Origin: Acutalibacter sp. 1XD8-36
GTDB taxonomy: Bacteria; Bacillota; Clostridia; Oscillospirales; Acutalibacteraceae
Assembly: GCF_009917525.1 (NCBI RefSeq)
Contig: NZ_QZDU01000014.1
Location: 1-40,397, forward strand
Direction of reading: 5' to 3'
Length of the DNA: 40,397 nt
In this document: one piece after another, positions 1 to 40,397 of the stretch
How positions within the stretch are numbered: the first letter of the stretch is position 1
How the letters are laid out: the number at the start of each line of letters is the position of its first letter
Position numbers and translations under genes: made by a program
The notes under the pieces: generated by a model
What the model saw: only the letters and a program-made list of their open reading frames with translations
Database searches by the model: none
What the model was told of the DNA's origin: nothing

Positions 1-110
1 GGGCTTGACCATATTGTTCCTTCCCTTTCTCGTCTTCTCCTTTTACGCTTTATCCAGTTTTTAGGGTACATACCGCTGATTTGCGGTTATCCCAGGACTT
101 AGTTTTTTAT

Positions 111-186
111 GCACCATTAGCTCAGTTGGTAGAGCACCTGACTCTTAATCAGGGTGTCCCGGGTTCGAGTCCCTGATGGTGCACCA
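111..186 (+). tRNA. tRNA-Lys (CTT)
   Basis: A full cloverleaf is visible. The acceptor arms 111-117 and 176-182 pair perfectly, the anticodon loop reads CTCTTAA (anticodon CTT), the T-arm GGTTCGAGTCC is present, the discriminator is A183 and CCA is encoded at 184-186. It is the first of three tRNAs in one orientation that probably share a transcript. Confidence 0.96.
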
Positions 187-189
187 TAC

Positions 190-264
190 GGCCCGTTGGT
201 CAAGCGGCTAAGACGAAGGCCTCTCACGCCTTAAACGTGGGTTCGATTCCCGCACGGGTCACCA
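190..264 (+). tRNA. tRNA-Glu (CTC)
   Basis: The acceptor arm GGCCCGT (190-196) pairs with 254-260, with one G-T wobble. The anticodon loop is CTCTCAC (anticodon CTC), the T-loop is TTCGATT and CCA is encoded at 262-264. It begins three bases after the tRNA-Lys CCA. Confidence 0.95.
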
Positions 265-305
265 TGAGTTCAGTAAGCAGTAAGCTTACAATGTAACTCA
301 TATTT

Positions 306-381
306 TCCTCCTTAGCTCAGTCGGTAGAGCATGCGGCTGTTAACCGCAGGGTCGTTGGTTCGAGTCCAACAGGGGGAGCCA
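306..381 (+). tRNA. tRNA-Asn (GTT)
   Basis: The acceptor arm TCCTCCT (306-312) pairs with 371-377, with one T-G wobble. The anticodon loop is CTGTTAA (anticodon GTT), the D-loop and T-loop are canonical, the discriminator is G378 and CCA is encoded. It is the last gene of the cluster and is followed at once by a terminator. Confidence 0.95.
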
Positions 382-384
382 AAG

Positions 385-417
385 CTGTCTGTAAATTTTT
401 GCAGACAGTTTTATTTT
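385..417 (+). terminator. Intrinsic terminator of the first tRNA cluster
   Basis: Stem CTGTCTG (385-391) pairs with CAGACAG (402-408) and is followed by a T-rich tract TTTTATTTTT. It starts four bases after the tRNA-Asn CCA end. Confidence 0.85.
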
Positions 418-451
418 TATGTTGGGGGTGTATTTATGTGTGGCATATCGA

Positions 452-480
452 CCAATCGCAGATAATAAAACGATTGGAGG
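452..480 (+). promoter_or_regulatory. Inverted repeat overlapping the ribosome binding site of the acetyltransferase gene
   Basis: CCAATCG (452-458) and CGATTGG (471-477) form a perfect 7-bp inverted repeat with a 12-nt AT-rich spacer. The right arm shares two G residues with the Shine-Dalgarno GGAGG (476-480) of the gene starting at 488. As RNA it could mask the ribosome binding site; as DNA it could be an operator. Which of these applies is not shown by the sequence. Confidence 0.4.
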
Positions 481-487
481 AGCTTAA

Positions 488-967
488 ATGAATATCAAAA
501 TCAACAGGCTTGAGACCGGGGAATGCGCAGTCCTGCGTCAGTTCCTGTATCATGCAATCTTTGTCCCAAAGGACGGACGCCCGCCGGACCCGGCAGTTCT
601 TGATACGCCGGAGCTTCAGGTCTACCTGGATGGCTTCGGCAGCTCGCCGGATGATATAGCTGTGGCACTTCGCCAGAACGGCGATATCATAGGCGCCGCC
701 TGGGCGCGGGTCATGGACGATTACGGCCATCTGTACGACGGAGTGCCCTCCCTGGCGATATCCCTTCTTCCGGAGTACCGCGGGATGGGCCTTGGAAAGC
801 GCCTGCTCTCCGGACTCCTGGACGAGCTTCGCAAAACCGGCCACTCCATGGTGACCTTGGCGGTGCAGAAGGAGAACTATGCGGCCTATGGGCTCTACAC
901 CAGATTGGGCTTTAAGACCGTCGGGGAGAACGATGAAGAATATCTCATGCTGAAAGATATCATATAA
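488..967 (+). CDS. GNAT family N-acetyltransferase
   Basis: A 159-residue single-domain GNAT protein, the usual family length. The acetyl-CoA binding motif A is visible as RGMGLGKRLL around residues 98-107, followed by the helix of that motif and a C-terminal YGLYTRLGF segment typical of beta-6/beta-7. It is expected to transfer acetyl from acetyl-CoA to an unidentified amine in the cytosol; the substrate cannot be read from the sequence. The ATG at 488 is preceded by GGAGG at 476-480. It is a monocistronic rightward gene after the tRNA terminator and converges on the aldo/keto reductase gene, with a shared bidirectional terminator at 975-1005. Confidence 0.9.
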   Translation: MNIKINRLETGECAVLRQFLYHAIFVPKDGRPPDPAVLDTPELQVYLDGFGSSPDDIAVALRQNGDIIGAAWARVMDDYGHLYDGVPSLAISLLPEYRGMGLGKRLLSGLLDELRKTGHSMVTLAVQKENYAAYGLYTRLGFKTVGENDEEYLMLKDII

Positions 968-974
968 ATAAAGA

Positions 975-1005
975 AAGGACGGCTCAATGAGCAGTCCTTA
1001 AATTT
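975..1005. terminator. Bidirectional terminator between convergent genes
   Basis: AAGGAC (975-980) pairs with GTCCTT (994-999), and the inner stem GCTC (982-985) pairs with GAGC (989-992). A/T-rich flanks lie on both sides. It sits in the 43-bp gap between the stops of two convergent genes. Confidence 0.75.
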
Positions 1006-1010
1006 TACCC

Positions 1011-2132
1011 TCAGCCCAGCTTCTCAGCCGCGTCCTTCAGCAGCTCGATTATCTCCAGATGCTGGGGGCAGTGGCCCTGGCAGGCGCCGCACTGGATGCA
1101 GTCCCCGGCCTTGCCGCCGTCCTTTGTGGCGTTATTATACTGACCTTTTGCGCGGCCCTCGTCCCCATACAGCGTCAGCTGGTTCACAGCGCCGAATACG
1201 CCGGGGATATTTATCTTCTGGGGGCAGCCGTCCACGCAGTATTTGCAGGAGGTGCAGGGGATAGTGGGCAGGCTGTTCAGCACCTCCACCACCTGTGCCA
1301 CAACCTTTTGCTCACCCTCGTCCAGGGGCTTGAAGTTCTCCATATAGCTTAGGTTGTCGTTCATCTGGGCCTCGTCACTCATGCCTGAGAGCACTGTTAC
1401 AAGGCCGTCAAGAGAGGCACAGTACCGTACCGCCCAGGAGGCTACAGAGGCCTCGGGGTCTGCCTTCTTGAATATCTCCTGGACCTCAGGGGTCATGGTA
1501 GCCAGGGCACCGCCCTTTACCGGCTCCATGATGATAACAGCCTTGCCGTACTTCCTGGCTATCTCATAGCACTTGCGGGACTGTACGCCCTCGCTCTCCC
1601 AGTCGGCGTAGTTAATCTGGAGCTGAACAAACTCAGCCTCAGGGTGCTTGGAGAGGATGTCCTCCAGCACCTCTGCGGAGTCGTGGAAGGAGAAGCCTAT
1701 ATGCTTGGCCTTCCCCTGCTCCTTGAGCTCCTTCAAAAACTCCCAGGCCCCCAGGTCCTCAGACTTCTGGGCGCTCTCCTTGCCAAGGGCGTGGAGCAGG
1801 TAGAAGTCGTAGTAGCTGAGATGGGCCCTGTCAAGGGACTCCTGGAAAATGCGCTCCATATCGGCCCTGTCCTTCAAGTCCCAGATAGGCAGCTTTGTGG
1901 CGCACTGGAAGCTCTCCCGGGGGTAGCGGTCCACCACGGCCTCGCCCAGAGCAACCTCGGACTTGCCGCCGATGTACACATAGGCGGTGTCAAAGTATGT
2001 AAAGCCTTTGGACATGAAATTGTCCACCATCTTCTTGGTCTGCTCCATGTCAATTTCCTCGCCGTTCATGGGCAGACGCATGAGGCCAAAGCCCAGCTTT
2101 TTGATAGACTCGCCTAAATATTTCTCAGACAT
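1011..2132 (-). CDS. Aldo/keto reductase with C-terminal 2[4Fe-4S] ferredoxin domain
   Basis: A 373-residue cytosolic oxidoreductase. The N-terminal TIM barrel carries the aldo/keto reductase signature: FDTAYVY around 47-53 with Asp48 and Tyr53, Lys80 in CATK, and His114 in LLHAL, which together form the expected catalytic tetrad. The C-terminal part has two iron-sulfur motifs, CTSCKYCVDGCP (293-304) and CIQCGACQGHC (345-355), so electrons may come from or go to an iron-sulfur relay instead of, or besides, NADPH. This fusion is common in anaerobic Clostridia and its physiological substrate is generally unknown. Start ATG at 2132 has AGGAGG upstream. It is monocistronic, with a TTGACA/TATAAT promoter at 2165-2195. 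Confidence 0.93.
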   Translation of the reverse strand: MSEKYLGESIKKLGFGLMRLPMNGEEIDMEQTKKMVDNFMSKGFTYFDTAYVYIGGKSEVALGEAVVDRYPRESFQCATKLPIWDLKDRADMERIFQESLDRAHLSYYDFYLLHALGKESAQKSEDLGAWEFLKELKEQGKAKHIGFSFHDSAEVLEDILSKHPEAEFVQLQINYADWESEGVQSRKCYEIARKYGKAVIIMEPVKGGALATMTPEVQEIFKKADPEASVASWAVRYCASLDGLVTVLSGMSDEAQMNDNLSYMENFKPLDEGEQKVVAQVVEVLNSLPTIPCTSCKYCVDGCPQKINIPGVFGAVNQLTLYGDEGRAKGQYNNATKDGGKAGDCIQCGACQGHCPQHLEIIELLKDAAEKLG

Positions 2133-2164
2133 TTTTAACCTCCTGAAATTGCAATATTTTTATA

Positions 2165-2195
2165 ATTATAACATATGAAGCCCGCTCCATGTCAA
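2165..2195 (-). promoter_or_regulatory. Sigma-A promoter of the aldo/keto reductase gene
   Basis: On the minus strand a perfect TTGACA (2190-2195) and a perfect TATAAT (2165-2170) are separated by 19 bp, longer than the optimal 17. This suggests a weak or activated promoter. It is back to back with the methyltransferase promoter; the two -35 boxes are only 12 bp apart. Confidence 0.55.
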
Positions 2196-2207
2196 GGACA
2201 ATTTTTC

Positions 2208-2236
2208 TTGACAACCGCTGTAAGATATGATATACT
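2208..2236 (+). promoter_or_regulatory. Sigma-A promoter of the leader peptide / methyltransferase unit
   Basis: TTGACA (2208-2213), a 17-bp spacer and TATACT (2231-2236) lie about 30 bp upstream of the short leader ORF at 2268. Confidence 0.7.
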
Positions 2237-2267
2237 GTGGCAAATTTAAACGAAGGGACGGATTACC

Positions 2268-2324
2268 ATGAAAAATACAATTTATCCTAACGGCAAAGAA
2301 CCCGGGAGGGCGACTATACTTTAA
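2268..2324 (+). CDS. Putative 18-residue leader peptide
   Basis: A short ORF starting ATG at 2268 with AAGGGACGG upstream encodes MKNTIYPNGKEPGRATIL and stops at TAA 2322-2324. It lies between a consensus promoter and the methyltransferase start, and its last codons overlap the 5' arm of a G/C hairpin (2304-2331). It has no run of a single regulatory amino acid, so the inducing signal cannot be guessed. It may be a leader peptide coupling ribosome position to the hairpin, or merely a chance ORF. Confidence 0.35.
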   Translation: MKNTIYPNGKEPGRATIL

Positions 2325-2331
2325 CCCTCCC
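2304..2331 (+). promoter_or_regulatory. Hairpin in methyltransferase leader
   Basis: GGGAGGG (2304-2310) and CCCTCCC (2325-2331) form a perfect 7-bp stem with a 14-nt loop that contains the stop codon of the short leader ORF. It lies immediately upstream of the GGAGG of the methyltransferase. The CCTCCC arm could also pair with that downstream GGAGG, which would give two exclusive structures. No U-run follows, so translational control is likelier than termination. Confidence 0.45.
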
Positions 2332-2351
2332 CTAAAAACGGAGGAAAAGCT

Positions 2352-3128
2352 TTGTATAACGAAAAATCAGCTATTGCAAAATGGAACGCCGATATGTATG
2401 ACCGGAATGAGACCGGGACCAGGGATGTTGAGTTTGCCCTGTCGGTTATCGGCGGCACACCCAGGAATATCCTAGAGATTGCCTGTGGAAGCGGGCGCTT
2501 TCTGGTCCCCCTGGCAAGAGCCGGGCACATAGTCACAGGCCTCGACTTTGACGAGTATATGCTGGAGAAAATCAGCCAAAAGGCAGCGGGGCTCAGCAAT
2601 ATCACCTGGCGCAGGGCCGACGCGGTAAAGGACGAGTGGGGGACCGGCTTCGACGTTGTCATGCTGGCGGGAAACTTCCTCTTTAACCTGATTTCTGATA
2701 TGGACTACGAAAAGGCCCAGGAGCTGCTTATAAGAAAGGCCGCAGACTCCCTAAAGCCCGGGGGCAGCGTCTACATCGACTACAGCTATACTATGCACCC
2801 TGAGGCCTGGTTTGATAACCCCGGCGAAGTCTTTATATGGGAGGGCGCCGACAGCGGCGGCAATACAGGCCATATGCTGCTGCTTGGCAGCAGCTTTGAC
2901 AGGGAGAGCGGTATGACCTATTTCACCCGCAGATTTGAGCTCACGCTTGCCGGCGGCACTGAAATTAAAGAGGACATACCGCAGTCCAAGCATTTCGCCA
3001 CCCTTGAGCAGATACATAGCTGGCTCTCCGCCAGCGGCTTTACCATAGAGGAGGAATACGGCGGCTACAGCCGCGAGCCGGTCAGCGAGAGCACGGACAG
3101 GGCCATTATATGGGCGCGTAAAAACTGA
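2352..3128 (+). CDS. Class I SAM-dependent methyltransferase
   Basis: A 258-residue Rossmann-fold methyltransferase. Motif I is EIACGSGRFLVPLA (about residues 37-50), and the acidic end of beta-2 is TGLDFDEYML, the usual ribose-binding position. Post-motif sequence DVVMLAGNFLFNL and DSLKPGGSVYIDYS fit the Methyltransf_25/11 families. The methyl acceptor is unknown. The likely start is TTG at 2352, because GGAGG sits 7 bases upstream and no ATG or GTG in this frame is better placed. It forms a small unit with the leader peptide and ends at a strong hairpin. Confidence 0.85.
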   Translation: MYNEKSAIAKWNADMYDRNETGTRDVEFALSVIGGTPRNILEIACGSGRFLVPLARAGHIVTGLDFDEYMLEKISQKAAGLSNITWRRADAVKDEWGTGFDVVMLAGNFLFNLISDMDYEKAQELLIRKAADSLKPGGSVYIDYSYTMHPEAWFDNPGEVFIWEGADSGGNTGHMLLLGSSFDRESGMTYFTRRFELTLAGGTEIKEDIPQSKHFATLEQIHSWLSASGFTIEEEYGGYSREPVSESTDRAIIWARKN

Positions 3129-3135
3129 TATAATA

Positions 3136-3177
3136 AGAGAGTCCAGAAGCGTGAGCTTTTGGACTCTCTCTGTCTTT
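3136..3177. terminator. Terminator between convergent methyltransferase and DUF4129-like genes
   Basis: A 15-nt arm (3136-3150) pairs almost perfectly with 3155-3169 around a GTGA loop and is followed by TCTGTCTTT. It occupies the 56-bp gap between two stop codons. Confidence 0.8.
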
Positions 3178-3184
3178 CCTATAG

Positions 3185-4393
3185 TCAGCGCAGCTCCTTT
3201 AAATCCTCCCCTGTGCACTGCTCCCCGCTGTATCTGGCCTTCTCATACAGCCTGTGCAGGGCGGGGACATCCACCCCCACAGCCCGCTCGGCCTCGGCGG
3301 GGCTCATCCACCTCTCAGGAGGCTCCCCGGCCTTTAGGAGGGTCCGGCGGTACTTCCGGCGTATAACAGCCTCAGGAGACCGGTCCCAGAGCCTTGGGCG
3401 TCGCAGGGCCTCTGTAAGCTCCCGGGCCTGCTCCCGCTCGTCATGGCCCAGGTACTGCACCACGTCCCGGCTGTCGGTAAAGCTCCTTTTAAAGTCCCTG
3501 AAAAGGTGGACTATAGCCAGGAACATCCCGGCTAAAAGCAGGGCGGTTATGAGCCCGAAGAAGATATAGCCCACAATGGGGGGTATCTGGAGGGAGCTGC
3601 TTTCTCCCCCGGTAAGCTCTGAGAGGTCGAGCTCAGGCTGGGCGGGCGGGGGAGTAGGGGACGTGAAGTCAATGCCCGGGTCGCCGCCGCTTTTAAACTC
3701 GGGCAGCTTCAGGCGCACAAAGCCGGTATTTCCTATGGCCATAGGCAGGAGCAGCACGGCGGCAAGGAACACCCCTGCTAAAAGGGCCGAGCCGGCGATA
3801 CGCTGGATACGCTTTGCGGGCAGGCCGTACATATCCCTGTTCAGCGTGAGGTAACTGTCCAGCCGGTCCAGGCCGTTATACCCAAGGCACACCAGCAGGT
3901 ACAGAACCGCCCCCAGCACGCACAGCCACTGCAGCCGCGGAAGCCCATCCGAGACCCCGGCGCTGAACAGGAACAGCAGCACAAACACGCAGAGCCCAAA
4001 GTAGCTGGGGGTATCAAACAGGGAGCGCACCGGCCCCTGCTCCTCCTCCGCAATCCGGGAGCGCACCCGGATAAGGCACATTACAAACATAATCAGGGCC
4101 CCTCCGGGGTGGCCCGTCAACAGCCAGGAGAGCCCGCAGAGGGCTATATCCGCCAGGAAGAACTGCCAAAGGGTACGCAGCCGCTTTATGGCAAGGAAGC
4201 TCAGCCCGGTGGGTACGGCAAAAAGCAGCCACCGGAAGAAGGCTTCATAGGGGGACATGAACTCCAGCTCCGCAAAGCCATAGAGCATGTCGAAGAACAT
4301 GGCAAAAATTATTCCCATGAGCAGCCCCCAGTGGAGCCATCCCAGCGCCAGCAGCGCGGCGCTCCGGGGCTTTGAGATACGTATTTTTTTCAT
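3185..4393 (-). CDS. Polytopic membrane protein with C-terminal DUF4129-like domain
   Basis: A 402-residue protein. The first ~270 residues contain several hydrophobic segments (about 12-36, 46-64, 75-105, 127-165 and 200-217) and a Pro-rich extracytoplasmic stretch near 239-258; a further membrane helix lies at about 275-297. The cytosolic C-terminus (about 330-400) carries IRRKYRRTLL, a W-SPAE motif and LYEKARYSG, matching the DUF4129 tail found in TgpA-type transglutaminases. No transglutaminase Cys-His-Asp core is present, so this looks like a TgpA without its enzyme. It is the last gene after moxR and DUF58 in a leftward operon, 9 bp after the DUF58 stop, with GGGGGCG upstream of its ATG. 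It probably serves an envelope-related MoxR/DUF58 complex; its activity is unknown. Confidence 0.72.
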   Translation of the reverse strand: MKKIRISKPRSAALLALGWLHWGLLMGIIFAMFFDMLYGFAELEFMSPYEAFFRWLLFAVPTGLSFLAIKRLRTLWQFFLADIALCGLSWLLTGHPGGALIMFVMCLIRVRSRIAEEEQGPVRSLFDTPSYFGLCVFVLLFLFSAGVSDGLPRLQWLCVLGAVLYLLVCLGYNGLDRLDSYLTLNRDMYGLPAKRIQRIAGSALLAGVFLAAVLLLPMAIGNTGFVRLKLPEFKSGGDPGIDFTSPTPPPAQPELDLSELTGGESSSLQIPPIVGYIFFGLITALLLAGMFLAIVHLFRDFKRSFTDSRDVVQYLGHDEREQARELTEALRRPRLWDRSPEAVIRRKYRRTLLKAGEPPERWMSPAEAERAVGVDVPALHRLYEKARYSGEQCTGEDLKELR

Positions 4394-4402
4394 ATTCGCC
4401 CC

Positions 4403-5500
4403 CTAAAACTCTATCCAGACATTTTCAGTGTTTTTGAAGGCCTCCAGCTTGCCGCGCTGGCCCTCGCTGGTCCCAAGGCCGCAGGGGATTACCCTTATGC
4501 CCCGGCCCTTGCCCACAAGCTCCGAGAAGGCACGGCCCAGGTCGTCCCGGGTGTTCCGGGACAGCAGCACCGTCAAATCGTCTCCGGGAGGAGGCGCGCA
4601 GCTGCATACAGGCCCCTGGCCAGTCTGCAGGCAGGCCAGCTTTTTCTTTAAGGTGAGCAAGCTCCCGGAGCCGGAGACCCCCTCCAGCAGCCAGGGCTCA
4701 CCGGTCTGGGTGTCCGTGCCGTTGCTGTAGAGGCTCAGCTCAATGCCCTCGGCAAGCAGCCTTTCCGCAAGGGAGCAGGCCAGGCGCACCGCGCACTCGT
4801 TGAGGAAATCCCCACCGGGCTCCATGTCAATAAGGAGTATGACCCGCTGGGAGAGGGTGGATTCATGTATGTTGATAAGCAGTCTCCCCGCCCTCGCGGT
4901 AGCCTTCCAGTTAATGTACTTCATCGGGTCCCCCCTGGAATACTCACGGAGCCCCCCAAACTCAAAGGGGTCGTCGCAGACTCTCCTGCGGCTGAGGACC
5001 TCGCCCATTATCCGGGCATAGGGTATCTGTACCTGGTAGGCGGGGATAGTGCGGGGAAGCACGTAAAACTCCGTGTTCTGGGGCATATGGGAGACATATT
5101 TCCTTGTGAGGAACAGGTCCTGGGCGATAAGCCCGGCCTCGTTTATCCGGAAGTACCCCCGCCCGGCGCACTTAAAGGGGAGGGTGCGGGTTATTTTCTG
5201 GCGGGGCCCGGCGGTGAACACATCCCGGCGGTAGGATTGGTCGCTTAGGGAGGAGTTTTCCTCGCTGGAAAAATGGAGCCGCCTATCCATATGGAAGCTT
5301 ATCTCTAAAACAGGCAGGGGCAGGAGCTTCCGGTTTACTATGACCTCGGACAGGCTGGAGGTCTCGTCCTCCACGGCGTACTCCTGGGTAAAGGACAGGC
5401 GGCAGCCTAGTCCCTTATCCCAGAAGCGGTCATATAAGAGGCGCAGGGCTGTAAACAGAAGCAGCAGTACCGCCGCGGCTATGAGGATGGGGATAAGCAT
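4403..5500 (-). CDS. DUF58 domain protein
   Basis: A 365-residue protein with an N-terminal hydrophobic anchor (residues 3-22) followed by a beta-rich region and the DUF58 signature at about 177-203, with core motifs FGGLREYSRGD and INWKATAR. The part after residue 210 has the ILLIDMEP pattern of a von Willebrand A-like fold. DUF58 proteins are regularly encoded next to MoxR ATPases and are thought to act with them as AAA+/VWA-like assembly factors for envelope or metalloenzyme targets. The gene starts two bases after the MoxR stop codon, which implies translational coupling. Confidence 0.88.
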   Translation of the reverse strand: MLIPILIAAAVLLLLFTALRLLYDRFWDKGLGCRLSFTQEYAVEDETSSLSEVIVNRKLLPLPVLEISFHMDRRLHFSSEENSSLSDQSYRRDVFTAGPRQKITRTLPFKCAGRGYFRINEAGLIAQDLFLTRKYVSHMPQNTEFYVLPRTIPAYQVQIPYARIMGEVLSRRRVCDDPFEFGGLREYSRGDPMKYINWKATARAGRLLINIHESTLSQRVILLIDMEPGGDFLNECAVRLACSLAERLLAEGIELSLYSNGTDTQTGEPWLLEGVSGSGSLLTLKKKLACLQTGQGPVCSCAPPPGDDLTVLLSRNTRDDLGRAFSELVGKGRGIRVIPCGLGTSEGQRGKLEAFKNTENVWIEF

Positions 5501-5502
5501 GG

Positions 5503-6441
5503 CTATCTGTTCCCCCAGTCCTCGGTGGGGACGGTGACAGAGCTAAGAAGGTCCTCTGCCGCCTTCTTCTGCCCGGCGGTGCCAGTGACGCCGCTTACAC
5601 TGAGCCTATGGGCGATTACCGGCTCCGCCACAGCCTTCACGTCCTCGGGTGACACAAATTCCCGGCCCTGTACCAGTGCATAGGACTGGGAGGCTCTCAG
5701 CAGGGCAAGGGTGCCCCGGGGGCTTACCCCCAGCTCCACGCCCTTCATGCCCCGGGAGGCCTGGGAGAGGGAGGCGATATAGGAAAGCATGGCCTTGTGC
5801 ACAAATATTTCCCTGGCCTGCTTCTGGAGGGACAGGATATCCTCCTGGGTGCAGACCGGCTGGAGCTCCATAAGTGGCTCAGAGGACCTGAAGCGCTCAA
5901 GTATTGCGACCTCCTGCTCCTGGGAGGGCGGGGCCATAGAGATGCGCATTAAAAAGCGGTCCAGCTGGGCCTCGGGCAGGGGATAGGTGCCAAGGGTCTC
6001 CACCGGGTTTTGGGTGGCGATAACGAAGAAGGGCGGAGGCAGCTCCCGGGTAACCCCGTCCACGGTGACGGTGCCCTCAGCCATGCACTCAAGCAGGCTG
6101 GACTGTGTGCGCGGGGTGGCGCGGTTTATCTCGTCTGCAAGGAGGATATTGCAGAACACCGGGCCGGGGCTGAACACAAACTCGGACCTCTGCTGGTCGA
6201 AAAAGTTTAGGCCGGTTACGTCCGAGGGCAGCAGGTCCGGTGTGAACTGTACCCGCCCAAACCCGGCGCTTATAGACCGGGCCAGGGCCCTTGCCATCAC
6301 CGTCTTGCCCATGCCGGGCACATCCTCCACAAGAACATGCCCCCCGGACAGCAGGGCCGTGAGCAGCAGGTCGGTCACCGCCTCCTGCCCTACCAGGACC
6401 TTTTCGATATTCTGTTTTATGGCTGTGATTGGGGTTTGCAT
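5503..6441 (-). CDS. MoxR family AAA+ ATPase
   Basis: A 312-residue ATPase of the usual MoxR length. Walker A is EDVPGMGKT (39-47), Walker B is ILLADEIN (99-106), sensor 1 is FFVIATQNP and the arginine-rich end of the AAA module is AQLDRFLMRI. The C-terminal lid ends with VSPRGTLALLRASQSYAL. It probably works as a chaperone-like motor with the DUF58 protein encoded immediately downstream. ATG at 6441 is preceded by AAAGGAG. It lies 28 bp downstream of the glycosyltransferase/CsaB gene in the same leftward run. Confidence 0.95.
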   Translation of the reverse strand: MQTPITAIKQNIEKVLVGQEAVTDLLLTALLSGGHVLVEDVPGMGKTVMARALARSISAGFGRVQFTPDLLPSDVTGLNFFDQQRSEFVFSPGPVFCNILLADEINRATPRTQSSLLECMAEGTVTVDGVTRELPPPFFVIATQNPVETLGTYPLPEAQLDRFLMRISMAPPSQEQEVAILERFRSSEPLMELQPVCTQEDILSLQKQAREIFVHKAMLSYIASLSQASRGMKGVELGVSPRGTLALLRASQSYALVQGREFVSPEDVKAVAEPVIAHRLSVSGVTGTAGQKKAAEDLLSSVTVPTEDWGNR

Positions 6442-6469
6442 TGTATTTTGCTCCTTTCAAGTGCGGTTA

Positions 6470-8716
6470 CTATAAAAGCTCCTTCACGGCCTGGGCGTTC
6501 ACCTTCTCCACCTCTATGAGCCTGAGGGTCTTCTCCCTGAGCTCCTGGCGCTTGGGCAGCAGCTCTACTGCGCCGTCTATGGCGGTCCGCAGCCATTCCT
6601 CGGTTACAGCGCTTAAATCAATCCACTCTCCGTAGTCAAGATACCGGATAAAGGACCCTATCTTCGGGTCGTAGCTGACCCCCACCAGCGGCGCCCCCGA
6701 GAGGGAGGAGAATATCAGGCCGTGCAGGCGCATGGAGACCACGACGCTCATGCGGCCCAAGAGGGAGATGAGCAGCTCCGGGCTCTGAATGCCGTCAAGA
6801 AGTATGCCGGGCTTCTTCATCTTGTCCATGACCACCCTTGCCGCCGCGCCGTCCTGGAGGGAGTTGATGGAGAGGAAGACCGGGGTGAGCCCCAGCCTGT
6901 CCCTGGCGTACTCAGCCGCCGCCGCCAGCACCGGGGCCTTCCCGGAAAAGCCCCACCAGGTGCGAAGCAAAAAGCAGATATATTTTCCCTCAGGGTCCAG
7001 CCCGTGGTCCGTGAGCAGCTTGTCCGCCTGGGAGACAGGGGCGGGCTTCAGCACCAGCGCGGGGTCGCTGCCAAGGCGTATACTGGGCCTGTTGACGCCG
7101 TAGCGCCCAAGCTCGGAAACGGAGTCCGGCTCCCTAAGGGTGATGGAGTCCACAGAGCTGTTCAGCACCCAGCTTGCAAGCTTTATATTCCTTTTGCCCT
7201 TCACAGGGCCAATGCCGCAGCCGTACATTGCCACCTTGCACCCGCAGCGCTTGGCGGCCCAGAGGGTGAACAGATAGTACCAGAGGCTCCTATGGCTTGT
7301 GGCGTTCTGTATAAGTGTGCCGCCGCCGTTGATATAGAGCCGCGCCCCGCGCATATGCCAGAGTATCTTCGGTATATTGAAGGTGTAGACGGCGTTGACC
7401 CTGTAGCGCTCCTTTATGCTGAGGGTGTTCTTCGCCAGCACCGTGATGGGCACATACTCGTCCAGCTCCCGCACAGAGTGGAGGATGGACTTGAGTATGG
7501 CGTCGTCCCCGGCGTTGCCGTGCCCGTAGGCCCCGCAGACCACTACGCCGTCCCGGCGCTCCTTCCGGGTTTTGCACCGGCGCTCCTTTCTGGCCTCGCG
7601 CTCCAATATCCGGTTGTATATCTCCAGCTGCCGCCGGACCATGCTTTCAATGGAGTATTCCTCCCGGGCCTTTTCATACAACCGGTCCCCAAGCGCACGG
7701 CGGCGCTCCGGGTCCCTGGCAAGGTCCAGAAGGTGCCGCGAGAGGGCCTTCTCGTCCCGGGGGGTAAAGAGTATGCCGGTCTCGCCGTCCTTTATCAGCG
7801 CCGGTATGCCGCCCACGTCTGTGGAGATAGTGGCCTTGTGCATTCTCGCGCCCTCTGTGAGGGAGTAGGGGAAGCCTTCGCTCAGGGAGGTGAGCAGGGC
7901 AATGTCGATGGCGTTAAAGAAGGAGTTTACGTCCTTCACCCAGCCCGCAAAGCACACCCTATCCGAGAGCCCCAGCTCCTCCGTGAGCTGGGTGAGCTTG
8001 TCCTTGTCCTCGCCGTCGCCTGCTATGGCGAGCTTGAGCCGGGGCTCCTGTTCACAGGCCAGCTTCATAGCCCTCAGAAGGGTGGGGATGTCCTTTACAG
8101 GGGAGAGCCTGGCGACTATCCCGGCAACCACATCTCCGGGCTTCACTTCCATGCCAATGGAGTGCAGGAATTCCTCCCTTGGGACGCAGTTAATAGGGGT
8201 AGTGAAGTCTATGCCGTTGTGTATATTCTCAATGCGGTCAACATGGAAGTTGCGCTGTATGAGCAAGTCCGTGATATTGTCGGAGACCCCGATATAATAG
8301 TTCATCCGTCTCAGAGCCACAAGATTGGTGGTGCCGTAGCTGAGCCTTGCCACAGGACGGCCCAGATAGTCCAGCCTGTAGTCGCTGTGGACGGTGGTGA
8401 CCACAGGGGCCTTGATAAAGTGCTTTAAAAGGTTTCCCATCAGGTTTCCCCTGGCCCCGTGGCAGTGGATGATATCTACCCTCTGGCCCTCCAGAAGCTT
8501 TCTCAGCTCCCGAAGGCCGATAAGGGGGTTGCCACTCTCTATCACATGGATGGGCACGCCCATGCGCTGGGCGTCGTCCGAGAACTCACCGCGCCGGAAG
8601 CATACAAGCTGGGCGTCGATAGAGCGGTTCAGCTCCCGCAGAAGGTGGAGCACATGGGTCTTGGCGCCGCCGGTGTCGCCGCCGCCGATAAGGTGGATAA
8701 CTCGCATTTTGCTCAT
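6470..8716 (-). CDS. csaB: Fusion of GT4 glycosyltransferase and polysaccharide pyruvyl transferase CsaB
   Basis: A 748-residue two-enzyme protein. Residues 1-370 are a GT-B fold, family 4 glycosyltransferase: GGGDTGGAKTHV near the N-terminus and the E-x7-E region SEGFPYSLTEGA (279-290). A very basic linker (372-388) leads to a full CsaB-type domain from about 388, with GAYGHGNAGDDAIL (395-408), INGGGTLIQ, GCGIGPVKG and SMRLHGLIFSS. CsaB adds pyruvate ketals from phosphoenolpyruvate to wall polysaccharide, creating the ligand for SLH domains; the GT domain probably adds a sugar in the same polymer. CsaB is normally about 360 residues and free-standing. The ATG at 8716 overlaps the preceding stop as ATGA. 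Two SLH proteins are encoded at 24.8-28.6 kb. Confidence 0.93.
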   Translation of the reverse strand: MSKMRVIHLIGGGDTGGAKTHVLHLLRELNRSIDAQLVCFRRGEFSDDAQRMGVPIHVIESGNPLIGLRELRKLLEGQRVDIIHCHGARGNLMGNLLKHFIKAPVVTTVHSDYRLDYLGRPVARLSYGTTNLVALRRMNYYIGVSDNITDLLIQRNFHVDRIENIHNGIDFTTPINCVPREEFLHSIGMEVKPGDVVAGIVARLSPVKDIPTLLRAMKLACEQEPRLKLAIAGDGEDKDKLTQLTEELGLSDRVCFAGWVKDVNSFFNAIDIALLTSLSEGFPYSLTEGARMHKATISTDVGGIPALIKDGETGILFTPRDEKALSRHLLDLARDPERRRALGDRLYEKAREEYSIESMVRRQLEIYNRILEREARKERRCKTRKERRDGVVVCGAYGHGNAGDDAILKSILHSVRELDEYVPITVLAKNTLSIKERYRVNAVYTFNIPKILWHMRGARLYINGGGTLIQNATSHRSLWYYLFTLWAAKRCGCKVAMYGCGIGPVKGKRNIKLASWVLNSSVDSITLREPDSVSELGRYGVNRPSIRLGSDPALVLKPAPVSQADKLLTDHGLDPEGKYICFLLRTWWGFSGKAPVLAAAAEYARDRLGLTPVFLSINSLQDGAAARVVMDKMKKPGILLDGIQSPELLISLLGRMSVVVSMRLHGLIFSSLSGAPLVGVSYDPKIGSFIRYLDYGEWIDLSAVTEEWLRTAIDGAVELLPKRQELREKTLRLIEVEKVNAQAVKELL

Positions 8717-9156
8717 TCCTTTATACCCGCCGGGGTCTTGCCCAGCAGTTTCTCCATGTCCACATGGGGGCAGTGCTCGTCAAGGTACTCCTCCCCCACC
8801 TGGACATAGCCCAGCTTCCTGTAAAAGCCCGCGGCCTGTGCCTGGGCCGAGAGCACAGCCTTTTTAGCGCCCTTCAGGGACAGGGCGGCCTCGGCCTCCT
8901 CCATGACAGCCGCCCCAAGGCGCTGGCCCCGGCGGTCCTTTTTCACCGCCACCCGGCCTATATGCCAGGAGTCGGGCCCGTCGGGGAACATGCGGCAGCA
9001 GGCCACGGCCTCCCCGCCGTCAAAAAGCACCAGGTGCAGGGCGGCATTGTCTGTCTCGTCGAACTCATAGGAAAACCCCTGCTCCTCCATAAAGACCTCC
9101 TGCCGCAGGGCCTGGGCGGCGGGGGGCAGGGTGACGGACATTTCAAATCTCAGCAT
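8713..9156 (-). CDS. GNAT family N-acetyltransferase
   Basis: A 147-residue protein of the ElaA/GNAT type. The N-terminus has LRQEVFMEEQGFSYEFDETD, typical for this subfamily, and the acetyl-CoA site is visible as RVAVKKDRRGQRLGAAVM around 68-85. The C-terminal AAGFYRKLGYVQVG and HVDM motifs are conserved in such proteins. The substrate is unknown. The gene overlaps the pseudouridine synthase upstream by 14 bp and the GT4-CsaB gene downstream by ATGA, so it is translated within the same operon. Confidence 0.9.
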   Translation of the reverse strand: MLRFEMSVTLPPAAQALRQEVFMEEQGFSYEFDETDNAALHLVLFDGGEAVACCRMFPDGPDSWHIGRVAVKKDRRGQRLGAAVMEEAEAALSLKGAKKAVLSAQAQAAGFYRKLGYVQVGEEYLDEHCPHVDMEKLLGKTPAGIKE

Positions 9157-10126
9157 TTAATCGCTCCTTCCTGTAAAATTCATCCAAGAACCAGACCTTC
9201 GGCACAGTGAAGTCCCGGCCGTTAAGGTATTGGAGGCAGCCGGCGGGGCTGGTAAACCGGAAGCCCAGCTTATAGGAATACAGCGCCTGCCACTTGAGCC
9301 CGAGGCTTTTGTTTACGCTGTTCCTGCCATACTTGCCGTCCCCGGCCAGGGGATGCCCTATTGAAGCCATATGGGCCCGTATTTGGTGGGTGCGCCCGGT
9401 GAGCAGGCTGACCTCCAGCAGGGACAGCCCGCCCCGCTCCTCCAGCACCCGGTACTGGGTGCGTATAGTCTTTGCCCCCGGGGAGGGCTCCGGGTCTATA
9501 TATACCCTGTTCTGTGCCTCGTTCTTTACAAGATAGCCTGTTAAGAGCGCGGACTTCTCTTTAAGACTGCCGCAGACTATGCAGAGGTACAGCTTCACAA
9601 GCTCCCTGTCCTTTACCTTCTGGTTCAGCACCCTGAGAGACTCGGCGTTCTTTGCCGCCATCACTATGCCGCCGGTGTTTCTGTCTATGCGGTTTACAAG
9701 GGCGGGGGCGAAGGAGCTCTCGTCCTCGGGATTATACTCTCCCTTATCGTAGAGGTAGTGCTGCACCCGGGCAATAAGGGAGTCGAAGTGGTAGTTTTCG
9801 TCCGGATGGACTATAAGCCCGGGCTGCTTGTCCAGAAGCATTATATTGCCGTCCTCGTAGACGACGGAGAGCTTCTTGGGGGCCTTGAGAAAGTCATAGT
9901 CCCGGGGCCCCACCTGGAAATACTCCTCCTGCCAGAAGACAGTGAGCAGGTCCCCCGGGATGAGCCGGGAATCCGGCTTGCAGCGCGCGCCGTTTAGCTT
10001 CACGTCTTTAGTCCGTATGCACTTATACAGCACCTTCTGGGGCAGGTTCGGGTAAGCCTTCAGGAGGAAGCGGTCAAGGCGCTGGCCCCCGTCGTTTTTT
10101 GTAATCTCTATTATCCTGCGGGGCAA
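9143..10126 (-). CDS. RluA family 23S rRNA/tRNA pseudouridine synthase
   Basis: A 327-residue protein with an N-terminal S4 RNA-binding domain (about 14-65, GQRLDRFLLKAYP) and the catalytic core. The catalytic Asp is Asp148 in NRIDRNTGG; the usual HRLDRDTSG has drifted to Asn and Ile here but keeps the aspartate. TGRTHQIRAHMASIGHPL and GDGKYG are also present. The family converts uridine to pseudouridine, usually in 23S rRNA for RluC/RluD types; the exact target is not evident. It lies 4 bp downstream of the small ThrE gene and overlaps the acetyltransferase gene. Confidence 0.92.
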   Translation of the reverse strand: MPRRIIEITKNDGGQRLDRFLLKAYPNLPQKVLYKCIRTKDVKLNGARCKPDSRLIPGDLLTVFWQEEYFQVGPRDYDFLKAPKKLSVVYEDGNIMLLDKQPGLIVHPDENYHFDSLIARVQHYLYDKGEYNPEDESSFAPALVNRIDRNTGGIVMAAKNAESLRVLNQKVKDRELVKLYLCIVCGSLKEKSALLTGYLVKNEAQNRVYIDPEPSPGAKTIRTQYRVLEERGGLSLLEVSLLTGRTHQIRAHMASIGHPLAGDGKYGRNSVNKSLGLKWQALYSYKLGFRFTSPAGCLQYLNGRDFTVPKVWFLDEFYRKERLNAEI

Positions 10127-10130
10127 GGTA

Positions 10131-10586
10131 TCACCTCTTTTTACGGTGGAATAAAAACGGCGGCAGAGACTGGACTATGCCTGTGCCCAGGGCTATGGCG
10201 ACGGCTATCTTGATAGTCTCAAGGCCCTTTTCAAGGGCCAGGGCGTCGTTACCCATAAAGAAATTATAGCCGGTATAATATATCCCCGCCCCGGGCACCA
10301 GCGGGAAGATGCCGCAGATAAGGAAGACTGTCACCGGGGCCCTGCGGGAGAAGGAGAAGGCCCTTGAGAGCCAGGCCAGGGCCAGGGTAGCCAGGAACGA
10401 GGAGGCGACAACGCCGCTGCCGAGGGCCCCCGCCAGAAGGTACACAAGCCAGCCGGTTCCCCCGGTAAGGCCGGTAAAGAACAGCTCCTTTCTTGGGGCA
10501 TGGAAGATGACGGCGAAGGCGATGGTGGAGACAAAGGCCACCAGCACCTGCAGGGAGCCCCCTGCTATAGCCATAAGCCCGGTCAT
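10131..10586 (-). CDS. Threonine/serine exporter, small subunit (ThrE_2 domain)
   Basis: A 151-residue membrane protein with four or five hydrophobic segments and the ThrE_2 (DUF3815) pattern FLICGIFPLVPGAGIYYT near the middle. In many Firmicutes the ThrE exporter is split into a long and a short subunit, which are adjacent here. Together they probably export L-threonine or L-serine using the proton gradient. The start codon overlaps the stop of the large subunit as ATGA (10583-10586). Confidence 0.88.
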   Translation of the reverse strand: MTGLMAIAGGSLQVLVAFVSTIAFAVIFHAPRKELFFTGLTGGTGWLVYLLAGALGSGVVASSFLATLALAWLSRAFSFSRRAPVTVFLICGIFPLVPGAGIYYTGYNFFMGNDALALEKGLETIKIAVAIALGTGIVQSLPPFLFHRKKR

Positions 10587-11353
10587 AGCAGCGCACCCCC
10601 TGTCAGCAAAGAGAGCACCCGGATTATAAAGCCCACCCCGACGGCTATGCAGCCGCCCACAAGCAGGGCGTCAAGCATCCTTATTGCCCCGGAGAGGTAG
10701 TCGCCGGAAAAGAAGTCCCGGATAGAGTTGGTGAGGGCAACCCCGGGCACCAGGCGGATGATTGAGCCGATTATTATTTTGTCCATATTATTCCCAAGTC
10801 CCAGGAGGAAAAATGCCGCGCCGCAGAGGGTCACAAGAGCACTTGCGGATAGGTTCGTCAGGAACTTTGAGAGCTTTTTCCTGGCCGTAAAGTCTAGGTA
10901 CGCCTCCAGCACCAGCCCGCAGAAGAAGGCCACCACAGCGTCTACCCAGCTGCCCCCAAACAGGAAGCTGAAGGCGGCGCTGCCTACGGCGCAGCAGAGC
11001 ATCCGGGAGAGGAAGGGGGAATAGGGGAGGGTGCGGATGTCAGAGAGCCGCTTCATGGCCTCACCGGGCGTGTGCAGGCCCTCGGCTATCTCCCTTGACA
11101 GCTGGTTCACAGCCATTATCCTCCCCAGGTGCACCGCCGTGCCGGGGACATACCTGAAGGTGGTGCTATGGCTCACGCCGTCCTCAGTAGCTGTGGCGAA
11201 GATGGAGTTTGTAAGCACATATACGTCAAAGCCCTCTATATCATAGGCCCGGGCCACACGCTCCATAGTCTCCTGGACCCGGGATATTTCAGCGCCGTTT
11301 TCCAAAAGGACCTGGCCCATCTGAAAGGGCAGCTCCAAAGGGGATGAAGGCAT
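10583..11353 (-). CDS. Threonine/serine exporter, large subunit (ThrE domain)
   Basis: A 256-residue protein. The cytosolic N-terminal region (about 1-110) has the ThrE signature LLENGAEISRVQETMERVA and GVSHSTTFRYVPG. It is followed by hydrophobic segments with the LVPGVALTNSIRDFFSGDY motif, characteristic of PF06738. It pairs with the small subunit encoded downstream. The ATG at 11353 has AAAGGAGTG upstream, 21 bp after the HD-domain gene. Confidence 0.9.
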   Translation of the reverse strand: MPSSPLELPFQMGQVLLENGAEISRVQETMERVARAYDIEGFDVYVLTNSIFATATEDGVSHSTTFRYVPGTAVHLGRIMAVNQLSREIAEGLHTPGEAMKRLSDIRTLPYSPFLSRMLCCAVGSAAFSFLFGGSWVDAVVAFFCGLVLEAYLDFTARKKLSKFLTNLSASALVTLCGAAFFLLGLGNNMDKIIIGSIIRLVPGVALTNSIRDFFSGDYLSGAIRMLDALLVGGCIAVGVGFIIRVLSLLTGGALL

Positions 11354-11374
11354 AAATCCACTCCTTTCATTTTT

Positions 11375-13201
11375 TCAGCCTCTCAAAAGCCGGAAGGCCG
11401 CCTGGAAGGCCTCGGCCTGGCCGCTGCGAAGGTACTCCCTGAGCTCCGGCTCCATCTCAATAAGCAGCCTGCACCAGACCGGGGAGAGCCGGGTGCCGGA
11501 CTCGGATTTCAGCTTAGCCAGGGCCTCGTCCAAGGGCAGGGAACCGTCAGGGCCTGTATCTCTGGCGTCCATGAGGTGCACAAGATGTATGGCGGCGCTC
11601 ACAAGGTCCGTGAGCATTACGTTCGGGTCCTCCGACCGGTGGTATTCCGCCGGATAGCCGCCGCTGCCGTCAAAAAAGCGGTGGTGCCCCAGGGCCGCGT
11701 ATACATACGGCCTGGTGGACGGGCTCTGGCTGAGGAGCTTCGCCCCGGCGTACACATGGCAGCGGATTAAATTCTCGTCCTCCTCCAGAAGACTGCGGCC
11801 TATGCGCCGCCGGAAGTTGCTAAAGGCCATATCACCCACATTGTGCAGCAGGCAGGCCTCGTATACAAATTCCTCAAGGCTGCCCCTATGTGCCCTAAGG
11901 GACTCAGCGTCATTTAGACCCAGGGCCCCGAGCAGGGCCTCAGGACAGTCCTTCAGGGCCCTTTTCACCATCCTACGTGCTATCTGCGCCGCCATATAGG
12001 AGGCGGCGTAGCCGTCCGGGCTGCGGCAGACCACAAGGGTCAGGATAAAATCCTTCTCCTGTATGCCGTCGGGGTACTCCACAAAGCTCTGCAGGCAGGC
12101 TAGAAGATTGCTAAGGGTGGACTCGCTGAGCTGATGGTCCGGCATTCTGCGCACGTATTTCTCAAGGCGGCGGTACATGAAGCTTAACACGTACTTTTTG
12201 CTGTACAGGTCCTCCCGGCTATGGTCAAGGTATGAGGCATACAGGGCCGGGAGGAACATATTGCAGTAAAAGCCCTCGGGGGAGTAATCCTGTTCGTCCC
12301 GCTCCATATACACCCCCTCAAGCCAGTTGAGCAGGTATGACAGGGTGCGCACGCCGCAGTGGTACTGGGCGGCCTCATAGGCATAGCGCCAGCGCAGGGG
12401 CACCTGGCCTCCCGGACGGCGGCTGAATTCGTCCATAACATATTCGGCGGAGACCATGACCTCGTGCTGTATCTGAGGGTCAGCTACCCCGGCCCTCAGC
12501 ACTCCCAGGGCGGTGGTGCGCTCCTGGTGGGACTTTGTGATGTACAGCTTCCAGGGGAGCTCCGGGGATTTCTCATGGTACACAGGGTCCTCAAGTATCT
12601 GAAGGGAGCGGCGTATGGCGGAGAGCTTGCGCCGGCCGTCGGCCTCGTCGAGCCCGGCATAGGCGAGTGCCAGATTGCCCATGGCCCGGTGGATATAGCC
12701 CCTTGTCTCCATATCCTCTATCTGGTCGTACTGCCTGATATAGGACGCCGCCTCCCCAAAGAGCAGGCTCATCTTCCGGCAGTAATCCGTGCGCTCGGCC
12801 CGGCGGAGTATCTCCTGCATATAGAACAGGGACATGGCCCCGTGGTACAGGTGCCTTATTAAAAGGTTGCGCTCACCCCAGTGGCGGGCGTAGGTTATTA
12901 TGGCGTTGTGCAGATACCAGCAGAGCCCCAGGTCCAGGTACATCCCCCTGTCGTTCATACTGGCGGCAAACTCCTCCAGGTTCTGAATTTCCCCGGGCAG
13001 CGCGGTGATAATATTGTCAAGCAGAGGGAACAGCTCCCGGCGGAGCATGGCGGTATTCTCCTCCTTGAGCTTTTGGAGCTCCCGGAACCTGAGGGCACGC
13101 TCAGAGGCATACTCCCTGGGGTCCGGCAGACCGGCGGGGATGGCGTTGAGCTCATAGACCCTGCGGAGGTTTTTCAGGTACTTCTCCTGGTATTCCCTCA
13201 T
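11375..13201 (-). CDS. Helical-repeat protein with degenerate HD-GYP domain
   Basis: A 608-residue cytosolic protein without signal peptide. Most of it (about 1-440) is predicted alpha-helical and rich in Tyr, Arg and Leu, without a recognised family. The C-terminal ~165 residues resemble an HD-GYP domain: LLHNVGDMAF (about 452-461), a conserved His at ~482, and GHHRFFDGSGGYP (505-517). In active HD-GYP phosphodiesterases the first motif is HD; here it is His453-Asn454, so one metal ligand is lost and c-di-GMP hydrolysis is doubtful. The start codon overlaps the upstream hybrid kinase stop (ATGA, 13198-13201), so the two proteins probably act together, perhaps as a sensor kinase and output protein. 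Confidence 0.75.
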   Translation of the reverse strand: MREYQEKYLKNLRRVYELNAIPAGLPDPREYASERALRFRELQKLKEENTAMLRRELFPLLDNIITALPGEIQNLEEFAASMNDRGMYLDLGLCWYLHNAIITYARHWGERNLLIRHLYHGAMSLFYMQEILRRAERTDYCRKMSLLFGEAASYIRQYDQIEDMETRGYIHRAMGNLALAYAGLDEADGRRKLSAIRRSLQILEDPVYHEKSPELPWKLYITKSHQERTTALGVLRAGVADPQIQHEVMVSAEYVMDEFSRRPGGQVPLRWRYAYEAAQYHCGVRTLSYLLNWLEGVYMERDEQDYSPEGFYCNMFLPALYASYLDHSREDLYSKKYVLSFMYRRLEKYVRRMPDHQLSESTLSNLLACLQSFVEYPDGIQEKDFILTLVVCRSPDGYAASYMAAQIARRMVKRALKDCPEALLGALGLNDAESLRAHRGSLEEFVYEACLLHNVGDMAFSNFRRRIGRSLLEEDENLIRCHVYAGAKLLSQSPSTRPYVYAALGHHRFFDGSGGYPAEYHRSEDPNVMLTDLVSAAIHLVHLMDARDTGPDGSLPLDEALAKLKSESGTRLSPVWCRLLIEMEPELREYLRSGQAEAFQAAFRLLRG

Positions 13202-14898
13202 GTCTGCCGCCCCCTTGTGAGGCCGTCTATGGTGGAGAGGACCTTGTCAATGTCCAGGGGCTTTGACAGGTGGGCGTTCATGCCGGCCTCCAGGGACTTT
13301 TTCACGTCCTCTACAAAGGCGTTGGCGGTCATGGCGATTATTGGCACAGTCTTTGCGTCCGGCCTCTGAAGGGACCTGAGCCGGGCCGTGGCCTCAAGGC
13401 CGTTCATTACCGGCATCTGTACATCCATGAGTATTGCGTCATAGGTTCCGGGCAGGCTTTCTGTGAACATGTCAACAGCCTGCTGCCCGTCCTCGGCAAA
13501 GTCAATCTCGGCCCCCGCGTCCCCGATAAGCTCCCCGGCTATCTCCCGGTTCAGCTCGTTGTCCTCTGCAAGCAGCAGCCGAAGGCCGCTTAAATCACAG
13601 CGGGCGGGCTCGGCAATAGCCTGGCGGCTGCCGCCGCCAAGATGGGCTGCCAGGGACTGGGCAAGCTTGCTTTTAAAAAGCGGCAGGGGTATAAAGCCGT
13701 CAACACCGGAGCGGGTGAACACATACTCTATCTGGCTCCAGTCGCTGGCGGTGAGCAGCAGTATGGGGAGCTGAGGACCAAGCCTGCCCCGCAGCTCCGA
13801 GAGCAGTATGGTTATCTCCGCCCCCTGGAGCTTATCCGCCGTGAGCAGGAACTGGTACTCCGTGCCCATGATACCGCTGTCGTTTACAAGCATTACCGCG
13901 TCATCGGCGCTGGACGCCCGGTCGCAGCTAAGCCCCAGCTCCTCCAGCAGGGCCAGGGTGAGTCCCGCCTGCCGCTCGTCGCTGTCAAGGAGCAGGGCCC
14001 TGCAGCCCTTCAGGGAGCTGTCAGGCTCCGGGTCGGACCCTGCGGGGAAAGGGATATCCAGTGTAAAGCAGCTGCCCTTGTCAGTCTCGCTCTCCACCTG
14101 AATCTGCCCGCCCATAAGCTCCACCAGGTTCTTTGTAATTGTCATTCCAAGGCCTGTGCCCTGTATCCTGTGCACGGAGCTCTTTTCCTCCCGCTCAAAG
14201 GGGGTGAAGAGCTTCATAAGGAACTCCCGGCTCATGCCAATACCGTTGTCCTTTACCTGCACGTGCATGGTGACGGTATTATCCCCCGCCGGCAGCACGG
14301 CAAAGCTCAGCTCTACCCGGCCTCCCTTGGGGGTGTACTTCACGGCGTTTGACAAAAGGTTCAGGCAGACCTGTTTCAGGCGCACAGCGTCCAGGGTGAG
14401 GTTTTCACAGGCTATCCGGCCCATATCCAGCACAAACTGGAGCCCCCCGGAAGCTGCCTGGGGCTTTGCCACAATGAGTATCTCATGGAGGAGGTCAGCT
14501 ATATTGGTGGGCTCGGCCTGTATCTGCACCCGCCCGCTCTCAATGCGGGACATATCCAGAACCTCGTTTAAAAGGGACATCATATGCCCCGAGGCGACCT
14601 TTATCTTCTCAAGGCACTCGCTGACCTTGGTGGGGGCTCCCTCCTGGGCCAGGGCTATGTCCGTAAGCCCCACTATGGCCCCCATAGGAGTCCTGATATC
14701 GTGGGACATCTCCGAGAGAAAGGTAGTCTTGGCCTGGCTGGCCATAATGGCCTGGTCCAGGGTGTCCCGGGTGCGGTTATAGTAGACGGTAACCTGCTGG
14801 AACAGGCAGCAGACTGCGCGGTCTCCCGGGACAGGCAGTAGGTTATACACCTCCTCACCCACGTGCAGAAAGACAGGGGCCTCGGGAGAGCCCTCCAA
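13198..14898 (-). CDS. Hybrid sensor histidine kinase with two receiver domains (N-terminus uncertain)
   Basis: The frame shows a HisKA domain (SEMSHDIRTPMGAI), an HATPase domain (NLLSNAVKYTPKGG; DNGIGMS; GTGLGMTITKNLVELMGG) and two receiver domains. The first receiver lacks the phosphoacceptor Asp (FLLTADKL in its place); the second is intact, with AEDNELNREI, LMDVQMPVMNG, MTANAF and SKPLD. TTG at 14898 is merely the first common start codon in frame. The same frame stays open to 15078 and encodes PAS-like sequence (LPVIAFARGSHALIYYN) but has no ATG, GTG or TTG there. The promoter at 15110-15138 puts the RNA start near 15103, so the true start is probably near 15072-15079: either a CTG (15072) or the ATG at 15079 with a one-base frameshift. 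Confidence 0.88.
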   Translation of the reverse strand: MEGSPEAPVFLHVGEEVYNLLPVPGDRAVCCLFQQVTVYYNRTRDTLDQAIMASQAKTTFLSEMSHDIRTPMGAIVGLTDIALAQEGAPTKVSECLEKIKVASGHMMSLLNEVLDMSRIESGRVQIQAEPTNIADLLHEILIVAKPQAASGGLQFVLDMGRIACENLTLDAVRLKQVCLNLLSNAVKYTPKGGRVELSFAVLPAGDNTVTMHVQVKDNGIGMSREFLMKLFTPFEREEKSSVHRIQGTGLGMTITKNLVELMGGQIQVESETDKGSCFTLDIPFPAGSDPEPDSSLKGCRALLLDSDERQAGLTLALLEELGLSCDRASSADDAVMLVNDSGIMGTEYQFLLTADKLQGAEITILLSELRGRLGPQLPILLLTASDWSQIEYVFTRSGVDGFIPLPLFKSKLAQSLAAHLGGGSRQAIAEPARCDLSGLRLLLAEDNELNREIAGELIGDAGAEIDFAEDGQQAVDMFTESLPGTYDAILMDVQMPVMNGLEATARLRSLQRPDAKTVPIIAMTANAFVEDVKKSLEAGMNAHLSKPLDIDKVLSTIDGLTRGRQT

Positions 14899-15109
14899 AG
14901 CGGCGGCAAAGGCCCCGGCTTCAGGGGCTGTCAGGCCCTCAAAAAAGGCTTCGGGGTTAAGGGGGGAGGCGGCGCTGTTATAATAGATAAGGGCGTGGGA
15001 GCCGCGGGCGAAGGCAATGACCGGCAGGGGGGAGGCGTCCCACTGGGCAAAGGGTTGGTTTTCGGGCGTCAGAGGGCATCAATCCTTAGTCTATAGTATA
15101 CTAACCAAC

Positions 15110-15138
15110 ATTATAATACGTATCCCAAATAATTACAA
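15110..15138 (-). promoter_or_regulatory. Sigma-A promoter of the hybrid kinase operon
   Basis: On the minus strand TTGTAA (15133-15138), a 17-bp spacer and TATAAT (15110-15115). Transcription would start near 15103, with an AAGGA at 15083-15087 in the leader. It probably drives the long leftward run of genes. Confidence 0.65.
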
Positions 15139-15275
15139 GCCTAAAGTTGCCCGGGGAAGGTATTGCAGGAAAGACATGGCAAACTTTCAAAACTGTAAAA
15201 ATGCACAAAAAAGCGCATACATTTTTGTATTTTGCGTTATTGTATCTCAATTTGGCCTATTCATGAGGAAAAAGC

Positions 15276-15304
15276 TTGACAGTGCCGCTATGTGGGTTTA
15301 TAAT
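15276..15304 (+). promoter_or_regulatory. Consensus sigma-A promoter of the opp operon
   Basis: TTGACA (15276-15281), a 17-bp spacer and TATAAT (15299-15304): a perfect match to consensus, consistent with a highly expressed solute-binding protein. The leader to the oppA start is about 130 nt. Confidence 0.88.
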
Positions 15305-15385
15305 TTGTTCATACAATATTTTGTACAGTCTTTTGGAACAGCCGCAAAAATGAAAGTTCCGGGAGAGAAATATGCGTGGTTGCAG

Positions 15386-15409
15386 GAGTTAAGGCCGGAG
15401 CCTTAACTC
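15386..15409 (+). promoter_or_regulatory. Perfect hairpin in the oppA leader
   Basis: GAGTTAAGGC (15386-15395) and GCCTTAACTC (15400-15409) form a 10-bp perfect stem with a CGGA loop. No U-run follows, so it is more likely an mRNA-stabilising or regulatory element than a terminator. It ends about 20 nt before the AAAGGA ribosome binding site of oppA. Confidence 0.55.
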
Positions 15410-15440
15410 TCAACATATATTAGCAGAAGAAAGGACGACG

Positions 15441-17723
15441 ATGAACATGAACAAGACAGTTAAGCGCGCTTTGGCGCTGATGCTGGCTATGCTGATGCTG
15501 GTCACCGTGTTTGCCGCCTGCGGCAACGACAGCGGCAATTCCTCCGGCTCATCATCAGAGGAAAGCAGCCAGAGCAGTGAAGCCAGCAGCACTGAGGAGA
15601 GCAGCGATGTAGGCGGGGAGGACGAGGAGCCCACCGACACCGGCTGGACCATCCCCAGCATTGACAGCGACGACTACGACGAGATTTCCGACTACTACTA
15701 TGAGTTCAATCTGAGCGAGTTCCACGAGCTCTGCGAGGCTTACGCCGCAGAGATTGAGGACCAGAACCGCCGCTGGGCCCTGGAGGCTCTGGCTGAGGCG
15801 AAGCTGATGGCTTCCGGCGTTATGCAGCCCACCCGCTGCAACGGCGGACAGTACCAGATAAGCGCCGTTGCCCCCGGCTCAGTTACCTCCAACGGCTGGG
15901 GCTCTGACGACAGACGTTATCAGTACGCCCTTATCACCGACAAGGTTCTGAAGACCGAGGACCGCGACGCCCTGAAGAAGCTGCTCAACGAGAAGCGCGG
16001 CACCGGCGAGTACCGTGCGGCAGCTACCGAGTACCTGACCTCTCACGGCTATCAGCTCAAGGACAGCCTGAACCTGGCCTTCGGTGAGATGCCCACCACC
16101 TATGACATGGTGAACACCAGCCGCGCGGGCGACGCTACCTACTCAATCGGCAGCGTGGACAGCCTCCTGTACTACGACGGCGAGGACCGCGAGCTTCCCG
16201 CACTGGCCGAGAGCTATGATGTTTCCGAGGACGGCCTGACCTACACCTTCCACATCCGCAAGGGTGTGAAGTGGGTGGACAGCCAGGGCCGCGAGGTGGG
16301 CGACGTTATCGCTGACGACTGGGTTGCCGGTATGCAGCATATGCTGGACTCCCAGGCAGGCCTTGAGACCCTGTTCATCGGCTATGTTGTGGGCGTGGGC
16401 GACTACGTTGACGGTAAGTGCGATATTGACGGCGTAGGAATCAAGGCTATCGACGACTACACCCTGGAGTACACCCTGGAGAAGAAGACTCCTTACTTCA
16501 CCTCCATGCTCCACTACGGCATCTCCCTGCCCCTGAGCCGCAGCTACTACACCGCCCAGGGCGGTAAGTTCGGCGACGACTTTGACGACGCCGACGAGAA
16601 CTATATGTACGGTCGCGACCCCGACCATATCGCCTACTGCGGTCCCTTCCTTATCACCAATGTTACCGCGGACAACTCAATCACCTACAAGGCCAACCCC
16701 CTGTACTGGGATGCTGAGAATGTTACCATTAAGTCCATGTCCTACCTGTTCAACGATGGCTCCGACCCCACCAAGGGCTATAACGACGTGAAGGCCCGCA
16801 CCATCGACAACTACGGCATTAACAGCTCCACCCTGGTTATGGCTAAGGAGGAGAAGATGGACGGCGACGAGAAGAGCGTGTTCGACACCTACGTATACGT
16901 TTCCGCCACCGGCTCCACCTCCTACTTCAACTTCCTGAACATCAACCGCGCAGCCTGGGCCAACAGCAACAACGCCTCTGACGCTGTCTCCAAGCAGACC
17001 GACGAGCAGAAGGAAGTTACCCATGCGGCCATGAACAACGTGCACTTCCGCCGCGCCCTTGCCTGCTCTGTTGACCGCGTGACCTGGAACGCTCAGAACG
17101 TGGGCGACGACATTGCGGAGCTCTGCCTGCGCAATACCTACACCCCCGCCACCTTCGTCACCCTCAGCGAGGACGTGACCGTGCCTGTGAACGGCGTGGA
17201 CACCACCTTCCCCGCGGGCACCGACTACGGCAAGATTATGCAGGCCCAGCTGGACGCTGACGGCGTGAAGATTACCGTTTATAAGGACGACCCCAATGCT
17301 GAGAACGGACGCGGCACCGGCGACGGCTTCGACGGCTGGTTCAACGTGGAGTATGCCCAGTCCGAGCTGGAGATAGCTCTTGAGGAGCTGGCTGCCAACG
17401 GTATCACCGTTGACGAGAGCAACCCCGTACACCTGGATTTTGTGTACCCCTCTCAGAGCCCCACCAGGACCAACGCCGTGAACGCCTTCAAGCAGCAGGT
17501 TGAGAAGAACCTGGGCGGCAAGGTCATCATCGACCTGGTTGACTGCCCCGATAACAAGGTTTGGTACGCCACCGGCTACAACATCGAGCGCGGCTATGAG
17601 GCTAACTATGACCTGTTCGACCTCTCCGGCTGGTCTCCTGACTATCAGGACCCCTGCTCCTATGTTGACACCTTCCTGCCGAACTACAACGGTTATATGA
17701 CCAAGTGCATTGGTATTTACTAA
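15441..17723 (+). CDS. oppA: Peptide ABC transporter substrate-binding lipoprotein (OppA-like), probably C-terminally truncated
   Basis: A 760-residue lipoprotein: a basic N-terminus, hydrophobic stretch and lipobox VFAAC with Cys27 as the lipidated residue, then a Ser/Glu-rich linker (30-65). An extra ~150-residue region precedes the SBP_bac_5 domain, which begins near residue 215 (SVDSLLYYDG, LAESYDVSEDGLTYTFHIRKGVKW). It should bind oligopeptides outside the membrane and deliver them to OppBC. The protein stops at GYMTKCIGIY, just after the GWSPDYQDPCSY motif, whereas the family usually continues for roughly 100 or more residues to complete lobe I. The stop codon (17721-17723) lies inside a 15-bp perfect palindrome that opens a hairpin array. 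ATG 15441 has AAAGGA upstream. Confidence 0.88.
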   Translation: MNMNKTVKRALALMLAMLMLVTVFAACGNDSGNSSGSSSEESSQSSEASSTEESSDVGGEDEEPTDTGWTIPSIDSDDYDEISDYYYEFNLSEFHELCEAYAAEIEDQNRRWALEALAEAKLMASGVMQPTRCNGGQYQISAVAPGSVTSNGWGSDDRRYQYALITDKVLKTEDRDALKKLLNEKRGTGEYRAAATEYLTSHGYQLKDSLNLAFGEMPTTYDMVNTSRAGDATYSIGSVDSLLYYDGEDRELPALAESYDVSEDGLTYTFHIRKGVKWVDSQGREVGDVIADDWVAGMQHMLDSQAGLETLFIGYVVGVGDYVDGKCDIDGVGIKAIDDYTLEYTLEKKTPYFTSMLHYGISLPLSRSYYTAQGGKFGDDFDDADENYMYGRDPDHIAYCGPFLITNVTADNSITYKANPLYWDAENVTIKSMSYLFNDGSDPTKGYNDVKARTIDNYGINSSTLVMAKEEKMDGDEKSVFDTYVYVSATGSTSYFNFLNINRAAWANSNNASDAVSKQTDEQKEVTHAAMNNVHFRRALACSVDRVTWNAQNVGDDIAELCLRNTYTPATFVTLSEDVTVPVNGVDTTFPAGTDYGKIMQAQLDADGVKITVYKDDPNAENGRGTGDGFDGWFNVEYAQSELEIALEELAANGITVDESNPVHLDFVYPSQSPTRTNAVNAFKQQVEKNLGGKVIIDLVDCPDNKVWYATGYNIERGYEANYDLFDLSGWSPDYQDPCSYVDTFLPNYNGYMTKCIGIY

Positions 17724-17992
17724 TTGCAGAGCAATTAGTAAATACACACGGATTTGAACTTCGTTCAAATCCTAGGGATATACAAGAATTTGAACCACAT
17801 TCAAATTCTAAGGATTTTATATGTCCCGGAGCTTTACTATATTAGTAAAGGCTAAGGCATGCTATCACAGATAGCATGATGGACTGCTGAGAAAGAAGCC
17901 GGGCTCGCCCGGCCGAGCATAACGATAGACTTAGAGGGTCTATCCGCTTATGAGAGTGGGCGATGGGGCCGTATGGCTCCATCCCCAATCTC
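17713..17992 (+). repeat. Array of eight hairpins between oppA and oppB
   Basis: Eight short palindromes lie nearly end to end. (1) 17713-17727/17731-17745, 15 bp. (2) 17750-17759/17763-17772, 10 bp. (3) 17785-17794/17800-17809, 10 bp. (4) 17832-17839/17843-17850, 8 bp. (5) 17858-17866/17870-17878, 9 bp. (6) 17898-17903/17908-17913, 6 bp, GC-only. (7) 17924-17930/17938-17944, 7 bp, with CATAA/TTATG outside. (8) 17962-17970/17975-17983, 9 bp with one wobble. Hairpins 1 and 4 share TTTACTA/TAGTAAA arms and hairpins 2 and 3 share TTTGAA/TTCAAA arms, so cross-pairing is possible. None is followed by a good U-run. It probably stabilises or partly uncouples oppA mRNA from oppBCDF; a mobile palindromic element is an alternative. 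Confidence 0.85.
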
Positions 17993-18027
17993 TATATTTA
18001 CAAGAAATATAAAAGAAAGCAAACCGC

Positions 18028-18060
18028 AGATGATAATATGAAAAAGTAGATGATAATATG
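18028..18060 (+). repeat. Direct repeat duplicating the oppB start region
   Basis: AGATGATAATATG occurs at 18028-18040 and again at 18048-18060, 20 bp apart. The second copy ends with the ATG of oppB. The first ATG opens a three-codon ORF (MKK, TAG at 18047-18049). No strong Shine-Dalgarno precedes either copy, unlike the other opp genes. Confidence 0.7.
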
Positions 18061-19632
18061 GCAAAATATATTCTAAAAAGATTTTTACACGGCCTTATCT
18101 CTATCGTCATAGTGGTGGCGATAGTCATGATGCTGATATACTCTCTGCTGGACCGCACGACCATCTTTGCGGAGGACGAGGTCTACCGCAAGCTGCAGAA
18201 CAACGCCCGCACCACCTATACCTACCGCCGCTGGCAGGACTACGGCTACCTCCACTATGTGAACTATAACGACTGGCTCAACGAGCAGGTCAGGGAGGGC
18301 AAGCTTGACCCCGAGACCAAGGACGAGGCTACGGACTTAGGCCGCAAGCCCGAGGATGACGAGGGCGTCGTGGCCCAGTATGTCAAGGAGTTCACAGACT
18401 ACTACGAGAGCCAGGGCTATAAGGTGGAGCGCCTCAAGGCAGTAACCTCCCGGCGGAAGGTCGCCGCGGGGGGCCAGGCGGAGCTTTTCGCCCATAAGGA
18501 CAGGCCCCTGGTCTCAAGGCTATGGAGCTATTTTTCCAGCATCGTCACTATCGACACCATCCACTATGTGGACGAGGACGTTGATATCGGCAAGCGCGAG
18601 CTTACCTTCACCACCCATGACCCGGTCTACGGCGGGGAGAAGTTCTCCCCGGCAATAATGGGCAACGGCACAAAGCATAAGTACCTGCTGTACTTTGACG
18701 ACAAATTCCCGTACCTGCACCAGAACCTCATTACCATAAACCTGGGTACATCATACTCGGTGAACAAGGACCACGATGTTCTTGAGACCATGCTCCAGAG
18801 CCAGGGCTCCTATGTTACAAGGCCCACGGTATTCCCAAGCGGCCACGTGGAGGAGAGCGCCGACGACCTGCACACTGCAATCTATCTTGAGGGCTCCCTT
18901 GCAGGCTCCGAGCTGCTCCAGTCCCGCTTTGAAGACGACTATACCAACGTCCTTACAAGAAGGGGCGGGCGCTCCAAGGTCGCCTTCTCCTTCAGCATCG
19001 GCATTTTAGCCAGTATCATGGCATACGCCCTGGGCCTGCCCCTTGGCGTGTTCATGGCAAGGCATAAGGACGGCATTGTGGATAAGCTGGGCACCTTCTA
19101 TATCGTGTTCATCATGGCGGTGCCGAGCCTTGCCTATATCTTCCTGTTCAAGGCCATAGGCGGCTCAATGGGCCTGCCCACCACCTTCGACGTGAACAAC
19201 GGCACCGCGCTTATGTATGTGCTGCCCATTGTGTCCCTGGCGCTGCCCTCGGTGGCGAACCTGATGAAGTGGCTCAGAAGGTACATGATAGACCAGATGA
19301 ACTCGGACTATGTGAAGTTCGCCCGGTCCGGAGGGCTCTCTGAGAATGAGATATTCGCAAAGCACATCCTGAAGAACGCGGCCATACCCATCGTCCACGG
19401 TATCCCCGGGACAATACTGGGCGCGCTCACCGGCGCCATCATCACCGAGCGCGTGTACGTGGTCCCCGGCACCGGCAACCTGCTGACCCAGGCCATCAAC
19501 TTCTACGATAACGGCGTTATCGTAGGCGTGGCGATGTTCTACGGTATGCTGTCGGTGGTGGCCATCATCCTGGGCGACGTGCTCATGTCAATAGTCGACC
19601 CGCGTATCTCGTTCACGAGCAAGAGCCGCTAA
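18058..19632 (+). CDS. oppB: Peptide ABC transporter permease OppB with large extracytoplasmic insert
   Basis: A 524-residue integral membrane permease. The first transmembrane segment is at about 10-30 (typical KYILKRFLHGLISIVIVV start). A ~270-residue mostly hydrophilic insert (about 36-305) follows, which should lie outside the membrane. The BPD_transp_1 core occupies about 306-520, with the EAA loop YVKFARSGGLSENEIF at 418-433 that contacts the ATPases. OppB proteins are usually about 310 residues, so the insert is unusual and could contact the binding protein. It pairs with OppC encoded 15 bp downstream. The ATG at 18058 has no clear Shine-Dalgarno and sits in a 13-bp direct repeat. Confidence 0.92.
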   Translation: MAKYILKRFLHGLISIVIVVAIVMMLIYSLLDRTTIFAEDEVYRKLQNNARTTYTYRRWQDYGYLHYVNYNDWLNEQVREGKLDPETKDEATDLGRKPEDDEGVVAQYVKEFTDYYESQGYKVERLKAVTSRRKVAAGGQAELFAHKDRPLVSRLWSYFSSIVTIDTIHYVDEDVDIGKRELTFTTHDPVYGGEKFSPAIMGNGTKHKYLLYFDDKFPYLHQNLITINLGTSYSVNKDHDVLETMLQSQGSYVTRPTVFPSGHVEESADDLHTAIYLEGSLAGSELLQSRFEDDYTNVLTRRGGRSKVAFSFSIGILASIMAYALGLPLGVFMARHKDGIVDKLGTFYIVFIMAVPSLAYIFLFKAIGGSMGLPTTFDVNNGTALMYVLPIVSLALPSVANLMKWLRRYMIDQMNSDYVKFARSGGLSENEIFAKHILKNAAIPIVHGIPGTILGALTGAIITERVYVVPGTGNLLTQAINFYDNGVIVGVAMFYGMLSVVAIILGDVLMSIVDPRISFTSKSR

Positions 19633-19647
19633 TGAGGAGGTAGAGAG

Positions 19648-20625
19648 ATGAAATCTGAACTTACAAACCTTAAAGAGCTGGGCCTGCCCGAGGAGGAGCT
19701 CTTCTCCTTCGTGGAGCACAGCGACACGGAGGCCGAAAAAATAACCGCCCCCAGGTACTCCTACTGGCAGTCGGTGTTCCGGGTGTTCTTTAAAAAGAAG
19801 ATAAACATTATCATGCTGGGGCTGTTGGTGCTGATAATTATTTTCGCCTATGTATACCCCACCCTGATAACCTATGACCGCTACGCAAATATAACCGATT
19901 CCACTACAAAGCACCTTATGCCAGGGGCGGCAATAGAGAAGTTCGGCTTCAGCCTGAGCTGGATACTGGGCTCCGGCGGCTCCGGCGAGCCCACCTTCGA
20001 CACCGTCTGGGTGGGGTCCAGGATATCCATATCCTTGGCCCTTATGTGCGCGGTAATAAACCTCAGCATTGGCATTATGGTGGGGGCAGTGTGGGGCTTC
20101 TCCAAGAAGGTGGATGTTTTCATGATGGAGGTCTATAACACCATCGCCAACATCCCCTACGTGCTGCTGATTTCCGTGCTGGTGCTGACCCTCACCGCCA
20201 GCTTCTGGACAATGGTATTCGCCCTGACAGTCACCGGCTGGCTGGGAGTTGCATACTTTATCCGCACCCAGGTCATTATAATCCGGGACAGGGAGTATAA
20301 CCTGGCCTCAAAGTGCCTTGGCACCCCTATAAGGCGCATTGCCTTCAGGAATATCCTGCCCTTCATGACCTCTGTTATCGTGACCCTGTCTGCGACCGAG
20401 ATACCCTCATACATTTCCTACGAGGTGTTCCTGGCCTATATCGGCGTGGGCCTAAAGGATATGTCCCTGGGCCGGCTGATATTCGAGGCAGAGCCCGCCA
20501 TGGTCACCAACGGCTGGCAGTTCGAGTTCTGGAGCCCGGTGGCGGTGGCTTCCATCGTCGCAGTGGTGTTGTACGTTGTCGGCCAGAACCTGGGCGACGC
20601 GTCCGACCCCAGGACCCATATGTAA
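19648..20625 (+). CDS. oppC: Peptide ABC transporter permease OppC
   Basis: A 325-residue inner-membrane permease. A cytosolic N-terminal extension (about 1-55) precedes the first helix (about 57-75, IIMLGLLVLIIIFAYVYP). The BPD_transp_1 domain spans about 125-315, with an EAA-like loop KCLGTPIRRIAFRNILPF around 221-238. It forms the translocation pore with OppB. It is well spaced behind oppB, with GAGGAGG upstream of ATG 19648, and is followed by oppD after 12 bp. Its sequence and length are close to ordinary OppC, unlike the other subunits of this operon. Confidence 0.95.
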   Translation: MKSELTNLKELGLPEEELFSFVEHSDTEAEKITAPRYSYWQSVFRVFFKKKINIIMLGLLVLIIIFAYVYPTLITYDRYANITDSTTKHLMPGAAIEKFGFSLSWILGSGGSGEPTFDTVWVGSRISISLALMCAVINLSIGIMVGAVWGFSKKVDVFMMEVYNTIANIPYVLLISVLVLTLTASFWTMVFALTVTGWLGVAYFIRTQVIIIRDREYNLASKCLGTPIRRIAFRNILPFMTSVIVTLSATEIPSYISYEVFLAYIGVGLKDMSLGRLIFEAEPAMVTNGWQFEFWSPVAVASIVAVVLYVVGQNLGDASDPRTHM

Positions 20626-20637
20626 GGAGGGCTTTTC

Positions 20638-22380
20638 ATGGAAATGAATAACAGGAAAGTCCTGCTGTCTATAAAGGACCTGGAGGTAAAGTTCCGGGTG
20701 CGCGGGCGCATACTCACCGCCATCAGGGGCATAAACCTTGACATTTACGAGAACGAGTCCATCGCCATAGTGGGCGAATCCGGCTCTGGCAAGTCCGTCT
20801 TTACAAAGACCTTTGCGGGTATGCTGGACTCCAACGGCTTCATAGATAACGGCAAAATTATCTTCAACGACGAGGAACTTGCCGACACCCACGTAAGGCT
20901 CATGGGCACCGCCCGCAATACCATTGCCAGCACCCAGAAGAAGCTGGACGAGTACGCAAAGCTGGAGCACGGCTCCGCCACCTACAGGAGGATACTGGAG
21001 CTGGAAAGCGAGCGCAAGCAGAAGATGAGCGTCAGCGACCAGGAGGCCGGGGAGCATAGGGATCGCATAGAGGAGCTTCGCTTTAAGCGGGCTGAGGCCT
21101 TCAACCTGCGCCAGACCCTGGACGCCCGGACCGACAAGGAGCAGATAAAAAAGCTGGGCAACGAGATAAAGGGCCTTGACAACCAGATAAAGCGCCTGCA
21201 GCAGGAATACGAGGCGAAGGTAAAGAAGAACGCCGCCGACGTGAAGGCCGACAGCAGCTACCAGGCCGGCTTCAATAAGCGTATGGAGGAGCTGAAGGCC
21301 CAGTACGCTAAGGAGACCTCTGTGGAGATAAGCGCCGAGCAGAAGAAGCGCAACGAAATTCTCGCCAAGGAGATATACCTCTCCGTTGGGCGCTACCCTT
21401 TCCATAGGCGCATAAGCCTTATAAGGGGGCTCCTTAAAGAGATAAAGAAGGCCATGCAGCTGGGCGTTGACCCGATGGACGACGCTGTTTTCGACAAGGT
21501 GGTCTTTAGGGTGAGGTATATTGACGAGACTGCCGAAGCACTCCACGGTACCTGTACCCTAAACCTTGCCAACGTGAAGTTTGCCGGGGACTGGGCCCAG
21601 ATTCGGGGCCGCAGGATTGCCACAGTTTTCCAGGACCCCATGACCTCCCTTAACCCGATTATCACCATCGGCAAGCAGATAACCTCCATTATCCTGAAGC
21701 ACCAGAACTGCTCAGAGGTGGAGGCCAGGGCAAGGGCAATAGAGCTCATGCACAAGGTGGGCATACCCAACGCCGAGGCCCGATTCGACGACTACCCCTT
21801 CCAGTATTCCGGAGGCATGCGTCAGCGTATAGTTATAGCCATTGCCCTTTCGTGCCAGCCTAAGATACTCATATGCGACGAGCCCACAACGGCCCTGGAC
21901 GTTACCATCCAGGCCCAGATAATCAAGCTCATCAAGGACCTGCAGAAGGAGTTCGGCTATACCATCGTGTTTATCACCCACGACCTGGGGGTCGTGGCGA
22001 ATATAGCCGACCGCGTGGCGGTGCTGTACGCCGGGCAGATAGTGGAGCTGGGCCAGGTCGAGGAGGTCTTCTACGACCCCCGGCACCCCTACACCTGGGC
22101 GCTGCTCTCAAGCCTGCCACAGCTGGCCCAGCGCAATACCAAGCTTTACTCCATAACCGGCACGCCGCCCTCGCTCTATAACCAGATAGTGGGCGACCCC
22201 TTCGCCCCCAGGAACCCCTACTGCCTGAAGCTGGATACCCTCATGGAGCCCCCGATGTTCCCGGTGACGGAGACCCACTTCGCCAAGACCTGGCTCCTGG
22301 ACCCCAGGGCCCCCAAGACGGAGAAGCCCGAGCTTATACAGGATATCCACGAGAAGCTCATGCGAGCGTTCAATATATAG
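20638..22380 (+). CDS. oppD: Peptide ABC transporter ATPase OppD with coiled-coil insertion
   Basis: A 580-residue ATP-binding subunit. Walker A is GESGSGKS (46-53), the Q-loop is FQDP (331-334), the signature is SGGMRQ (391-396), Walker B is ILICDEPTTALD (410-421) and the H-loop is FITHDLGVVA. Between Walker A and the Q-loop lies a ~230-residue insert (about 86-318) of highly charged, heptad-like helices (ELESERKQKM, IKGLDNQIKRLQQEYEAK), probably a coiled-coil arm. Normal OppD proteins are about 330-350 residues and have no such insert. The C-terminal oligopeptide-transporter tail (FAPRNPYCLK) lacks the usual cysteine cluster. It forms a heterodimer with OppF. GGAGGG precedes ATG 20638. Confidence 0.93.
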   Translation: MEMNNRKVLLSIKDLEVKFRVRGRILTAIRGINLDIYENESIAIVGESGSGKSVFTKTFAGMLDSNGFIDNGKIIFNDEELADTHVRLMGTARNTIASTQKKLDEYAKLEHGSATYRRILELESERKQKMSVSDQEAGEHRDRIEELRFKRAEAFNLRQTLDARTDKEQIKKLGNEIKGLDNQIKRLQQEYEAKVKKNAADVKADSSYQAGFNKRMEELKAQYAKETSVEISAEQKKRNEILAKEIYLSVGRYPFHRRISLIRGLLKEIKKAMQLGVDPMDDAVFDKVVFRVRYIDETAEALHGTCTLNLANVKFAGDWAQIRGRRIATVFQDPMTSLNPIITIGKQITSIILKHQNCSEVEARARAIELMHKVGIPNAEARFDDYPFQYSGGMRQRIVIAIALSCQPKILICDEPTTALDVTIQAQIIKLIKDLQKEFGYTIVFITHDLGVVANIADRVAVLYAGQIVELGQVEEVFYDPRHPYTWALLSSLPQLAQRNTKLYSITGTPPSLYNQIVGDPFAPRNPYCLKLDTLMEPPMFPVTETHFAKTWLLDPRAPKTEKPELIQDIHEKLMRAFNI

Positions 22381-22392
22381 GAGGGACAGCAT

Positions 22393-23697
22393 ATGGCAAC
22401 CACAACTGTTGATACCGGCGCCAAAACGCGCCATCTGCCGGAGCATGGGCCCATAGACCCTGCCACCGGCCGGGAGGTGCTGCTGTCCATCCGCAACGTG
22501 GACATCACCTTCGGCAAGGGGGACAGCGCCGTTAAAGCGGTGCAGAACGCCTCCTTCGACATCTATAAGGGGGAGACCTTCTCCCTGGTGGGCGAGTCGG
22601 GCTCTGGCAAGACCACCATCGGTAGGGCAGTTATCAGGGTAAACCCCTGCGCGGCGGGACAGATACTCTATAAGGGCGTGCCCATCAACGGCAAAATCCC
22701 CCGCTCACTGGACCGTGAGGTAATCCGTAACATCCAGATGGTCTTCCAGGACCCGGCGGCCTCACTGAACGAGAGGGCCACCGTTGACTATATCGTTTCA
22801 GAGGGCTTATATAACTTCCATCTTTTTGAGAACGAGGCCGACCGCGTAGAGAAGGTCAAGAACATGATAACCGAGGTGGGCCTGCTTCCCGAGCACCTGA
22901 CCCGCTATCCACACGAATTTTCCGGCGGCCAGCGCCAGCGCATAGGCCTGGCCCGGGCCATGGTAATGGAGCCGGAGCTGGTAGTGGCGGACGAGCCAAT
23001 CTCCGCTCTGGACGTTTCAATACGCGCCCAGGTCTTAAACCTCCTGAAGAAATTCCAGCAGGAGCGGGACGTGACCTACCTGTTCATCGCCCACGACCTT
23101 TCAATAGTGCGCTTTATCTCAGACAGAATAGGCGTTATCTATAAGGGCAAGATTGTAGAGATAGCCGAGGCCGAGGAGCTTTTCAACTTCCCGATGCACC
23201 CCTACACCCGCTCCCTTATCTCGGCAATACCCATCCCGGACCCTATCCTGGAGAAAAACAAGGTGCTCTTTACCTACGACCCCTCCATACACGACTACAG
23301 CACCGACCAGCCGGAGCTTACGGACATAGGGAATAACCACTTTGTTTACGGCAATAAGAAGGAGCTGGAGGAGTATAAAACTATCCGGGAGAAGGGCGTG
23401 CCCATGAAGTCCATCACAATCCGGGACGGCAGCACGCCCCAGGAGCACGAGGAGGAGGACACAGTTGACGCCAGCAGCATTTTAGACACGCCCCTGCACG
23501 ATACCGGCAATATCTGGTATATGATACTCTCCCTGCTGCTACCGATACTGGGCATAATTGCCGCAGTCATCTTTAAAAAGAAAAACTATATCAGAAACTA
23601 TAAGGCCTGCAAAAAGGGAGCGGTCATCAGCTTCTGCATAATCGGAGCAGTGATAGCCCTGTTCCTGCTCGCCCTGCTGTTTGCAGTCATATTCTGA
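22393..23697 (+). CDS. oppF: Peptide ABC transporter ATPase OppF with C-terminal membrane helices
   Basis: A 434-residue ATP-binding subunit. Walker A is GESGSGKT (67-74), the Q-loop is FQDP (118-121), the signature is FSGGQRQR (176-183) and Walker B is [12 protein letters not shown] (196-207). The ABC domain ends at about residue 330. The C-terminus then has an acidic linker and two hydrophobic helices (about 376-394 and 411-434) separated by a basic loop [15 protein letters not shown]. OppF is normally a peripheral protein, so a membrane anchor of this kind is unusual. The stop codon overlaps the next start (TGATG at 23695-23699), so the downstream gene is translationally coupled. Confidence 0.93.
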
Positions 23698-24758
23698 TGG
23701 GGAACAGGGAAAAAAGGCCCCCTGCACTGCCTAAGGTAGAGCGGGTGGAGCTCAACGAGAACCATATAGGACGAAAGTTTATCGCCTTTGTCCTATGCCT
23801 TGCCCTGGGGCTTAGCGCCCTGGGGTTCGGCATTTACAGCCTGCTCACTACAGAGCCGGGCTGGGTGAAGATAGAGGCCAGCTCCACCGAGGCCCGCTGC
23901 GCCGCGGATTTCAACTTCCAGTATTACTTCCAAAAGGACGCCACAGCCCAGCGCAAGGCCCTCACAACCCTCTACACCCAGGAGTGCATGAGGTTCACAA
24001 AGCTTCTCGACACCACAGAATCATATGAGGACAGCCCGGGAAACCTTCACGACATCAACACCCATCCCAATGAGGAAATAGAGGCGGACCCATTGCTGTA
24101 TAAGGTCCTGGAGTTCCTTATGGACCGGGGGGACGTGACTGTGTACCAGGGCCTGCTGAACGCCTACAGCCTGAACCTATACTACGACGGCGATGGGGAA
24201 GACCCTTTTGCAAGCCGCACAGAGCTGGCCGGCATAGCCTTGGACAGGACGGCCCTGAATCTCCGGCTGCTGGGGGAGAATACCCTAAAGCTGGAGGTTT
24301 CCGCCGGGTGCGAGGCTCTGGCAGCTGAGCTTGGCCTCGACTGCTACCTGGACCTGGGCTGGCTGAAAAACGCCTTTATCTTGGACAGCCTGGCGGAAAC
24401 CCTCGGCTCCCGGGGCTTTACAGACGGCATTATATCCAGCCGGGACGGTTTTGTACGCTCGCTGGGCGGGGAAGTGGGGACAGTAGGCCTGAGCCTGTAT
24501 AAGTGGGAGAAGGATACCGCCGTCGAGACCGGCAGGGAGGAGCTGAGCACCCCCATAAACACCGCCTCCCTCACCTGCTTCCCCCTTCCGGGGGACGACG
24601 GCAGGGCCTTTGTCTCACAGAACGCGCTCAGGGCCCAGCGCCCGGGAGAGTATGCCAGGGCCCCGGCAGAGACCCTGCTGCTCACTTCAGAGGACAAGGG
24701 CTGCCTTGAGCTGGCCCTTGAGTCCAAAGACCGCCTGCTGGACGGTGAACGGGAATAA
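23697..24758 (+). CDS. Membrane-anchored protein resembling a degenerate ApbE (FAD:protein FMN transferase) fold
   Basis: A 353-residue protein with a cytosolic N-terminus (1-27), one transmembrane helix (about 28-48, FIAFVLCLALGLSALGFGIY) and a large extracytoplasmic domain. Two stretches recall ApbE: FTKLLDTTES...NLHDINTHPNEEIEADPLLYKVLEF near 97-140, and DLGWLKNAFILDSLAETLGSRG around 218-239, which lines up with the ApbE DLGGIAKGYA.D region. The Gly/Lys pattern of the FAD site is not conserved, so transferase activity is unlikely. The assignment is my pattern recognition only. As the last gene of the opp operon, coupled to oppF by TGATG, it may be an accessory or regulatory subunit of this transporter. 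A strong terminator follows. Confidence 0.5.
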   Translation: MGNREKRPPALPKVERVELNENHIGRKFIAFVLCLALGLSALGFGIYSLLTTEPGWVKIEASSTEARCAADFNFQYYFQKDATAQRKALTTLYTQECMRFTKLLDTTESYEDSPGNLHDINTHPNEEIEADPLLYKVLEFLMDRGDVTVYQGLLNAYSLNLYYDGDGEDPFASRTELAGIALDRTALNLRLLGENTLKLEVSAGCEALAAELGLDCYLDLGWLKNAFILDSLAETLGSRGFTDGIISSRDGFVRSLGGEVGTVGLSLYKWEKDTAVETGREELSTPINTASLTCFPLPGDDGRAFVSQNALRAQRPGEYARAPAETLLLTSEDKGCLELALESKDRLLDGERE

Positions 24759-24771
24759 TTAAACCAAAACT

Positions 24772-24804
24772 AAAGCCATTGCAGGAAACTGCAATGGCTT
24801 TTAC
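24772..24804. terminator. Bidirectional terminator ending the opp operon
   Basis: A perfect 13-bp stem (24772-24784 with 24789-24801) around a GAAA tetraloop has A residues on its left arm and TTTT on its right. It can stop both the opp operon and the convergent SLH gene. Confidence 0.92.
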
Positions 24805-24834
24805 TATGATTACCCCAAGTTATCAGGAGGGATA

Positions 24835-26664
24835 TCAGGTGTTGGGGACAATGGCGTTATCGTGGAAGAGCACAGCCACAACGCTTGCGGCGCACCGCTC
24901 AGAGGTGCCTTTGGGGTCGAAGCTGTTATTGCCGTTGCCGCTGACAATGCCCAGGGCGCGCATACGGTATACGGCCTCCTTTGCGTAGCCGCTAATTTTA
25001 TTGTCGTCGGAGAACTTGTCCACCTGGGAGACGTCAATATCCGTGACACCAAGAACATTGGTGAGATACCTGTCCATCATGGAGCACATCTGCTCCCTGG
25101 GCAGCTCCTGGTTGGGGTTGAACTTGTCCCCTGAGGAGACTACACCGTTAGCCACGGCCCAGGCCAGGTGCTTTGCATAGTAGGCGCTGTTTGAAACATC
25201 GGAGAAGCCGGGGATATCTTCGCCAAAGCTATAGGAGCTGAGGTCCTCGCCGGAGAGATTTGCCAGCACTATGACGAACTGGGCCCTGGTGATGGAGCCG
25301 TAGGGGTCAAACTTGCCGTTGCCTATGCCGTTGAGGACGCCCATCTCAACAGCCCTGTCCACCTTATCGGCAAACCATGCCTTATAGGTGAAGTCGGTGA
25401 AAATCATGCCGTTGCTCATGACAGTGGCGGTGGTGACAGGCCCCATGAGCCCGTTCTTTATCACAGCGGCTTTATAGGTGCAGGAGACCTGGGCCACAGG
25501 GGAGACATAGGGGGTGGTGCTGATAGTCAGGTCGCCGTTCTCATCCAGGCCGGGGTCGGTATAGTCAACGGTGTAATATATGTCGTCAGAGGAGCCAGCG
25601 GCTGTCATGGTGACGGTCTCGCCGTCAGAGGTAACCTCCGGGGCGCTGAGGTGCAGCTCAACATAGGCCTCAGACACATACCCCTCAAGGCCGGTGACTG
25701 TAGTGACCGGGTACCACATGTGGTAGCTGTTTCCGTGAGCTGTAACCGGCTCGCCCTCGACAGGGCTGCCGGCCTGGAGCTTGGTGCCATTGGAGAGCAG
25801 GCCCACCACGCTGGAGCTGGTGTTAGGCTCAGAGCGCAGGTTTACGTTGGAGGCGCTGACGGTGGCGTTATAGTCGAAGGGGATATCATTGGGGTCGTCG
25901 CTGCCGGTCCAGCCCTGGCTCTCAAGATACCCCGCGACCTCTGTAGCGGAGACCCATACATTGCTTAAAAGCTCATTGTCAATGGGGGCGGGGGTGCCGT
26001 CCTCAAGATACGCAAAGCCGTCGCTGCCTATAAAATAGCCGTCTATCTCAGTGTCAATATCGTATTCGTAATTGGTATAGTGGACCATCCTGCCGTCGAA
26101 CTCATACCAGCCGTCTTTGGGGTACATGGTGCCGATATCAAAGACATGCCAGCCGTCCCAGTGGCGTTCCTGCACAGAGGCCCGCACCATGTTCACGCCC
26201 TCCATGGAGTTGTCGCAGGACTCGTTATTGCCGATATAAATGCCGATATGGGAGTAGCCGCCGGGCTCGGAATTGGTGAGGGCAAGGCCGTGAATCCTGG
26301 GCAGCCCCAGGCTGACGGGCCCCGAGAAGACCGTGTTCTGGCGCACCTGGCTGGTAGCTCCCCCCGCGCAGCCGGACACGCCGCAGTCGGAGTAGTAGGA
26401 GTAGAGGAGCCCCGCGCAGTCCGTACCGCGGACGCCCCCGACCATACCGCCCTTGCCGCCGTACACATATATCCAGCCCTCGTTATAGGCCGTGATACCC
26501 TGCATAGCAAGGCCGAAGCTGGTGGGCGTAGTGGCGGCCCGGGCCCCGGGGCTCCAGGTTGGCAGGCTCACGCAGACGAGTAGAGCCGCCATCATCAGGC
26601 CCAGAAGCCCTATGCCCTTTTTGGTGACGCGCATATGCTTTGAACGGTAGTGACTATGTAACAT
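24835..26664 (-). CDS. Secreted NlpC/P60-like wall hydrolase with SH3 and three SLH domains
   Basis: A 609-residue secreted protein. A signal peptide ends near ARAATTP (about residue 43). An NlpC/P60-like peptidase domain follows, with YVYGGKGG, catalytic Cys83 in GTDCAGLL and His139 in GGYSHIGIYIG. Next come a bacterial SH3 domain (about 267-340, SASNVNLRSEPN), a beta-sandwich module (about 343-420) and three SLH repeats (about 425-605) that tether the protein to pyruvylated wall polysaccharide. It should cleave peptidoglycan cross-peptides at the cell surface. ATG 26664 has GAGAGG upstream, and a second ATG lies ten codons inside. It is transcribed divergently from a second SLH enzyme. Confidence 0.88.
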   Translation of the reverse strand: MLHSHYRSKHMRVTKKGIGLLGLMMAALLVCVSLPTWSPGARAATTPTSFGLAMQGITAYNEGWIYVYGGKGGMVGGVRGTDCAGLLYSYYSDCGVSGCAGGATSQVRQNTVFSGPVSLGLPRIHGLALTNSEPGGYSHIGIYIGNNESCDNSMEGVNMVRASVQERHWDGWHVFDIGTMYPKDGWYEFDGRMVHYTNYEYDIDTEIDGYFIGSDGFAYLEDGTPAPIDNELLSNVWVSATEVAGYLESQGWTGSDDPNDIPFDYNATVSASNVNLRSEPNTSSSVVGLLSNGTKLQAGSPVEGEPVTAHGNSYHMWYPVTTVTGLEGYVSEAYVELHLSAPEVTSDGETVTMTAAGSSDDIYYTVDYTDPGLDENGDLTISTTPYVSPVAQVSCTYKAAVIKNGLMGPVTTATVMSNGMIFTDFTYKAWFADKVDRAVEMGVLNGIGNGKFDPYGSITRAQFVIVLANLSGEDLSSYSFGEDIPGFSDVSNSAYYAKHLAWAVANGVVSSGDKFNPNQELPREQMCSMMDRYLTNVLGVTDIDVSQVDKFSDDNKISGYAKEAVYRMRALGIVSGNGNNSFDPKGTSERCAASVVAVLFHDNAIVPNT

Positions 26665-26716
26665 AAAATGTACCTCTCAATCAAAATCAGTAAGTAATGG
26701 GACAAAAGCTATAATA

Positions 26717-26732
26717 GTTACAAAACGGTAAC
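26717..26732. promoter_or_regulatory. Palindrome at the transcription start of the NlpC/P60-SLH gene
   Basis: GTTAC (26717-26721) and GTAAC (26728-26732) flank AAAACG, immediately downstream of the minus-strand -10 box (26733-26738). This is a good position for a repressor site. No regulator is identified. Confidence 0.35.
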
Positions 26733-26761
26733 ATTTTAACATACTTTGGGGGATTTTGCAA
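26733..26761 (-). promoter_or_regulatory. Promoter of the NlpC/P60-SLH gene
   Basis: On the minus strand TTGCAA (26756-26761), a 17-bp spacer and TAAAAT (26733-26738), about 70 bp upstream of the start codon. Confidence 0.6.
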
Positions 26762-26820
26762 GCCCGGAGGAGGGATATTCACAGCTTATTAACATAGTGT
26801 TCATATTTAAGAATTTCCCA

Positions 26821-26849
26821 TTGACAAGAAGCCCGGTTTGGAGGATAAT
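26821..26849 (+). promoter_or_regulatory. Promoter of the transglutaminase-SLH gene
   Basis: TTGACA (26821-26826), a 17-bp spacer and GATAAT (26844-26849), with TATAAG close by. The start codon is at 26887, preceded by AGGAGGG. Confidence 0.72.
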
Positions 26850-26886
26850 ATATAAGTAATATCGCAAGCTTCAGGAGGGATAAGTT

Positions 26887-28551
26887 ATGAAAAAGATATC
26901 CAGAGAGTTATTGTCAGTTCTGCTAGCAGTCCTGCTTCTTGTAGCCCAGCCGGTGAGCGCCGGGGCACTGGAGGATGGGGGCGCAGTTACCCTTACCGAC
27001 CAGCAGACGCTTGTAGACAGCTTCGAGAGCGTACAGCTGACAGTACAGAGCTACGAGAGCACCGCAAACGGCACCGGCTCGCTGTACAGCGGCCTGAGCA
27101 CCCGGCAGAAGGCGGCTTATAAGGCCCTTGAGAATATATCCTGGAGCAGGATAATCAGCTCCGGCGGCAATACCGTGCCGGTAAGCGTGCAGGGCATAAA
27201 CGGCACCGTGCTGAGCGGCATGAACAGCGGCGGCACCTTTGTGCCCACAGGCTCCTCTGTGACAGAGTACAGGAACATACAAAACGATGTAAACGTGGCG
27301 ATAACAGCCCTTCGCTACGACAGGCCGGACCTTATATGGCTTGACGCCAGCGTGGGCAGCTACTATAACTTCCGGGGCACCGGCGGCAGGTACGTGATAA
27401 CCCAGTTCAGCTTCTACTTCTCCCTGCCCTATGGCGGACAGGAGAACACAATGCGCGACAGGATGATGGAGGCGGCCAGGAGCATAGCAAATGAGGCCTC
27501 CCGCCAGCCGGACACCTACAGCAGGGTAAAGCGTGCCCACGACCTTATCGCCGCCCGCAGCACCTATAATAACGGAGCCGCCAGCCGCCCGGGCAGCAGC
27601 AGTATGGGCGACCGCCTGGCCCATAACGCCTACAGCGCCCTAATCGACGGGGACAGCTTCGAGCCAGTGTGCGACGGCTACTCCAAGGCCTTTAAGATAG
27701 TCCTGAACCTTATGGACATCCCATGCACGGTGGCTATAAGCCATAACCATATGTGGAACAATGTAAAGATGGACGACGGCCTCTGGTACAACGTGGACCT
27801 CACCTGGGACGACGGAGGCAATAACGGTAGCCTGGATTATTTCCTGGTGGGCTCGGGGACCGTAATTTGGGGCACAGCCTTCAGCGCCCAGCAGGACCAT
27901 ATCGAGAGGGACCCCTTTAACGAGAACACGGTAAGCGGCGCCAGGTACCCCAGGAAGAACACCGTGGCATATAAATATACAGGCGCGGACTACCCCAAGA
28001 CCACCTATCCCGACGTGCCACGCTCGGACTATGCCTATGAGTACATTGAAAAGGTGTCGAAGCTGGGATACTTCTCCGGGGACAACGCCGGATATTTTAA
28101 CCCGGGCAAGAATATAACCAGGGTTGAGTTCGCCACTGTTCTGGCGAAGGCCATGGGAGCGGATTTGGAGGCGTATAAGGGCATGTACAGCTTCTCCGAC
28201 GTGGGGACCACAAAATGGTACTCCGGCGCGGCGTACTGGGCCAAGGAGAGCGGCCTGATGGTGGGCTCAGGTGACAGATTCAGGCCCGAGGCCCCCATAT
28301 CCCGCCAGGAGATGTGCGCGGTGCTTGCCAGGGCCCTGGACCTTGACGGCGTGCAGTCTGGCATATTTGCCGACGACGAAAGCATAGACAGCTGGGCCAG
28401 GGAGGGCGTATACGCCTGCTATGCCGCCGGGCTTGTGACCGGGAACAACGGCAGCTTTAACCCCAAGAAAAATACGGTGCGCCGTGACGCGGCCATAGTC
28501 TTCTCGAAGTATGCCGAGAGGGTAGGCGCGGTCCCCTCCGGGGGACAATAA
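26887..28551 (+). CDS. Secreted transglutaminase-like protein with three SLH domains
   Basis: A 554-residue secreted protein. The signal peptide has its hydrophobic core at 8-22 and cleaves around SAGA (about 27). The transglutaminase-like core has the full catalytic triad: Cys262 in EPVCDGYSKAF, His288 in HNHMWN and Asp304 in WYNVDLTW. Three SLH repeats fill about 378-545 (GYFSGDNAGYFNPGKNITR, SDVGTTKWYSGAAYWAK, FNPKKNTVRRDAA). It probably acts on peptide or protein amides at the cell wall and is held there through pyruvylated polysaccharide. AGGAGGG precedes ATG 26887. It is divergent from the NlpC/P60-SLH gene, which suggests shared regulation. Confidence 0.9.
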   Translation: MKKISRELLSVLLAVLLLVAQPVSAGALEDGGAVTLTDQQTLVDSFESVQLTVQSYESTANGTGSLYSGLSTRQKAAYKALENISWSRIISSGGNTVPVSVQGINGTVLSGMNSGGTFVPTGSSVTEYRNIQNDVNVAITALRYDRPDLIWLDASVGSYYNFRGTGGRYVITQFSFYFSLPYGGQENTMRDRMMEAARSIANEASRQPDTYSRVKRAHDLIAARSTYNNGAASRPGSSSMGDRLAHNAYSALIDGDSFEPVCDGYSKAFKIVLNLMDIPCTVAISHNHMWNNVKMDDGLWYNVDLTWDDGGNNGSLDYFLVGSGTVIWGTAFSAQQDHIERDPFNENTVSGARYPRKNTVAYKYTGADYPKTTYPDVPRSDYAYEYIEKVSKLGYFSGDNAGYFNPGKNITRVEFATVLAKAMGADLEAYKGMYSFSDVGTTKWYSGAAYWAKESGLMVGSGDRFRPEAPISRQEMCAVLARALDLDGVQSGIFADDESIDSWAREGVYACYAAGLVTGNNGSFNPKKNTVRRDAAIVFSKYAERVGAVPSGGQ

Positions 28552-28629
28552 GCTGACCCTTAAACCATGCCATATATTTATAGTTTGAATTGTTTAAAAT
28601 GTAAAGTATAAAAGAAGGGATGATACAAA

Positions 28630-31251
28630 ATGAGCAAGGAGCTTGCAAAGGCCTATGAGCCCAAAGAGGTGGAGGGCCGGATATATGATTTCTGGCTGAA
28701 AAATAAATACTTCCACGCCGAGGCCGACCCTGATAAGAAACCCTATACCATTATGATGCCCCCGCCCAATGTCACCGACCAGCTGCACGTGGGCCACGCC
28801 ATGAATATGACTACCCAGGACGTTCTGATACGCTGGAAGCGTATGCAGGGCTACAGCGCCCTCTGGCTCCCCGGCACCGACCACGCGGCCCTGGCCACCG
28901 AGGTGAAGATAGTTGAGGCTATGGCGAAGGAGGGCATAAAGAAGGAGGACCTGGGCCGGGACAAGTTCATGGAGCGGGCCTGGGCCTGGAATGAGAAGTA
29001 CGGCGGCAGGATAACCGAACAGCTAAAGCTTCTGGGCAGCTCAGCCGACTGGGACCGTCAGCGCTTCACCCTGGACGAGGGCTGCTCAAGGGCAGTTCGC
29101 CATGTGTTTGTGAAGCTCTACGAAAAGGGCCTCATATACCGTGGGGAGCGCATGACAAACTACTGCGCCCACTGCGGCACGGCCCTCTCCGACGCGGAGG
29201 TGGAGTTTGAGGAGAAGGAGGGCAGCTTCTGGCACCTGAAGTACCCCCTTGCCGACGGCTCAGGCTATGTGGAGCTGGCTACCACCCGCCCCGAGACCAT
29301 GCTGGGGGATACTGCCGTGGCGGTGCACCCCGAGGACGAGCGCTATAAGAATATTATTGGAAAGAAAGTCATTTTACCACTGGCGAATAAAGAGATTCCC
29401 GTGGTAGCCGACGAGTACGTGGAGATGGACTTCGGCACCGGCGTTGTGAAGATAACCCCCGCCCACGACCCCAACGACTTTTTAGTGGGCCAGCGCCACA
29501 GCCTGCCAGTCATCACCATTATGGACGAGGCAGGGAACATCAACGAGAACGGCGGCAAGTACCAGGGCCTCAGTATGCTTGAGGCTAGAAAGCAGATTGT
29601 GAAGGACCTTGAGGAGGCAGGCTATTTAATTAAGGTGGAGCCCATCAAGCACAATGTGGGCACCTGCCACCGCTGCCATACCCCTGTGGAGCCGAGAGTA
29701 TCAACCCAGTGGTTTGTAAAGATGGAGTCCATGGCGAAGCCCGCTATTGAGGCCGTGCGTGAGAAGAAAATAAAGATTATCCCCGAGCGCATGGAGAAGG
29801 TCTATTATAACTGGATGGAGAACATCAAGGACTGGTGTATTTCCCGGCAGATATGGTGGGGGCACCAGATACCCGCCTGGTACTGCGACAGCTGCGGGGA
29901 GATATCCGTCAGCGAGGAGGACCTGACTGTCTGCCCCAAGTGCGGCAAGCCTTTAAGGCGCGACGAGGACACCCTGGACACCTGGTTCAGCTCCGCCCTC
30001 TGGCCCTTCTCCACCCTGGGCTGGCCTGAGGACACAGAGGACCTAAGGTACTTCTACCCCACCAACACCCTGGTGACCGCCTATGACATCATCTTCTTCT
30101 GGGTGGCCCGCATGATATTCTCCGGCATTGAGCAGATGGGGGAGATACCCTTTGACACCGTGCTGTTCCACGGCCTTGTGCGGGACTCCCAGGGCCGCAA
30201 AATGTCCAAGTCCCTTGGCAACGGCGTGGACCCGGTGCAGGTCATCGACAAATACGGCGCGGACGCCCTGCGCCTCACCATAATCACCGGCACCAGCCCC
30301 GGCAACGACACAAGGTATTCCGACGAGAAGGTTGCCGCCAGCCGGAACTTTGCCAACAAGATTTGGAATGCCGCCCGGTTTATCCATATGAACATCGACG
30401 GCTTTGAGGTGTCCCCGGAGCTCCCCGGTGAGCTGACCCTTGAGGACAAGTGGATAGTCAGCAAGTTCAACCGCATGGCAAGGGATATGACCGAGAACCT
30501 GGAACGCTTCGAGCTGGGAGTAGCCGTGCAGAAGGTGTACGACTTCATGTGGGGTGACTTCTGCGACTGGTATATCGAGCTTTCAAAAGGCCGCATGAGC
30601 GGCGGCAGCGAGAGCTCGGCCCAGGGCGCCAGGCAGGTGCTGGTATGGGTGCTAAGCAGCACGCTGAAGCTCCTGCACCCCTTCATGCCCTTCATCACTG
30701 AGGAGATTTGGCAGAGCCTGCCCCATAAGGGCGAGGCCCTGATGATATCCAAATGGCCGGAGTTTGAGGGGGGCCTGGACTTCCCCATAGAAGAGGCCGA
30801 AATGGAAAAGGTGATGGAGCTTATCACCGCTGTGCGCACCAGAAGGAGCGAGATGAACGTGCCCCCCAGCCGCCGGGCCCATCTGTATATCGAGACAGAC
30901 AAACCGGAGGCCTTTGACACCGAGTGCGAGTCAATCGCGCGCCTGGCCTATTGCAGCGGCGTCGAGACCGGCGGCAGCTTCGACCTGCCGGGGGCCGTCA
31001 CTGTGGTGACCTCAGGCTGCCGGGCCTATCTCCCCATGGACGACCTTATCGACCGGGAGGCCGAGAGCCTGCGCCTTTCAAAGGAGCTGGAGTCCGCAAG
31101 AAAGCAGCTGGCTACGGTTGAGAGCAAGCTCACCAACGAGACCTTCATGAGCAAGGCCCCCCAGAATGTTATAGACGGCGTGAGGGCAAACGGCGAGAAG
31201 CTCAGGGAGAAGGTACAGCGCATTGAGGAGTCCCTGGACTCACTAAAATAA
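28630..31251 (+). CDS. valS: Valyl-tRNA synthetase
   Basis: An 873-residue class Ia aminoacyl-tRNA synthetase of typical ValS length. The HIGH motif is HVGH (53-56) after PPPNVTDQ, and the KMSKS motif is at 524-528. The CP1 editing domain lies between them, and the zinc-type CDSCGEISVSEEDLTVCPKCG region is present before the second half of the catalytic core. The last ~65 residues form the characteristic tRNA-contacting coiled coil (LSKELESARKQLATVESKL). It charges tRNA-Val in the cytosol and hydrolyses mischarged threonine. No T-box leader fits in the 78-bp upstream gap. Start ATG 28630 has GAAGGGATG upstream. The metY-like gene follows after 13 bp. Confidence 0.98.
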   Translation: MSKELAKAYEPKEVEGRIYDFWLKNKYFHAEADPDKKPYTIMMPPPNVTDQLHVGHAMNMTTQDVLIRWKRMQGYSALWLPGTDHAALATEVKIVEAMAKEGIKKEDLGRDKFMERAWAWNEKYGGRITEQLKLLGSSADWDRQRFTLDEGCSRAVRHVFVKLYEKGLIYRGERMTNYCAHCGTALSDAEVEFEEKEGSFWHLKYPLADGSGYVELATTRPETMLGDTAVAVHPEDERYKNIIGKKVILPLANKEIPVVADEYVEMDFGTGVVKITPAHDPNDFLVGQRHSLPVITIMDEAGNINENGGKYQGLSMLEARKQIVKDLEEAGYLIKVEPIKHNVGTCHRCHTPVEPRVSTQWFVKMESMAKPAIEAVREKKIKIIPERMEKVYYNWMENIKDWCISRQIWWGHQIPAWYCDSCGEISVSEEDLTVCPKCGKPLRRDEDTLDTWFSSALWPFSTLGWPEDTEDLRYFYPTNTLVTAYDIIFFWVARMIFSGIEQMGEIPFDTVLFHGLVRDSQGRKMSKSLGNGVDPVQVIDKYGADALRLTIITGTSPGNDTRYSDEKVAASRNFANKIWNAARFIHMNIDGFEVSPELPGELTLEDKWIVSKFNRMARDMTENLERFELGVAVQKVYDFMWGDFCDWYIELSKGRMSGGSESSAQGARQVLVWVLSSTLKLLHPFMPFITEEIWQSLPHKGEALMISKWPEFEGGLDFPIEEAEMEKVMELITAVRTRRSEMNVPPSRRAHLYIETDKPEAFDTECESIARLAYCSGVETGGSFDLPGAVTVVTSGCRAYLPMDDLIDREAESLRLSKELESARKQLATVESKLTNETFMSKAPQNVIDGVRANGEKLREKVQRIEESLDSLK

Positions 31252-31264
31252 AGGAGACAAGAAT

Positions 31265-32527
31265 ATGAGAGACGAGACCAAATGCCTGCACTCGGGCTAT
31301 ACCCCTAAAAACGGCGAGCCCCGGGTGCTGCCCATAGTCCAGAGCACCACCTATGTGTACGACTCTGCGGCGGAGGTAGCCGCCATATTTGACGACCCCA
31401 CCAGGGGCCTCTGCTACTCCCGCTTCGGAAACCCCACTGTAATGGCTGTGGAGGCTAAGATAGCCGACCTGGAGGGGGGCGTTGGCGCCATGTGCACCAC
31501 CTCGGGCCAGGCGGCAAGCCTGCTCTCCATACTGAATATCTGCAAGGCCGGGGACAGTATCGTGAGCCTGCCCACCATATATGGGGGCACAATAAACCTC
31601 TTTAGCTTCACCCTGAAAAAGCTCGGCATAGAGTGCATATATGTTGACGGCAATTCCAGCGACGAGGAGATAAAGGCCCAGTTTAAGGAGAACACAAAGC
31701 TTTTCTTTGGAGAAACTATAGCCAACCCCGCCCTGAAGGTCCTGGACATAGAGCGCTTTGCCAATATCGCCCACCAGATGGGCGTGCCCATGCTGGTTGA
31801 CAACACCTTTGCCACCCCCATCCTCTGCAAGCCCTTTGATTTCGGCGCGGATATAGTTATCCACTCCACAACAAAGTATATGGACGGGCACGCCGTGCAG
31901 GTGGGCGGCGTTATTGTGGACAGCGGCAAATTCGACTGGACCAATGGGAAATTCCCAGAGCTCACCGAACCCGACGAGTCCTACCACGGCATTTCCTACA
32001 CCGAGAGCTACGGCAGGATGGCCTATATAATCAAGGCCCGTATGCAGCTAATGCGCGACTTCGGCGTGTACCCTGCGGCCCACTCGGCCTTCCTTCTGAA
32101 CTTAGGCCTTGAGACCCTCCCGGTGCGCATGAAGCAGTATTGTGAGAACGCCCAGGCCGTGGCTGAGTTCCTGGAGGGCTCGGACAAGGTTGAGAGCGTC
32201 ATTTACCCCGGCCTCAAGTCCAGCCCGGACCATGAACTGGCAAAGAAATACCTGAAGGGCTCCAGCGGGGTCATCTCCTTTATCATAAAGGGCGGCAGGG
32301 AGGCCGCGGCCAAGTTCATGGACGCTGTGACCCTGGCCTCAAACCAGGTGCACGTGGCGGATATCCGTACCTGCGTGCTGCACCCCGCCAGCGAGACCCA
32401 CCGCCAGCTCACAGACGAGCAGCTTATAGCGGCGGGTATCGACGGCGGCATGATACGCCTGTCGGTGGGCCTTGAGAATGTTGAGGACATTTTAGCCGAC
32501 TTGAAAGCGGCCCTGGCGGCTGTTTAA
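31265..32527 (+). CDS. metY: O-acetylhomoserine sulfhydrylase family PLP enzyme
   Basis: A 420-residue Cys/Met metabolism PLP enzyme. The N-terminal substrate loop has TTYVYDSAAEVAAIF, the cofactor phosphate site is TSGQAA, the pyridine-binding Asp lies in MLVDNTFATP, and the Schiff-base lysine is Lys204 in HSTTKYMDGH. The length and the long DESYHG loop favour O-acetylhomoserine sulfhydrylase (MetY) over cystathionine gamma-synthase; methionine gamma-lyase cannot be excluded. It would make homocysteine from O-acetylhomoserine and sulfide. It follows valS by 13 bp with AAAGGAGAC upstream, so the two are probably cotranscribed. Confidence 0.85.
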   Translation: MRDETKCLHSGYTPKNGEPRVLPIVQSTTYVYDSAAEVAAIFDDPTRGLCYSRFGNPTVMAVEAKIADLEGGVGAMCTTSGQAASLLSILNICKAGDSIVSLPTIYGGTINLFSFTLKKLGIECIYVDGNSSDEEIKAQFKENTKLFFGETIANPALKVLDIERFANIAHQMGVPMLVDNTFATPILCKPFDFGADIVIHSTTKYMDGHAVQVGGVIVDSGKFDWTNGKFPELTEPDESYHGISYTESYGRMAYIIKARMQLMRDFGVYPAAHSAFLLNLGLETLPVRMKQYCENAQAVAEFLEGSDKVESVIYPGLKSSPDHELAKKYLKGSSGVISFIIKGGREAAAKFMDAVTLASNQVHVADIRTCVLHPASETHRQLTDEQLIAAGIDGGMIRLSVGLENVEDILADLKAALAAV

Positions 32528-32543
32528 GAACTTTTTAGAGCCA

Positions 32544-33479
32544 TTACAGGTGCCGGAGGTTTTCCCGGTAATCCCGCAGCCGCTCCTCGCCAACAGTGTC
32601 AATAATACTGTCAATTCTTTCAAGCAATGCGTCCCTGTCCTCAGGCAGAGAGCCCTGGAGCTGGAACGCGTTGGAAGCGCCCAGGGCGGCAAACTCGGTG
32701 GGGATTTCCAGGCTCCCGACCAGCGCGCGGATTTCCCGGTATTTCTCCACTTCCCCCGCCTCATGCCAGCGGCCCTGCTGTATCTCCTGATAGAGCTCTG
32801 AGCCGGGATAGACAGTCAGCATATTGGCGCCAATGAGCCGCGGATGGAGCTTATTGCATATGGCGGCGGTGGCCTTCGCCCCGAGCTCCCCCCGACCGGC
32901 GCCAGATATGCCTGCCAGATAGAAAAAGCTGTAGCCAATGCCGGCCCGGTCAAGCCTGCCGCACTGCTCCAAAATGTCGGCGGCTGAGCAGCCCTTATTC
33001 ATGAAGCTTAGGGCCTCGTCGTCCCCGGTCTCAATGCCGATAGTAAGGCCGTCATACCCGGCCCCAGCCAGCGCTGTGAGCTCGCTGTCCGATTTCATGG
33101 ATATATCCGTTACCCTGGCAAAGCAGCCGATAGTCCTGACAGTGGGGATATATTCGCGGATAAGCCCGGCAATAGCCAGCAGGCGCGATGCTTTCAGTAC
33201 AAAGGGGTTGGCCCCGGTGAGAAAGGCCCGCCGGAAGCCCTTGGGTTTAGACAGCCCCTGGAGGCGTGCAGCCATGGAGGCAAAGGGGTCCGTGTTCCAT
33301 AGCTGAGCCTCCTGCAGGTCGCGCTCATTATCCTCAAGAGGGGACATCCTGAATTTAAAGGGCAGGCCGTCATATAGGGTGCAGAATTTGCACCGGTGAT
33401 GTGTACAGCCGGCGGTGGCCTCCAGCAGCAGGCTGTCCGCCTCATAGGGCGGCCGCCATATAGTTCCTGTAAAATGCAT
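32544..33479 (-). CDS. Radical SAM protein
   Basis: A 311-residue protein starting MHFTGTIWRPPYEADS. The iron-sulfur/SAM motif is CTHHRCKFC (residues 22-30), a C-x4-C-x2-C variant seen in a poorly characterised group of radical SAM enzymes. Later ITGAN-like and GIETGDDEAL sequences match the usual SAM-binding strands. The reaction is unknown. I chose ATG 33479 because GAAGGAGG lies upstream and the promoter at 33505-33532 excludes any earlier start. It is transcribed divergently from an HxlR-type regulator that probably controls it. Confidence 0.87.
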   Translation of the reverse strand: MHFTGTIWRPPYEADSLLLEATAGCTHHRCKFCTLYDGLPFKFRMSPLEDNERDLQEAQLWNTDPFASMAARLQGLSKPKGFRRAFLTGANPFVLKASRLLAIAGLIREYIPTVRTIGCFARVTDISMKSDSELTALAGAGYDGLTIGIETGDDEALSFMNKGCSAADILEQCGRLDRAGIGYSFFYLAGISGAGRGELGAKATAAICNKLHPRLIGANMLTVYPGSELYQEIQQGRWHEAGEVEKYREIRALVGSLEIPTEFAALGASNAFQLQGSLPEDRDALLERIDSIIDTVGEERLRDYRENLRHL

Positions 33480-33504
33480 AGTAAAAACCTCCTTCGTTTT
33501 CCCA

Positions 33505-33532
33505 ATTATAACTCTGTGCCAGGATAATTCAA
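33505..33532 (-). promoter_or_regulatory. Promoter of the radical SAM gene
   Basis: On the minus strand TTGAAT (33527-33532), a 16-bp spacer and a perfect TATAAT (33505-33510). Its -35 box lies next to the palindrome at 33537-33555. Confidence 0.7.
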
Positions 33533-33536
33533 GTAC

Positions 33537-33555
33537 GGTACTTTTTTGCAGTACC
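33537..33555. promoter_or_regulatory. YodB/HxlR-type operator TACT-N7-AGTA
   Basis: GGTACT (33537-33542), seven bases and AGTACC (33550-33555). The core TACT-N7-AGTA is the consensus I recall for YodB/CatR, redox-sensing HxlR regulators of Bacillus. It lies exactly between two divergent promoters and abuts the -35 box of the hxlR-like gene, so the regulator probably represses both genes. Confidence 0.75.
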
Positions 33556-33584
33556 TTGATTATCCCAGCGCAAGGAGCTATAAT
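33556..33584 (+). promoter_or_regulatory. Promoter of the HxlR regulator gene
   Basis: TTGATT (33556-33561), a 17-bp spacer and TATAAT (33579-33584). The predicted RNA start near 33591 rules out translation from the GTG at 33587 and supports ATG 33611. Confidence 0.8.
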
Positions 33585-33610
33585 GAGTGAAAGCGGGGGA
33601 GGTTTTGCAT

Positions 33611-33946
33611 ATGAGAAAAACAGAGCAGTCCATAGAGCGCTGTAAAACAATGTCGGCGCTACAGAGGATATTAGGGGGCAAGTGGAAGCTGGAAATACTC
33701 TACTACATAGCATTTCACGGCGTCAACAGGTTTGGGGCGCTGAGGCGGCAGCTGGGGGAGATAACGGAGTCCTCGCTGACAAAGCAGCTGCGGGAGCTGG
33801 AAGCGGACGGGTTTCTACACCGCCGCGACTTCCATGAGGTGCCGCCGAGAGTTGAGTACATATTAACTGGCCTTGGCAGGAGCTTTATGGACGTGATTGC
33901 CTACATGAAGGCGTGGGGTGACGAAAACCTGCCGGGGGAGAAATGA
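33611..33946 (+). CDS. HxlR family winged-helix transcriptional regulator
   Basis: A 111-residue regulator of the usual HxlR length. The winged helix reads LGGKWKLEILYYIAFHG, RFGALRRQLGEITESSLTKQLRELEADGFLHR and PPRVEYILTGLG. It has one cysteine, Cys11, near the N-terminus, the region where YodB (Cys6), CatR (Cys7) and HypR (Cys14) carry their redox-sensing cysteine. A TACT-N7-AGTA operator lies between it and the divergent radical SAM gene. I infer a thiol-based repressor of electrophile, quinone or disulfide stress, with autoregulation. ATG 33611 is chosen because GGGGGAGG lies 8 bp upstream and the promoter overlaps any earlier start. Confidence 0.9.
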   Translation: MRKTEQSIERCKTMSALQRILGGKWKLEILYYIAFHGVNRFGALRRQLGEITESSLTKQLRELEADGFLHRRDFHEVPPRVEYILTGLGRSFMDVIAYMKAWGDENLPGEK

Positions 33947-34028
33947 CGGAACCGCGAAAGCTTATAAGAGGGTTTACAGAAAAAAAGCGGCGGGACGGAA
34001 ATTATTCCGCGCCAGGGCAAAATTTTTC

Positions 34029-34057
34029 TTGACGAACAGGCGGGTTTATGCTATAAT
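34029..34057 (+). promoter_or_regulatory. Promoter of the second tRNA cluster
   Basis: TTGACG (34029-34034), a 17-bp spacer and TATAAT (34052-34057), about 50 bp before tRNA-Gly. The sequence just upstream (AATTTTTCTTGAC) is the same 13-mer found at the methyltransferase promoter at 2200-2212. Confidence 0.82.
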
Positions 34058-34106
34058 ATCACGGTGGACAAGGGAAGCAGTCCGCGCGGCTTGCCTGCCG
34101 GTAGCT

Positions 34107-34180
34107 GCGGGTGTAGTTCAGTGGTAGAACTCCAGCCTTCCAAGCTGGTCGTGTGGGTTCGATTCCCATCACCCGCTCCA
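34107..34180 (+). tRNA. tRNA-Gly (TCC)
   Basis: The acceptor arm GCGGGTG (34107-34113) pairs with 34170-34176. The anticodon loop is CTTCCAA (anticodon TCC), the T-loop is TTCGATT and CCA is encoded at 34178-34180. Confidence 0.95.
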
Positions 34181-34230
34181 AAGCCCCAATAGGGCAAATA
34201 TAATCGTGGGCCAAGGGGTGCCCCGAACAT

Positions 34231-34307
34231 GCGCCAATAGCTCAGCTGGATAGAGCAACTGCCTTCTAAGCAGTAGGCCAGGGGTTCGAGTCCCTTTTGG
34301 CGCGCCA
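34231..34307 (+). tRNA. tRNA-Arg (TCT)
   Basis: The acceptor arm GCGCCAA (34231-34237) pairs with 34297-34303. The anticodon loop is CTTCTAA (anticodon TCT), the discriminator is G304 and CCA is encoded at 34305-34307. Confidence 0.95.
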
Positions 34308-34310
34308 TAT

Positions 34311-34388
34311 GGTGGACGTAGCTTAGCTGGTCAAAGCGCCAGATTGTGGCTCTGGAGACCGTGGGTTCGAATCCCACCGCCCACCCCA
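34311..34388 (+). tRNA. tRNA-His (GTG)
   Basis: The anticodon loop is TTGTGGC (anticodon GTG). The histidine-specific extra G(-1) is G34311, facing C73 at 34385, and CCA is encoded at 34386-34388. One acceptor pair is mismatched: A34316 (position 5) faces C34380 (position 68); the rest of the arm pairs. The tRNA may still be functional. Confidence 0.93.
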
Positions 34389-34397
34389 CACAAAAGG

Positions 34398-34430
34398 CAC
34401 GGAGTTTAATTCTTGAAATTAGGCTCCGTG
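34398..34430 (+). other. Hairpin between tRNA-His and tRNA-Gln
   Basis: CACGGAG (34398-34404) and CTCCGTG (34424-34430) form a 7-bp perfect stem with an AT-rich loop. No U-run follows. It could be a processing or partial-termination element within the tRNA transcript. Confidence 0.4.
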
Positions 34431-34440
34431 TCTGCCATAT

Positions 34441-34516
34441 TGGGCTGTCGCCAAGCGGTAAGGCAACGGACTTTGACTCCGTCATCCCGTGGGTTCGAAT
34501 CCCGCCAGCCCAGCCA
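34441..34516 (+). tRNA. tRNA-Gln (TTG)
   Basis: The acceptor arm TGGGCTG (34441-34447) pairs with 34506-34512 with a T1-A72 first pair, as in other tRNA-Gln. The anticodon loop is CTTTGAC (anticodon TTG) and CCA is encoded at 34514-34516. It is the last tRNA before the AT-rich accessory island. Confidence 0.95.
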
Positions 34517-34523
34517 TGTGAAT

Positions 34524-34573
34524 AGCCTGTTGACTTCCGAACCCCCATGGGTTGGACATCAACAGGCTGTTTT
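34524..34573 (+). terminator. Terminator of the second tRNA cluster
   Basis: AGCCTGTTGA (34524-34533) and TCAACAGGCT (34559-34568) form a perfect 10-bp stem followed by GTTTT. It begins 8 bp after the tRNA-Gln CCA. Confidence 0.82.
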
Positions 34574-34722
34574 CATTTGCCTAGAGTTTATGCGGGATCA
34601 GGGCGCGACACTTTACCACGCTAATTTGGATATAAAAGTTCAAAAACTTCAAAACGAGATATGAAAAAGCAGAAAACCGTAAGATATGAACTCCTATGTC
34701 CAATATGAAGTTGCCCATATCC

Positions 34723-35490
34723 CTAGTGTTTGCTTAGAAATTCGCTTTCCTTCTGTAATGGTGTCTTGTATTGATTCGTAGCGTGAGGCCTTTGCTCGTT
34801 ATAAAAGACTATGTACTTATCAACAGCTGCCCTAAATTCGTTTTCAGAGCGGTATTTTGCCCTATATAGCTCCTCACGTTTCAGATAGAAAAGAATGATT
34901 CCATAACTGAATTGTCGTAGGGTGTGTATGCTTTTGAAAAAGATTGCGTGACCCCAAGCGATTTCAAATAACTGCAAAATGCAGCAGCCCTGTAGTTCGT
35001 TCCACGGTCTGTGTGGAATATTAGCGGTTGTGTGGGGCAACGGTTTTCATATGCCGTACGAAAAGTACTCTTGACTAACTGTGTGCTGTTAGACTTGCCA
35101 ATCCTATAAGCTATCACTCTCCTTGCGAACAGATCTATAACCGCACATATATAAAACTTTTTCTCGTGGAAACGGAAGTATGTAACATCACTTCCCCACA
35201 CTTCATCGGGACAAGTAACATTAAACTGTTGATTCACATGGTTGGTAAATTTCCTTTGTTCCTTATTATAGGTATTTTTCGCGCCTTGCCGCGCACTGGT
35301 CAATCCCATTTCTCCCATGAGTTCTTGTACCATATCGGGTGAAGTGTGATAACCTTTTTCTTTCATGATGGCAAATATCTTTTTAGCGCCAAAAATTTGA
35401 TTGCTCTCATCATATATTTGCTGAATGACATCACAAAGTTCTTTTCGGCGTTGAGCGTAAGATGTGTTCTCGCGCTTGTTGCGCAGGATA
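34723..35490 (-). pseudogene. IS3-family transposase orfB (DDE integrase domain), frameshifted
   Basis: The integrase core is recognisable: the upstream part RGTFYNHILRNKREN continues into YAQRRKELCDVIQQ, IFGAKKI and VWGSDVTYFRFH (first Asp), FHTDRGTNYR (second Asp) and NSVMESFF (Glu). Near 34884-34886 a one-base loss changes the frame: the first frame ends just after ESFFSI, while the correct continuation LKREELYRAKY to EFLSKH lies in another frame, ending at 34723. The 3' part carries the usual YNEQRPH motif. The protein is therefore not made as one chain, and the element is probably immobile unless helped by another copy. Confidence 0.82.
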
Positions 35491-35493
35491 TGG

Positions 35494-35802
35494 TTATAGA
35501 ATGTGCCACGGGGAACATTCTAAAGCCTTCAATTTGGTATCAAGCGAATCGCTGGGAAGACAGCCTGCTGTCTTGAGGATCTCAATGATTCCTTCAAGGT
35601 GCTCAACTTTTCTCTCAAGCATACGGAAGTTCTTTAGGGAAAGCTCATTCGGGGTGTCTTGATTACGTGATTCTTCCTTGAGCCAGTTATAGATCGTGCT
35701 TCTGGGTACTCCTGTTTCCAGAGAGATATGGGCTACTGATTGGCCGTTTCTGTGGAGAGAAATGATGGCTTGCCTTTCATTGGGTGTGTGTTTATAGTTC
35801 AT
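35494..35802 (-). CDS. IS3-family transposase orfA (helix-turn-helix)
   Basis: A 102-residue DNA-binding protein with a helix-turn-helix (QSVAHISLETGVPRSTIYNWL, residues about 20-40) and a leucine-zipper-like helix (FRMLERKVEHLEGIIEIL). In IS3 elements orfA and orfB overlap and the full transposase is made by -1 frameshifting. The orfB frame overlaps here, since RGTFYNHI is read from the same bases as the orfA C-terminus. A palindrome (TCAACTCC/GGAGTTGA) lies just upstream of the start. Confidence 0.85.
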   Translation of the reverse strand: MNYKHTPNERQAIISLHRNGQSVAHISLETGVPRSTIYNWLKEESRNQDTPNELSLKNFRMLERKVEHLEGIIEILKTAGCLPSDSLDTKLKALECSPWHIL

Positions 35803-35945
35803 GATATCAACTCCTTTGGAGTTGATTATAACATGCTTTATTTAAAAATATATGTAACCTTGCTTGTGGTTTAGAAAGATTATCGAGATGGTGTAAAAAT
35901 GTCAATCGGAATACATAGACTATTTTTGTGGAAGGGACTACAATG

Positions 35946-37288
35946 TTACCCACCCAATTGACGTTTTAATGCTTTTCGTATTTTTGACATATGCAGTCTG
36001 GTATCTCTGTCAATCGATTCCTTATATCCAATAATCTTTTTTGAACGTTGTATATATGTCAAAAAGTTGCCGGAACACTTTCTTGTGTGACCATCTCTCT
36101 TCTTGATCAGATAACCATTTGCACCCTTAATAGAATATAAATTGTACAAGTTTGAGGCAAGAATGCGTTTTCCTACAGAAATGTTTCCCGGTGATTTTGT
36201 TATACTTTTAACTTTCCTGTACATACGCTGATAATATTTTCCAGTCGTTTTAGCTCTGACCGTTATGGTTTTCCCATCAAAAGTAAAACCGAGAAAATTG
36301 ATAAAGCGTTTTGACTTTTTATCGGATATGCCATACTGTGCGCTACAACTTACTAACGATTGGTTTTCAAATCGGTAATATTGTGTTTTTTCTGGTTCTA
36401 AAGTCAATCCATCAATTTTAAAAAATCCGCTCACATCTTTCATTGCTTGAGAGGATGTATCTCCGTTGTCTGGGATCACAATAATAAAGTCATCACTATA
36501 ACGCATATAGAATCCGTTCAAATTACTTACAAAATAATGAACTTGCCTATCAACATCCATCATGTATATATTTGCAAGCATGCCGCTGATCGGAGAGCCC
36601 TGGGGGATGCCGTATTTGTTTGGGTTTGGTTTGATGTGTGTTCGGTTAGCTTTGAATTCCTTTATTGATAGTACACGCGAACGAGAATTCAGTTCCTTAC
36701 GGCCTTTCAGATCATCCGGCAGATGGTTCAGAGCCAATAAATCAGACAGTTCCCAAACACTATACCTAGTTAAACTTTTGAAGACAGCATAATGATCGTC
36801 TGGGAGCCGCGATTCCCACAGCAGAGAACACCATTGACGCTTTAAATAGTTGTGATCCAGATTGTCGAAAAAGCCAGTGAAATCTCCAATCATAATATAG
36901 CACGGAGAATTATTTCGGATAAAGTCGATGGCGCGCTTTGCAAAGTTGATATTGCTTTGATGAAGGTCGCTCCTATAGGCTACAGCAACATGGGATATCC
37001 TATCTTGTTCTACACGCTGATTATATAACTCGCCTAAAATAAAGTTATAATACTGATATATACAGCGGTCAATGTGTGCAGCATAGCAAATATCCCGCTT
37101 TTTATCTGTCTTTCCGTCTGTTTTTGCTTATAATGAATAAACGGATAGAATCCATGCAGTTTTATATTTTTCGGATCTGATAAATAAACGCGTTGCTGCC
37201 CTATATTCGTTCTGTAATCAAAGTGAGCATAAAAGCGCATACTTTTTTCTTTTGCCTCATCTGATGCCAGCCATTCTTTATCAGTCAT
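35946..37288 (-). pseudogene. drt2: DRT2-type (UG2) defence-associated reverse transcriptase, interrupted by one frameshift
   Basis: With one base restored in an A5 tract (37121-37125 on the plus strand), a ~447-residue protein is read. It begins MTDKEWLASDEAKEKSMRFY at 37288, passes GFYPFIHYK, changes frame and continues as RDICYAAHIDRCIYQYY, HVAVAYR and FAKRAIDFIRNN. The RT core follows: motif A IGDFTGFFDNLDH with its Asp, then GIPQGSPISGMLANIYM and YMRYSDDFIIVIP with the catalytic YSDD. The N-terminal region and the AHIDRC and WC.LL motifs match the DRT2 family as I remember it. In DRT2 the RT copies an upstream ncRNA into concatemeric cDNA that encodes a toxic repeat protein upon phage infection. 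As written the protein ends about 29 residues after the shift. AAGGAG precedes ATG 37288. Confidence 0.8.
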
Positions 37289-37312
37289 CTCAAAATCTCC
37301 TTACAAAATGCA

Positions 37313-37617
37313 ATATCCGCCAACACGAGGGGCAGCATCCCTAAGTTGGCGGATATACAGTTTTGTTGATAGCTTCTCATTGTACAGCTATTAGGACATG
37401 CTAAGAAGCCAGCTGCCCGATTACGCAATATTCAACTATGATATAATTGAATGGGATGCCTGTGCCATCCTCTGGATATGTTTGATAACGGTGGCCGCCG
37501 TTCTGACAGCTTTCAACCAGTATCACCAAGTTCACAAACCCTATCAGGAGCTCCTGATAGAAATTACTACGAAAGGATTGACAACAATACATCTCCCTTA
37601 CATCCTACGTGTAAGGC
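37313..37617 (-). ncRNA. Probable DRT2 template ncRNA
   Basis: The ~305-nt region between a perfect promoter and the RT gene holds no conserved protein but many hairpins, in transcript order: 37596-37616 (7 bp); 37541-37560, a 20-nt perfect palindrome; 37487-37502 (5 bp); 37453-37469 (5 bp); 37431-37451 (9 bp, with a G-U pair only on the minus-strand RNA); 37369-37391 (6 bp); and 37313-37324/37345-37356 (12 bp with an inner stem), just before the RT ribosome binding site. DRT2 systems carry such a structured RNA of roughly this length upstream of the RT. Stop-free frames cross the middle on both strands (minus 37604-37404; plus 37395-37619), as expected if one encodes the endless ORF. The exact RNA ends are inferred. 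Confidence 0.7.
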
Positions 37618-37623
37618 AATAAT

Positions 37624-37652
37624 ATTATAGATCATCTGCCATGAATTGTCAA
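37624..37652 (-). promoter_or_regulatory. Perfect consensus promoter of the DRT2 ncRNA
   Basis: On the minus strand TTGACA (37647-37652), a 17-bp spacer and TATAAT (37624-37629). The predicted RNA start at about 37617 coincides with the base of the first hairpin, so this promoter most likely makes the ncRNA and may also read into the RT gene. Confidence 0.85.
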
Positions 37653-37678
37653 CTGCTGTTAGATTGAATAATTTGAAG

Positions 37679-37718
37679 TAGAGCTGCTTTTCAGACTTTT
37701 TTTCGAAAAGCAACTCTA
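37679..37718. other. Long hairpin upstream of the DRT2 promoter
   Basis: Outer TAGAG/CTCTA and inner TGCTTTTC/GAAAAGCA arms form a 13-bp stem with one mismatch around a T-rich loop. It may be the boundary terminator of the preceding minus-strand gene or a remnant of an element end. Apart from this and the stem at 37796, I see no gene in 37653-37838. Confidence 0.45.
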
Positions 37719-37795
37719 TCTTTTCTGTATCCCAATGAAATTACATGGATCTATCAAAATCTGGATAGTAGAGGTTATTTAGGTTCGCATTTTAG

Positions 37796-37828
37796 ACGCA
37801 GGAGTTCTCAAAATTCCTGTGTTTTTTC
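37796..37828. terminator. Possible terminator after the Crp/Fnr gene
   Basis: ACGCAGGA (37796-37803) pairs with TCCTGTGT (37815-37122 offset, i.e. 37115+700 to 37822) with one G-T wobble, and a T6 tract follows on the plus strand. It lies 10-40 bp beyond the stop of the leftward Crp/Fnr gene, where the minus-strand U-run is weak. Confidence 0.45.
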
Positions 37829-37838
37829 TTTCCATATC

Positions 37839-38480
37839 TTACTTCAAAACAAAGTGATTTTTCCGAAAATCGATAAGCCCATCCCGCCGCATTTTCCCCA
37901 GCTCTTTGGAAAGCGCGCTGCGGTCCAGGTTCAGATAATCGGACATCTCCTGCCGGTCAAAGGGTATAGTGAACTCGGCTCTGCCTGCCCGCACAGACTG
38001 GTATGATAAAAAGGACAGCACTCGCCCCCGTGCGGATTTAGGAGTCGTGCAGAATAGGCGGTTGCTTAGGGCTAGATTTTTCTGGAAAGCTCCCATCAGC
38101 AAGTGGCGGTATAGCTTTGGGTGCCACGTTTTCTGCCGGTTTTCCTCCCGCAGCAGGGCGGTAATGTCCATCATCAGGACTTGAGCATCCTCCGCGCAGA
38201 CCACGTCTACCATCAGCGGTTCCCGGCACATCACATAGGTCTCGGCGAACATCTGACCCGCTGGGACTGCCTGTAGGATGCTTCGGGTCCCCCACACGTT
38301 CACGTTTTCTATATGGACGCTCCCCGATAGCACAATGCCCATCTCCTGGGCTATATAGCCCGCGTGAAGGATCATCTCGCCCTTTTGGTAGCTGTGCCTG
38401 TGCATACCGTGGAGAGTTTGCATTTCATCCAGTTCCTTCGGGGTGATGTCGTGGAGCAGGGGTATAAAAGATAATTCCAT
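37839..38480 (-). CDS. Crp/Fnr family transcriptional regulator
   Basis: A 213-residue regulator. The cNMP-like beta-barrel covers about 15-125 (KGEMILHAGYIAQEMGIVLSGSVHI, AGQMFAETYVM) and the C-terminal winged helix has FDRQEMSDYLNLDRSALSKELGKMRRDGLIDF. It lacks the N-terminal Cys cluster of oxygen-sensing FNR and the Arg/Ser residues of cAMP-binding CRP, so the signal is unknown. It probably controls the divergent iron-sulfur protein gene, in whose promoter a palindrome lies at a class II position. I start it at ATG 38480 because GGAGGAAATTT precedes it. Confidence 0.9.
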   Translation of the reverse strand: MELSFIPLLHDITPKELDEMQTLHGMHRHSYQKGEMILHAGYIAQEMGIVLSGSVHIENVNVWGTRSILQAVPAGQMFAETYVMCREPLMVDVVCAEDAQVLMMDITALLREENRQKTWHPKLYRHLLMGAFQKNLALSNRLFCTTPKSARGRVLSFLSYQSVRAGRAEFTIPFDRQEMSDYLNLDRSALSKELGKMRRDGLIDFRKNHFVLK

Positions 38481-38500
38481 AAATTTCCTCCATATTTGTG

Positions 38501-38539
38501 GTTGCAGCAACATAATATCTCTTTAAACTATACTATAAT
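38501..38539 (+). promoter_or_regulatory. Class II-type operator and -10 box for the iron-sulfur gene
   Basis: The palindrome GTTGC-A-GCAAC (38501-38511) is centred at 38506. A perfect TATAAT (38534-38539) predicts a start near 38546, so the operator centre is at about -40, where class II CRP/FNR activators bind. The bases at the expected -35 position (CATAAT) match consensus poorly, which fits an activator-dependent promoter. Confidence 0.6.
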
Positions 38540-38568
38540 CAGAGCAAGAAAACAAGGGAGGAAAGAAA

Positions 38569-39249
38569 ATGGTACGTAAAATCATTCATATAGACGAGGA
38601 AAAATGCAACGGTTGCGGGGCCTGCGCCAGCGCCTGCCATGAGGGAGCTATCGGAATGGTGGGCGGCAAGGCAAAGCTCCTGCGGGACAACTACTGTGAC
38701 GGCCTGGGGGACTGCCTGCCCGCCTGCCCTGCCGGGGCGATCTCGTTTGTGGAGCGGGAGGCGGCAGCGTATAACGAGCAGGCGGTCCAGAGCAATAAAG
38801 CGAAGCAGAACACCGGTTGTCCGGGCCAGCAGATGCGACGGTTTGACCGGACAGAAGAAGCGCCCGCATCTGCCGCCAAGCCTGTCTCCCAACTGGGCCA
38901 GTGGCCCTGCCAGATCAAGCTGACCCCGGTAGACGCGCCATATTTTGACGGTACAAAGCTGCTTATCGCCGCCGACTGCACCGCCTATGCCTACGCCAAT
39001 TTTCACCAGGATTTCATGCGGGGCAAGATCACGCTGATCGGCTGCCCCAAGCTGGACGGAGTGGACTATAGCGAAAAGCTAACGGAAATTATCCGGCGGA
39101 ACGATATCCAGAGTGTCACCATCGTGCGCATGGAAGTACCCTGCTGCGGGGGATTGGAGGCGGTGGCAAAGAAAGCCCTGCAAAGCAGTGGGAAATTCAT
39201 TCCCTGGCAGGTGGTCACGATCTCCACAGACGGCAGGATCTTAGAATAA
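38569..39249 (+). CDS. 2[4Fe-4S] ferredoxin-type protein with C-terminal CCG-like motif
   Basis: A 226-residue cytosolic iron-sulfur protein. The first cluster motif is CNGCGACASAC (Cys13, 16, 19, 23), and a second group has Cys43, Cys49 and Cys53 ahead of PAGAISF. After a charged linker (about 68-100), the C-terminal domain carries IAADCTAYAYANFHQDF, GCPKLDG and EVPCCGG. This is a widespread clostridial protein usually seen beside a Crp/Fnr regulator and a hybrid-cluster protein gene (hcp); its function is probably electron transfer in nitrosative or redox stress. GGGAGGAAAG precedes ATG 38569. No hcp gene lies in this window. Confidence 0.85.
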   Translation: MVRKIIHIDEEKCNGCGACASACHEGAIGMVGGKAKLLRDNYCDGLGDCLPACPAGAISFVEREAAAYNEQAVQSNKAKQNTGCPGQQMRRFDRTEEAPASAAKPVSQLGQWPCQIKLTPVDAPYFDGTKLLIAADCTAYAYANFHQDFMRGKITLIGCPKLDGVDYSEKLTEIIRRNDIQSVTIVRMEVPCCGGLEAVAKKALQSSGKFIPWQVVTISTDGRILE

Positions 39250-39277
39250 ACAACAGTCACACAAAGGAGGATGCACC

Positions 39278-39610
39278 ATGAATGGACCGATGAAAAATAT
39301 TGCAAAGGCGGAAGTCCTGACCCTAAAGGAACAAGTGGCGTATCAGGAGGGCTAGGTGGTCAGCAAGACGCTGGCCCAGAACAGCGCGGTGAGCGTGACC
39401 CTGTTTTCCTTCGATCTGGGCGAGGAGATCAGCACCCATGAGTCCGGCGGCGACGCCTTCGTCACTTGCGTGGACGGCGTGGGAAGGATCACTATTGAGG
39501 GGCAGGAGTTTTTTCTCCATGAAGGGGAGTCTATCGTTATGCCCGCCGGGCACCCTCATGCGGTCTTCGGGCAGGAACGGTTCAAGATGCTGCTAGTCGT
39601 GGTGTTTTGA
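39278..39610 (+). pseudogene. Cupin domain protein with in-frame amber codon (possible restart at GTG 39356)
   Basis: The frame opens at ATG 39278 with AAGGAGG upstream and reads MNGPMKNIAKAEVLTLKEQV, then AYQEG and a TAG at 39353-39355. It continues in the same frame as VVSKTLAQNSAVSVTLFSF, GEEISTHESGGDAFVTCVDG and EFFLHEGESIVMPAGHPHAV, a complete small cupin barrel with metal ligands HES...H. The related protein has Gln at this position (EGQVVSK), so TAG is probably CAG changed by one transition. The codon after TAG is GTG, and AGGAGG lies six bases before it, so an 84-residue cupin could be made by reinitiation. It lies 28 bp after the iron-sulfur gene and is probably in the same operon. 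Confidence 0.85.
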
Positions 39611-39657
39611 GGGGAGTACGTGCATCTTTTAAGTCAGAGTTGGTTTAACGGCTTTTC

Positions 39658-39693
39658 AAAAGGCCGGGAAGCCGCATAAATACTGCCTTTTTT
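39658..39693 (+). terminator. Probable terminator of the iron-sulfur/cupin operon
   Basis: AAAAGGC (39658-39664) and GCCTTTT (39685-39691) enclose a 20-nt loop and a T-run follows. It sits 48 bp after the cupin stop. The rest of 39611-39844 has no gene that I can see. Confidence 0.55.
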
Positions 39694-39742
39694 GACCCCA
39701 CAGCGGCCTCTGGCATCTGATAAGCATGGTAAGGCCATCTCC

Positions 39743-39786
39743 AAACCGGCTAAAACTCGTACCATTTAGAGTTTAGCCGGTTTTTT
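39743..39786. terminator. Strong hairpin terminator
   Basis: A ~15-bp stem (39743-39758 with 39769-39783, one bulged A) with T6 on the right arm and A's on the left. It can act for plus-strand transcripts and, more weakly, for the decayed minus-strand gene. Confidence 0.8.
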
Positions 39787-39844
39787 GCAAGGCAGTTTTC
39801 GGTCCTCAATACCGTTCGTGCCGCTTATTTCCGACTTAATGCCA

Positions 39845-40226
39845 TCACAACGCACCCCAGTATGTTATGTTGGCCACGATATCCCCATTAGCAGCTCGCA
39901 TGGGAACAATCGAAGGCATTTCATCCACACACTTCATAGTGGGCAGATAATCTGGCAGACTATGCAAACCCCCTCCAATATATACGCGTGTCCTCAACAA
40001 ATGGTGTGGCCGGGCTAGAGCCGCTTTGTATATAGTTATACCAATTGTTTGATGGATAACCGGAGCCGCCCTCATATGTGCTCACATATTCTGTACACAC
40101 TTGATTAAGCTGTTTAAAAAAGCTGATAAATCCATCCTTGTCAATCAGACTAGTTTCACTTTTGTAATCGCATATCTCCGAGAGAAGACTAAGACCATTA
40201 TTTCCCAGCGTAAATCTGGCAGCCAT
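39845..40226 (-). pseudogene. Unknown protein, frameshifted
   Basis: Two overlapping minus-strand frames read as one protein if a single base is added near 39990. The first part runs from MAARFTLGNNGLSLLSE through DKDGFISFFKQL and YEGGSGYPSNNWYNYIQ to FVEDTR. The second continues VYIGGGLHSLPDYLP, MKCVDEMPSIVP and ANGDIVANITYWGAL and stops at 39845. The upstream frame stays open with LNPCRGPR just before the ATG, so the start may be further upstream and may have been removed by the insertion sequence at 40289. I do not recognise the family. The seamless continuation across the shift is the main evidence that it was once a gene. Confidence 0.5.
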
Positions 40227-40288
40227 TCGGGGGCCCCGACAAGGATTTAGGGCGCTTTCTCAAAATCAACATTTGGACGATTTGATAT

Positions 40289-40397
40289 GGTAGTGTCAAG
40301 AATTTTTCGCAAATAAGATTGCAGGGTCTGGCTTGAATAAAGTCAGCCAGCGATGGAGGCGTCCTCCAGAGAGGCCTCCAGGTGCTTCATGTTCATG
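40289..40397 (-). mobile_element. End of an insertion sequence, IS256-like, cut by the window edge
   Basis: Read on the minus strand, the last 109 bases contain the 3' end of an ORF, a stop at 40343-40345, and a terminal segment TTTGCGAAAAATTCTTGACA followed by CTACC ending at 40289. The form TTGCGAAAAAT...TTGACACTACC resembles IS256-family terminal inverted repeats as I remember them. The rest of the element lies outside the window. Confidence 0.55.
40343..40397 (-). CDS. Transposase C-terminal fragment (partial at window edge)
   Basis: The last 17 codons read MNMKHLEASLEDASIAG followed by TGA. The frame is open to the window edge, so the gene continues beyond it. Its identity as a transposase rests on the adjacent terminal inverted-repeat-like sequence, not on a recognised domain. 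Confidence 0.45.
   Translation of the reverse strand, partial: MNMKHLEASLEDASIAG

Follow-up and report, generated by a model that had tools for sequence, protein, structure and literature searches.

Does the minus-strand reverse transcriptase (RT) locus studied here encode a DRT2 antiphage system, and is that system still able to work? The window, the whole stretch of 40,397 nucleotides of Acutalibacter sp. 1XD8-36 DNA that was analysed, harbors the RT as two overlapping minus-strand frames that jointly make up one DRT2 RT (Table 1). The initial annotation had assigned the gene to DRT2 (UG2), with intact catalytic motifs and a single missing base in an A5 tract as the only lesion. The assignment is borne out, while the lesion turns out to be of a different kind.

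Table 1. Features of the DRT2 locus (positions in the window)
Feature	Position	Strand	Remarks
RNA promoter	37624..37652	-	TTGACA 37647-37652, 17-nt spacer, TATAAT 37624-37629; same place in relatives' alignments
Rfam RT-6 RNA (RF03027), 5′ part of DRT2 RNA	37544..37618	-	55.8 bits; gathering score 46.7
Handle hairpin within RT-6	37596-37616	-	compensatory changes in 7/8 consensus pairs (15 sequences)
5′ jump motif TATTG, template start (predicted)	37585..37589	-	motif/promoter scans
3′ jump motif TATTG (predicted)	37426..37430	-	motif/promoter scans
Predicted neo repeat unit	37430..37588	+	159 nt, 53 sense codons as antisense tandem array
Junction promoter parts (predicted)	TTGACA 37578-37583; TATAAT 37442-37447	+	17 nt apart across array junction
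Long 3′ scaffold hairpin, "tower"-like	37303..37366	-	inverted repeat 37303-37324 / 37345-37366; covarying helix (15 sequences)
RT N-terminal piece	37034..37288	-	84 aa, ATG start; RT sequence only ahead of the frame change; PADLOC Drt2 E 8e-12
Shortened loop with frame change	37098..37129	-	32 nt; 45-69 nt in 25/29 relatives measured
RT C-terminal piece	35946..37124	-	392 aa plus stop; all catalytic motifs

The profile search that had been proposed as a check places PADLOC PDLC03757 (Drt2) at the top for both RT pieces, with an E value of 5e-123 for the C-terminal one, for which the next family, Drt9, reaches 8e-23. NCBIfam Drt2 (NF041746) is likewise first for both (33.5 and 335.5 bits, the pieces searched apart), and the next model for the large piece, a group II maturase, scores 81.7 bits. 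The nearest PDB chains are the DRT2 structures 9lje, 9c0i, and 9lv7 (E 2e-47 to 2e-45). Group II, retron, and Abi identities were rejected because Drt2 models lead both the PADLOC and the NCBIfam lists. DFTGFFDNLDH, GIPQGSP, and YSDD all lie within the C-terminal piece, which is free of internal stops, in agreement with the initial annotation. By its profile matches, the minus-strand RT is a genuine DRT2 member split across two frames. The clade lies at the edge of the curated NCBIfam Drt2 cut-off (390 bits): of eight whole relatives, three exceed it (L008, 394.1; L010, 397.4; and L038, 566.9 bits) and five score 342-388.9 bits. Placement of the system in a Gram-positive anaerobe is supported indirectly by the nearest named relatives, namely a Clostridiales MAG, Flavonifractor, and Pseudoflavonifractor.

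The break is located in a loop between the FYPFIHY and RDICYA codons. Both anchors could be located in 25 of 29 relatives; there, every loop length is a multiple of three, and the closest relatives (L011, L008, L009, and L035) have 51 nt, so that the window shows a net deficit of 19 nt (six codons plus one base). The most similar relative, L011 (71% over 266 residues), carries the AAGCAAAAACAG of the window, A5 tract included, and its frame is open at that place. With an identical A5 in an open frame in L011 and 19 nt missing from the loop, the lesion is something other than the A5 tract. A one-base slip in this tract, phase-variable or due to an assembly error and leaving the RT potentially functional, would account for two frames that are one position apart, the second of which has no further stop. 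However, it accounts for neither the identical tract in L011 nor the 19-nt deficit in place of a 1-nt one, and it is therefore unlikely; the contingency tract and the assembly error originally proposed both lack support. The A tract also sits within the overlap of the two open frames, where a programmed ribosomal frameshift could yield a full RT, yet a standard slippery heptamer is absent in the required register (sequence read by eye), L011 needs no shift despite having the same A tract, and in all 25 relatives with a measured loop, the loop is continuous and its length divisible by three. Judged from the window sequence and L011, such a frameshift is extremely unlikely.

Because both frames are open over about 37034-37127, the switch point is not placeable from the window alone. 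Most simply, the lesion would be one net deletion of 19 nt, making the gene a deletion pseudogene; an in-frame loss of 18 nt combined with a separate loss of one base, or with a sequencing error, may also have produced it. With two frames in place of one intact RT reading frame, the window RT appears to be a broken DRT2 member rather than a working one, and, for want of a complete RT, the system of this strain should be silent. A broken copy is, by itself, ordinary. The lesion had also been called very recent, which is plausible because the rest of the RT and the neo frame (see below) are both stop-free. The window copy is a dead DRT2, probably one that died recently, with its RNA and neo template intact. 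Some other RT copies are broken or truncated at different places (L011 beyond about query residue 266, L021 near 122-125, and L033 beyond about 122), and their neo frames are open.

Directly upstream of the RT, the window contains a structured RNA with an RT-6 match and covarying handle and 3′ hairpins. The covariation alignments comprise 15 sequences picked to leave out near-copies, and in the 3′ region of the RNA compensatory changes occur in 16 of the 22 predicted pairs, chiefly in the long hairpin. Matches to RT-6 exceed the threshold in 15 of 19 relatives and in five of 13 further loci (L033, L034, L035, L061, and L062). Rfam RT-6 is now identified as the 5′ part of the clade's DRT2 RNA; the Rfam model covers 75 positions and leaves the template, the scaffold, and neo undescribed. 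In contrast, the RNA region of the DRT2 on a Photobacterium damselae plasmid (L038, 1166-1278) matches Rfam RT-12 (RF03016, 72.9 bits) and not RT-6. A sub-threshold RT-6 match in L036 (27.2 bits) was dropped, as no RT was found alongside by tblastn.

The template of the window carries the hallmarks of a DRT2 with Neo: a unit divisible by three that is stop-free across junctions and a junction promoter. As an antisense tandem array, the unit gives one stop-free frame of 53 codons, FNYDIIEWDACAILWICLITVAAVLTAFNQYHQVHKPYQELLIEITTKGLTTI, and the junction rebuilds TTGACA-17-TATAAT with 0 mismatches. If copied head-to-tail, the window template would constitute a predicted endless neo gene.

The relatives compared come from named genomes (17 loci) and from further genomes. 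The ATTG rule, in which the unit runs between two ATTG motifs, was framed on L006-L022. Of the loci read afterwards, L033, L034, L035, L043, and L061 fit with ATTG, L062 fits with ATT, and L037 and L063 fit neither. Altogether, 27 loci carry the 5′ motif (near-copies included), of which 23 fit with ATTG (the window, L006-L022, and the five just named), two with ATT only (L023 and L062), and two not at all. The last two, L037 and L063, combine the 5′ motif ATTGNTGTCAA with a DRT2-like RT yet lack a fitting neo unit, and may represent decayed templates or another scheme; L024 is likewise outside the rule. The near-copy groups are L008/L009, L007/L010/L022, and L015/L016/L021. In loci with more than one ATTG site, promoter geometry and frame decided which was taken as the 3′ one, and such loci are therefore not blind tests. 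In one test of 24 loci the rule passes in 17, with the -35 element always starting 11 nt before the junction; the other seven are L023, L024, L038, L039, L044, L045, and L047.

All 19 tabulated loci (near-copies included; L009, L010, and L035 are absent, L035 having been missed by the pattern, and their fits are counted from other scans) have a unit whose length is a multiple of three, with no stop in one and the same antisense frame, whereas the other two antisense frames are open in none of 38 cases. The units measure 126, 132, 138, 141, 144, 147, 153, 159, 165, or 180 nt. Scaffold lengths served as the control: counted from the 3′ motif up to the scaffold core, they leave remainders of 0, 1, and 2 modulo three in 3, 5, and 6 of 14 loci, respectively; no scaffold core was found in L015. 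Scanned without a preset motif (L040, L041, L042, and L046 left out), 29 of 30 loci yield a qualifying unit, whose junction promoter is perfect in 18 (two of these with a spacer of 16 or 18 rather than 17), has one mismatch in nine, and has two in two. The same scan of 180 dinucleotide shuffles gives 0 perfect, 3 one-mismatch, and 25 two-mismatch promoters, counts that serve as a guide and not as a probability because the loci are related rather than independent. An ACA rule was rejected for the clade, as none of 24 loci has an ACA unit with a promoter of 0-1 mismatch; the best one (L007) has two mismatches and another geometry, and of the 10 upstream ACA pairs in the window, none passes the frame test.

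Alternatively, the stretch of RNA flanked by the motifs could have a purely structural role or template a different cDNA, in which case the open antisense frame would be a by-product and the clade would make no Neo protein. Between the window and L011, the neo frame differs by 9, 10, and 12 substitutions at the three codon positions, with no third-position bias, and 18 of the 23 changed codons are nonsynonymous; conservation is thus clearer for the openness of the frame than for its amino acids. No start codon shared by all neo units was found, one sense frame is also open in six of the 19 tabulated loci, and L037 and L063 fail the rule despite their 5′ motif, all of which would suit a clade lacking Neo. 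By-product status is nevertheless quite unlikely, given that a single antisense frame is open throughout the tabulated loci, that unit lengths are always multiples of three while scaffold lengths are not, and that the junction promoter keeps a fixed spacing.

Outside the clade, the best units use other sequences at the junction. For L038 the prediction is a unit of 111 nt, joined at AGAT and with a perfect promoter across the junction. Two phage records without annotation, L044 (Clostridioides phage HGP05) and L045 (an uncultured phage clone), encode DRT2-like RTs; their predicted units measure 132 and 135 nt and are joined at GTAT.

Comparison with Klebsiella pneumoniae DRT2 draws on three papers (PMC12039810, PMC11100668, and PMC12596737). 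Experiments on Klebsiella establish the tandem neo architecture, there with ACA motifs and a unit of 120 nt (PMC12039810; PMC11100668). The two systems share the RT family and an upstream RNA with a 5′ handle hairpin, a template, and a structured 3′ scaffold, in which the Klebsiella "tower" (PMC12039810) is the counterpart in place of the long 3′ hairpin. They also share a unit divisible by three with an antisense frame that is stop-free over the junction, where TTGACA-17-TATAAT is rebuilt. In contrast, the jump motif of the clade is ATTG in place of ACA, its units are 126-180 nt compared with 111-129 nt reported for Klebsiella, its RT is about 30-36% identical to non-clade members, and the window RT is broken. 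For more divergent DRT2 clades, Tang et al. describe the RNA as predictable and Neo annotation as more challenging, and suggest alternative mechanisms (PMC11100668). Among the open-licence papers listed, no title or abstract opening mentions neo in Clostridia, ATTG as a jump motif, an assignment of RT-6 to DRT2, or a connection between HrcA and DRT2.

The locus is very likely a DRT2 antiphage locus of an RT-6-marked Bacillota clade, its RT inactivated, most simply by the net loss of 19 nt in a loop ahead of the RDICYAAHIDR block, and with intact relatives that would make neo arrays. In the latter, the RT would bind the upstream RNA and copy the template lying between the two ATTG motifs. The cDNA would then melt, and its terminal CAAT would re-anneal at the 3′ ATTG, giving a head-to-tail cDNA array. 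Once double-stranded, the array would have a vegetative promoter rebuilt at each junction as well as an endless reading frame (neo), the product of which would arrest the infected cell. RT identity, the break in the frame, RNA conservation, template periodicity, the open antisense frame, and the junction promoter are seen in the sequences themselves. The steps of cDNA synthesis, jumping, neo expression, toxicity, and triggering by phage are attributed to the clade by homology to Klebsiella DRT2, and the clade most likely works like the latter with another jump motif. ATTG-guided neo in a Bacillota clade would suggest that jump motifs are clade-specific and that neo reaches well beyond the Klebsiella type. 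The ATTG rule also supplies directly testable neo sequences for this clade.

Some relatives carry a heat-shock operator at the RNA promoter. CIRCE, TTAGCACTC-N9-GAGTGCTAA with 1-3 mismatches of 18, occurs in nine of 30 loci, about six of them distinct (L006, L007, L008, L009, L010, L011, L012, L022, and L035), and in all nine its last base immediately precedes the -35 TTGAC. In the other 21 loci, including the window, the best match in the whole stretch searched has at least 5/18 mismatches; the window has no CIRCE at its RNA promoter, its best match (5/18 mismatches) being elsewhere. The genome of the window does encode HrcA and has two CIRCE sites at no more than three mismatches, before hrcA-grpE and groES-groEL. 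In the RT tree (built without L022, L023, and L033, which are too short, and without L061-L063), the window groups with four other rows in a supported set (100/99), and all four carry CIRCE; the CIRCE label requires three changes, and none of 500 shuffles is as low. Most likely, the window copy has lost its operator. The operator lies directly before the -35 element in nine relatives, as in the HrcA/CIRCE regulon, but precedes a defence RNA rather than a chaperone operon and is missing at the window locus. Its position suggests that HrcA may act at the DRT2 RNA promoter, which would place a defence system under heat-shock control, and a heat-shock operator at such a promoter bears on how these systems are controlled.

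The fuller account is favored with some reserve: a Bacillota DRT2 clade that builds neo by ATTG-guided template jumping, with clade-specific jump motifs and neo extending well beyond the Klebsiella type, one branch of which is repressed by HrcA, the window strain descending from that branch with its operator and RT lost and its template kept. If the HrcA branch is real, titration of chaperones by infection or heat would increase the supply of the RT-RNA complex.

The RNA of the window starts after a Crp/Fnr-type gene (37839-38513). In genome G976, from the same genus, similarity to the window (80%) covers 37833-39630 and ends there, so that the DRT2 side resembles an inserted or replaced segment. 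Downstream of the RT are a helix-turn-helix ORF (35494-35802), an rve-type transposase sequence in two overlapping frames (34881-35366 and 34723-35040), and then four tRNA genes; the segment 34723-35802 is probably a decayed insertion sequence. A scan of viral contigs with the RT alignment found no relative. The distribution of DRT2 is patchy, with a match in one of 29 genomes of the genus and three of 200 of the family, the genome of the window being included in both counts. The same genome has three further matches to the RVT_1 family on contig C11 (L001, L002, and L004).
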